A DNA stretch of 42,381 nucleotides from Solobacterium sp. (GTDB lineage: Bacteria; Bacillota_I; Bacilli_A; Erysipelotrichales; Erysipelotrichaceae), in assembly GCA_017469885.1 (NCBI GenBank), contig JAFUFO010000017.1, forward strand, positions 1 to 42,381, in the 5' to 3' direction. Below are positions 1 to 42,381 of this stretch, piece after piece (positions within the stretch are counted from its first letter, which is position 1; each line of letters begins with the position of its first letter). Under the pieces are notes generated by a model. That model ran no database searches. It was given only the letters and a program-made list of their open reading frames with translations, and was not told where the DNA came from. The position numbers were made by a program, and so were the translations under genes.

Positions 1-20
1 ATTTCAGGACCACGCAATAA

Positions 21-50
21 CGGAGGCTATCCAGCCTCCGCTATATTTTT
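21..50 (+). terminator. Rho-independent terminator of an upstream gene
   Basis: A 7-bp perfect stem (CGGAGGC 21-27, GCCTCCG 34-40) with a 6-base loop is followed by a T-rich run. It most likely ends a plus-strand gene lying before the window. Confidence 0.7.
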
Positions 51-64
51 AATACTTAAGGAAA

Positions 65-134
65 TCCACACGATCTGGTGGTGGGTCTCCACACTACTTG
101 GTGCCACCACCTGGTGTGGCCACACTATCTGGTG
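65..134. repeat. Degenerate short repeats
   Basis: Three near-copies of a 15-16-base unit (CCACAC-x-A-x-x-TGGTG) begin at about 65, 88 and 119, with a partial CCACCTGGTG copy between the last two. Spacing is 23 and then 31 bases. The last copy overlaps the end of the small minus-strand gene. Function unknown. Confidence 0.5.
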
Positions 135-301
135 CTATCCCGAATAATGAGCAGGATGATGACAATTCCTGCGCCGATCATCAGCCATGGAACAGCGGCC
201 CGCTGCCTGTTGTAGGATTTGCTTGCGGCTTCTTCCGCAAGCGCATCTCCAAGTGCTTCTTCCTCCGGTTCAATCACACCGTTTCTGTTTACATCCAGCA
301 T
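125..301 (-). CDS. Small single-pass membrane protein with an EF-hand-like loop
   Basis: This 58-residue frame is not a recognised family. Near the N-terminus it reads DVNRNGVIEPEE, which fits the calcium-binding EF-hand loop pattern: acidic or Asn at loop positions 1, 3 and 5, Gly at 6, Ile at 8, Glu at 12. An acidic helix-like stretch follows, then one hydrophobic membrane segment at about residues 38-53 and a short charged tail. The composition (acidic loop, single helix, positive end) looks protein-like, and no longer frame on either strand makes better sense. No clear ribosome site precedes the ATG, which is the first ATG after an in-frame stop. Calcium binding is inferred from the loop only. 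Confidence 0.5.
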   Translation of the reverse strand: MLDVNRNGVIEPEEEALGDALAEEAASKSYNRQRAAVPWLMIGAGIVIILLIIRDSTR

Positions 302-361
302 ATTTATTATCGTAACGAAAAAACAGTATTATGGGAAGCCATCACGGATTGTGATGAAAAC

Positions 362-370
362 TGCTATGAT
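362..370 (+). promoter_or_regulatory. Extended -10 element before the MBL-fold gene
   Basis: TGC-TATGAT fits an extended -10 box (TGn-TATnAT). A transcript from here would start near 377, just before the ATG at 380, so this promoter would leave almost no leader. No good -35 is visible. Confidence 0.35.
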
Positions 371-373
371 TGA

Positions 374-1114
374 ATGCATATGAGAAAGCTTACAGAACAC
401 ATTTACTGCATGGACGCAAATGCGGAAACGGATCAGCCGTTTGTCTTTTATATACATGGAGAAAACCGCAGTCTCCTTGTGGATGCGGGCAACTCTCCAG
501 AGAACTATCAGAAACTGCTTGGCGAACTGCAGGAATGCGGTCTTCGAACGCCTGACCTTGCGGCACTGACACACTGGCACTGGGATCATACCTTCGGTGT
601 CTGTGCGGCAGAATGCCCGGTAATCGCATCCGAGGCAACCGATTCGATTCTGAAGAATGTTTCCGCATGGAAATGGGATGATGACTCAATGCGGCAGCGA
701 CTTGCGACAGGGGAGGATATTCTCTTTACCTATGACTGCATGAAAAAGCAGTATCCCGATACCCGGGCAATTGTTGTAAGGCGGCCGGATATTACATTCT
801 CGAATCGGCTGACAATTGATCTTGGCGGTGTGGTCTGTTATCTCGAACATCGTGATTCTCCCCATACCAGAGATGCGGTAATGATCCATGTTCCTTCAGA
901 TGAGGTTCTGATCGGCGGTGATGCGCATTATGAAGATTATTATGACAATGACAGTAAATATGACCGGAATCGGCTGCGTTCCTTTATGGAGTATCTGAAT
1001 GCGATTCCGTTCACGCATTATCTGAAAGGCCATGATGAACCGGAGATTTCAAAAGCCGCGATGCTGGAACTGCTGGAATCTGCGTATGATGATCCGGAAC
1101 GTACGGTCGGATAA
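374..1114 (+). CDS. MBL-fold metallo-hydrolase
   Basis: This 246-residue protein has the metallo-beta-lactamase metal motif HxHxDH at residues 67-72 (HWHWDH), preceded by a VDAG strand-turn typical of the fold. Later metal-ligand candidates are a His in SPHTRD, the Asp of GGDAH, and the His of KGHDEP near the end. Such proteins are cytosolic hydrolases with two metals (glyoxalase II-like and many unassigned types), and the substrate cannot be read from sequence. Two starts are possible, 374 and 380; neither has a ribosome site, and the -10 box at 365-370 favours 380. It stands alone, with tRNA-Val about 50 bases downstream. Confidence 0.88.
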   Translation: MHMRKLTEHIYCMDANAETDQPFVFYIHGENRSLLVDAGNSPENYQKLLGELQECGLRTPDLAALTHWHWDHTFGVCAAECPVIASEATDSILKNVSAWKWDDDSMRQRLATGEDILFTYDCMKKQYPDTRAIVVRRPDITFSNRLTIDLGGVVCYLEHRDSPHTRDAVMIHVPSDEVLIGGDAHYEDYYDNDSKYDRNRLRSFMEYLNAIPFTHYLKGHDEPEISKAAMLELLESAYDDPERTVG

Positions 1115-1164
1115 AGATAATTCTTTCCAATCTGAAAAGAGTGTGCTAACATAAATGAGCACAT

Positions 1165-1237
1165 GAGTGCTTAGCTCAGTTGGGAGAGCACTTCCTTGAC
1201 GTGGAAGGGGTCATGGGTTCGAGTCCCTTAGCGCTCA
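1165..1237 (+). tRNA. tRNA-Val (anticodon GAC)
   Basis: The acceptor stem GAGTGCT (1165-1171) pairs with AGCGCTC (1230-1236). The D arm GCTC/GAGC and the anticodon arm CTTCC-TTGACGT-GGAAG give anticodon GAC. The T loop TTCGAGT is normal, but the T stem has a T-T mismatch at its second pair. CCA is not encoded. An extended -10 candidate (TGC-TAACAT, 1144-1152) with TTTCCA 17 bases upstream precedes it. Confidence 0.9.
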
Positions 1238-1245
1238 CGAGAAAG

Positions 1246-1268
1246 ACCGCAGGCAATGCGGTTTTTTT
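1246..1268 (+). terminator. Terminator behind tRNA-Val
   Basis: Stem ACCGCA (1246-1251) and TGCGGT (1257-1262) with a 5-base loop runs directly into a T run. Confidence 0.85.
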
Positions 1269-1350
1269 ATTATCATTTTCATGCAGGGATAATTCTGTAA
1301 AATAAAAAACAGGAACAGGATGAAGCGGTTATAGACTGCAGACTGTGTGT

Positions 1351-1386
1351 CATACCAGTTACAGGTTTATAATCAAAACTGGTATG
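1351..1386 (+). promoter_or_regulatory. Promoter with 10-bp inverted repeat upstream of DUF1887 gene
   Basis: CATACCAGTT (1351-1360) and AACTGGTATG (1377-1386) form a perfect 10-bp inverted repeat. The 16 bases between hold a perfect TATAAT (1368-1373). A GTTACAGG/GTAACAGG echo adjoins both arms. A repressor binding both arms would clamp the -10 box; as RNA only the 3' arm would lie in the transcript, so an operator is more likely than an attenuator. The -35 is weak. Confidence 0.6.
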
Positions 1387-1426
1387 TAACAGGTAATACA
1401 GGCAAAGTCCCTGATGTGAGCGTGGT

Positions 1427-2536
1427 ATGAAAGTATTGGTAGAACTGATCGATTCTCAGCAGATCCTGAATCTGGTTTCCGCGATAAACCGGAAGCCCGA
1501 TAAGGTTATTTTTCTCAGCAGCGATCCTTACGCGGCAATGCCGGGAAAGGGCGTCATGAAGAAATATCTTGGCTGTCCGTATGAAGTGCAGTATTACACT
1601 CCGGCAACGCTGGAAGCGTTCGTTCTCGGCATACAGGCAGATGAGCTTGAGATTGATGTGCACGGCGGGGATGACTATGCAATCGCAATGGCAACTGCAA
1701 TTGCGAAGAAGCACGGATTTACACTCTGCTACCCTGGTTTTACTACCCGGACAATGTATACGGTCAGGGGCGATAACAAAGAGATGTCAGACCTTGTGAT
1801 TCCGAAGTTTACGATTCGGGAGATTATTACACTGTACGGCGGTTCGGTACGGGAAATGCCGGAGGCGGTATTTGAAGGCGAAGACCGGAAAGCGGTACAG
1901 GCCTGCAATGAGTCACGGCGCTATAACAGCAAGCGCTGGGCAGATTTCTGCCTGACCATGTCGAACCTTGCGAAAAAGAATGAAGGACAGGCAGTCTGGA
2001 AAGCATCCGAAGCAGTTTACAATGAATACCGCAGTATCTTCCGCTCCGTTGCCTGTGTGTTCCGAAGATGTGAAGTACAGGAAGGCAGGCTGTATCTGGA
2101 GTTTGCTAATCCGGAGTACAAGGTGCTGGTAACGGATACGGGTGTGCCGTTTGAGTATGAAACCTACTATCAGATCGAAGACAGCAATTACTTCGATGAT
2201 ATTGATATCCGGGTGAATATCGACTGGAACGGCGGTGACTTCAACCGGAAAGATCCAAACAGCGAGCTGGATGTCATGGCAACCAAAGACGGACGCCTGA
2301 TTTCCATTTCCTGCAAAGCCGGCAAATATGATCAGCAGGCGATTTATGAAGTGAAAACAAATGCAATCCAGTTTGGCGGAGAATTTGCGGTTCCTGTGCT
2401 GTGTACGGATTATAACCGCAGGCATTCCGAGTATGCGGAGAAAGCGGAAGCGCTTGGCGTACTGCTGATACAGTTTGATGAGATGCGTGCAGGCAAAGCG
2501 GCAGAGCTGATCATCGACTGGATGAAAACACATTGA
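1427..2536 (+). CDS. DUF1887 family CARF-nuclease-like protein (Card1/Can2 type), orphan
   Basis: The 369 residues match the DUF1887 layout. An N-terminal CARF-like Rossmann half opens with a strand and SQQILNLVSAI, followed by HGGDDYAIAMA at about residues 79-89, in the place where CARF proteins carry their ligand-binding GG motif. The C-terminal PD-(D/E)xK-like half has ELDV (E280, D282) and ISCKAG (S295, K297). In known Card1/Can2 proteins, cyclic oligoadenylate made by a type III CRISPR complex binds CARF and switches on nucleic-acid cutting. Here the usual Glu two residues before the Lys reads Ser, so activity may be altered. No cas gene or CRISPR array lies within the window. Ribosome site is weak; the gene is monocistronic with its own terminator. 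Confidence 0.8.
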   Translation: MKVLVELIDSQQILNLVSAINRKPDKVIFLSSDPYAAMPGKGVMKKYLGCPYEVQYYTPATLEAFVLGIQADELEIDVHGGDDYAIAMATAIAKKHGFTLCYPGFTTRTMYTVRGDNKEMSDLVIPKFTIREIITLYGGSVREMPEAVFEGEDRKAVQACNESRRYNSKRWADFCLTMSNLAKKNEGQAVWKASEAVYNEYRSIFRSVACVFRRCEVQEGRLYLEFANPEYKVLVTDTGVPFEYETYYQIEDSNYFDDIDIRVNIDWNGGDFNRKDPNSELDVMATKDGRLISISCKAGKYDQQAIYEVKTNAIQFGGEFAVPVLCTDYNRRHSEYAEKAEALGVLLIQFDEMRAGKAAELIIDWMKTH

Positions 2537-2563
2537 AAATGTTCCCGAATGGGAACATTTTTT
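2537..2563 (+). terminator. Terminator of DUF1887 gene
   Basis: AAAATGTTCCC and GGGAACATTTT flank a GAAT loop directly after the stop codon, and T residues continue. Confidence 0.9.
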
Positions 2564-2589
2564 GGATGACAGAGGGTGGGCTGATTGTC

Positions 2590-2883
2590 TCACTGTTTCT
2601 CAAATGAAATCAGGGTGCTGCCGGAGTATACAAGCAGGCCCTCGTCTCCGGGTTCCAGCTGTTCGTACAGCGCATGGTCGACAAAAAACTCAGCCGTACG
2701 ATCGTTCACTGTAAAGGAAACGGAATATACGGTGGACCGTTTCCACATGGAATGACTTTCATCCTGCATGGACGCAAGCGCAAGCATCGGATTTCCGCCG
2801 GATGCGCCGAGCAGCGGCGGATCTTCAACTTCTTCAAATCCTTTGCTTAAAACCGTCGCATGTGCCTTTTTCCGGAATGCCAT
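2590..2883 (-). CDS. Hypothetical protein, DUF2500-like
   Basis: This is a 97-residue protein. The C-terminal half (VYSVSFTVNDRTAEFFV ... LEPGDEGLLVYSGS ... ISFEKQ) resembles the small beta-rich DUF2500 proteins, which share a strand-GDxGxLxYxG-strand pattern; this is by eye only. It lacks the N-terminal membrane helix DUF2500 proteins usually have, but the gene just upstream (39 bases away, same strand) encodes a membrane-anchored protein, so the two probably form an operon. It runs convergent with the DUF1887 gene. Function unknown. Confidence 0.75.
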   Translation of the reverse strand: MAFRKKAHATVLSKGFEEVEDPPLLGASGGNPMLALASMQDESHSMWKRSTVYSVSFTVNDRTAEFFVDHALYEQLEPGDEGLLVYSGSTLISFEKQ

Positions 2884-2922
2884 AATGAGTCCTGTAAATA
2901 AGCTGACCGATGAAGAAAGGCC

Positions 2923-3219
2923 TTATTCCCGGCCGTTGATCAGCTGTGCATTAAGATAAACATCGTGAAACGGCATCTTGAACTGATACACGGTTTCGCT
3001 GATCTGAACCAGCTCATCCACGTTTGCGGTTACCTGGATATACATATCATCTGTGAGTTCCGCGGTTTCAAAGGTTACGGTCCGTCCTGCAATCGCAAAC
3101 CGCGGATACGTGCGGAAATTATGCTTCTGGTTTGGATAAACAATGATGCGTTTTACAAACCCAAGCAGAAATCCGATGCAGAGTCCGATAATAATGAGAA
3201 TGATCTGTCTGTTTTTCAT
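2923..3219 (-). CDS. Hypothetical membrane-anchored protein
   Basis: This 98-residue protein has an N-terminal hydrophobic helix at about residues 5-22, then a soluble part with alternating strands. No family is recognised. The start is supported by GAGG about 8 bases upstream on the minus strand. It is the first gene of a two-gene unit with the DUF2500-like gene. The soluble tail may lie outside the cell or act as a small scaffold; this cannot be decided. Confidence 0.7.
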   Translation of the reverse strand: MKNRQIILIIIGLCIGFLLGFVKRIIVYPNQKHNFRTYPRFAIAGRTVTFETAELTDDMYIQVTANVDELVQISETVYQFKMPFHDVYLNAQLINGRE

Positions 3220-3365
3220 AAGGTTTCCTCAACTTCATCATACCCCGTATTTTTGAAAAAGTATGGGATTATTCCTGTTGTGACAGTTCTGGCAGGCAGA
3301 AAGAATGGACAGGGCTTAGACATGCGGCAGATCGGAGTATATTATATGAGCGCCTGATAAGGCAG

Positions 3366-3396
3366 ATATGGGTTTGCGCTTCGGTAAAACCCATAT
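3366..3396. other. Strong 10-bp hairpin before the PP2C sensor gene
   Basis: ATATGGGTTT (3366-3375) and AAACCCATAT (3387-3396) are perfect inverted arms around an 11-base loop. No T run follows on either strand, so it is not a classical terminator. It lies about 75 bases before the sensor gene's ATG and could be an operator or a leader structure. The remaining 3220-3418 stretch shows nothing else I can support. Confidence 0.5.
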
Positions 3397-3469
3397 ACAA
3401 AATAAGTGATCATTTTCTTTGGATTCCGGGGCGTCTGCTTTAAAATGTTATTTATATAAAAATAAGACT

Positions 3470-6400
3470 ATGAGAACAGCTATTGCGGCAGCACTGCTTA
3501 TGGGCAGTCTGTTTACATCAAATATTCCAACCCATGCCATGGCAGAACCGAAAGAGATGGCTGCGCCTTTTTTCTCTGTGCGTTCCTCGGACGGAGAGGG
3601 CAATATTGTGGATCCGATCGGAGAAAGCGAGCGGTACTCCGCAGTTATTTACAATAACCGGAACGGTCTTCCGACGTCGGAAGCCAATGAGATCGCGGAG
3701 ACAAGTGATGGATTTATCTGGATCGGCAGCTACAGCGGTCTGGTACGGTATGACGGCAATACGTTTGAACGAATGGATTCCACAACCGGTATTGCGAATG
3801 TCGGCAGTCTGTTTGTTGACTCAAAGGATCGTCTCTGGGTAGGCACCAATGACAGCGGCGTGGCGATGATTGAGCAGGGCAGAACCCGGATGTGGAAAGA
3901 GGAGGACGGCCTGAACTCCCTGAACATCAGTATGATTGCGGAAGATGATGACGGAGTCATCTATGTGAGCACGACGAGCGGCGTTTACCTGATTGATGAA
4001 GACCTGCAGCTTACACCTGTTGAGGATCCGCGCCTTCAGGGTATGTATGTGGATGTTCTCCGCATGGGAAATGACGGCATGATTTACGGCGTAAGCAGTG
4101 AAGATGATATCTTCGTGCTTGAAAAAAATGAGGTCGTGCGGTACTTCAGCAAAGATGACTACGACATTGAAGGCGTGCTCTATCTTCTGCCGGATCCGGA
4201 TGAGCCGGGAGTGATGTACTTCGGGACAGACGAGTCAACATTCTACAAAGGAAGTATCGGTGACCGGATCACCATTACGGATTCAATCGATATTTCTCCG
4301 TTATTCGGAGTCATGGATATTGAAAAGATCGGCGGACGCATCTGGATCACCGGACGAAACGGCATCGGTGTTCTGGATGGCAGAACGTTCCATTTCCTCG
4401 GTGATCTGCCGCTCAACAACTCGGTTGGCAGTGTAATGGCAGACTATGAAGGAAATCTCTGGTTTACTTCAACCCGTCAGGGCGTCATGAAACTGGTGCC
4501 GAATCAGTTCGCCAATGTGTTTGAACGGTTTGGTATTCCGGAACAGGTCGTAAATACAACCTGCATGCTTGACGGCAACCTTTATATCGGCACCGATACC
4601 GGACTGCTTGCGGCAGGAAAAGATGAGCTTCTGCCGAAGGTTCCGGTTGACCATGCGGAATATGCGGACGGGGAGCCGATCGAAAACATTGATAATCTTG
4701 CGGTATTCCTGGATGGCTGCCGGATCCGATCAATCATCAAAGATAGTAAGGACCGTCTCTGGATGTCTACGTGGCGTGCGGTAGGTCTGGTCTGTTATGA
4801 CCATGGAAATGTGACCGTATTCAGGGAACAGGACGGACTGATTTCCAATCATCTCCGGACGGTAACAGAGATGTCTGACGGATCAATCCTTGTCGCGGCA
4901 ACCGGCGGCGCCAATGTGATCCGCGACGGCAAGGTTACTGCGACCTACAGCGCATACGACGGAATCATTAATCCCGAGACCCTTACCGTAGCGGAAGGAG
5001 CCAACGGCGATATCATACTCGGCAGTGACGGCGGCGGAATCTATATCATCAATGAGGAGGGCACCCGCTGTCTCAGCACGCAGGACGGACTTTCTTCCGG
5101 CATCATCCTGCGTATCAAAAAGGATCCGAATCGGAAGCTGTATTGGATCGTCACCAGCAACTCTCTTGCCTATATGACTGAGGACTATCAGGTGACAACG
5201 GTCCGGAAGTTCCCGTATTCCAACAATTTCGACCTGTACGAAAACAGCAAGGAAGAAATGTGGATTCTCAGCAGTAACGGTATCTATGTTGTGCCGACTG
5301 AGAAACTCCTGGCAAATGAAGAAATTGAGCCGGTCCATTACAGCATGGACAACGGGCTTCCATGCATCACAACCGCAAACTCCTACAGTTATCTCGATGG
5401 GAACGGGGATCTCTACATTGCGGGAAACAGCGGGGTGGCGAAAGTGAATGTGGAAACGCCGCTGGAAAACGTGTTTGATCTGAGAGTCAGTGTTCCGTTT
5501 GTGGATGCGGACGGAGAGCGCCTGTATCCGGATGCCAACGGAGACTTCCATCTGTCCTCGGATGTACACAAACTGACGGTGTACAGTTATATCTTCAATT
5601 TTTCTCTGACGAACCCGACCGTCATGTATCGTCTGGACGGCTTTGATTCCGAAGACACAAGTGTACTTCGCAGCGATCTTGGACCGGTGGACTATACGAA
5701 TCTGCCGGGCGGAACGTATCGGTTTGTGATCAAACTGAAAGACTCCCAGGGACATACCGGAAAACGGGTCTCTGTCACGATCATCAAGGAAAAGGCGCTG
5801 TATGAAGAAACATGGTTCTATGTACTGATTGCGGCTGTCTCTGCCGGTGTGCTTGCGGCACTGATCCGACTGTATATCAAACGGAAAACGGATAAGCTGG
5901 AACAGAAGCACCGTGAGGATGTGCGGAAAGAACGGCTTAATACCGAGCTGAAGACCGCAGGGCAGATTCAGGAGAGTATTCTCCCGCATGTGTTCCCGCC
6001 GTTCCCGAAGCGTAAGGAGTTTGACATTTATGCGTCCATGACACCCGCAAGAGAAGTGGGCGGAGACTTCTATGATTTCTTCCTGATTGATCACGACCAT
6101 CTCGGACTTGTGATGGCCGACGTCAGCGGAAAGGGAATTCCGGCCTCTCTCTTCATGATGACGTCCAAGGCCATTCTGCAGAGCACTGCGATGCTTGGCT
6201 GCAGCGCGGCGGAAATCCTGACCCGGACAAATGAAGCGCTCTGCTCGAATAACCAGGTGGATATGTTTGTGACGATCTGGGTCGGCATTCTGGAAGTGAG
6301 CACCGGAAAAATCACAGCCGCAAATGCAGGGCATGAATATCCGGCCATCATGAAAAACGGCGTATTCAGACTGCTGAAAGACAAACATGGATTTGTGGTC

Positions 6401-6718
6401 GGCGGAATGAAAAAGTCGAAATACACCGAATATGAAATTCAGCTTGAACCGGGAGACAAACTCTTCCTGTACACCGATGGCGTTCCGGAGGCGACCGATG
6501 CCCAGGACAACATGTTCGGAACCGACCGCATGCTGGAAACACTGAATAAGAATGCGGATGCTGCACCGAAACAGATTCTTGAGGAAGTCCGCAGTTCGGT
6601 CGACCGCTTCGTAAAGGATGCGGAACAGTTTGATGATCTGACCATGCTGTGTCTGGAATACCGAGGCACCTCAGTTTTAAACAGCGAAGGAGACAACGAT
6701 GAAAGTATTGCTGGTTAA
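3470..6718 (+). CDS. Membrane sensor with beta-propeller, Y_Y_Y domain and SpoIIE/RsbU-type PP2C phosphatase
   Basis: From the first ATG this is 1082 residues. A TTG start at 3419 would add 17 residues that spoil the signal peptide, so I prefer 3470. Order: signal peptide (about 1-25); repeated propeller blades of the two-component 'reg_prop' type with phrases such as DGFIWIGS and KDRLWVGT (about 60-650); a Y_Y_Y-like beta-sandwich (about 670-780); one membrane helix (FYVLIAAVSAGVLAALI); a coiled stretch; and a PP2C domain with REVGGDFYD, ADVSGKG, NAGHEYP, YTDGVPEA and DDLTML. Family knowledge: such phosphatases dephosphorylate Ser/Thr on anti-sigma antagonists. An external ligand is inferred to control it. 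The last 20 bases overlap the next gene. Confidence 0.9.
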   Translation: MRTAIAAALLMGSLFTSNIPTHAMAEPKEMAAPFFSVRSSDGEGNIVDPIGESERYSAVIYNNRNGLPTSEANEIAETSDGFIWIGSYSGLVRYDGNTFERMDSTTGIANVGSLFVDSKDRLWVGTNDSGVAMIEQGRTRMWKEEDGLNSLNISMIAEDDDGVIYVSTTSGVYLIDEDLQLTPVEDPRLQGMYVDVLRMGNDGMIYGVSSEDDIFVLEKNEVVRYFSKDDYDIEGVLYLLPDPDEPGVMYFGTDESTFYKGSIGDRITITDSIDISPLFGVMDIEKIGGRIWITGRNGIGVLDGRTFHFLGDLPLNNSVGSVMADYEGNLWFTSTRQGVMKLVPNQFANVFERFGIPEQVVNTTCMLDGNLYIGTDTGLLAAGKDELLPKVPVDHAEYADGEPIENIDNLAVFLDGCRIRSIIKDSKDRLWMSTWRAVGLVCYDHGNVTVFREQDGLISNHLRTVTEMSDGSILVAATGGANVIRDGKVTATYSAYDGIINPETLTVAEGANGDIILGSDGGGIYIINEEGTRCLSTQDGLSSGIILRIKKDPNRKLYWIVTSNSLAYMTEDYQVTTVRKFPYSNNFDLYENSKEEMWILSSNGIYVVPTEKLLANEEIEPVHYSMDNGLPCITTANSYSYLDGNGDLYIAGNSGVAKVNVETPLENVFDLRVSVPFVDADGERLYPDANGDFHLSSDVHKLTVYSYIFNFSLTNPTVMYRLDGFDSEDTSVLRSDLGPVDYTNLPGGTYRFVIKLKDSQGHTGKRVSVTIIKEKALYEETWFYVLIAAVSAGVLAALIRLYIKRKTDKLEQKHREDVRKERLNTELKTAGQIQESILPHVFPPFPKRKEFDIYASMTPAREVGGDFYDFFLIDHDHLGLVMADVSGKGIPASLFMMTSKAILQSTAMLGCSAAEILTRTNEALCSNNQVDMFVTIWVGILEVSTGKITAANAGHEYPAIMKNGVFRLLKDKHGFVVGGMKKSKYTEYEIQLEPGDKLFLYTDGVPEATDAQDNMFGTDRMLETLNKNADAAPKQILEEVRSSVDRFVKDAEQFDDLTMLCLEYRGTSVLNSEGDNDESIAG

Positions 6719-7319
6719 CGGAAGTCCGCATCAGGACGGATGCACAAATCTTGCATTGGAGGAGTGCGCAAAAACACTGAACAAAAACGGAATCGAAACA
6801 GAGATTCTCTGGCTTGGCGTGAAGGCAGTACAGGGCTGTATCGCATGCAATAAATGCGGAAAGCTCGGACACTGTGTCTTTGACGACGTGGTAAATCAGG
6901 TCGCATCTGTCGCAGATACAATTGACGGTCTGATTGTCGGATGCCCGGTCTATTACGGCGGACCGTGTTCGCAGATTACCGCATTCCTGGACCGGCTGTT
7001 CTACAGTGCGGGCGATAAGCTGATCAAAAAGCCGGGTGCCGCAGTTGTTTCCTGCCGCAGGGGAGGCGCAACCGCAAGTTTCGAGCGTCTGAACAAGTAT
7101 TTTGAAATCAACAACATGCCTGTCGTGACCTCCCAGTACTGGAACCAGATTCACGGCAATACAAAAGAGCAGGCGATGGAAGACCTCGAAGGTCTGCAGA
7201 CCATGCGCACGCTCGGCGAGAATATGGCATGGCTTCTCAAATGCATTGAGGCAGGCAGAGCTGCCGGTGTCAAAGAGCCGGAATACGAAGCACCGATCCG
7301 GACCAACTTCATCCGCTGA
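6699..7319 (+). CDS. Flavodoxin-family NAD(P)H-dependent FMN reductase / iron-sulfur flavoprotein-like
   Basis: This 206-residue protein opens VLLVNGSPHQDGCTN, the FMN-phosphate loop of the NADPH-dependent FMN reductase family. The CIACNKCGKLGHC stretch (about residues 47-59) carries the Cys cluster seen in iron-sulfur flavoproteins, and GCPVYYGGPCSQ forms the second FMN loop. It likely reduces flavin or a quinone/nitro substrate in the cytosol. A good AAGGAG lies 7 bases before the ATG, inside the end of the PP2C sensor gene, so the two are probably co-transcribed and translation may be coupled. A shared terminator follows. Confidence 0.9.
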   Translation: MKVLLVNGSPHQDGCTNLALEECAKTLNKNGIETEILWLGVKAVQGCIACNKCGKLGHCVFDDVVNQVASVADTIDGLIVGCPVYYGGPCSQITAFLDRLFYSAGDKLIKKPGAAVVSCRRGGATASFERLNKYFEINNMPVVTSQYWNQIHGNTKEQAMEDLEGLQTMRTLGENMAWLLKCIEAGRAAGVKEPEYEAPIRTNFIR

Positions 7320-7341
7320 ACAAACCGTAAAACCAAATGAA

Positions 7342-7380
7342 AATCCAGACCATTCCCCATCAGGCAGTCTGGATTTTTTT
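7342..7380. terminator. Terminator between convergent genes
   Basis: AATCCAGAC (7342-7350) and GTCTGGATT (7367-7375) form a perfect 9-bp stem, then a T run on plus. It ends the flavin reductase gene. The minus side has only a short A/T tract but may serve the GH1 gene. Confidence 0.85.
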
Positions 7381-7386
7381 GTTCTG

Positions 7387-8793
7387 TTATTTTGATTCGG
7401 AAGGAATAAACCCGTTCTGTTCGGCAACCGCTTTGAACCAGTCACCGGACTGTTTGACCGTCCGTTTCCCGGTGCATAGATCAAGTGCCGCAAACCCATA
7501 GCGGTTCTTGAAGGCGTTGTTCCAGGACCAGCAGTCAATCGCAGTCCATGCATGAAAGCCAAAGCAGGCTGAGCCTTCCTCTATGGCGCGATGGAGCCAT
7601 TCAAGATGTTCCTCATAGAAGGCAATCCGGTAGTCATCGTTAATCTTTCCGGATGCATCGATGAAGCGTTCTTCTCCCTCAACTCCCATACCGTTTTCCG
7701 AGAGGTACCAGGGAATATTTCGATATTCCTGCTTCACTGCCATGGCGATATCATAGACCGCCTTCGGATAGATTTCCCATCCCCGGTAGGGATTGATGCG
7801 CCGGTCCGGCATTTCATAGTCTTCAAAATACCGGTCCGGAACCCATTCCAGGGTATCCAGACTGGTTTCGCGGGCTTTCACGCGGCGCGGGTGATAATAA
7901 TTCAGTCCGAGGAAATCCACCGTATTCTGACGGAGGAGCGCCGCATCTTCCGGCAATTCCTCAAACAGGACGCCGTCCTGTTTCAGAACACGGATCAGAC
8001 GTTCCGGAAATACGCCGTGCACGGCAGGCATCAGGAAGAACCGGTTACAGAAGTCTTCCGCAAACGCAGAAGCCGCAAGGTCTTCCGGACTGTCGGAACG
8101 CGGATAGGCAGGGGTCAGATTCAGGATAATGCCGATGGTTCCGGGAAGGTCCATGAAACGATAAGTTTGTATCGCAAGGGCAGACGCAAGATTGAGATGA
8201 TAGATCACCTGCACGGCATCTTTTCCGCGGTTCTGGTATTTCGGCCAGTGGAATCCGTAAAGATAGCCGGCTTCCGCGATGACCATTGGTTCATTGAAGG
8301 TAACCCAGCGGTGTACGTCATTTCCAAACAGAGAGAAGGCTGTCCGGGCATATTTTACATACAGATCAACCACATGCCGGCTGGTCCAGCCACCGTAGCG
8401 TTCCAGCAGTTCTTCCGGAAGGTCAAAGTGATGCAGGTTGAAGATCAGCTCAATGTCGTTTTTCTTCGCTGCCTGAATTACATTCCGGTAGAATGCGGCA
8501 CCTTCAGGATCCGGCTCTCCGGTCTCCAGATCCCGGATCAGCCGTGTCCATTGAATGGACGTGCGGTAGGAATTGAATCCGAGCTGCTTCATTAACGCGA
8601 AGTCTTCCTCGTAATGATGCATAAAATCACAGGTGACATCCGGTCCGACCTGATTGAAAAAATCATCCGGCCTCAGATCATACCAGTGATCCATGATGCT
8701 TTTATGCGGCTTGTTGAAGAAACCTTCTGTCTGCGGTCCGCTTGCGGCAGCGCCCCAGAGAAAGCCGTCCGGAAACGTCAGCCGGCCGCTCAC
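7387..8793 (-). CDS. GH1 family beta-glycosidase, probably 6-phospho-beta-glucosidase type
   Basis: The 468 residues match family 1 glycosidases. The opening FPDGFLWGAAASGPQTEG is the family signature. Acid/base Glu168 lies in TFNEP and nucleophile Glu366 in LSENG. After the last WTAID strand, Ser423 (SWNNAFKNRY) stands where plain beta-glucosidases have Glu. Ser there, with a following Lys and Tyr, is the phosphate-binding set of 6-phospho-glycosidases, but the Lys is shifted by one place (K429, N430), so specificity is not certain. It starts with GTG overlapping the ROK stop (GTGA), with GGAG before it. Paired with the ROK kinase it would split phosphorylated beta-glucosides in the cytosol. 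Confidence 0.93.
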   Translation of the reverse strand: MSGRLTFPDGFLWGAAASGPQTEGFFNKPHKSIMDHWYDLRPDDFFNQVGPDVTCDFMHHYEEDFALMKQLGFNSYRTSIQWTRLIRDLETGEPDPEGAAFYRNVIQAAKKNDIELIFNLHHFDLPEELLERYGGWTSRHVVDLYVKYARTAFSLFGNDVHRWVTFNEPMVIAEAGYLYGFHWPKYQNRGKDAVQVIYHLNLASALAIQTYRFMDLPGTIGIILNLTPAYPRSDSPEDLAASAFAEDFCNRFFLMPAVHGVFPERLIRVLKQDGVLFEELPEDAALLRQNTVDFLGLNYYHPRRVKARETSLDTLEWVPDRYFEDYEMPDRRINPYRGWEIYPKAVYDIAMAVKQEYRNIPWYLSENGMGVEGEERFIDASGKINDDYRIAFYEEHLEWLHRAIEEGSACFGFHAWTAIDCWSWNNAFKNRYGFAALDLCTGKRTVKQSGDWFKAVAEQNGFIPSESK

Positions 8794-9680
8794 AGGAGTT
8801 CTCCGTGAAGACTGCGGAAGTGGCAGGCGGCGCCGACGAGATTTGCATGATTGCGGAATCTGCTGGTACGCAGATCCGGTTTTACAAAGGCGCTTCGATA
8901 GGGACCGATCACATCGTCTATGTAGCGGTTGATCTGTGAAATCAGTTCGGGTCTTGCGCTGATGCCCCCGCCGATCAGAATACGCTCGGGGTCATAGATC
9001 TGCTGGAGCGTAAGGGTGCCGATTGCGGCAGCGGTATAGAACCGTCCGACATGCTTTGCATAGATCCGGTTTGACGCGGCTCCGGAAAACAGTTCCTCAC
9101 CCGTCAGACTTCCTGCCGCAAGACCGGCTTCTTCCTCAGCGTGGCGGATTGTTTTTACCGTAGAGTAATACGACCAGACATGCCGGTCTCCGGTATCGGG
9201 ATTGCCGTCCGTGATAATCAGCCCGAACTCTCCCGCGCTGTTATGTGCACCGCGGTGAATGGTCCGGTTTTTGATTACCGTTCCGCCGACACCGGTGCCG
9301 ATGACAATGACGATACAGTCATTAATGTCTGCGGCCTCGCCAAGTTCGAGTTCCGCCAGTGCAGCACAGTTGGCATCATTTTCGATTTCGACCGGCGCAT
9401 GGAGGGTATTCGCAATCAGTTCGCGGATATTCGGACCGTGCAGATAGGGAATGGCACTGACGCCGTGCACAAATCCGGTGGCACTGTCGACCGCCCCCGG
9501 TGAACTGATTGCGGCAGCGTCTGCCCCAATTTCGGTAAAGACCATACAGATATTCCTTAACAGTTGGTCGAGAGAAGGCGGCGTAGGAAAACTTCCGCTT
9601 CCGGTAACGGTTCCGAGCGGATCGACAAGACCGTATTTTACGGAGGTTCCTCCGATATCAAATGCAAGCAGGTTCATCAT
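8790..9680 (-). CDS. ROK family sugar kinase, possibly beta-glucoside kinase
   Basis: This 296-residue protein has the ATP-binding AFDIGGTSVK start, IENDANCAALAE and IGTGVGGTVI motifs of ROK kinases. The Cys-rich zinc motif (CxCGxxGCxE) of glucokinases and NagC-like repressors is absent, and there is no HTH, so it is an enzyme rather than a regulator. Beta-glucoside kinases such as BglK also lack this zinc site and feed 6-phospho-beta-glucosidases. The 4-base overlap with the GH1 gene fits that pairing. Its own start overlaps the MATE stop (TAATG), so the three genes form one translationally coupled operon. Confidence 0.9.
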   Translation of the reverse strand: MMNLLAFDIGGTSVKYGLVDPLGTVTGSGSFPTPPSLDQLLRNICMVFTEIGADAAAISSPGAVDSATGFVHGVSAIPYLHGPNIRELIANTLHAPVEIENDANCAALAELELGEAADINDCIVIVIGTGVGGTVIKNRTIHRGAHNSAGEFGLIITDGNPDTGDRHVWSYYSTVKTIRHAEEEAGLAAGSLTGEELFSGAASNRIYAKHVGRFYTAAAIGTLTLQQIYDPERILIGGGISARPELISQINRYIDDVIGPYRSAFVKPDLRTSRFRNHANLVGAACHFRSLHGELL

Positions 9681-11086
9681 TATTCTCCACTTATCATCAT
9701 ACCTGTTCCATCGGGTCCGTCCTGCGGAAGTTTCCGGTACAGGGTGAAATACATGGTGATAAAGCAGGCAAGTCCGCCGACCAGATTGGAAATCGGCTCT
9801 GCCAGATAGACGCCGTTCACGCCGTAACCAAGACGGGGAAGCAGGAAGGTGAGCGGAACGACAATGATGACCTTCCGGAACAGAGAGAAGAAGACGGCCC
9901 GCCGGACACAGCGCATCGCGGTAAAGGTCGACTGCCCGGCAAACTGAAAGGTCATGAAGACAAAGCCAAAGAAATAAATAAACAGTGCACTGGTGCCGGC
10001 AGAGATCATCGCCGCATCATCGGTAAAGATCCGCATCAGCGCCTGCGGAAAGAAAATCACTACCGCCCAGGCAGCCAATGTATAGATGATCGCCGCAAGT
10101 GTCATGAATTTCACGCTCGCCTTGATGCGGGAGTATTTCCGGGCGCCGTAGTTGAATGAGATAACCGGCTGAGCGCCCTGGGTAATGGCGTTGCAGGGGA
10201 GGGACATGACTTCCCGGATGGAATTGATGACGGTCATGACGCCGACATACAGATCCCCGCCGAAGGTGCGCAGGGTGACATTGCATGCAATCTGAACCAG
10301 AGAGTTGGTTCCCTGCATGATGAATCCGGTAATGCCGAGACTGCAGATTTCCTTTATCAAGGATCCTTCCGGCCTCCAGAGATCTGCCTCCATGCGGTAC
10401 AGGGTGAGATCCGAGAAGAAAAAGTACAGTACCCAGACAAAGGAGACGCCCTGGGCAATGATGGTCGCAAGGGCAGCTCCCGCAACGCCCATATGGAATA
10501 CATAGATGAACAGCGGGTCCAGAATGATATTTACAACTGCACCCGCAAGCACGGTGATCATTCCGTGCCGGGGGAAGCCCTGCGCATTGATGAAACTGTT
10601 CATTCCGGTGGAAATCATGGAAAACGTCGTACCAAGCAGATAGATCTTCAGATAGCTGTCTGCGTACGGGTAGGAGGCTTCGGATGCGCCGAAGAGAAAC
10701 AGGATCGGCCGCCGGAACACATAACAGAAGACAAACAGAATCAGCGAGGAAACGGTTAACATCATCGCGGCCTGATTGAGGATCTGTGAAGCACGCTTTT
10801 CTTCCTTTGCGCCGCGGGCAATCGCAAACAGCGGGGCACCGCCGGACGCAACGAGATTCGTAAACGCCGCAATGATCGTGGTCAGAGGAAAGGCAAGACC
10901 AATGCCGGTCAGCGCTGCGGCGCCGGTGTTGCCGGGCATATGACCGATGAAAACACGGTCGACAATATTGTAGAGAAGATGAACGATCTGCGCTGTCATC
11001 AGCGGCAGGGACTGCGCCAGAATGACTTTCCAGACCGCACCATGTTCAAAATCTGTCTTCGCAGAGCGCGGATGCTTTATACTCAT
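9680..11086 (-). CDS. MATE family multidrug/solute antiporter
   Basis: The protein has about 468 residues and 12 predicted membrane segments in two similar halves. It carries MATE features: an early PLMTAQIVHLLYNIVDRVFIG helix pair, and the second-half N-S-x-x-E-V-M and QGAQPVISFNYGA patterns. MATE proteins export drugs or organic cations using Na+ or H+. I choose the ATG at 11086 because the frame's more distal starts (to 11158) would run into the divergent phosphatase gene and add a non-hydrophobic tail. No clear ribosome site precedes it. It leads the operon with the ROK kinase and GH1 enzyme; whether it carries a glucoside or is simply adjacent is unknown. Confidence 0.9.
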   Translation of the reverse strand: MSIKHPRSAKTDFEHGAVWKVILAQSLPLMTAQIVHLLYNIVDRVFIGHMPGNTGAAALTGIGLAFPLTTIIAAFTNLVASGGAPLFAIARGAKEEKRASQILNQAAMMLTVSSLILFVFCYVFRRPILFLFGASEASYPYADSYLKIYLLGTTFSMISTGMNSFINAQGFPRHGMITVLAGAVVNIILDPLFIYVFHMGVAGAALATIIAQGVSFVWVLYFFFSDLTLYRMEADLWRPEGSLIKEICSLGITGFIMQGTNSLVQIACNVTLRTFGGDLYVGVMTVINSIREVMSLPCNAITQGAQPVISFNYGARKYSRIKASVKFMTLAAIIYTLAAWAVVIFFPQALMRIFTDDAAMISAGTSALFIYFFGFVFMTFQFAGQSTFTAMRCVRRAVFFSLFRKVIIVVPLTFLLPRLGYGVNGVYLAEPISNLVGGLACFITMYFTLYRKLPQDGPDGTGMMISGE

Positions 11087-11158
11087 ATATACGTTAATAT
11101 AGCCCTGTTTTGAGAAATGCGCACAGCATCTTTCGGAAACAGGGACAGGAGAAACCAC

Positions 11159-11950
11159 ATGTCAGAACGAATCCAGCTGAACGGACTGAACAATACACGT
11201 GATCTGTGCGGAATGACCGGCGCGGAAGGACGGAAGATCCGTCGGGGCAGGCTGATCCGCAGCGGTCATCTTTACTATGCGGATGAAGCGGATCGGGAAA
11301 AGCTTTCAAACCTGGTCGGAGTTATCGTGGACTTCCGCACGGACCGGGAAGTGAAAGAAAAACCGGATCCGATGCTTCCCGGGGTGGAAGCGGTACATCT
11401 TCCGATTCTGACGGAACAGGCGGTCGGAATTTCACGGGAAAAAGAGGCTGAACGGCATGCCGGCATTAAGATGATGCGGGAACCGGAAACCGCCAGAGCG
11501 CATATGTGCAATATGTACCGGATGATCGGAAGCAGTGAATTCTGCGCTTCCCAGTACGCCCGGTTTGTAAAACTGCTTCTGGAGAATCGTGAAAAGGCGG
11601 TGCTCTGGCACTGCACTGCCGGAAAGGACCGTGCAGGTTTCGGTTCGGTGATTGTGGAAGAACTGCTCGGCGTTTCAAGGGACGACATCTATGAAGACTA
11701 TCTGATGACCAATGCATGTCTGAAGGAAGAAGTGGACAGTCTGCTTGGCGAACTGCAGAAAATGATGAATCTTTCCGATCCGGCCAGTGAAACGGCAATG
11801 CGGGTACTGTTCGGTGCGGAGAAGGAGTACCTTGATACGCTGTATCAGGCAATTGATGATACCTTCGGCGGAATGGATCGTTATCTGCGGGATGTTCTGC
11901 AGGTTTCGAATGCGGATAAAGAGCATCTGAGATCCATGTATCTGGAGTGA
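11159..11950 (+). CDS. Tyrosine phosphatase family protein (MptpB-like)
   Basis: This 263-residue protein has the CX5R active site HCTAGKDRAG, with Cys152 and Arg158. The N-terminus NGLNNTRDLCGM and SGHLYYADEAD match the 'protein tyrosine/serine phosphatase' family of MptpB, which acts on phosphotyrosine, phosphoserine or phosphoinositides. GGAG lies 8 bases before this ATG; a start at 11117 would add residues with no family match. It is divergent from the MATE operon and followed after 4 bases by a DMT transporter gene, so the two are probably co-expressed. Confidence 0.88.
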   Translation: MSERIQLNGLNNTRDLCGMTGAEGRKIRRGRLIRSGHLYYADEADREKLSNLVGVIVDFRTDREVKEKPDPMLPGVEAVHLPILTEQAVGISREKEAERHAGIKMMREPETARAHMCNMYRMIGSSEFCASQYARFVKLLLENREKAVLWHCTAGKDRAGFGSVIVEELLGVSRDDIYEDYLMTNACLKEEVDSLLGELQKMMNLSDPASETAMRVLFGAEKEYLDTLYQAIDDTFGGMDRYLRDVLQVSNADKEHLRSMYLE

Positions 11951-11954
11951 GCGG

Positions 11955-12797
11955 ATGCTGTATCTGATTCTTGCGATTGCCGCAAGCGCTGCCGTAACGC
12001 TGGTTCTGCGGGCTGTCGGAGACGGATCGGGAAACCGGTACGGCGTGCTTCTTGGAAATTATCTGACCTGCGTCATGCTCGCACTTGTGCAGTGTCTGCG
12101 CAATCCGGCGCCGATCCACGGCATTACGGTATTCTGCGGTCTCTGCGGCGGCATTCTGTTTGTGCTTGGACTTGTCATGATGCAGCGGAGTATTCAGGTC
12201 AACGGTGCTTCACTGACCGGTGCTTTTTCCAAACTCGGACTGCTCGTTCCGCTGGCAATCAGTGTCCTGATTTTCCGGGAATCCGTATCCTGGATAAGGC
12301 TTGCGGGCATTGTGACTGCCGTAGCGGCCATTCTTGTGATTCACAGTGATTCTTCTCCGGCGCAGACGTATCGTGTCAGTACACCGCTTCTGCTTGGAAC
12401 ACTGCTTGGGTGCGGCAGCGGCGATGCCATGGCAAAGATCTTTGAGGAAGTCGGATCACAGGCACAGGAGCCGCAGTATTTCCTGATTCTGTTTCTGTGT
12501 GCGTCGCTGATCACATTCGGACTCAGCCGCCTTGAAACAGGGAAAACCGGTGCGAGAATTACAACAAGAGATATCCTGTCCGGAATTCTGGTCGGCATAC
12601 CGAATTATACCTCGGCATATCTTCTGCTGGGTGCGCTGAAACGGCTGCCGGCACTGCTGGTATATCCGGCAGTCAGTGCCGGAACACTGCTTGTGATCCT
12701 CATTCTGAGTTCCATTCTGTTTCAGGAACAGCTCACCCGGCGGATGCTGGGAGGGGTGTGTATGATTCTTGCGGCACTGGTGTTGCTGAATCTTTAG
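11955..12797 (+). CDS. DMT/EamA family transporter
   Basis: The 280 residues are almost wholly hydrophobic, with ten likely membrane helices in two repeats, as in drug/metabolite transporters of the EamA type. The half-ends carry the usual short-helix pattern (IFRESVSWIRLAGIVTAVAAIL and FQEQLTRRMLGG). The substrate is unknown. The start follows the phosphatase stop by 4 bases (TGAGCGGATG), indicating one operon. An extended -10 for the next gene begins just after its stop. Confidence 0.88.
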   Translation: MLYLILAIAASAAVTLVLRAVGDGSGNRYGVLLGNYLTCVMLALVQCLRNPAPIHGITVFCGLCGGILFVLGLVMMQRSIQVNGASLTGAFSKLGLLVPLAISVLIFRESVSWIRLAGIVTAVAAILVIHSDSSPAQTYRVSTPLLLGTLLGCGSGDAMAKIFEEVGSQAQEPQYFLILFLCASLITFGLSRLETGKTGARITTRDILSGILVGIPNYTSAYLLLGALKRLPALLVYPAVSAGTLLVILILSSILFQEQLTRRMLGGVCMILAALVLLNL

Positions 12798-12809
12798 AAT
12801 TGCTGCACA

Positions 12810-12818
12810 TGATATAAT
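12810..12818 (+). promoter_or_regulatory. Extended -10 promoter of SPFH operon
   Basis: TGA-TATAAT is a perfect extended -10 box about 28 bases before the start codon. No convincing -35 is present, as is allowed for extended -10 promoters. Confidence 0.55.
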
Positions 12819-12846
12819 TGAAAGGTAACAAAAGGAGGTATTTATC

Positions 12847-13767
12847 ATGCCGGTTTTCTTTGATATTCTTGTAATTCTTGTACTGGTGATTCTTGTGCTG
12901 GTCGCATGCCTGAGAATCGTTCCGCAGGGAAGTGCCTTCGTCATTGAACGACTCGGACGGTACAGTGCGACATGGCAGCCGGGTATTCATTTCATGCTGC
13001 CGGTGATTGACCGTGTTGCACGCAAGGTGCTGCTGAAGGAACAGGTTGCCGACTTTGCCCCGCAGCCGGTTATTACAAAAGATAACGTCACGATGATGAT
13101 TGATTCCGTTGTATACTTTCTGATCTTTGACCCGAAACTGTATGCATACGGTGTTGAAAACCCGATCATGGCAATGGAAAATCTGACTGCCACAACACTT
13201 CGTAATATCATCGGTGATATGGAACTCGACGCAACCCTGACATCCCGTGAGGCGATCAACTCCCGTATGCTGGCAACGATTGATGCCGCAACCGATCCCT
13301 GGGGAATCAAGGTTACCCGTGTTGAGCTGAAGAACATTCAGCCGCCTGCAGCGATCCGTGAATCCATGGAAAAGCAGATGAAGGCAGAACGTGAAAAGCG
13401 TGCCGCGATTCTTACCGCAGAAGGTCAGAAACAGGCAATGATCCTTGAGGCAGAAGGCCGCAAGGAATCTGCAGTCCTGAACGCGGAAGCCGCCAAGCAG
13501 GCTACCATTCTCGCGGCAGAAGCGGAGAAGGAACGCCAGATCCGCGAAGCGGAAGGTCACTCTGAAGCGATCCGCAAGGTCCAGCAGGCGAATGCGGACG
13601 GTATCCGCATGATCCGTGAAGCCGGCGCAGATGAGGCGGTGCTTCGCATCAAGAGCCTTGAGGCATTTGCACAGGCAGCCAACGGCCAGGCAACCAAGAT
13701 CATCATTCCTTCTGAAATTCAGGGACTCGCCGGACTTGCGGAAGGCATTAAGGAAGCCGTGAAATAA
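12847..13767 (+). CDS. SPFH domain (stomatin/prohibitin-like, slipin) membrane protein
   Basis: This 306-residue protein has an N-terminal membrane helix (about 5-22), then the SPFH domain (RIVPQGSAFVIERLGRY ... GIHFMLPVIDRV ... TLRNIIGDMELDATLTSRE), and an Ala/Glu/Lys-rich coiled coil (about 180-270) with repeated AEG-x-KE-A units. Family proteins form ring- or cage-like oligomers that organise membrane microdomains and protease access. A strong AAAGGAGG precedes the ATG. The next gene starts 2 bases after the stop and takes the place where an NfeD partner often sits. Confidence 0.93.
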   Translation: MPVFFDILVILVLVILVLVACLRIVPQGSAFVIERLGRYSATWQPGIHFMLPVIDRVARKVLLKEQVADFAPQPVITKDNVTMMIDSVVYFLIFDPKLYAYGVENPIMAMENLTATTLRNIIGDMELDATLTSREAINSRMLATIDAATDPWGIKVTRVELKNIQPPAAIRESMEKQMKAEREKRAAILTAEGQKQAMILEAEGRKESAVLNAEAAKQATILAAEAEKERQIREAEGHSEAIRKVQQANADGIRMIREAGADEAVLRIKSLEAFAQAANGQATKIIIPSEIQGLAGLAEGIKEAVK

Positions 13768-13769
13768 CA

Positions 13770-14075
13770 ATGGGCATTGATGGATTCCTGTCCGTACTGC
13801 TGTTTCTCGGAATCTGGATTGCAATCTTCTCGGTATTCTCTTCCGTTCTTGCAAAGGCAAGAAAACAGGGCAGGATGATTTCTTCCGACGGGCATGTGGT
13901 CTCGAAGGAAGAGGATCTTACCTGTGAGGGAACAGACGGGCATGTGCATCCGAAACTTTCTGCGAAGGATGCGGCAGACTTCGGAAGACGCTACATCGTT
14001 CATAACGATCCGGAAACCGGATATGTGATTCTCAACGGTGTAAAGCGCAAGCTCTCTGACTGTAAAGATCTTTAA
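13770..14075 (+). CDS. Small membrane protein coupled to SPFH gene
   Basis: This 101-residue protein has one N-terminal membrane helix (LSVLLFLGIWIAIFSVF) followed by a polar part with two GH-V-H/S repeats (SSDGHVVSKEED, GTDGHVHPKLSA) and a C-terminal GYVILNGVKRKLSDC. It is not NfeD (no OB-fold-like tail of the usual kind), and I recognise no family. The 2-base spacing to the SPFH gene suggests a translationally coupled partner that is inferred to sit in the same membrane assembly. A terminator follows at once. Confidence 0.8.
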   Translation: MGIDGFLSVLLFLGIWIAIFSVFSSVLAKARKQGRMISSDGHVVSKEEDLTCEGTDGHVHPKLSAKDAADFGRRYIVHNDPETGYVILNGVKRKLSDCKDL

Positions 14076-14079
14076 CAAT

Positions 14080-14112
14080 AACGGACAGGTGATTCCTGTC
14101 CGTTGTTTTTTT
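14080..14112 (+). terminator. Terminator of SPFH operon
   Basis: AACGGACAGG (14080-14089) and CCTGTCCGTT (14095-14104) make a perfect 10-bp stem, followed by G and a T run. Confidence 0.92.
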
Positions 14113-14181
14113 ACGTCAAGTATTGTAAATTTTCTATCATGACCGGCACATCATGCCGGCAGGTTTCAGGATGGGTTGATC

Positions 14182-14982
14182 ATGAGTATTTTATTCTTTG
14201 ACATTGATAACACGCTTCTCTCCCACAAGACATTCACGATTCCCGACAGTGCGTTGAAAGCACTCCGTATGGCAAAGGAACGGGGACACCGTGCGTTTAT
14301 TTCCAGTGGCCGGGCGTATGATTCGCTGAAAGAGTATCTTGATCCGGAACTGTTTGACGGTGCGATCGGAGGCAGCGGAGCCTGCGGCTTCGTGAACGGG
14401 GAACCGGTATTTACCCATTTCTTTGACAATGCAGATGTCCTGAGGGTTTACGAAATCGCGCAGAAAGCAGGCGCAGGAATGTCGGTTCAGTCGATCCGCA
14501 CCAGCCGCATGACCGAATACGGCATGGATCATTTCCGGAAATATGCGCATGCCGGCGCAGAGCGGATCCGCAAGATGAACTTTACGGTATTTGATCCGGC
14601 GACTGCAGGCCAGTGCTGTAAGATGGATCTCTTCTTCGGACCGGAGGTGGATTACATGCATGTGATCTCCCAGCTTCCGGACACGATTGACAAGTGTCCC
14701 AGTCTGAGTGTCACAAGTGAGATGAAGGGGTGTGAACTGACTCCGCGCGGAATCAATAAAGCAGCTGGCGCAATGGAACTGACAAAGTATCTCAATATTG
14801 ATGTGCAGGATTCCTATGCGTTCGGAGACTCCGAAAATGATATTGAGATCATCCGGGCATGCGGAACCGGTATCGCAATGGGAAACGGTGCGCAGAAGGT
14901 AAAGGAAGCGGCAGACTATGTGACCGCGGATATTGAAGAAGACGGCATTTATCTTGCGATGAAACATTTCAATCTGATCTGA
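14182..14982 (+). CDS. HAD family phosphatase (Cof-type)
   Basis: This 266-residue protein has all HAD motifs: DIDNTLL at the N-terminus (nucleophile Asp), SSGR as motif II, a Lys region in the C-terminal third, and GDSENDIEII as motif IV. The insert between motifs is the C2b cap of the Cof/YbjI group, which hydrolyses sugar phosphates and nucleotide phosphates in the cytosol. I place the start at the ATG at 14182, which has AGGATGG upstream; an in-frame TTG lies two codons earlier. It is single, followed by a tRNA. Confidence 0.92.
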   Translation: MSILFFDIDNTLLSHKTFTIPDSALKALRMAKERGHRAFISSGRAYDSLKEYLDPELFDGAIGGSGACGFVNGEPVFTHFFDNADVLRVYEIAQKAGAGMSVQSIRTSRMTEYGMDHFRKYAHAGAERIRKMNFTVFDPATAGQCCKMDLFFGPEVDYMHVISQLPDTIDKCPSLSVTSEMKGCELTPRGINKAAGAMELTKYLNIDVQDSYAFGDSENDIEIIRACGTGIAMGNGAQKVKEAADYVTADIEEDGIYLAMKHFNLI

Positions 14983-14989
14983 AAAGATT

Positions 14990-15017
14990 TTGGAAACAGC
15001 CTGTTTTGTAATACAAT
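14990..15017 (+). promoter_or_regulatory. Promoter of tRNA-Gln
   Basis: TTGGAA (14990-14995), a 16-base spacer and TACAAT (15012-15017) lie 15 bases before the tRNA. Confidence 0.65.
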
Positions 15018-15032
15018 GAAGCAGGTTTCTCT

Positions 15033-15104
15033 TGGGGTGTAGCCAAGCGGTAAGGCAGGGGACTTTGACTCCCTCATGCGTGGGTTCGAATCCCGCCACC
15101 CCAG
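15033..15104 (+). tRNA. tRNA-Gln (anticodon TTG)
   Basis: The acceptor stem TGGGGTG pairs with CACCCCA. The anticodon loop CTTTGAC gives TTG, and the T loop TTCGAAT is standard. Discriminator G fits tRNA-Gln. CCA is not encoded. Confidence 0.93.
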
Positions 15105-15176
15105 CCTCTTTGCATAAAACAGAACTCTGACAGCAGACGGGTTCTGCGGTATGGCGTTCCAGCCTGTATGAATGAC

Positions 15177-15207
15177 CTCCCGGTGATGAGCCGGGAGTTT
15201 TATTTTG
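15177..15207 (+). terminator. Terminator downstream of tRNA-Gln
   Basis: CTCCCGG (15177-15183) and CCGGGAG (15191-15197) flank a 7-base loop and are followed by TTTTATTTT. Confidence 0.85.
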
Positions 15208-15219
15208 GGACCGGTATAA

Positions 15220-15255
15220 TAAAAACCTCTTTGGATCCAGGTTGATCCAAAGAGG
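15220..15255 (-). terminator. Terminator of gdhA
   Basis: CCTCTTTGGATC (15226-15237) and GATCCAAAGAGG (15244-15255) form a 12-bp stem. On the minus strand the hairpin runs into TTTTTATT. Confidence 0.88.
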
Positions 15256-15279
15256 TATGAGACGCTGATGAATCAGTGA

Positions 15280-16626
15280 TCAGAACAGACCCTGAGCAAG
15301 CATCGCTTCCGCAACCTTGAGGAAGCCCGCAATGTTTGCGCCGGCAACGAGGTTGTAGCCGAGGCCGTATTCTTCCGCAGCCTTTGCGCTGTTGTCATGA
15401 ATGGACTTCATGATGTCCTTGAGCTTCTGATCAACTTCTTCAGCGCTCCAGCCGTAACGCAGGCTGTTCTGGGACATTTCAAGCGCGGATACCGCAACAC
15501 CGCCGGCGTTGACTGCCTTTGCCGGAGCGACGATGACGCCGTTTTCCTGCAGGAAGGCAACCGCTTCGTTGCTGGTAGGCATGTTGGAGAGTTCGAAGTA
15601 GTACTTCGCGCCGTTGGCAACGATCTGCTTCGCTTCTTCCATTCCGACTTCATTTTGTGTTGCGCACGGGATGTAGACATCTCCCTTGACGCCCCACGGC
15701 TTTTCGCCTTCGTGGAATTCGAGACCGAACTTGTCCGCATACATCTTTACGTTTGCGTTGCGGCTTGCACGGATCTCAAGCAGGTAGTCCAGCTTTTCCT
15801 TTGTGTTGACGCCATCCGGATCATAGACATAACCGTTGTGACCGGAGATGGTGACGACCTTGCCACCGAGCTCTGTGATCTTGGTGGCTGCGCCCCAGGT
15901 TACGTTTCCGTAACCGGAAAGGACGAATGTCTTACCCTTGATGGTGTCATTTTCATGTGCGAATACCTGCTGTGCATAGTAGATACCGCCGAAACCGGTA
16001 GCTTCCGGACGGATCAGGCTTCCGCCATAGGTGAGTCCCTTGCCGGTGAGAACACCGTTGTCATAGGAATCACGGATTCTGCGGTACTGTCCGAACAGGT
16101 AGCCGATTTCACGTCCGCCGACGCCGATATCACCGGCAGGAACGTCTGTATTCGGACCGATGTGACGCTGCAGTTCTGTCATGAACGCCTGGCAGAAACG
16201 CATGACTTCCGCATCGCTCTTTCCATGAGGATCGAAATCAGAGCCGCCTTTGCCGCCGCCGATCGGCAGGGTAGTCAGGCTGTTCTTGAATGTCTGTTCA
16301 AATCCAAGGAATTTCAGCATGCCGAGCGTAACGCTCTTATGGAAACGAAGGCCTCCCTTGTACGGGCCGATAGCGCCGTTGAACTGTACACGGTAACCGC
16401 GGTTGACCTGAGTCTTTCCGTTGTCATCAACCCAGGTTACACGGAACTCAATGACACGCTCCGGTTCCACCATGCGTTCGAGCAGGGCAGCTGCCTCATA
16501 TTCGGGATGCTGTTCGATAACCGGCTTCAGGGAAGTAAGTACTTCCTCCACGGTCTGAAGAAATTCCGGCTCTGTTGCGTTCTTTTCCTTTGTCGCCGCA
16601 ATGACGCGATCTACATAGTCACTCAT
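15280..16626 (-). CDS. gdhA: NADP-specific glutamate dehydrogenase
   Basis: The 448 residues equal the usual size of the hexameric NADP-dependent enzyme (2-oxoglutarate + ammonia + NADPH <-> glutamate). Visible motifs are KGGLRFHKSV, LPIGGGKGGSDFDPHGKSDAEVMRFCQAFM around the catalytic Lys, PAGDIGVGGREIGY, and the Rossmann SGYGNVTWGAA. AGGAG lies 8 bases before the ATG. It is monocistronic with its own terminator. Together with citrate synthase and the aconitase-like gene nearby it supplies glutamate from the citrate branch. Confidence 0.97.
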   Translation of the reverse strand: MSDYVDRVIAATKEKNATEPEFLQTVEEVLTSLKPVIEQHPEYEAAALLERMVEPERVIEFRVTWVDDNGKTQVNRGYRVQFNGAIGPYKGGLRFHKSVTLGMLKFLGFEQTFKNSLTTLPIGGGKGGSDFDPHGKSDAEVMRFCQAFMTELQRHIGPNTDVPAGDIGVGGREIGYLFGQYRRIRDSYDNGVLTGKGLTYGGSLIRPEATGFGGIYYAQQVFAHENDTIKGKTFVLSGYGNVTWGAATKITELGGKVVTISGHNGYVYDPDGVNTKEKLDYLLEIRASRNANVKMYADKFGLEFHEGEKPWGVKGDVYIPCATQNEVGMEEAKQIVANGAKYYFELSNMPTSNEAVAFLQENGVIVAPAKAVNAGGVAVSALEMSQNSLRYGWSAEEVDQKLKDIMKSIHDNSAKAAEEYGLGYNLVAGANIAGFLKVAEAMLAQGLF

Positions 16627-16651
16627 ATAGTAGTCTCCTTATCTGCTGAAA

Positions 16652-16704
16652 ATTATAATGCGCTATTCCTGCAAATGAAACAAAAATTTTCTGAAAATAT
16701 TTTC
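16652..16704 (-). promoter_or_regulatory. gdhA promoter region with AT-rich palindrome
   Basis: On the minus strand TATAAT (16657 to 16652) lies 25 bases before the gdhA ATG. A perfect 12-bp palindrome GAAAATATTTTC (16693-16704) lies about 36 bases further upstream and could bind a regulator. Confidence 0.5.
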
Positions 16705-16715
16705 AAAAATTTTCA

Positions 16716-16745
16716 TAAGAAAAAGTGCCTCCTGATGAAGCACTT
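16716..16745 (-). terminator. Terminator of trpS
   Basis: AAGTGC (16723-16728) and GCACTT (16740-16745) pair, and the minus strand continues TTTTTCTT. Confidence 0.75.
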
Positions 16746-16758
16746 CCTCTTTTCGGAT

Positions 16759-17754
16759 TTACTTTTCGATAATCTCCATTCCGATGTCTTTCTGAACCTT
16801 TTCAAGCTTCGGGGCAGCCATGGCACGTGCTTTTTCCGCGCCTTCCTTCAGAACGGTTTCGATCATATCGGATGCGATGATCTCCTGATAACGTGCCTGG
16901 ATCATCTCCAGTTCCGCGCAGACCTTGTCCGCAACGGCACGCTTGAGATCGCCGTAGCCTTTGCCTTTAAACTCTGCTTCGATGTCTGCCATCGGGCGGT
17001 TGTCGGAAAGGGAAGACAGTATTTGCATGAGGTTTGCAACACCCGGCTGGTTCTCCGGATCGAATTTGATCTGGTTGAGAGAGTCGGTCTTGGCGCTCAT
17101 GATCTTCTTGCGTGCGATCTTGAGATCATCAAGCAGGTAGATGCATCCCTTATTGGTCTCATCCGACTTGGACATCTTCTTGGAAGGATCGCTCAGCGAC
17201 ATGATGCGGGCGCCGACCTTCGGAATCAGCGGTTCCGGAACCTTGAACAGTTCGCCATACCGGTTGTTCATCCGGATCGCGACATCGCGGGTCAGCTCGA
17301 CATGCTGTTTCTGGTCTTCGCCGACCGGTACATAATCCGGATCATAGATCAGGATGTCCGCCGCCATCAGGGCAGGGTAGGTGTACAGACCGCCGGAGAG
17401 ATTCTTTTCGCCGTGTGCCTGCTTGTCCTTGAACTGGGTCATCCGGTTCAGTTCGCCCATGTAGGTATGGCAGCACATGATATAGCCGAGCTGGGCGTGT
17501 TCCTTGACATCGGTCTGCAGGAAGATCGTCGCTTTCTTCGGATCAAGTCCGCAGGCAAGATACAGCGCGACACAGTCACGCAGGTTGGTCTGGAGTTCCT
17601 CCGGATCCTGCGGGACGGTGATGCAGTGAAGGTTGGCAATAAATGCGATCATCTCGTATTCATCCTGGTACGAGACAAATTTGCTGAGGGCGCCGATATA
17701 GTTTCCTAAATGAAGCTGGCCCGTCGGCTTGATTCCGCTTAACATTCGTTTCAT
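16759..17754 (-). CDS. trpS: Tryptophanyl-tRNA synthetase
   Basis: The 331 residues are the standard length for bacterial class Ic TrpRS, which charges tRNA-Trp. The HIGH-type motif is PTGQLHLGNYIGA near the N-terminus and the KMSKS motif is KKMSKSDE. Conserved AGGLYTYP-like (SGGLYTYPALMAADIL) and PVGEDQKQHVELTRD stretches line the active site. AAGGA lies upstream of the ATG. Expression is controlled by a T-box leader directly upstream. Confidence 0.97.
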   Translation of the reverse strand: MKRMLSGIKPTGQLHLGNYIGALSKFVSYQDEYEMIAFIANLHCITVPQDPEELQTNLRDCVALYLACGLDPKKATIFLQTDVKEHAQLGYIMCCHTYMGELNRMTQFKDKQAHGEKNLSGGLYTYPALMAADILIYDPDYVPVGEDQKQHVELTRDVAIRMNNRYGELFKVPEPLIPKVGARIMSLSDPSKKMSKSDETNKGCIYLLDDLKIARKKIMSAKTDSLNQIKFDPENQPGVANLMQILSSLSDNRPMADIEAEFKGKGYGDLKRAVADKVCAELEMIQARYQEIIASDMIETVLKEGAEKARAMAAPKLEKVQKDIGMEIIEK

Positions 17755-17775
17755 GACAGTTGAGTTCCTTTCCTG

Positions 17776-17998
17776 AAAATAAAAGCGTCCCGTAACGGGA
17801 CGCAGGACTTGCGCGGTACCACCCGGATTATTCAGAATTTCTGAATCACCTCATTGGGATAACGGTGTTCGCCGCTTCCGCATAACAGAAGATACTCCCG
17901 GACTCCACCATACGCATACACTGCCAGCGGCTTTCACCTGATCCGCCTCTCTTATAAGACACTGTATCTTCTGCGTATGTCCGCATCCGATCAACGTA
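17776..17998 (-). promoter_or_regulatory. T-box riboswitch of trpS
   Basis: Reading the minus strand, Stem I is closed by GAAGATAC...GTATCTTC. A TGGTGG (17910 to 17905) near its 3' side offers a Trp (TGG) specifier codon. The T-box core GGGTGGTACCGCG is at 17825-17813. A terminator stem GCGTCCCG/CGGGACGC (17803-17796, 17792-17785) followed by TTTTATTTT closes it. Uncharged tRNA-Trp would pair with the specifier and with the T-box, opening the terminator. An extended -10 (TGC-TAGAAT) lies just upstream at about 18005-18013. Confidence 0.93.
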
Positions 17999-18026
17999 AG
18001 CCTATTCTAGCACAAATTCTCTGTGA

Positions 18027-19403
18027 TCAGCGCTCTTCAAGCGGAATATACTCCTGTGAACTGCCGACATATTTGTAAGCCGGACGGATGATGCGGTTGG
18101 CAAATTCAAGCTCTTCCATGCGGTGTGCGCACCAGCCCGGGCAGCGGGCAATCGCAAACATCGGGGTAAACAGTTCCTCGGCGATTCCCAGCATCCGATA
18201 GACAAGACCGGAGTAAAGGTCGAAATTTGCGCATACCTGTTTGGTTTCGCCTTTGACATTGCGGAAGGCAACCGGGGCGAGTTTTTCAATCATGACAAGC
18301 ATATTCCATTCCTTCGCAAAACCTTTTTCATAGGCGAGCGCTTTGGAATGCTTTTTAAGAAGCTGGGCACGCGGATCACTGATGGTATAGACCGCATGGC
18401 CGATACCGTAGATCAGTCCGCTTACGTCGCCGGCTTCCTTGCGCAGGATCTTTTCCAGCAGGGCGAGAACCTCATCCTCATCATCCGGATTCTTTACGGT
18501 ATTCAGAATGAAGTCAAGCTGCTTCATGACCTTGAGGTTGGCGCCGCCGTGCTTGGGACCTTTCAGACAGCCGATGGCTGCCGCAATGGCGCTGTAGGTG
18601 TCGGTTCCGGCAGAAGAGAGAACGCGGTCTGCAAAGGTGGAACAGTTACCTCCGCCGTGGTCGGCATGCACGACCATGCAGAGATCAAGCAGTTTGGCTT
18701 CTTCGTGGGTATAGTGCTGATCCTGGCGGTAAATGGAAAGCACATGTTCCGCGGTGCTGAGTCCCTTGAGCGGGTAGTGGAAGTACAGTGTGCCGTGGTC
18801 ATATACATGAATCTTTGCGATGTAGGAATAGATCATCATCGTCGGCAGTTCCGCAATCAGGTTGATGGACTGGCGGATCGTGCTTTCAAGCGAGGTATCT
18901 TCCGCATCATCGTCATAGCTGTACATGGAAAGAACCGAACGGGCCATCTTGTTCATGATGTTCGGGCTCGGCGCATTCATGATCATGGTCTCCGGAAATC
19001 CCGGCGGGAGTTCACGGTGACCGTCAATGATCTCATGAAATCGGGTCAGATCATCTTTTGACGGAAGATCTCCGAACATCAGAAGCCAGGCAACTTCCTC
19101 GAACATGAAGCGGTCTTCCTTGATGGCTTCATCAACGATCCGTTCAATATCAATACCGCGGTAGATCAGTTTGCCGTCGATCGGCTGAATCGTTCCGTCC
19201 GGTTTGCGATCATATCCGATAACATCGCAGATATTGGTGAGGCCGGCAAGAACACCGGTTCCGTCCGGATTACGAAGTCCCCGCTTGACGCCAAGGCGCT
19301 CCGAAATTTCCATATCGATCGTATTGTTGCGGTGAAATGCGTCACACAGCAGCTGCATGTCAGCCGGCGCAAGCTGGGCAACATCCGGGAAAAAATCAGC
19401 CAT
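18027..19403 (-). CDS. Citrate synthase
   Basis: The protein has 458 residues from the ATG that has GGAGG 8 bases upstream; a start at 19439 would add 12 residues with no family match. The catalytic set of type I/II bacterial citrate synthase is visible: His in HADHGGGNCSTF, His in GIGHAVYTISDPRA, and the Asp in the CANFDLYSG region. It condenses oxaloacetate with acetyl-CoA. It is divergent from the aconitase-family gene, across a short region with repeated GAAAATG motifs, so both ends of the citrate branch share control. Confidence 0.96.
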   Translation of the reverse strand: MADFFPDVAQLAPADMQLLCDAFHRNNTIDMEISERLGVKRGLRNPDGTGVLAGLTNICDVIGYDRKPDGTIQPIDGKLIYRGIDIERIVDEAIKEDRFMFEEVAWLLMFGDLPSKDDLTRFHEIIDGHRELPPGFPETMIMNAPSPNIMNKMARSVLSMYSYDDDAEDTSLESTIRQSINLIAELPTMMIYSYIAKIHVYDHGTLYFHYPLKGLSTAEHVLSIYRQDQHYTHEEAKLLDLCMVVHADHGGGNCSTFADRVLSSAGTDTYSAIAAAIGCLKGPKHGGANLKVMKQLDFILNTVKNPDDEDEVLALLEKILRKEAGDVSGLIYGIGHAVYTISDPRAQLLKKHSKALAYEKGFAKEWNMLVMIEKLAPVAFRNVKGETKQVCANFDLYSGLVYRMLGIAEELFTPMFAIARCPGWCAHRMEELEFANRIIRPAYKYVGSSQEYIPLEER

Positions 19404-19437
19404 AATCAAAGCCTCCGTTTCAGTAACTATGAACAAC

Positions 19438-19503
19438 ATTATAATGAAAATGTGAATTTTGAAAAGGTTACATTTTCGCTTGAAAGCATTTTCACACTAT
19501 AAT
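19438..19503. promoter_or_regulatory. Divergent promoters with repeated GAAAATG boxes (citrate synthase / hydratase)
   Basis: The minus-strand TATAAT (19443 to 19438) and plus-strand TATAAT (19498-19503) face away from each other. Between them lie TGAAAATG at 19445, ACATTTTC at 19470 and CATTTTCA at 19487. That makes three copies of GAAAATG, one forward and two reversed. This would suit one regulator controlling both genes. Confidence 0.6.
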
Positions 19504-19555
19504 AAACTGTAAATCACAGAATTTTTATGAGATGTGAGGATCGGGAGACAGACCT

Positions 19556-21793
19556 ATGAAATTAAACAGCAGCGGAGTTTTTTATGTAAACGGATGTCCT
19601 GCGGAATCGGCGGGAAACCACACTGCCGAAGAGGGCAGAAAAGGAACGATGGCATACCGCATTCTGGATGCGCATGATAATCACAGCGATCCGGATGTAC
19701 TGCATATTACGTATGATTCTCTGACCAGTCACGATATTACCTATGTCGGCATCATTCAGACCGCCCGTGCTTCCGGCATGGAACAGTTTCCGATGCCGTA
19801 TGTTCTGACCAACTGCCACAATACCCTGTGCGCGGTAGGCGGAACGATCAATGAGGATGACCATCAGTTTGCGCTCTCCGCAGCGCACAAGTACGGCGGC
19901 ATCTATGTTCCGCCGTGCATGGCCGTCATTCACAGCTACAACCGCGAATGCATGACCGGTGTCGGAAGAATGATCCTCGGCAGCGACTCGCATACCCGCT
20001 ACGGCGCTCTTGGCACGATGGGTATCGGCGAGGGCGGCGGTGAGCTTGCCAAGCAGCTTGTAAAGCGCACCTATGATATGGAGCGTCCGAAGGTCGTTCT
20101 GGTTTATCTTACCGGAAAACTCAGACCCGGTGTCGGTCCGCATGATGTGGCGCTGGCCCTGGTGGCCGCAACGTATGAGAACGGCTTTGTAAAGAACAAG
20201 GTCATGGAATTTGCCGGTCCTGGCGTGCATACGCTTTCCCAGGATGAACGCAACGGCATCGATGTCATGACCACCGAAACGACATGCTGGTCCTCTATCT
20301 GGGAAACGGATGAAGTGACAGAAAAATACTTCGCGGATCATAAACGTCCGGAGGCATATAAAAAGCTGGAACCGCAGGAAGGCGCATATTATGACTCCTG
20401 CATTGAACTGAATCTCTCTGAGGTTGAATGCATGATCGCGCTTCCGATGCATCCAAGCTATGCGCTGCCGATCAAAGAACTGAAGAAAGATCCGGTCCGT
20501 TATCTGAAGGAAGCGCAGGAGCGATCCAACAATCAGCTGAACGGAAAGGTGACAATGGATCTTGTCTCCAAGGTCGACGCAGACGGAAATGTCCATGTGG
20601 ACCAGGGCGTTATTGCCGGATGCTCGGGCGGCATCTACGAAAACATCATGAGCGCTGCAGCGATCCTGAAGGATCAGGACTGCGGTAACGAGCAGTTCCG
20701 TCTCAGCATCTATCCAGACAGTATGCCTGTTTATAAAGACCTTGCGCGCAACGGCGCGGCTGCGGATCTTGTGACAAGCGGTGCAATCTTCCGGGAAGCG
20801 TTCTGCGGCCCGTGCTTCGGCGCAGGCGACACCCCCGCAAACGGCGAGTTCTCGATCCGTCATACGACCCGCAACTTCCCGAACCGGGAAGGCTCCAAAC
20901 CCGGCGAAGGACAGATTGCCGGTGTTGCGCTGATGGATGCGCGCTCGATTGCGGCGACCGCACTGAACAAAGGCATCCTGACTGCCGGTGATGAAGTGAT
21001 GACAGACTATCCGGCAATTCCGGAGGCGCAGTTTGACGACAGCATCTACATGCGCCGTGTCTATAACGGATGGGGCAAGGCAGAACCGGAGTATGAACTG
21101 CGGTTTGGACCGAACATCAAGGACTGGCCCGAACAGCCGGTGCTCAGTGACGACCTTCTGGTAAAGAATATTTCCTATATCACCGATCCGGTCACAACGA
21201 CTGATGAACTGATTCCGAGCGGTGAAACATCCAGCTTCCGTTCCAATCCGCTGCGGCTTGCGGAATTCACACTGTCCCGCAAGGATCCGGCATATGTGCC
21301 GAATGCCAAAGCAGTAAAGAAACTCGATGAGGCAAGAAAGAACGGAACCGTCGATGAGGAAGTAGTGAAGGTCCTGGAAGCGCTGAAGAACAATGGAATG
21401 GAGATCGATATTGCGAAGACCAATATCGGCTCCTCCATCTACGCCCATAAGCCGGGTGACGGAAGTGCGCGTGAACAGGCTGCGTCCTGCCAGCGGGTGC
21501 TGGGCGGAAGCGCAAACTTCGCAAAGGAATATGCGACCAAGCGGTACCGTTCCAATCTCATCAACTGGGGTATTCTTCCGTTTGTGACATCTGAAGCGGA
21601 GAAACTGGAACTGAATGACTGGGTATATCTTTCCGGTATCCGCACGTCACTGCTGGAAGATCGGCCGGTAAAGGCATGCATTATCAAAGCGGACGGCCGT
21701 GTACTTCCGTTTGAAGTAACACTTGGCGCACTGGAGCCGAGTGAACGCGAGATCCTTGCGGCAGGCTGCCTGATCAACTACTACAAAGACTGA
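19556..21793 (+). CDS. Aconitase-family hydratase (YbhJ-like)
   Basis: The 745-residue protein has the aconitase/isopropylmalate isomerase fold order: TNCHNT, GSDSHTRYGALGTMGIGEGG, the Cys residues for a [4Fe-4S] cluster at 356 (AGCSGG) and 417/420 (CGPC), and a C-terminal swivel domain (LGGSANFAKEYATKRY). It belongs to the 'hydratase' (YbhJ) branch rather than the classical AcnA/AcnB. Position opposite citrate synthase suggests citrate to isocitrate conversion, which is inference. Start ATG has GGGAG upstream. A long hairpin terminator follows. Confidence 0.88.
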   Translation: MKLNSSGVFYVNGCPAESAGNHTAEEGRKGTMAYRILDAHDNHSDPDVLHITYDSLTSHDITYVGIIQTARASGMEQFPMPYVLTNCHNTLCAVGGTINEDDHQFALSAAHKYGGIYVPPCMAVIHSYNRECMTGVGRMILGSDSHTRYGALGTMGIGEGGGELAKQLVKRTYDMERPKVVLVYLTGKLRPGVGPHDVALALVAATYENGFVKNKVMEFAGPGVHTLSQDERNGIDVMTTETTCWSSIWETDEVTEKYFADHKRPEAYKKLEPQEGAYYDSCIELNLSEVECMIALPMHPSYALPIKELKKDPVRYLKEAQERSNNQLNGKVTMDLVSKVDADGNVHVDQGVIAGCSGGIYENIMSAAAILKDQDCGNEQFRLSIYPDSMPVYKDLARNGAAADLVTSGAIFREAFCGPCFGAGDTPANGEFSIRHTTRNFPNREGSKPGEGQIAGVALMDARSIAATALNKGILTAGDEVMTDYPAIPEAQFDDSIYMRRVYNGWGKAEPEYELRFGPNIKDWPEQPVLSDDLLVKNISYITDPVTTTDELIPSGETSSFRSNPLRLAEFTLSRKDPAYVPNAKAVKKLDEARKNGTVDEEVVKVLEALKNNGMEIDIAKTNIGSSIYAHKPGDGSAREQAASCQRVLGGSANFAKEYATKRYRSNLINWGILPFVTSEAEKLELNDWVYLSGIRTSLLEDRPVKACIIKADGRVLPFEVTLGALEPSEREILAAGCLINYYKD

Positions 21794-21797
21794 TGAA

Positions 21798-21846
21798 AAG
21801 ACGTCTGTCTTCATTTCTCGTTTCGAGAATGAGGCAGACGTTTTCT
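21798..21846. terminator. Terminator behind the hydratase gene
   Basis: A long near-perfect stem (ACGTCTGTCTTCATTTCTCG against CGAGAATGAGGCAGACGT) is flanked by AAAA and TTTTC, so it can act in both directions. Confidence 0.85.
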
Positions 21847-21851
21847 TTCTG

Positions 21852-22034
21852 TCATTTCAGCATGCGCCACAATGTGGTCCGGCTGATACCGAGCCTTGCG
21901 GCGGTTCTGGACTGATTCTGATTTTCCTCCTGATAAACGGCAAGCGCGATTCTGCGGGTGATCTCATCCAGTGTTCCGGTGAGATCAAATGACGCATTGT
22001 CCGAAGGGGAATAATACTGTTTCTGTTCTTCGTC
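21852..22034 (-). pseudogene. 3' stump of a Fis-type (sigma-54 activator-like) regulator gene
   Basis: About 60 C-terminal residues remain, ending with the Fis helix-turn-helix (AVYQEENQNQSRTAARLG followed by ISRTTLWRMLK). This is the typical end of PrpR/sigma-54-dependent enhancer-binding regulators. Everything N-terminal (sensor and AAA+ ATPase) is missing. Upstream the frame runs into the antisense of the PdxA remnant. It cannot work as a regulator on its own unless expressed as a small DNA-binding piece. Confidence 0.75.
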
Positions 22035-22040
22035 CAGGAC

Positions 22041-22420
22041 AGTCCGGACGGGAAGAAATTGAGGAGATCCAGCCGGCCATCGATGAAGCAATGGCGGAAG
22101 GCATCATCATCCCAGAGAAGAAACCGACCCCTCCGGATACGATCTTCTCCAAGGCAATCGGCGGATGGTATGACATCGTTGTCGTCATGTATCACGACCA
22201 GGGCCATATTCCCATCAAGGTAAAAGGCTTTGTATATAACCGGGAAAAGAAGGAATGGGATGCGGTTGCCGGCATCAATGTGACGCTCGGTCTTCCGATC
22301 ATCCGCGCAAGTGTTGACCATGGCACCGACTTTGTTCATGCCGGAAGCGGACTGTCCAATGAGATCAGTCTTGTAAATGCAATCGACTACGCGGTACGTA
22401 TTGCGGACAATCACCAGTGA
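22041..22420 (+). pseudogene. 3' stump of a PdxA-family dehydrogenase gene
   Basis: The frame from about GREEIEEIQPAIDEA to the stop is the C-terminal part of PdxA/PdxA2 (4-phospho-hydroxythreonine or 4-phospho-D-threonate/erythronate dehydrogenase). It contains VVVMYHDQGHIPIKVKGF with the metal-binding Asp and LPIIRASVDHGTDF. About 200 N-terminal residues are lost. PdxA2 genes often lie beside PrpR-like sigma-54 regulators and four-carbon acid-sugar kinases, so this and the neighbouring stump are probably two halves of one former locus. An ATG at 21989 exists, but the residues it would add match nothing. Confidence 0.8.
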
Positions 22421-22430
22421 TGTCTCACTG

Positions 22431-22480
22431 CGGACGGTCTTCGTTTCGGAAACAGGTGAGCCGGAACGGGACCGTCTGTT
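22431..22480 (+). terminator. Hairpin behind the PdxA remnant
   Basis: CGGACGGTC (22431-22439) pairs with GACCGTCTG (22470-22478), one mismatch, with further inner pairing. The T run is weak. It is probably the old terminator of the PdxA gene. Confidence 0.45.
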
Positions 22481-22562
22481 GAGCCTCTTATAAAGACAAG
22501 AAACATTACTGAAAAATAGTGCAGAAAGGCAGGGTGATTCTCTGTCCTTTTGCGCATTAGAA

Positions 22563-22612
22563 AACCGCATGACAGTTTCTCATTCCGAGAACGCTGCATC
22601 ATGCGGTTATTT
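22563..22612. terminator. Terminator at the end of the M18 aminopeptidase gene
   Basis: AACCGCATG (22563-22571) and CATGCGGTT (22600-22608) form the outer stem, with inner GTTTCTC/GAGAAC pairing. The minus strand continues TTTTC; the plus strand is T-rich too. Confidence 0.75.
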
Positions 22613-22613
22613 C

Positions 22614-23915
22614 TTATTTTGTGATTGTCAGAGTGTCGCCGTCCCGGTGAATCACACTGGAGAAGAACTCGGTCATCGCATCGATCAGAGACTGCGTATC
22701 CGTTGTGCCCGCGGTCTCAAAACCGGAGTGCATTGCCAGCTGCGGCAGACCGATATCTATGGAGTTCAGACTGAGATGTCCGTTTACGAGGTTGCCGAGG
22801 GTGGAGCCGCCGCGGATATTGGACTGGTTGGCGAATTCCTGGAACGGCGCATCTGCCCGGCGGCAGACTTCCTTGAAGACTGCGGAGCTTACCGCATCCG
22901 TGCAGTACAGCTGCGCGCCGGAATGCTTGATGACAATTCCGCCGTTGAGTCTCGGACGGAGATTGGGATCTGCTTTTTCCGGATAGTTGGGATGCGCCGC
23001 ATGCGCGTTGTCGGCACTTACGACAAACGAGTTCGCAAAGATCGGATATACGTTTCCATCCCGGATCTCAAGTCCGTTGAGAATCCGGAAGAGCACATCA
23101 TGCAGGAACGTACCTGCCGCACCCTGTTTTGTCAGGGAGCCGACTTCCTCGTTGTCAAACAGCGCAAAGACCGGAAGGGATGCGGTTTCCTTCGCGTTCA
23201 GGAATCCCATGAGATCCGCAAATCCGCACTGCAGGTCATCAAGACGCGGAGAACAGAGATATTCATTCTCGGCGCCGAAGATAAACCCGGGCGTGCGCTG
23301 CGCCAGGAAGAGATCATAGCTCAGCACATCGGTTTCTTCGCATCCTGCTTCCTGTGCAATCAGTTTCAGGAAGGAAGTCTTGGATGACTCAGAGCGGAAG
23401 AGGGGAAGCAGTTCCTTCTGATAGTCATAGGAATGTCCTTCGTTGATACTGCGGTCCATATGAATCGCAAGCGAGGGAATCACGAAGAGATCCCGGTCGA
23501 CATAGATCAGGCGTTCTTCAATGCCCTGTTCCGTGCGGACGCATACCCGGCCGGCGCAGGTGAGCGGCCGGTCGAACCAGGATGCGGCGATCATACCGCC
23601 GTAGCGCTCGGTATTGATGCGGATACAGCCTTCGGCCTTCAGTTCCGGATTCATTTTGATCTTGAACGTCGGGCTGTCGCTGTGGCTGGCACCGATCATG
23701 AATCCGCTGAAGTCGGATTCCGGTACACGGAACGCAATGAGTGCAGAGCCGTTCCGTGTCACGTAGTATCTGCCGCCGCGGTTCAGCTTCCAGGCGGTTC
23801 CTTCCGGAAGCGGTTCATAGCCGTTCTGTTCGAGCAGTTCCCGGACGGTTTTCACTGCATGGAAGGCGGTTGGGGAACTCTGAATAAATGCAAGTAATTC
23901 CTGATTGGTATTCAT
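22614..23915 (-). CDS. M18 family aminopeptidase (aspartyl aminopeptidase type)
   Basis: The 433 residues match M18 peptidases, cytosolic zinc enzymes that remove N-terminal Asp/Glu. Visible are GASHSDSPTFKIK (metal His and Asp), the YGGMIAASWFDRPL strand, LDDLQCGFA, FDNEEVGSLTKQGA (catalytic Glu pair), SADNAHAAHPNY and a C-terminal LPQLAMHSGFETAG with the last metal His. AGGAG precedes the ATG. It is divergent from the LtaS-like gene. Confidence 0.94.
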   Translation of the reverse strand: MNTNQELLAFIQSSPTAFHAVKTVRELLEQNGYEPLPEGTAWKLNRGGRYYVTRNGSALIAFRVPESDFSGFMIGASHSDSPTFKIKMNPELKAEGCIRINTERYGGMIAASWFDRPLTCAGRVCVRTEQGIEERLIYVDRDLFVIPSLAIHMDRSINEGHSYDYQKELLPLFRSESSKTSFLKLIAQEAGCEETDVLSYDLFLAQRTPGFIFGAENEYLCSPRLDDLQCGFADLMGFLNAKETASLPVFALFDNEEVGSLTKQGAAGTFLHDVLFRILNGLEIRDGNVYPIFANSFVVSADNAHAAHPNYPEKADPNLRPRLNGGIVIKHSGAQLYCTDAVSSAVFKEVCRRADAPFQEFANQSNIRGGSTLGNLVNGHLSLNSIDIGLPQLAMHSGFETAGTTDTQSLIDAMTEFFSSVIHRDGDTLTITK

Positions 23916-23954
23916 GGATAACTCCTGTTCTTTTTTGTTGGTAAACCAAGCAAG

Positions 23955-23988
23955 ATTATAACAACATTTTCGGGTAACCGAGTATAAT
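23955..23988. promoter_or_regulatory. Divergent -10 boxes, M18 peptidase / LtaS-like gene
   Basis: Minus-strand TATAAT (23960 to 23955) sits 40 bases before the peptidase ATG. Plus-strand TATAAT (23983-23988) sits only 10 bases before the ATG of the LtaS-like gene, leaving a leader of about 4 bases. -35 boxes are poor. Confidence 0.5.
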
Positions 23989-23998
23989 AACTACTTGT

Positions 23999-26044
23999 AT
24001 GAAAAATATATTTAATGGGATTGACGAGACAGAACACAGTCTCCGCAGACGGCTTGCGGAGGTTCTGTTTGCTGTTCTTGCGGTGATATACGAAGAGGTG
24101 CTCCTGAATCTGACCACGGTCCGGACGATTAACAGCCTTTATATTCCGCAGGTGATTCTGTTCTCTGCCGCATACGGAATACTGATCTTCTGGGTCGGTA
24201 CACTGACCCGTTCCGGCAGAACGAACCGGATGATCCGCGGAATTCTTTATGTCATCCTGTGTGACCTGTACGGTGTCTATTACTTTGTATACCGTTCATT
24301 CAAAGTGTTTTATGACGTGAATACGGTCGTTTCCGGCGGTGCCGGCGTGGCGGAGGGATTTACCGGCCAGGTTATTGATATGACGACCAGCCGTTCCGGC
24401 ATGATGCATATCATTCTGTTTCTGATGCCGTTTTTCCTGTACATCCTGTTCATGCGGCGCTTTGACAGCGGCGAGAAACGGACGCCGAAGGAACAGCTGG
24501 TGTTTTATGCCGCGACGCTCCTCTTTGCGGTGTGCGGCATTGCCTATGTACAGAGTGACACGATGCTTTCAAGAGTGTATGCCGATGAGTATTCGTTTCA
24601 GGCGGCGGTTGCGGACTTCGGTCTGATGACCGGACTCCGGTTGGATGTGGAACATCATCTGCGGAACCGGAATTCCGATACCGTCTTCCATGATGAGACG
24701 ATGCTGGCGGATACTGCGGAAACGGAACTGTCAGAAGCGGTAACTACGGCGGAAAAGCCGGTGACCTATGGATTCAATAAACTGAATATCGATTTCAATA
24801 CACTGATTGCCGGAGGGGATTCCGTGACCGGTCAGCTTGATCAGTATGTACAGGCGCAGAAACCATCCCGGCAGAATGCATATACCGGCATGTTTGAAGG
24901 AAAGAATCTGATCTTCATTTCCGCGGAGGCATTCTCCGCAGAAGTGATCGATCCCGAACGGACACCGACGCTGTACCGGCTTGCGACAAAGGGAATCAAT
25001 TTTACAGACTACTATCAGCCGGCCTCTGCCGGAACGACCGGCGGCGAGTATGAAAACGTCTTCGGCCTCATGCCGACGGAAGGGGGCTCTTCCTTCAAGA
25101 TTACATCAAAGTTTCATAATGTGATGACCATGGCGTATCAGCTCAATGAACGCGGCTACAACGGATGGGCATTCCACAACAATGACTACACGTTCTATGA
25201 CCGCAACATCACCCATAACAATCTTGGATACTCCAACGGATTCACCGGATACGGAAACGGACTGGAAGAGAACATTACCAGCCAGTGGCCGGAGAGCGAT
25301 CTTGAGATGATGGAGGCGACGGTGGATCAGTATATTGATGCGCAGCCGTTCAATGTCTATTACATGAGTGTCAGCGGCCATAATCCGTATAACGGTGGAA
25401 ATGCCATGGCGGCGAAGCACTGGGATGAAGTGAAGGATCTCGAAGGCTATACGGATTCTGTAAAAGGATATCTTGCGGCGAACATGGAACTGGAAGACGC
25501 AATGACCTACCTGGTCGGAAGACTGGAAGAGAAGGGCATCGCAGATGATACAGTCATCGTTCTTGGCGCAGATCACTTCCCGTACGGACTTGACTATGGG
25601 GAAGCGCTGAATGAAAGTGACAACCTGGCAAATCTCTACGGTTATCAGCCGGCAAACTATCTGGAACGCGATCACAACCGTCTGATTCTCTGGAGCGGAT
25701 GTCTGGAAGAGGCAGAACCGATCATTGTCGATACACCGACATCAAGCATTGATATTCTTCCGACGCTGCTGAATCTCTTCGGTGCGGAATGGGACAGCCG
25801 TCTTCTGCCGGGACGGGATGTATTCTCCGACCGGATGCCGCTGGTCTTCAATCTGAGTTATGACTGGAAGACGGATAAAGGCACCTATATTGCCGGAACC
25901 GGCGTCTTTACTCCGAATGAAGGTGTTGAAGTCAGTGATACCTATGTGGACAGTATCCGTCAGATCGTCCAGAACCGGCTCAGCTACTGCAGAGGGGTGC
26001 TTCGCACCGATTACTTCTGGCATGTGCTGGGAAATAAAGAATAA
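23999..26044 (+). CDS. LtaS/YqgS-family membrane sulfatase (glycerol-phosphate transferase type)
   Basis: The 681-residue protein has an N-terminal membrane part (helices at about 20-40, 48-65, 73-95, 133-152 and 167-182) and an extracellular alkaline-phosphatase-fold domain from about residue 300. The nucleophile is Thr346 in AGTTGGEYENVFG, four residues before Glu350 as in LtaS. Further metal ligands lie in FISAEAFSAE, SVSGHNPY and LGADHFPYG. LtaS makes lipoteichoic acid from phosphatidylglycerol; some paralogues have other roles, so the exact role here is open. No ribosome site precedes the ATG. A strong terminator follows. Confidence 0.9.
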   Translation: MKNIFNGIDETEHSLRRRLAEVLFAVLAVIYEEVLLNLTTVRTINSLYIPQVILFSAAYGILIFWVGTLTRSGRTNRMIRGILYVILCDLYGVYYFVYRSFKVFYDVNTVVSGGAGVAEGFTGQVIDMTTSRSGMMHIILFLMPFFLYILFMRRFDSGEKRTPKEQLVFYAATLLFAVCGIAYVQSDTMLSRVYADEYSFQAAVADFGLMTGLRLDVEHHLRNRNSDTVFHDETMLADTAETELSEAVTTAEKPVTYGFNKLNIDFNTLIAGGDSVTGQLDQYVQAQKPSRQNAYTGMFEGKNLIFISAEAFSAEVIDPERTPTLYRLATKGINFTDYYQPASAGTTGGEYENVFGLMPTEGGSSFKITSKFHNVMTMAYQLNERGYNGWAFHNNDYTFYDRNITHNNLGYSNGFTGYGNGLEENITSQWPESDLEMMEATVDQYIDAQPFNVYYMSVSGHNPYNGGNAMAAKHWDEVKDLEGYTDSVKGYLAANMELEDAMTYLVGRLEEKGIADDTVIVLGADHFPYGLDYGEALNESDNLANLYGYQPANYLERDHNRLILWSGCLEEAEPIIVDTPTSSIDILPTLLNLFGAEWDSRLLPGRDVFSDRMPLVFNLSYDWKTDKGTYIAGTGVFTPNEGVEVSDTYVDSIRQIVQNRLSYCRGVLRTDYFWHVLGNKE

Positions 26045-26053
26045 TAAAACGAA

Positions 26054-26100
26054 AAAGCACAGTGACCGAATCAGATCAAGGATTCCTCACTGTGCTTTTT
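26054..26100. terminator. Bidirectional terminator between convergent genes
   Basis: AAAAAGCACAGTGA and TCACTGTGCTTTTT are perfect 14-bp arms, so both strands end in T runs (LtaS-like on plus, MATE on minus). Confidence 0.92.
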
Positions 26101-26104
26101 GATG

Positions 26105-27469
26105 TCAGGAATGATTGTGCTCCGCTCTGCGGATCTCATGAACCAGCAGCGCAACCGAAGCAATCATCATGATCAGTTCCGTGACCGGCTGGGCGTGGAT
26201 CATGCCCTGGAATCCGAACAGCCTGTTGAACAGCAGTAATAACGGAATGTAGAGAATCAGCTGGCGGATCAGTGTGATGACAAAGGCGTACTGCGGTTTG
26301 CCCATCGCCTGAAAGGACATCCGGCTCATGGAAGTGGTGCCGACGCATGGCAGGATGAACATGATTGCCCGCAGGACTACACTGCCGGTCTGAATGACCT
26401 CCGGGGATTGGGTGAAGATGGAGATCAGCTGCGGCGCAAAGATGCCGTAGACTGCCATCAACGCCAGTTCGGTTAATGATACGGTCATGACACCGGCTTT
26501 CAGCACATCGATCATCCGCTGGTAGTTTCCGGCGCCGTAGTTATAGCCCATGATCGGCTGAGTGCCTGCCGCAAATCCCTGGTAAATATAATTGCCGAGG
26601 GAAAGGATCTTCTGCGCAATGCCCATGGCCGCAACCGTAAGTTCGCCATACGATACCGCGAGGTTGTTATTTACGATATATGCACCGGACGTAAGCAGGG
26701 TTTCCAGTGTCGCCGGAACGCCGACCCAGAAGATCTCCTTCAGGATCTCTGCCGTCGGCACCAGCATCTCTTTTCTTGGCTGAAGGATCGTTTTCTTTGT
26801 GAGATAGAAATACAGAGAACAGCCCATACCGACTGCGTTGCCGAGGATCGTCGCAATGGCGGCGCCTTTGATCTTCATCCCGAAGGTAAAGATAAACAGC
26901 GGATCCAGAATGATATTGGTAATGGTTCCGGCAACCATTCCAAGGACGGAATATTTCACGGAGCCTTCACTTCGCAACAGCGCCCCGAAGGTATAGCTTC
27001 CCATCGTAAAGAGACTCCCTGCAAGAATCACAGAGACGTAATCTGCGGTATAGCCAAAGGTATTTGCCTTTGCGCCAAGCGAGGTGACGATCGGATTCAG
27101 AAACAGCAGGCCGAATATTGCCACAAGGAGACTGTTGAATACCGTCAGCACAAATCCGGTGGTCAGGGTGTGTTCGGCCGTATCCCGGTCACCCGCCCCG
27201 AGTTTTCGTGCAATCAGAGAAGAGGCACCGGTACCGATCATATTGGACAATGCGATGGTGATCATCATGACGGGGTAGGCAAGATTGACTGCCGCAAGCT
27301 GATAATCATCATGCATTAATCCGATGAAATACGTGTCCACCAGATTGTAGAGCACCATGATGCACATGCCCGCAATCAGCGGGACACCGAGCTTGATGAC
27401 CGCTCTGACAGGGGCTTCCTGCGAGAGAATATAGATGCGCTGATCCTGCTTTGCGGATGGCTGTGACAT
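26105..27469 (-). CDS. MATE family efflux transporter (second copy)
   Basis: The 454-residue protein has 12 membrane segments. The N-terminal half carries VPLIAGMCIMVLYNLVDTYFIG and the second half QPIMGYNYGAGNYQR, typical of MATE antiporters of the MepA/NorM-like branch. AAAGGAG precedes the ATG at 27469; the 21 extra residues to 27532 are polar and unconvincing. It differs clearly from the 9680-11086 MATE, so it is not a recent duplicate. It is monocistronic, divergent from the nitroreductase pair. Confidence 0.92.
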   Translation of the reverse strand: MSQPSAKQDQRIYILSQEAPVRAVIKLGVPLIAGMCIMVLYNLVDTYFIGLMHDDYQLAAVNLAYPVMMITIALSNMIGTGASSLIARKLGAGDRDTAEHTLTTGFVLTVFNSLLVAIFGLLFLNPIVTSLGAKANTFGYTADYVSVILAGSLFTMGSYTFGALLRSEGSVKYSVLGMVAGTITNIILDPLFIFTFGMKIKGAAIATILGNAVGMGCSLYFYLTKKTILQPRKEMLVPTAEILKEIFWVGVPATLETLLTSGAYIVNNNLAVSYGELTVAAMGIAQKILSLGNYIYQGFAAGTQPIMGYNYGAGNYQRMIDVLKAGVMTVSLTELALMAVYGIFAPQLISIFTQSPEVIQTGSVVLRAIMFILPCVGTTSMSRMSFQAMGKPQYAFVITLIRQLILYIPLLLLFNRLFGFQGMIHAQPVTELIMMIASVALLVHEIRRAEHNHS

Positions 27470-27621
27470 AGCTGTTTGTCTCCTTTGAAGGAATTCTGCT
27501 GACATTAATTCCGGTACTGAAATATATAGCACGGTATCGGACGGTCTTCAAACAGACAGGGGCGTTATCAGCCGTTTTTCATAAAAGCATGCCTATAATG
27601 AACCTGAAGGAAGAACTGTAC

Positions 27622-28287
27622 ATGATGACCATTCAGGAAGCAATCGTCGCACGCCATTCCGTGCGTGCCTATACCGCAGAACCGATTCCGCTGGAACTCC
27701 GCAGTCAGCTGGATGCCTGCGCACTGGAATGCAGTAACGAAGGCAATGTTCACATCTTCATCCGGTATGATGACCCGGACGGATTCGATTCCCGGCTTGC
27801 GCACTACGGAAACTTTAAAAACGTGAATAACTATATCGTGCTGGCAGGGAAGAAGGATAAGGATTTTGATCTTCGCTGCGGGTATTACGGAGAAAAACTG
27901 GTGCTCTTTGCCCAGCAGCTCGGATTGAATACCTGCTGGGCCGCACTGACGTTCAACAAGCGTAAGGTAAAGGAAATTCTTCCGGACGGCGAGTCGTTAT
28001 GCATGGTGATTGCACTGGGCTATGGTGAAACACAGGGAAGTGCGCATAAAGGAAAAACCGCACGTGATGTAAGCGTCGGTGCGGATGCGCCGGACTGGTT
28101 TGCGGAAGGGGTAAACGCTGCCCTGCTTGCGCCGACCGCAACCAACCAGCAGAAGTTTCAGTTCGCATACCGCGATGGGGAAGCGCATCTGAGATCGAAA
28201 GGAATCGGCACCTGTCTTCAGACAGATCTTGGCATCGTGAAATACCATTTTGAAGCAGTGACGGGAAAAACAGTCATAGTCGACTGA
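27622..28287 (+). CDS. Nitroreductase family protein (larger, duplicated-fold type)
   Basis: The 221 residues begin TIQEAIVARHSVRAYTAEPIPLE, the usual FMN-binding start of nitroreductases. CGYYGEKLVLFAQQLGLNTCWAAL and the TATNQQKFQF stretch complete the flavin site. It belongs to the TM1586-like subgroup with two half-sites in one chain. The ATG at 27622 has AAGGAAG upstream, and TATAAT (27594-27599) lies 22 bases before it, so a start at 27589 is unlikely. It is co-transcribed with the next nitroreductase (14-base gap). The NAD(P)H-dependent substrate is unknown. Confidence 0.88.
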   Translation: MMTIQEAIVARHSVRAYTAEPIPLELRSQLDACALECSNEGNVHIFIRYDDPDGFDSRLAHYGNFKNVNNYIVLAGKKDKDFDLRCGYYGEKLVLFAQQLGLNTCWAALTFNKRKVKEILPDGESLCMVIALGYGETQGSAHKGKTARDVSVGADAPDWFAEGVNAALLAPTATNQQKFQFAYRDGEAHLRSKGIGTCLQTDLGIVKYHFEAVTGKTVIVD

Positions 28288-28301
28288 AGGAGTAAGGAAA
28301 C

Positions 28302-28889
28302 ATGGAAGCACTGGAGAGCATTCTGACAAGACGCAGTACCAGACGAATGAAACCGGAGATTCCGGATAAGAAACTGATCGAAAAAGTAATTGCGGCAGGA
28401 CGTGCTGCCCCGAGCGGCTCCAACAGCCAGAAAACACGTCTGATCGTGATCACGAGAAAGAAGGTGCTTGATCAGCTGGCGGAACTTGTGCAGCGGGAAT
28501 TTGCGGAGATGGAATTGACGGATGACATGTATGTCTCCCTGAAGAGTTCCATTACCCGCTCTAAAGAAGGAAACTACGTATTTCATTACAATGCGCCGGT
28601 CCTGATCGTGACCACAAATAAGAAGGGTTACGGAAACGCGATGGCAGACAGCGCCTGTGTGCTGGAGAATATGATGATTGCGGCCAATGCGCTTGATCTT
28701 GGCTCCTGCTGGATCAATCAGCTGCACTGGCTGACGGATCATGCGCTTGTTCGCGACTGCATGAAACAGCTTGGCATGGAAGATGACGAGTACGTGACCG
28801 GAGGACTGATCCTCGGCTACGGCGCAGACGGAACACCGGAACGCGGCACCAGGAAACCGACCGGAAATCCGGTTTCCTGGATTGAGTAA
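28302..28889 (+). CDS. Nitroreductase family protein
   Basis: The 195-residue protein has ILTRRSTRRMKPEIPDKKLIEKVIAAGRAAPSG, the classical FMN-contacting start. ADSACVLENMMIAANALDLGSCW follows, then LILGYGADGTPERGTRKP at the C-terminus. As a homodimer it would use NAD(P)H and FMN. AAGGAGTAAGG precedes the start. It is the second gene of the nitroreductase operon, ended by a terminator. Confidence 0.92.
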   Translation: MEALESILTRRSTRRMKPEIPDKKLIEKVIAAGRAAPSGSNSQKTRLIVITRKKVLDQLAELVQREFAEMELTDDMYVSLKSSITRSKEGNYVFHYNAPVLIVTTNKKGYGNAMADSACVLENMMIAANALDLGSCWINQLHWLTDHALVRDCMKQLGMEDDEYVTGGLILGYGADGTPERGTRKPTGNPVSWIE

Positions 28890-28908
28890 ACCGCAGAATG
28901 AGCAAATG

Positions 28909-28938
28909 CAGCTGTCATACGTGGCAGCTGTTTCTTTT
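28909..28938 (+). terminator. Terminator of nitroreductase operon
   Basis: CAGCTGTCA (28909-28917) and TGGCAGCTG (28922-28930) flank a TACG loop and are followed by TTTCTTTT. Confidence 0.8.
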
Positions 28939-28948
28939 CCAACGTATA

Positions 28949-28983
28949 TTGCAAAGCATTGTATACTGCATTACAATATAGTT
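28949..28983 (+). promoter_or_regulatory. padR promoter with inverted-repeat operator, no leader
   Basis: TTGCAA (28949-28954), a 17-base spacer and TACAAT (28972-28977) make a good sigma-A promoter. ATTGTA (28958-28963) and TACAAT (28972-28977) are inverted with an 8-base gap, like known PadR operators, and outer TATATTG/CAATATA arms extend it. The start codon follows the -10 by 6 bases. Autorepression is inferred. Confidence 0.7.
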
Positions 28984-29298
28984 ATGAATAATGCACAGTT
29001 TAAAAAGGGCATTCTTCCGCTCTGTGTGCTGACACTTCTGAGCAGGGAAGATGGCTATGGATATGATCTGACCACACGCATCGCACAGGAACTCGATGTC
29101 AAAGCGGGAACGATCTACCTGGTGCTTGGACGGCTTAAGGAAAGCGGCTATGTCACAACGTATCTGAAAGAGGCGGAAAAAGGACCGGCCAGAAAGTATT
29201 ATCATCTGACAAAAACAGGCAGAACGTATCAGAAACAGCTGCTGGAGGAATGGAACCGGTTTTCCGAATCGACAGGGAGGTTACTGAATCATGGATAA
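28984..29298 (+). CDS. PadR family transcriptional regulator
   Basis: This 104-residue protein has the PadR winged helix: ILPLCVLTLLSREDGYGYDLTTRI, VKAGTIYLVLGRLKESGYV as recognition region, then the wing (GPARKYYHLTKTG) and a short dimerising tail. Size is that of the short PadR-s2 group. The ATG at 28984 lies exactly where transcription should begin and no ribosome site is present; earlier in-frame starts lie in the terminator of the operon before it. Downstream are two HAAS-like membrane genes, a common PadR arrangement. Confidence 0.92.
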   Translation: MNNAQFKKGILPLCVLTLLSREDGYGYDLTTRIAQELDVKAGTIYLVLGRLKESGYVTTYLKEAEKGPARKYYHLTKTGRTYQKQLLEEWNRFSESTGRLLNHG

Positions 29299-29638
29299 AG
29301 CGGAATATACGTTCCGGCTGAGAAGTGGACTTCTCAACTATCCGGAATCTTTTCGTAACGAAATCATGGATTCGTTTGAAACGCATTATGCCAATGGTGT
29401 CGCGCAGGGGAAACGGGTCTCCGCAATTCTGGAGGAATTCGGCGATCCGGAAGTGCTCCTGAAAGAGATCGATGAGCTGTATCACAATCATGCGGACAAA
29501 ACGAAAATTGACGCACTCTGGGTCTCGAAAAACCGGGATCTGATGCGGAATCTTACCGATTTCAAGATGGGTGCTTCCATCCTGATCCCGGCACTCTTTG
29601 TGCTGATGATCATTCTGCATCAGCTGGGTATCATCTGA
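29291..29638 (+). CDS. HAAS/DUF1700-like membrane protein 1
   Basis: The 115-residue protein has an N-terminal HAAS-type helical part (YTFRLRSGLLNYPESFRNEI ... ILEEFGDPEVLLKEI) and a C-terminal membrane helix (about 95-113). HAAS proteins are found beside PadR regulators in Bacillota; they are thought to pass envelope signals, but the mechanism is poorly known. The ATG overlaps the padR end by 8 bases and has GGGAGG upstream, showing tight co-expression. Confidence 0.82.
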   Translation: MDKAEYTFRLRSGLLNYPESFRNEIMDSFETHYANGVAQGKRVSAILEEFGDPEVLLKEIDELYHNHADKTKIDALWVSKNRDLMRNLTDFKMGASILIPALFVLMIILHQLGII

Positions 29639-29657
29639 GCGGAAGGAAGGCAGATTA

Positions 29658-30020
29658 ATGGAGAAAAACGAATACAGACTGCGTCTGCGCAGGGCACTTG
29701 GAAATTCTTCCGCAGAACTCTGTGACGAAGTAATGCATGCATTTGAAGAATACTATGCGGAAGAGCTGGGTTCCGGAAAGCATCCGCAGGATATTCTGGA
29801 TTCCTTCGGAAGTCCGGAGGATCTCGCAAAGGAACTTGTCCGAAAACGGCGTCAGACCTCTGCGGATTCGTTCAATGCGGTCTGGACGCAGAAACAGAAT
29901 GATCTGAACCGCACCTATACCTATAACCGCTCCACGATTGCGGTCTGTGTTCTTCTTGTGCTGTTCTGCGTTGTGTTCTGGATCCTGTTTCTTTCAGAAA
30001 ACATGTTCGGATCCCGTTGA
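29658..30020 (+). CDS. HAAS/DUF1700-like membrane protein 2 (paralogue)
   Basis: The 120-residue protein is alignable by eye with the previous one (EYRLRLRRALGNSSAELCDEVMHAFEEYY ... ILDSFGSPEDLAKELV). It likewise ends in one membrane helix (STIAVCVLLVLFCVVFWILFL). A tandem duplication followed by divergence is likely. AAGGAAGG precedes the start. The two proteins may pair in the membrane. Confidence 0.82.
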   Translation: MEKNEYRLRLRRALGNSSAELCDEVMHAFEEYYAEELGSGKHPQDILDSFGSPEDLAKELVRKRRQTSADSFNAVWTQKQNDLNRTYTYNRSTIAVCVLLVLFCVVFWILFLSENMFGSR

Positions 30021-30087
30021 GTGCATGTTTTATGCATACAGCAGGATGATGTATTATCTTTTTTATTAATGAACCGGAGGCAATGGT

Positions 30088-30564
30088 ATGTTTCGTGAAC
30101 TGGTACGCAAAAAACAGCAGATCTCTCAGGAGGAATGCATTGAGATATTGAAGAATGAAAAACGGGGTGTTCTTTCCGTACACGGGGATGACGGATATCC
30201 GTACGGCATGCCGCTGAATCATTACTATTGCGAGGAAGACGGCAGGCTGTATTTTCACAGCGGAATGATCGGTCACAAAGTGGATGCGCTGCGCCGGAAC
30301 AGCAAGGTGTCCTACTGCGTTTATGACGAAGGATACCGGAAGGAGGGCGAGTGGGCGCTGAATATCCGCAGTGTGATCCTGTTTGGCCGTATTGAATTTA
30401 TTGAAGACCGGGAGAAGATCTATGAAATTTCCCGGAAGCTGAGCTACAAGTTCACGGATGATACTGCCTATATCGAACATGAGATCGAGCACTCCGGACC
30501 GCGGACACTGATGTTTGCGCTGACCATTGAACATATGACCGGCAAACTGGTCAATGAATCCTGA
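30088..30564 (+). CDS. Pyridoxamine-5'-phosphate-oxidase-fold flavoprotein (Nim-like)
   Basis: The 158 residues match the FMN-binding split-barrel group with 5-nitroimidazole resistance (Nim) proteins: VLSVHGDDGYPYGMPLNHYY, LYFHSGMIGHKVDALRRNSKVSYCVYD and a C-terminal FALTIEHMTGK. These bind flavin or haem and may reduce nitro compounds. GGAGG lies upstream of the ATG. The stop overlaps the start of the DUF429-SDR gene by 11 bases, so the two are coupled. Confidence 0.88.
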   Translation: MFRELVRKKQQISQEECIEILKNEKRGVLSVHGDDGYPYGMPLNHYYCEEDGRLYFHSGMIGHKVDALRRNSKVSYCVYDEGYRKEGEWALNIRSVILFGRIEFIEDREKIYEISRKLSYKFTDDTAYIEHEIEHSGPRTLMFALTIEHMTGKLVNES

Positions 30565-32026
30565 TACAGATGCTATGAAAAAACAGACAAATAAAGACAA
30601 GGGGCTCTTTCTCGGTGCGGACGGCTGCCGGAACGGATGGATCGCGGCCGTGCTGGATCACGGAACCCTGCGGCTGGAGCGGTATGACTCCGTATCGTCT
30701 CTGACGGAAACCTATCCGGGGTTTGATGCTTTTCTGATTGATATGGCAATCGGACTGCGTGACAGTGACGATCAGATCCGCCCGGATGATGCGGCACGCA
30801 AGTTACTTGGAAAACGGGCATCCACGATTTTCTCCATTCCATGCCGGAAGGCGGTTTATGCGGATGATGAAGCCTCACAGAAGGAAGCGAATATCAAAGC
30901 GTTCGGGAAGAGTCTTGCGAAACAGACCATGATGATCATTCCGAAGATCCGTGAACTGGATGAATTTCTGAATGCACATACGGAATACAAAAACCGGATC
31001 CTGGAAAGTCATCCGGAACTGGATTTCGGACGGCTCAACGGTGAGATTCTGATAAGTCATAAGAAGAAACCGGATGGAATTGCGGAGCGGGAACAGATTC
31101 TGAAACACTGGCTTCCCGGCATCCCGATGCCGGACTGGAAATCAAACGCACAGGATCTGAACTGCAATATTGATGATCTGCTGGATGCGGTATGTCTTGC
31201 GGTAACCGGAAAACTGATGAACCAGGGATATTGCGAAACCATACCGGAACACCCGCAGAAAGATGCGTGCGGATTATACATGCGGCTGACGGTGCCGCAG
31301 AAGGGAATCATGAAACGTATGGCACTGAACAAAGTCGCTGTTGTGACAGGAGGTGCGCACGGCATCGGAAAATGCATTGCGGATTCATTCCGCAGCCAGG
31401 GCGTAAACGTCTATGTGATCGATAAAGCAGAAGGTGATCACTTCGTCGGGGATATTTCGGAAAAAGCGGTTCTGGAAGACTTTGCGAAGCATGTCATTGA
31501 GAAAGAAGGCTGGATCGATATTCTTGTGAACAATGCGCTTCCGCTGATGAAGGGAATTGATGAATGTTCCTATGAGGAGTTTCAGTATGCGCTGTCCGTA
31601 GGCGTAACTGCACCGTTCTATCTTGCAAAACTGTTTGCGCCGTATTTCCGCACCGGTGCGTCCATTGTCAATATTTCTTCCTCCCGTGACCGGATGAGCC
31701 AGCCGCAGACTGAAAGCTATACTGCCGCAAAGGGCGGTATTGCGGCCCTGACCCACGCGCTTGCGGTGAGTTTTGCCGGCAAGGTCAGAGTCAATTCGAT
31801 TTCGCCCGGCTGGATCGATACCACCGGAACGGAATATGAAGGACCGGATGCGCTCCAGCAGCTCTCTGGACGTGTAGGAAAACCGCAGGATATCGCGGAT
31901 ATGGTGCTGTATCTCTGTTCGGAGAAAGCAGGGTTTATCAGCGGAGAAAACATCTGTATCGACGGCGGAATGACAAAGCTGATGATCTATCATGGTGATC
32001 ACGGCTGGAGCTACGATCCGGAATAG
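30554..32026 (+). CDS. DUF429 - short-chain dehydrogenase (SDR) fusion protein
   Basis: This is 490 residues in one open frame. Residues 15-250 are DUF429: GADGCRNGWIAAVLD, IDMAIGL, SIPCRKAV, ESHPELDFGRLNG and DDLLDAVCLAVTG. DUF429 is predicted to have an RNase H-like fold and is often called a nuclease. From Met253 a complete SDR follows: VVTGGAHGIGK (NAD(P) loop), VNNAL where NNAG is usual, NISSS, and the catalytic YTAAK. Internal ATG at 31310 has GAAGGG five bases upstream, so the SDR may also be made alone (238 residues). The DUF429 tail and SDR head both look complete, which suggests loss of a stop between adjacent genes. Alternative start: 30575. Confidence 0.85.
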   Translation: MNPDTDAMKKQTNKDKGLFLGADGCRNGWIAAVLDHGTLRLERYDSVSSLTETYPGFDAFLIDMAIGLRDSDDQIRPDDAARKLLGKRASTIFSIPCRKAVYADDEASQKEANIKAFGKSLAKQTMMIIPKIRELDEFLNAHTEYKNRILESHPELDFGRLNGEILISHKKKPDGIAEREQILKHWLPGIPMPDWKSNAQDLNCNIDDLLDAVCLAVTGKLMNQGYCETIPEHPQKDACGLYMRLTVPQKGIMKRMALNKVAVVTGGAHGIGKCIADSFRSQGVNVYVIDKAEGDHFVGDISEKAVLEDFAKHVIEKEGWIDILVNNALPLMKGIDECSYEEFQYALSVGVTAPFYLAKLFAPYFRTGASIVNISSSRDRMSQPQTESYTAAKGGIAALTHALAVSFAGKVRVNSISPGWIDTTGTEYEGPDALQQLSGRVGKPQDIADMVLYLCSEKAGFISGENICIDGGMTKLMIYHGDHGWSYDPE

Positions 32027-32051
32027 ACAGAAATTCAGAATACGACAGTAC

Positions 32052-32077
32052 AGGAACGGCAGCCGCCGTTCCTTTTG
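32052..32077 (+). terminator. Terminator of DUF429-SDR gene
   Basis: AGGAACGGC (32052-32060) and GCCGTTCCT (32065-32073) make a perfect 9-bp stem followed by TTTGT. The insertion sequence lies directly behind it. Confidence 0.85.
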
Positions 32078-33696
32078 TATTTACGGTAATCTAAAATTCC
32101 GTGGGGATTAGAGGAAACGGCCTCTAAAATTTCATGGGGATAAAGGAGAAGGAGAAATGTGAAAGAATCACATTGGATCCTTCTCCTTTTTGTATGTGCC
32201 GCGTGGTTTGCCGGTCCGTTTGTTGTGCCGGAAGATGTGACTGGTCAGGGAATATGAGATTTTGTGATTAAGACAATAGATAGCTCTGGCTCTGAACCGT
32301 TCAAAGTTGGATAATCCATTGGAAATCCGGATAAGTGTGCCCAGTTTGCCATTTATATTTTCGGAAAGAGCGTTTGATTGTTTGAATGTGTGGTAAGGGC
32401 GTTTGAAAGAATTCAGGATCTCAGGCCTCCAGTGCTCAAGAAGAGAGACAAAGTCTTCATAGCAGTATAAATGAGCCGTTTTGAAAGCCTGTAAGATCTG
32501 ATCAAAGCGCTGCTCACAATCGAATTCGGTGGCTTTTTTATTGAAAGTGCGATACATCTCCTTCAAGTGGTATGCGATTTTCAAGGATGGATTGAGGTTA
32601 AGTAAAGCCTCATAGAGTTGTCTGTAGTTCATTTTCTGACGGAAGAAGGAATTATATTGAGGTTTATTATCCAGATCGACATCAGATTCAAGCAGATGAT
32701 GCCAATGCTTGAGAAGATAGTATGCTGGACTGCCTTTCAGGGATTTATTCATAAGATCCACCCTGAGTCTGGTGAAGCCTTCTGAAAGATGCTTGACGAC
32801 ATGAAAAGGATCCACTGCTACTTCGCAGTTGGGAAAGTATTTAATAGAAACATCTCTGTATGGCTCCCACATATCTATCGTGACATAATGGACATTCTTT
32901 CTTTCAGACAAGGGTATCGTTTCAAGATAACGGGAAAGCGTGTACTTTGAACGATTGGGAAGTAATTCAACCAGGCAGCGGTCTTTATTATCAACGAAAG
33001 CACAAAGATAGGCGCCGCCATATTTAGCCATATCGGAATGGATCTCATCGATGCCCAGGTTTTCGGGAAGGGAGAGCCGTGGAACCTGAACAAAACTGTC
33101 GCAATACAATTCAACCAGTGTTTCAGAAATATGATGTCTGATGGCAATATCCTTAAAAGAGCTATGAATATTACAAAGCTCATCTGCGACACTGCGAAGG
33201 ACGGCGTAAGTCTGCTGGAAAGCTTCGGGGCCAAACGGATTTTCTTCAGTAAAGGTCTTACCGCAATCCTTACAGGTATAGCGTCTGCGCTTCCATATGA
33301 TGACGGATGGAATACCTGCCATCGGAAGATGATTATATGTCCGGGTGGTATAACCTTTACTCTTTGAACTGCCACCACAGAATGGGCAGGACGGATGATG
33401 ATCTTTGAGTGTGATGTGAAGCTGCAGGATTCCGTTAATCTTAAGACAGTCAAATGAAGCTATAGAGTCAGACTGTAAGTTAAGAGTGGACGTGATAAAA
33501 TCATCGATAGCCATAAAAGGCACCTCCATTTCTAAGAAGTTGGACAAAACGATCTTAGCAGGGAGGTCTTTTTCAAATAGTCCCCATGGAATTTTAGAGG
33601 GTGTCCCCAGGGAACTAAAAAAGTGAGGTCAAAATGACCCCACGAGATTTTAGAGGCTATCCCCAACCCTATAAGATTTTAGAGCGCCGTATTTAC
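32077..33696. mobile_element. ISL3-family insertion sequence with 8-bp target duplication
   Basis: GTATTTAC stands at 32077-32084 and again at 33689-33696, giving a perfect 8-bp target duplication, the size usual for ISL3. The element itself is 32085-33688 (1604 bp). Its ends (GGTAATCTAAAAT on the left; GGCGCTCTAAAAT on the right, minus strand) agree at GG and TCTAAAAT. Further TCTAAAAT...GGGGA copies lie inside both ends (about 32121; 33581-33600 and 33639-33660), the kind of repeated transposase sites seen at some IS ends. It carries one intact transposase gene. Confidence 0.9.
32168..33514 (-). CDS. ISL3 family transposase
   Basis: The 448 residues run from the ATG with GGAGG 8 bases upstream; longer starts to 33547 are less likely. 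An N-terminal zinc-finger pair (CPFCGGSS and YTCKDCGKTF, about residues 40-85) precedes an HTH-like part. The DDE catalytic domain has GIDEIHSDMAKYG with the first Asp, VTIDMWEPYRD with the second, and a Glu in the SNALSENINGKLG stretch near the end. No frameshift or stop is visible, so the element is potentially active. Confidence 0.95.
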   Translation of the reverse strand: MAIDDFITSTLNLQSDSIASFDCLKINGILQLHITLKDHHPSCPFCGGSSKSKGYTTRTYNHLPMAGIPSVIIWKRRRYTCKDCGKTFTEENPFGPEAFQQTYAVLRSVADELCNIHSSFKDIAIRHHISETLVELYCDSFVQVPRLSLPENLGIDEIHSDMAKYGGAYLCAFVDNKDRCLVELLPNRSKYTLSRYLETIPLSERKNVHYVTIDMWEPYRDVSIKYFPNCEVAVDPFHVVKHLSEGFTRLRVDLMNKSLKGSPAYYLLKHWHHLLESDVDLDNKPQYNSFFRQKMNYRQLYEALLNLNPSLKIAYHLKEMYRTFNKKATEFDCEQRFDQILQAFKTAHLYCYEDFVSLLEHWRPEILNSFKRPYHTFKQSNALSENINGKLGTLIRISNGLSNFERFRARAIYCLNHKISYSLTSHIFRHNKRTGKPRGTYKKEKDPM

Positions 33697-33750
33697 ATGG
33701 ACTTCTGTAATAATCGCATGCCCGTTATCGTTTAATCAGTGTAGGGCTTT

Positions 33751-34239
33751 ATGGATAACAGTATTCTCACAGAAGCATATCAGCTGTATTACCGTTCACT
33801 GTACGCTTATGCGTATTATTTGACCGGCAACAGGGCAGACGCGGAAGATCTTGTGTCAGATGCTTTTGTGCGCGCAATTCTCTCATGGAATGAAACAGGA
33901 AGTCTTCGTGCATGGCTGTTCCGGGTTGTGAAAAACATGTTCATTGACCTGACCAGGAAACGAAAACGAATCGCTGAGGTTCCGGAGGATTATCTTCTGA
34001 ATCTTCCGGCACCGGACAGATTACAGACAATGGAGGAAGATCGGCTCTGGCTGTTCGAGGAACTTCGGCAAATGAAGAGCGATGATCAGGAACTGATGAT
34101 CCTGACATTGTATTCCGGACTGAATGATACGGAGATTGCCTTGCAGCTTGGCATTACTCCGGAAAATCTCAGAGTAAGAAGGCATCGAATCATTACGCGT
34201 CTGAAAAACAGGGCGGCGGACAGGAGGACAGAGGAATGA
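33751..34239 (+). CDS. ECF-type RNA polymerase sigma factor
   Basis: The 162 residues show region 2 (YQLYYRSLYAYAYYLTGNRADAEDLVSDAFVRAI and LRAWLFRVVKNMFIDLTRKRKR) and region 4 (ELMILTLYSGLNDTEIALQLGITPENLRVRRHRIITRL). There are no regions 1 or 3, so it is an ECF sigma. The stop overlaps the start of the next gene (ATGA), its probable anti-sigma. Ribosome site is weak (TAGGG). The gene starts 54 bases after the insertion sequence, so its promoter must lie in that gap, in the element's end, or have been displaced. Confidence 0.92.
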   Translation: MDNSILTEAYQLYYRSLYAYAYYLTGNRADAEDLVSDAFVRAILSWNETGSLRAWLFRVVKNMFIDLTRKRKRIAEVPEDYLLNLPAPDRLQTMEEDRLWLFEELRQMKSDDQELMILTLYSGLNDTEIALQLGITPENLRVRRHRIITRLKNRAADRRTEE

Positions 34240-35468
34240 AGAACGGACAGATCGATACGTTATTTGAAACGAATGAACATACCGAAAATGAACAGATCAC
34301 AAAGAAGATTCAGAAAGGAATCCGGAATAACATCTATAAGCGGGCAGTCATGGTTGTGCTTGCGGCGCTGATTCTGATCGCAGGAGGTTTCTATGTAGGA
34401 GACCGTATAAAGGAAGCGGCTTCCTTTCATCTTTCCGCCTGGGAAAGTGTGGTCAGCGATGATCTGATCACGGAGACAGCAGAAATGTATCACATGCCGG
34501 ATCCCGCTGCCGCAAAGGACATTCTCAACGCACAGGCGTATATCTCTGCCTACTGCAGTGTGTTTCTTCCCGGCATTATTCCGGAGTTCTCAGAGCCGGA
34601 TCAACGTGCGGCGGATGCTTCGCCGTACGGAACCTATCGCATCGGAGGGAAACTGCTTTCCTATTTTGAGGTGAATCCGGAAAATGAACCTGTTCGGATC
34701 CATGCGGAGGACAATGATTCGTTCATTGAAATCCGGGACGGAAGGATCGTTGCGGATCAGACAGCCAGTATTCTCAATGCAGGCTCAACGGTTTTGAAAA
34801 ATCTGAATACTTATGAGCCGTATTCCGGTCTTGAAGAGGGGGATTTCTATTCTCACTTTCGGAAAGAAAATACAGATTACAAAACACTGGCATATCAGCT
34901 GGAAATTGAATCACTTCCGAAATCCGCAATGATCAGTATGGATATTCGTTTTGCGGAACCGACAACGGTTTATAACCTGTTAAAGGCAGCTGCCGGTTAT
35001 CAGAATTCCCGGATCGTGTATGCGGTGACAGATTATCTTCCGAAGGAAGGAGACTATGATGAGTGCGCGATCGGATTCAGTCTGATCGGAGGAAACGGTC
35101 CTTCTTCGTTCCTGGAAGGATATGCATCGCTAAATATGGATGACACGCTGCGCCGGGACAAGAGTTACTTCCAGCAGGGCATGTTTTATTACAATAACCG
35201 CGCATCCTTTGCGGGAGAACCCAAGGACGGCGCGCTCCGTATGGAGGAAATGTACCGGACACAGCTGGAACTTCTGATAAACAATCATCTGCTTAATGAA
35301 AGGGAAGAGCGGGCTGCCAGAACAGCGCTTCAGAATATGGACGCCGACGGAGTAACGGTAATCGGTTATAGGATCTTTGCGTCAAAGGAAGACGCAATCA
35401 CAATCCTAAAGAAGAGCAGCACGCTGCGAAGTCATATTGTCTCTGTCAGATACAGCCGGTTTTCCTGA
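34236..35468 (+). CDS. Membrane anti-sigma factor with Sigma_reg N/C-type domains
   Basis: The 410-residue protein has a short cytosolic N-terminus (about 1-33), one membrane helix (VMVVLAALILIAGGFYVGDRI, about 36-56), and a large external part. The N-terminal region and the part with SAMISMDIRFAEPTTVYNLLKAA resemble the sigma-factor-regulator N- and C-terminal families of Bacillota. A 4-base overlap with the sigma gene and AGGAGG upstream show coupled production. It is expected to hold the ECF sigma at the membrane until an outside signal acts. Confidence 0.85.
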   Translation: MKNGQIDTLFETNEHTENEQITKKIQKGIRNNIYKRAVMVVLAALILIAGGFYVGDRIKEAASFHLSAWESVVSDDLITETAEMYHMPDPAAAKDILNAQAYISAYCSVFLPGIIPEFSEPDQRAADASPYGTYRIGGKLLSYFEVNPENEPVRIHAEDNDSFIEIRDGRIVADQTASILNAGSTVLKNLNTYEPYSGLEEGDFYSHFRKENTDYKTLAYQLEIESLPKSAMISMDIRFAEPTTVYNLLKAAAGYQNSRIVYAVTDYLPKEGDYDECAIGFSLIGGNGPSSFLEGYASLNMDDTLRRDKSYFQQGMFYYNNRASFAGEPKDGALRMEEMYRTQLELLINNHLLNEREERAARTALQNMDADGVTVIGYRIFASKEDAITILKKSSTLRSHIVSVRYSRFS

Positions 35469-35503
35469 ATCTAAAAAAAATTTTTGTGAGTACAGATACG
35501 CAG

Positions 35504-35533
35504 AAAGCGGCTGTTATGCAGACCGCTTTTTCA
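35504..35533 (+). terminator. Terminator of sigma/anti-sigma operon
   Basis: AAAGCGG (35504-35510) and CCGCTTT (35523-35529) pair, and the T run continues. Confidence 0.75.
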
Positions 35534-35562
35534 AATGACCGCATAAGCCATGCGTGCAGGCA

Positions 35563-35597
35563 TGGATATGTACCTTATTCACATGTAAAATAATCCT
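35563..35597 (+). promoter_or_regulatory. Promoter of VanZ-like gene
   Basis: TGGATA (35563-35568), a 17-base spacer and TAAAAT (35586-35591) lie immediately before the GTG start, with 6 bases between the -10 and the start codon. No ribosome site is seen. Confidence 0.45.
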
Positions 35598-36050
35598 GTG
35601 AAACGAAAGGTATCCGATATTCTGTTTCTTGTTTATATTGCTGTGCTGGTGAACATTACTGTGATCCGGCATTTTCAGTTCGGTGAGCGCAGCGTGAACC
35701 TGACATTGTTCACAGAGTATCTTCCGGTTCTGCACAACAGTCTGTATCGGTTTGCATATCTCTTTTTCGGAAACATCCTCTGGTTTATGCCGCTCGGCTT
35801 TTATCTGGTGTTCTGCCGGAAACAGAAGGTGAGCCATGCGGTGATCTGCGGGTTTCTGTTTTCGCTGTTGATTGAGATCATGCAGTATGTGCTGGGGACC
35901 GGGATCACCGAACTGGATGATCTGATTCTGAATACATTCGGGAGTTTCCTTGGCGCTGCCGCAGGTCAGGCATTACAGACTTTGCGGGCCGAAAGGGCAG
36001 TGCGGATGAATGGCGCGGACTCCCATGTGACCGGGCACATCAGTCACTGA
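35598..36050 (+). CDS. VanZ-like family membrane protein
   Basis: The 150-residue protein has four membrane helices and the VanZ signature region: VNLTLF ... FGNILWFMPLGFYLVF ... AVICGFLFSLLIEIMQYVLGTGITELDDLILNTFGSFLGA. VanZ gives low-level teicoplanin resistance in one transposon; most family members have no known role. It starts with GTG; no better ATG lies near the start of homology. Its C-terminus (after about residue 130) is a polar tail with no family match. Confidence 0.88.
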   Translation: MKRKVSDILFLVYIAVLVNITVIRHFQFGERSVNLTLFTEYLPVLHNSLYRFAYLFFGNILWFMPLGFYLVFCRKQKVSHAVICGFLFSLLIEIMQYVLGTGITELDDLILNTFGSFLGAAAGQALQTLRAERAVRMNGADSHVTGHISH

Positions 36051-36312
36051 ATGGAACAGGGAACGTTCAAACAGTTTTTGATCTCCAGCATCCTGCTCTA
36101 TGGAAATTGATCAATCGGTGTCACTGGCTGAGAAGATTAAATATGCTGAATGATTCTGAAAACAACCTGCTAAACTTAGGAAAAAGAGGTAACCGCAATG
36201 GCCGAACCCTTTGCATCATGAAATTGTGTATTACCAATTAAGAAGAAATGCCAGGCATAAGAGCAGAGACGAATGGGAGAGAAATGCTTTAATCGTCCGT
36301 CCCGTAAGGCAT

Positions 36313-36450
36313 AAAAAAACCGCATCATCATGCGGGGACATGTTATATATGCACACACTCAGGATTCTGAGTGCGATTGGCAGTTATATATTACACGTCT
36401 GCGTGGCAGACGGGATTGCCAATATATTTACACACCTGATTGCTCAGGTG
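36313..36450 (-). ncRNA. Candidate structured RNA: four consecutive hairpins ending in a terminator
   Basis: Reading the minus strand: hairpin A, 7-bp arms at 36433-36439 and 36444-36450; hairpin B, outer arms ATTGGCA/TGCCAAT (36376-36382, 36417-36423) with an inner 7-bp stem CGTCTGC/GCAGACG (36396-36402, 36406-36412); hairpin C, CACTCAG/CTGAGTG (36356-36362, 36367-36373); hairpin D, CCGCAT/ATGCGG (36320-36325, 36330-36335) followed by seven Ts. All arms are perfect. It lies directly downstream of the tRNA-Lys remnant, so it may be the former tRNA's trailer or an RNA of its own. The plus-strand stretch 36051-36312 shows no gene I can support. Confidence 0.45.
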
Positions 36451-36465
36451 AGGCTTGCAAGAGAA

Positions 36466-36515
36466 TGGTGGTTCCTGAGGGACTCGAACCCTCGACCCAC
36501 TGATTAAGAGTCAGC
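36466..36515 (-). pseudogene. tRNA-Lys (CTT) 3' half, likely attachment site
   Basis: On the minus strand the anticodon arm (GCTGA-CTCTTAA-TCAGT, anticodon CTT), variable loop, T arm (GAGGG-TTCGAGT-CCCTC), acceptor 3' strand AGGAACC, discriminator A and encoded CCA are all present. The 5' acceptor strand and the D arm are missing. A displaced tRNA 3' part of this length is the standard trace of tyrosine-integrase insertion into a tRNA gene. The intact tRNA is not in the window. Confidence 0.8.
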
Positions 36516-36528
36516 GGTCGAGGGTTCG
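36485..36528. repeat. 13-bp inverted repeat across the tRNA remnant
   Basis: CGAACCCTCGACC (36485-36497) and GGTCGAGGGTTCG (36516-36528) are perfect inverted copies around the anticodon arm. One copy is the tRNA T arm; the other stands where the D arm should begin. Confidence 0.85.
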
Positions 36529-36562
36529 TAAGTACTCTGTATATGCGGACATGGATATGTTC

Positions 36563-36581
36563 TGACAACTATTTGACAACT
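36563..36581. repeat. TGACAACT direct repeats near the tRNA remnant
   Basis: TGACAACT occurs at 36563-36570 and 36574-36581, one helical turn apart (11 bases). Such pairs near attachment sites can be integrase arm-type sites; this is inference. The rest of 36529-36678 is AT-rich and holds only a weak hairpin (about 36621-36653). Confidence 0.45.
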
Positions 36582-36678
36582 TTTTTCAATCAGCAACAAT
36601 CCATAGCCTGGAGTATACGAAAGGCCGGAATGAATAGACTACATTTCCGACCAACCGATTACTTATGTAATATGAGAT

Positions 36679-36972
36679 TTAGATTACGACTTCGAAAGGG
36701 AAAACGGTAACGTTTTTCGGTTCCTTTTGATATGCTTTCCAGAGTGTCAATTTCTGCTGCATATTCATCCAGCTTTCCGCAGATGTGTTAGTGGCCTTAC
36801 TGATTCTTAGAGCCATCTCAGGACTGAGAGAGGCTTTTTCATTTACAAATTCGGATAATGCTTTCCGGCTAACTCCAAGCATGTCAGCCGCCTCAGTTAC
36901 TGTTAGATGCAACGGTTTCATCACATCTTCTAAGAATACAGTTCCAGGATGTGTTGGTTTTCTTTTGATCAT
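36679..36972 (-). CDS. higA: HigA-type antitoxin (XRE family)
   Basis: The 97-residue protein has the HigA layout: HPGTVFLEDVMKPLHLTVTEAADMLGVSRKALSEFVNEKASLSPEMALRISKATNTSAESWMNMQ, a helix-turn-helix with the family's long second helix. It neutralises the toxin and represses the operon. TAGGAGG lies 9 bases before the ATG at 36972; a start at 37002 would overlap the toxin stop and add a polar lead. The order toxin-then-antitoxin is typical of higBA. Confidence 0.9.
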   Translation of the reverse strand: MIKRKPTHPGTVFLEDVMKPLHLTVTEAADMLGVSRKALSEFVNEKASLSPEMALRISKATNTSAESWMNMQQKLTLWKAYQKEPKNVTVFPFEVVI

Positions 36973-36988
36973 AATAATTGACCTCCTA

Positions 36989-37267
36989 TTAGTGATAATC
37001 AAAGTAGTCTACGAGATACGCGTCTTCATCTTCAAAGTAAAATGTCATTCTCCAATTACCGTTAACAGTAACGGACCACATATCTTTTTTGTCTCCTTTT
37101 AATGGATGGAGTCTGTATCCTGGCAGGTTCATATCCTGCGCAGATGTGCTTGCGTCAAGTCTATCAAGCATTCTAGCAAGTTTTGACGCAGGCTCAGGTT
37201 GAATGCCTTTCTTAGACCCGGTTTCATAGAAATCTTTTAGTCCTTTATGCGCAAACGACTTTATCAT
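36989..37267 (-). CDS. higB: HigB/RelE-type toxin
   Basis: The 92 residues match the HigB branch of RelE/ParE toxins: FAHKGLKDFYETGSKKGI, LDRLDASTSAQDMNLPGYRLHPLKG and WSVTVNGNWRMTFYFEDEDAYLVDYFDYH. Basic and aromatic residues near the end are those used for ribosome-dependent mRNA cutting. The gap to higA is 16 bases. The start codon lies where transcription should begin, with no ribosome site. The local base composition is AT-richer than the surrounding genes, in line with the integrated-element reading. Confidence 0.92.
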   Translation of the reverse strand: MIKSFAHKGLKDFYETGSKKGIQPEPASKLARMLDRLDASTSAQDMNLPGYRLHPLKGDKKDMWSVTVNGNWRMTFYFEDEDAYLVDYFDYH

Positions 37268-37302
37268 GTACTCATTGTAAACTGTAACGTTACACGTGTC
37301 AA
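37268..37302 (-). promoter_or_regulatory. higBA promoter with palindromic operator, no leader
   Basis: On the minus strand a perfect TTGACA (37302 to 37297), a 17-base spacer and TACAAT (37279 to 37274) are followed after 6 bases by the higB ATG. The perfect 12-bp palindrome TGTAACGTTACA (37283-37294) fills the spacer, the ideal place for HigA repression. Confidence 0.85.
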
Positions 37303-37339
37303 TGCGTTTTCAAGCGAATGTTGTTCTACGCAAATTGAG

Positions 37340-37693
37340 CTAGAAGGTTAATAAAACACGCATTATTTTGCGACGGGTATCCAGATCAATGGCATTGTAT
37401 ATTTCTTCCTGCCTAATCACCGGTCCTGTATGGATTGCTGCAGTTCCTAATCCAAGAGAATATAGTTTCTGATTCAAAATATCCAGAGCACTGGTTAAAT
37501 CTAAATCCTGATCGTGGAAAACGAACGAAAGTATATAGTATGGACTGTGATAGTCATACTCACCAAAATCTCCGCTTTCATTAACAAATTGCTTAATTCT
37601 TTCATAATAAAAAATGCGAGCGTCTGGCCCGCCGTTGATGGACCTGGGTCTTCCGACCAGCCCATAACTTTTTGCACTTGTAAAATGCCACAA
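37340..37693 (-). CDS. Unrecognised protein or 5'-truncated fragment
   Basis: This 117-residue frame starts with TTG and has no ribosome site. The frame stays open upstream to about 37755 without any ATG, and the extra residues (HPRIRRLNQQNDIEF-SKS) read like protein, so the real start may have been lost. The sequence (SKSLWHFTSAKSYGLVGRP, FYYERIKQFVNESG, LDLTSALDILNQKLYSLGLG) matches no family I know. It lies in the AT-rich segment behind the higBA promoter. It may be the remains of an element gene. Confidence 0.45.
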   Translation of the reverse strand: MWHFTSAKSYGLVGRPRSINGGPDARIFYYERIKQFVNESGDFGEYDYHSPYYILSFVFHDQDLDLTSALDILNQKLYSLGLGTAAIHTGPVIRQEEIYNAIDLDTRRKIMRVLLTF

Positions 37694-37799
37694 TGATTTA
37701 GAAAACTCAATATCATTCTGTTGGTTCAGCCTTCGTATTCGAGGATGGATTTTATTCTATAACAGATTTTTTCAAAAGTGGTTACTTTTTCTGAGGTAT

Positions 37800-37814
37800 G
37801 GGGCAATTTGCCCC
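37800..37814. other. Perfect palindrome GGGGCAA-T-TTGCCCC
   Basis: Fifteen bases with 7-bp arms stand out in an AT-rich gap between the unknown fragment and the NUDIX gene. No T run follows. Possible operator; the rest of 37694-37949 shows nothing clear. Confidence 0.4.
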
Positions 37815-37949
37815 AAGAATACTCATCATAAGAAACAAATTTTATCTCATGAATGTACTTTTGTGAGCTGTCAAATTGCTAAAATAAATTTTATAAACAA
37901 ATCAGAAAATATTTTGTGCAACAAATCGGGATTTTTCGGGAGATAGATA

Positions 37950-38399
37950 ATGAGTTATATAAGCGAAATAAGAAAGTATATCGGTAACGCACCTATGCTA
38001 TCAGTTGGAGCAACTGTTGTTGTTCTGAAAGGCAGTAAAATATTATTGAATCTGCGTTCCGACACAAACACTTGGGGAATCCCCGGCGGTGCGATCGAGT
38101 TAGGAGAAACACTCGAAGAGACCGCAGCAAGAGAACTGAGAGAGGAAACCGGTCTTTCTGCAGAGAAATTCTGTTTTCTCCATTTGTTTTCAGGACCTGA
38201 TTTCTATTTCAAATACCCGAACGGGGATGAACTCTATTCAGTTGTAGCTCTTTACCTTGCGGAAGGTGTATACGGAGAAATGAAGATCAGCGACGGTGAA
38301 AGTTATGAACTGAGATTCTTTGGCCGTGAGGAAATGCCTGCTCTTGAAAGCAGAGCTGAAAAGATAATCGAGTGGTTGATTGACGAGAAACAAATATAA
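37950..38399 (+). CDS. NUDIX hydrolase
   Basis: The 149 residues contain a full Nudix box GGAIELGETLEETAARELREETGL (GX5EX7REUXEEXGU, about residues 48-71), preceded by LLNLRSDTNTWGIPG. It hydrolyses a nucleoside diphosphate linked to another group; the substrate is unknown. The ATG is preceded by GGGAGA. It lies in the AT-richer segment with higBA and the GNAT gene, possibly part of the same acquired block. Confidence 0.92.
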   Translation: MSYISEIRKYIGNAPMLSVGATVVVLKGSKILLNLRSDTNTWGIPGGAIELGETLEETAARELREETGLSAEKFCFLHLFSGPDFYFKYPNGDELYSVVALYLAEGVYGEMKISDGESYELRFFGREEMPALESRAEKIIEWLIDEKQI

Positions 38400-38491
38400 A
38401 TACCGATGAATTCCAGTTTCAGAGACATATATAAATCGAAGTTTGTTGGGATCACTATAAATCGGGATTTAACAGGATGCAGGGAGGAACC

Positions 38492-39034
38492 ATGGTTTAT
38501 TATATTGATGATGAACTGATAATACGCAACATGGAAGAAGCAGATGCCCGGGTCTTTACCGATGAAGAGATCGCACAAGGTTGGCATACGGATATCTCTA
38601 AATATTTGGCAAGACTCCAGGATCAGTCTGCGGGGAAATGTGTTTCACTGACAGCCGTATATCAAGGACAACTTGCCGGGTATGTGAGTGTATACATAAC
38701 AGGGCTCAGCGGTGCGTTCAGCGGAAAAGGATTGCCCGAGATTGTTGATTTCGGTGTATTGGAAAAATACCAGAGAAAAGGAATCGGCGGCAGACTGATG
38801 GATGTCGCTGAACAGATTGCCGGGCAATATGCCGACACGGTATGGCTTGGCGTCGGACTTCACAGCGGGTATGGAAGTGCTCAGCGAATATATGTCAAAC
38901 GAGGCTATATCCCGGATGGGACGGGTGTCTGGTATCAGAATAAACCTTGTGCGCAATACGAAACGGAAATTGCAAATGATGATAATCTTGTGCTTTTCCT
39001 GTCTAAGAAATTAAAACGGCAAGACGAAAACTAA
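38492..39034 (+). CDS. GNAT family N-acetyltransferase
   Basis: The 180 residues start at the ATG with AGGGAGG upstream (a start at 38477 is less likely). The acetyl-CoA motif is visible as VLEKYQRKGIGGRLMDVAEQIA. WLGVGLHSGYGSAQRIYVKRGYIPDG follows, with the typical late RGY turn. The acceptor is unknown. It follows the NUDIX gene by 92 bases. Confidence 0.9.
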   Translation: MVYYIDDELIIRNMEEADARVFTDEEIAQGWHTDISKYLARLQDQSAGKCVSLTAVYQGQLAGYVSVYITGLSGAFSGKGLPEIVDFGVLEKYQRKGIGGRLMDVAEQIAGQYADTVWLGVGLHSGYGSAQRIYVKRGYIPDGTGVWYQNKPCAQYETEIANDDNLVLFLSKKLKRQDEN

Positions 39035-39067
39035 TCTTACAAATTCCGGTTTTACAAAATGAAGAAA

Positions 39068-39096
39068 GCTTCCGATCTAAACAGATGATCGGGAGC
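39068..39096 (-). terminator. Terminator of the MFS/PHP operon
   Basis: GCTTCCGATC (39068-39077) and GATCGGGAGC (39087-39096) pair (one G-T). On the minus strand TTTCTTCATTTT follows. A second small stem CCTCG/CGAGG lies at about 39109-39124. Confidence 0.65.
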
Positions 39097-39132
39097 CTGC
39101 AGGGAGAAACCTCGGAAATTCGAGGTACGGAT

Positions 39133-40287
39133 TTACCGTTGTTCCGGTTTTGCGCGTTCTGTCATAAGAGTCATCAGTAAGGCAAAGAAGCATAGATAGA
39201 ACGGATAGAACCCCATTCCCAGAGTATCGCTAAGAAGTGCGAATACCTTTGGAGCGAAGGTAGATCCGACATAGGCGGAGGCCATCTGGATTCCGACCAG
39301 GGACTGGGAATGTTCCTTACCAAAGCGGGCCGGAGTAGAGTGAATAATACTCGGATAGACCGGTGCGCATCCAAGACCGATCACGATGAGACCGGCTTTG
39401 GAAAGCGGACCGCTGCCGCTCATGATAAGCATCATAATACCGGCAAGGATGATTCCTTCACCAAGCCGGATCATCTTCTGATCGCCGAAGTATTCGGAAA
39501 CAAATCCGGAAACAGCACGTCCGGCCGTGATTCCAAGATAGAAGAAAGCCGCAAACGAGGCTGCTGTTTCCGGCGCAATTCCTTTTTCACTGACGAGCCA
39601 GCTCGCTGCCCAGAGTCCTGCCGTCATTTCCAGTCCGCAGTAACAGAGAAACGCTGTCATGATCGCTTTTGCTTTGGGAAGCGATACCGCCTCTGCAAGC
39701 GAGAGGACCTTATGCGCTGTTTCCGCTTCCTGCGCTTCCGTCTTCTGTTTCCAAAGGGGCATGGAAAGGATCAGGATGATGGTAAGTCCGATCTGCATGG
39801 TTCCGATGATGCGGTAACCTGAAGGCCAGCCGCGTCCGGAAGAAAGACACAGTCCCATGATCCACGGACCAAGCGATGCACCGACACCCCACATGCAGTG
39901 AAGCCACGACATATGGCGGGAGCTGTAATGCAGGGCAACGTAGTTGTTCAGCGCGGAATCGACTGCCCCGGCTCCAAGACCGTAGGGGATGCACCAGAAG
40001 GCAAGCTGCAGGTAGGAGGTGCAGGAAGAAAAACCGAAGAGTGCCGCGGCCGTCATTCCGACGGAGACTGTTGTTACAGAGTGAGTCCCGAACCGATGGA
40101 TCAGGCGGTCCGCGAGAAGGCTTGAAACGATCGTGCAGGCACTGATGAGCATCGCCAGTGTTCCTGCCCCGGAGATCGTGGAGCCTATGGCCTGATACAT
40201 GCTTGGCCAGGCACTTCCCAGCAGCGAATCCGGAAGACCTAGGGATATAAAGGCCAGGTAAATGACCGCAATCAGAAGTACCGTCAT
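39133..40287 (-). CDS. MFS transporter
   Basis: The 384 residues have twelve membrane helices. GLPDSLLGSAWPSMYQAIG near the start resembles the FucP/'fucose permease'-like MFS group, and MTAGLWAASWLVSEKGI begins the second half. The substrate is unknown. The start lies 3 bases after the PHP gene's stop, with TGGAG upstream, so it is the second gene of that operon. Confidence 0.9.
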   Translation of the reverse strand: MTVLLIAVIYLAFISLGLPDSLLGSAWPSMYQAIGSTISGAGTLAMLISACTIVSSLLADRLIHRFGTHSVTTVSVGMTAAALFGFSSCTSYLQLAFWCIPYGLGAGAVDSALNNYVALHYSSRHMSWLHCMWGVGASLGPWIMGLCLSSGRGWPSGYRIIGTMQIGLTIILILSMPLWKQKTEAQEAETAHKVLSLAEAVSLPKAKAIMTAFLCYCGLEMTAGLWAASWLVSEKGIAPETAASFAAFFYLGITAGRAVSGFVSEYFGDQKMIRLGEGIILAGIMMLIMSGSGPLSKAGLIVIGLGCAPVYPSIIHSTPARFGKEHSQSLVGIQMASAYVGSTFAPKVFALLSDTLGMGFYPFYLCFFALLMTLMTERAKPEQR

Positions 40288-40290
40288 GAA

Positions 40291-41160
40291 TCAGTACTCC
40301 AGATCATGGAACACCGGCTCCATGTGTTCAAATGTACAGAACTGCGTAAACCCGGCAGCGCGAAGAATCCGGTGGGCATCGTGAAAGTGATCCGCCACAA
40401 ACTCCGGCTTATGGGCGTCGCTTCCGGTCGTGATGATTCGTCCGCCAAGGTCGTGATAAAGCGCAAGGATCTTTCCCGAAGGCTGGGTATCGGAAAGCCC
40501 GTAATGCCAGCTGCTCGTGTTGATTTCAATGCCTTTGCCGTCCTGTATCGCGAGCTTCAGGATCTCGGCGATGATTTCCTCTGTTTCCGCAAAAGGAAGT
40601 ACACCATTTCTGTCATAGCGGATAATGAGGTCCAGATGGGCAAGAACGCTGTAGTGACGGAAGATCTTCATGACCCTGAAGATTTCCTCATAATAGCGGA
40701 GATTGTATTCTTTCTGGGTCTTCCCGGTCTGAAACTCCTGCGTCCAGAATTCTTTGTCCTCCACCTGATGCATGCTTAACAGCACAAAGTCGAGCGAGTC
40801 CTTCCAGGTATCAAACAGCGCTTCATACTTCGGAACCGTATGGGTCTGGATTCCGAATTCAAGCCCGCGCTTCACAGTGATCTTCTCCTGATAGCGTTCC
40901 CGGTTCTGTTTCAGTTCTTCAAAGAACAGGGGATAGTTCACATTCGCGATCGGTTCTCTGTGATCTGCACCGTAGTTTACACCGTCACTGGGACGGTATT
41001 CGATGTTTCCTTCGCTCCAGTCCTTCTTGATGCCATAGTCAACGTGATCCGTAAAGCAGATCTCGCTGAGGCCTTTTTCAATGCCCGCTTCGATCTGATC
41101 CTGCATCGGGGTCAGGCTGTCATCGCTGTATTCGCAATGTACATGGTAGTCTGCGTACAT
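40291..41160 (-). CDS. PHP-domain phosphatase, histidinol-phosphatase (HisK) family
   Basis: The 289 residues have the PHP metal sites: DYHVHCEYSDD at the N-terminus, FTDHVDYG, GLEFGIQ, SMHQVEDK, LAHLDLIIRYDR and a final TGSDAHKPE. This is the HisK-like histidinol-phosphatase family, but no other his gene is nearby, so another phosphoester substrate is quite possible. AAGGAG precedes the ATG. It is first in an operon with the MFS transporter and divergent from the AraC regulator. Confidence 0.92.
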   Translation of the reverse strand: MYADYHVHCEYSDDSLTPMQDQIEAGIEKGLSEICFTDHVDYGIKKDWSEGNIEYRPSDGVNYGADHREPIANVNYPLFFEELKQNRERYQEKITVKRGLEFGIQTHTVPKYEALFDTWKDSLDFVLLSMHQVEDKEFWTQEFQTGKTQKEYNLRYYEEIFRVMKIFRHYSVLAHLDLIIRYDRNGVLPFAETEEIIAEILKLAIQDGKGIEINTSSWHYGLSDTQPSGKILALYHDLGGRIITTGSDAHKPEFVADHFHDAHRILRAAGFTQFCTFEHMEPVFHDLEY

Positions 41161-41182
41161 AACAGTTCTCCTTTTCGATGTG

Positions 41183-41248
41183 ATTATATTGTCCTGAAAT
41201 GAAACCTGTTATGATAAAATCAGTCAAAAACTATGACAATATCGTCAT
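41183..41248. promoter_or_regulatory. Divergent promoter region PHP operon / AraC gene
   Basis: Minus TATAAT (41188 to 41183) serves the PHP gene. On plus, TTGTCC (41189-41194) with TATGAT (41210-41215) or TAAAAT (41215-41220) serve the AraC gene. ATGAC (41233-41237) and GTCAT (41244-41248) form a small inverted repeat before the ribosome site, a possible operator. Confidence 0.5.
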
Positions 41249-41260
41249 TCTGGAGGTAGT

Positions 41261-42148
41261 ATGCCATTATCTGTCTCAAATACCGTGACGGATTCCACCG
41301 GAAAGGAACTGCTGGTATATGGAACCGATGAGTTTCCGATCGCCTTTTATCTCGACGACCTTGATATTGTGGATACCCCGTGGCACTGGCATCCGGAATT
41401 TGAACTTGTGACAGTCGTAAAAGGATCCGAAGAGGTATCTGCCGGCGGAGTGACCGCCGTATTGAAGAAAGGGGACGGGATGTTTGTCAACAGCGGTGTT
41501 CTTCATTCCGCCGTTCCGCTGGAAAGCGGATCGGTTCAGCACGCGATGGTGTTCAATCCGTATGTGCTCGGGGACGCCGCTTCCATCTATTACCGGAAGT
41601 ATATCGGACCGCTGATGAACGATCATTCGTTTCCGTCGATGATTCTTGATCACCGTGTGGACTGGCAAAACGAAATCCTTACGCATGCGGAAACCGCATG
41701 GAACGCTGGTGCCTATGACAGTACGGGATCCGAGCTGACCGTACGTAGCGCGCTGTCTTTCGTTCTTTTGGAGCTGCTGAATCATTCGGAAGGAAACCGC
41801 GGGACGGAGGATTATTCGTTCCGGGATGATGAACGGATCAAACACATGCTCAGATATATTGAACTGAACTTCCGTGAAGAGATCACTCTCGAGCAGATTG
41901 CACAGAGTGCCGGAATCAGTGTATCCGAGGCGCTGCGCTGTTTTCACCGTACCATGCATACGACACCGATCCGTTACCTGAAAGAGCTGCGTATTGCAAG
42001 AGCCTGCGGGATGCTGCAGAACAGTACGTTAAAGATCAATGAAATTGCGGAGCGGTGCGGGTTCCTCGATATGAGCTATTTCGCCAAAACATTCCGGGAG
42101 GTGAAGCACTGCACACCTTCAAAATATCGGAAACGATCCTTCCGGTGA
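41261..42148 (+). CDS. AraC family transcriptional regulator
   Basis: The 295 residues have an N-terminal cupin (HWHPEFELVTVVKGSEEV, GVLHSAVPL, about 20-110) and a C-terminal double helix-turn-helix (IEEITLEQIAQSAGISVSEALRCF-like stretch, then KINEIAERCGFLDMSYFAKTFREVKHCTPSKYRKR). Such proteins sense a small ligand, often a sugar. CTGGAGG lies 5 bases before the ATG. Its place opposite the PHP-MFS operon makes it the likely regulator of that operon. Confidence 0.93.
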   Translation: MPLSVSNTVTDSTGKELLVYGTDEFPIAFYLDDLDIVDTPWHWHPEFELVTVVKGSEEVSAGGVTAVLKKGDGMFVNSGVLHSAVPLESGSVQHAMVFNPYVLGDAASIYYRKYIGPLMNDHSFPSMILDHRVDWQNEILTHAETAWNAGAYDSTGSELTVRSALSFVLLELLNHSEGNRGTEDYSFRDDERIKHMLRYIELNFREEITLEQIAQSAGISVSEALRCFHRTMHTTPIRYLKELRIARACGMLQNSTLKINEIAERCGFLDMSYFAKTFREVKHCTPSKYRKRSFR

Positions 42149-42253
42149 ACAGCAAGTAAACGGAAAGAAAGGGTAAAGGCAATGATTTCAGATACGGAAA
42201 AGAAATCCGTAAAAACCAGATGAGAAAGACAAATTCCAGTTTTCGTACTGTAG

Positions 42254-42289
42254 AAGCGTAGATAATAGATGATTATCTGCGCTTGTTTC
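42254..42289 (+). terminator. Hairpin after the AraC gene
   Basis: AAGCGTAGATAAT (42254-42266) and ATTATCTGCGCTT (42272-42284) pair with one mismatch (T-G allowed), then GTTTC. It lies about 105 bases after the stop. Nothing else is clear in 42149-42381. Confidence 0.6.
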
Positions 42290-42381
42290 ATAATAAGGGA
42301 TACAGATGGCCTGACGAAATTCCAGTAGGGATATCAGAAGATACTCCCGACGACAAACAGTCAGCCACCCCCTTATTATTA

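Follow-up and report, generated by a model that had tools for sequence, protein, structure and literature searches.

Tandem-hairpin arrays of Solobacterium: a new RNA family with a possible role in sugar-dependent titration

The small RNAs CsrB and CsrC, as well as RsmX, RsmY and RsmZ, act in trans, contain many hairpins together with a repeated short motif, and are subject to nutritional control. In CsrB and the Rsm RNAs this motif is GGA, which is exposed in hairpin loops or in other single-stranded regions and binds CsrA (PMC7652899). CrcZ and CrcY of Pseudomonas carry repeated A-rich single-stranded motifs, and their transcription follows carbon status (PMC12533007). In CrcZ, which is CbrB-driven, it is the motif AAnAAnAA that holds Hfq/Crc. 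Tandem repeats of about 36 nt, situated between a promoter and a terminator, are also found in ToxI, the antitoxin RNA of type III toxin-antitoxin systems (PMC5086642).

A stretch of 42,381 nucleotides from Solobacterium sp., referred to as the window, contains a hairpin array from a family of bacterial RNAs that had not been listed before. In the family, 2 to about 10 short perfect hairpins are joined by a near-constant linker of ~18 nt with the consensus GYGAWAUAYAAnnnCAAA, and the hairpin sequences are variable. With the Csr and Rsm RNAs the arrays share many hairpins and a repeated short motif and, by inference, action in trans and nutritional control. However, their constant motif lies in the linkers, GGA is present in just 4 of 151 loops, and CsrA (PF02599) was found in none of 20 array-bearing genomes, controls being positive. 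As in CrcZ and CrcY, the repeated motifs are A-rich and single-stranded and transcription seems to be tied to carbon status, although the latter is only inferred for the array. In contrast to CrcZ, the repeated element is the linker consensus and the control element a cre-like operator; AAnAAnAA occurs in 11 linkers only and is not a general array feature, and a search for Hfq (PF17209) in 60 genomes gave no match, again with positive controls. With its constant linkers, variable hairpins and variable copy number, this covariance-supported family is added to a group of gut bacteria for which few small RNAs have been described.

The window array and its relatives

On the minus strand, positions 36465 to 36313 (153 nt) comprise three hairpins of 7 bp and an intrinsic terminator. 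Hairpin 1 (36450-36433; CACCTGA/TCAGGTG with a 4-nt loop) corresponds to covarying helix 1 of alignment A7, described below. Hairpin 2 (36412-36396; CGTCTGC/GCAGACG, 3-nt loop) has undergone a GC-to-AU compensatory change in the related genome G001, and hairpin 3 (36373-36356; CACTCAG/CTGAGTG, 4-nt loop) GC-to-UA changes in G021 and G001. Linker 1 (36432-36413; UGUAAAUAUAUUGGCAAUCC) fits the family pattern, having an AUAUA core and CAA near its end; linker 2 occupies 36395-36374 and linker 3 36355-36336. The terminator (36335-36313) has a 6-bp stem, CCGCAT/ATGCGG, at 36335-36320, directly followed by seven T's at 36319-36313, and is kept as the last hairpin of arrays.

A previous sequence-only reading of this region had claimed four perfect stems of 6-7 bp and a T7 terminator at the end of the array, and had considered a chance origin unlikely. 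There are indeed exactly four such stems on the minus strand, all of them perfectly Watson-Crick paired, the fourth being the terminator hairpin. Dinucleotide shuffling of the 153-nt stretch, repeated 5,000 times, never gave four such stems and gave three only once. When 153-nt segments of the contig were scanned on both strands with a step of 20, only 2 reached four stems. The predicted fold is 4.3 SD more stable than that of shuffles.

The same reading had proposed a new structured RNA, with an Infernal search and compensatory changes in homologues as the checks. Covariance model R1, built solely from six tRNA-linked copies, recovers free-standing arrays without a nearby tRNA among 70 genomes of the genus, with E-values from 5e-6 to 2e-12 (G032, G021, G009, G109, G010, G004 and G040). 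It also recovers, at E 5e-19, the copy of G022, which had been left out of the six-row alignment A4 and has compensatory changes of its own. The proposal is therefore supported by homologues far from any tRNA as well as by covariation. After two rounds of rebuilding (R2 and R3), model R3 finds arrays in 33 of the 70 genomes, which are Solobacterium sp. and ruminant-gut MAGs; one of these arrays (G030) is weak. Three array-bearing relatives come from reindeer, roe deer or sheep. Outside the genus, recognisable but diverged arrays were detected in only two genomes, belonging to one other genus of the family (G264 and G272), and in 395 genomes sampled evenly from the class nothing outside the genus was matched at E 0.001. 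Since searches over more than 40 genomes were run under stricter filters, absences are not proof. About half of the genus is without a detected array, hence the RNA is not essential. Contigs were seen to stop within or near arrays at L065 and L091 (G016), L071, L092 and L094 (G031) and L085 (G025); assembly of short reads probably breaks down at repeat-rich arrays, whose number is hence underestimated. Several further matches were discarded: those in G249 (weak, outside the genus), G003, G017 and G024:C9 look like chance or tRNA matches on inspection, and L107, the sole viral-contig match to a two-unit pattern, was judged to be due to chance since the hairpin units are missing.

No described family accounts for the arrays, in agreement with the sequence-only reading, which had not recognised one. 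Rfam 15 gives no array match at the gathering score or, under relaxed thresholds, at E<=1. The only sub-threshold matches are to tRNA, on the tRNA remnant next to the window array, and to Hrs13 in the array of G013 (22 bits vs 52). A search of plasmid records with array DNA gave no match, and in phage records the tRNA part alone was matched, not the array. No such RNA was found to be described for this bacterial family in the literature covered, from which most subscription journals are absent.

The family and its structure could be established computationally. Among 151 hairpin-linker units, the stem has a mean length of about 7 bp and the linker measures 18 nt in 87; linker positions 6, 7, 8 and 10 are each conserved at 98%. 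The 5' strands of the stems exist in 104 distinct sequences among 163 units (counted before tRNA arms were removed), with pairing being kept. GNRA is present in 34 of the 80 four-base loops, against 6.7 expected, an enrichment that points to RNA. In alignment A7, which contains 26 arrays, both-sided changes are seen in all 27 pairs, 96.5% of the cells are paired, and the covariation score amounts to 0.945, vs 0.219 for shuffled and at most 0.116 for slid controls. This alignment was fitted by a covariance model to the structure and mixes paralogous units, and its pair counts are therefore inflated. The independent six-row MAFFT alignment A4 contains three both-sided changes with 99.4% pairing; a MAFFT alignment of two-unit modules lost the register of the stems and was replaced by the model-fitted alignments. 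The predicted probability of being unpaired is 0.04 for stems and 0.65 for linkers, and the mean fold z-score is -6.0. A CRISPR-like array was rejected on the repeat pattern alone, the constant part being formed by the linkers and not by the hairpins. Protein coding was equally rejected: in most arrays every sense frame is interrupted by stop codons, although a few have one frame without any.

Linkage to tRNA-Lys(CTT) and a mobile element

Where an integrative element has entered the 3' end of a tRNA gene, its usual layout is a repaired, complete tRNA on one side and, on the far side, the 3' remnant that was displaced. The array of the window is preceded on the minus strand by such a remnant (36514-36466), which extends from the anticodon stem to CCA and has the same sequence as the 3' half of tRNA-Lys(CTT) on contig C49 of the same genome (G000), where this tRNA is intact. 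This agrees with the tRNA remnant that had been claimed from sequence alone. The 5' half is absent, and ARAGORN calls no tRNA at this position. A stretch of 251 bases of the window matches C49:6750-6974 with 93% identity. On C49, the same array comes after the intact tRNA, and beyond it are genes for a tyrosine integrase, a Mob_Pre relaxase and a resolvase; Pfam confirms that Phage_integrase and Mob_Pre adjoin the tRNA. The two arrays differ at 1 stem position (54 columns) and at 13 non-stem positions (100 columns). With a tyrosine integrase beside the restored tRNA and a 3' remnant in the window, the criterion for a tRNA-site integrative element is met. That contigs C18 and C49 carry the two ends of one element is inferred across a contig gap. 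In its tyrosine integrase, tRNA-Lys attachment site, restored tRNA and displaced remnant, the element is like other tRNA-integrating elements; unlike those that restore the 3' end only, it also carries a structured trailer array. The mobile element appears to preserve the structured trailer as well as the tRNA.

The copy in the window is derived, being a trailer of tRNA-Lys(CTT) that an integrative element has displaced. In its original setting, such an array would be the 3' trailer of tRNA-Lys(CTT) and ride on the tRNA transcript. The element would insert into the tRNA gene while bringing a tRNA 3' half and an array of its own, so that both are restored, and the displaced remnant with its array would be left as the copy now in the window. 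About 85 nt past the terminator are common to this copy and to the intact-tRNA copies of G000, G009 and G021, for which reason it may descend from an earlier element; the same sequence is absent from the copies of G022 and G001.

Other features of such a site are found nearby. An inverted repeat at 36485-36528, consisting of CGAACCCTCGACC and GGTCGAGGGTTCG with perfect arms at 36485-36497 and 36516-36528, surrounds the anticodon-loop core and is the probable core of the attachment site. The tandem motif TGACAACTATT/TGACAACTTTT on the plus strand (36563-36584) is found again at the opposite element end (L002, 1330-1356), and these are probable arm-type sites of the integrase; in both cases the role is inferred. 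Further upstream of the array, on the minus strand, are an HTH antitoxin-like gene (36679-37002; 107 aa, Pfam HTH_3) and a 92-aa ORF (36989-37267), likely a HigB/HigA pair, with the identity of HigB being inferred. No minus-strand terminator-like site exists between the antitoxin-like gene and the array, and read-through from the pair into the array is a plausible inference. No promoter was found just upstream of the window array. As this promoter is missing and that of the tRNA has been lost, the copy may be silent.

Two minor observations concern the same part of the window. At 37618-37664 (minus strand), a DUF3800-XI RNA is recognised by Rfam (50.6 bits, gathering 37.8); it overlaps the start of a 117-aa ORF (37340-37693, minus strand) on the integrated element, possibly a truncated DUF3800 gene. 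A 459-aa ORF at 32168-33547 (minus strand) resembles an ISL3-type transposase, by eye only.

Among related genomes (n=100), four additional species (G001, G009, G021 and G022) have a full array downstream of tRNA-Lys, and most other listed members of the genus have a plain terminator after tRNA-Lys(CTT). For the tRNA-linked array of G022, no integrase gene was seen in the surrounding 20 kb, and the array is therefore not dependent on an element. The right-end remnant in G021 is followed by a shorter array of one hairpin and the terminator. In G001:C77 (L035, 6211-9960), a 3.4-kb segment lies between an intact tRNA-Lys with array and a second tRNA 3' remnant with array; it contains an HTH-like and an ABC-transporter-like gene, no integrase was seen, and it is probably a decayed or dependent element. 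At another tRNA, tRNA-Asn(GTT) in G030:C44 (L115, 3660-3810), the gene is followed by a single hairpin of 10 bp, the linker GTGATATATAG and a terminator with a T run (E 0.03, weak), a possible second, independent fusion of the RNA family to a tRNA.

Promoters and a cre-like operator

Most free-standing arrays possess their own promoter, of the sigma-70 type, and their own intrinsic terminator. A -35/-10 pair is located upstream of the first detected hairpin in 27 of 30 such arrays, and in 21 of these 27 promoters a cre-like palindrome resembling TGTAAGCGCTTACA, the cre site of CcpA, is present upstream of the -35 box (P<=0.05 per locus). The scoring matrix for this operator was written after some sites had been viewed, so that the per-locus P-values are optimistic; the phasing test is unaffected. 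Operator centres are found near -55, -65, -76 or -86, so that they share a helical face (R=0.95 for a period of 10.5 bp). The same value, R=0.95, is obtained with 17 deduplicated loci from which close relatives were removed, against maxima of 0.75 with uniform placement (3,000 trials) and of 0.58 with shuffled upstream regions (300). Furthermore, when the orthologous loci of G021 and G009 are compared, an indel of 11 bp, or one helical turn, separates them in the stretch from the operator to the -35 box, and the phase is thereby kept. The sequence-only reading, which had noted four hairpins, understates the region: the usual form of the family is a promoter-driven, operator-controlled small-RNA gene of as many as about ten hairpins, from which the tRNA-linked state is derived.

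In B. subtilis, a cre-site position upstream of -35 is associated with activation, and the effect depends on the helix face (PMC3463425). Because the phased geometry of the arrays matches this CcpA-dependent activation, expression under sugar-rich conditions is inferred. As far as can be predicted from the DNA, the RNA is probably switched on by a regulator of the CcpA/LacI family in the presence of preferred sugars; the identity of the regulator is itself an inference. CcpA-like LacI proteins are encoded in 30 out of 30 genomes searched, all of them below the NCBIfam ccpA cut-off, and for this reason the owner of the operator could be another LacI-family regulator. The phased sites predict a response to sugar supply in rumen and gut.

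In a table of the neighbours of 37 arrays, there is no same-strand gene that consistently follows the terminator. This, together with the many and unrelated neighbourhoods, suggests that the RNA acts in trans.

Possible mode of action

We are inclined, by a narrow preponderance of likelihood, to regard the window array as a derived representative of a new family of small RNAs that are made of tandem hairpins, act in trans and function as sugar-activated, multi-site titrating RNAs. Each linker, held open between rigid hairpins, would represent one binding site, and the multi-copy RNA, once activated by a CcpA/LacI-family regulator in the presence of preferred sugars, would titrate an RNA-binding protein or a partner RNA in proportion to sugar supply. 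This would be analogous to the pairs CsrB-CsrA or CrcZ-Hfq/Crc, with the partner of the array as yet unidentified. Although inferred, a multi-site titrating RNA fits best with the repeated open linker, the rigid and interchangeable hairpins and the variable copy number. The most likely mode of action is thus of a known type, while the RNA family itself is new. More tentatively, and as something possible rather than probable, it could be imagined that the arrays form a new RNA class of one Erysipelotrichaceae branch, in which information resides in the linkers, expression obeys a carbon-catabolite switch, the scaffold titrates an undiscovered global regulator other than Hfq or CsrA, and one array has been adopted into the attachment site of an element. 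For bacteria whose searched genomes yielded neither Hfq nor CsrA, the arrays provide a handle on post-transcriptional control, and the linker-binding partner may act as a global regulator.

The main rival to a titrating RNA is base-pairing through the linker, which appears rather unlikely but cannot be set aside lightly. The array would then be a base-pairing small RNA, or a precursor cut into many hairpin RNAs, of which the A/U-rich linker pairs with mRNAs or small RNAs and the hairpins protect and space the seeds. A linker that is largely single-stranded and highly conserved would suit this role, and the occurrence of free arrays in many unrelated neighbourhoods, which makes action in trans likely, is equally compatible with it; moreover, the searches for Hfq and CsrA provided no pointer to a protein sponge. 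Yet the most conserved part, AWAUAYAA, consists almost only of A and U, from which weak pairing is expected, and the many near-identical copies per RNA suggest stoichiometric titration, not one regulatory seed. A type III antitoxin RNA, intact or decayed to a remnant, is the least credible of the alternatives and hardly tenable, in spite of a repeat of ~36-40 nt (a 7-bp hairpin plus an 18-nt linker) and a succession of promoter, tandem repeats and terminator as in ToxI. No consistent same-strand toxin gene follows the terminator, the neighbours being mostly convergent (for example a 2-hydroxyacid dehydrogenase), the hairpins differ in sequence between units of one array, and there is no matching Rfam family even at E<=1.

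Two other explanations take the link with the tRNA and the element as their starting point. Both copies in this genome are behind tRNA-Lys sequence, and other members of the genus have plain terminators at the same place; the array might therefore be merely a 3' trailer or terminator module that shapes the processing or termination of tRNA-Lys and has no role of its own. This seems improbable, since most arrays of the genus have no tRNA and are equipped with their own promoter, and since a single hairpin ends tRNA-Lys in other species, which makes three extra hairpins unneeded. At the level of the family, it is largely refuted by the free-standing arrays. Both copies also flank ends of the element, which carries one of them, and the repeats could thus act as DNA, as attachment-site or recombination sequences such as arm sites or cruciforms. 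Very little speaks for such a role in the light of the G022 array without a visible integrase gene, of the promoter, terminator and strand asymmetry of the free arrays, and of the enriched GNRA loops; furthermore, the probable arm-type sites have a different motif, TTGACAACT.

Fourteen free-standing arrays are arranged tail-to-tail with a D-2-hydroxyacid dehydrogenase-like gene (L117, 5734-6672, and loci in G010, G013, G024, G043, G047, G052, G057, G104, G105, G002, G048, G014 and G020), and six of these have a PAP2-family-like gene upstream. One representative of each, dehydrogenase-like and PAP2-family-like, was confirmed by Pfam. The ancestral locus may lie in this conserved neighbourhood. 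In many free arrays (for example L097, L099 and L062), the stretch from +1 to the first hairpin contains a purine-rich 5' leader resembling GCUGAAAACAAC.
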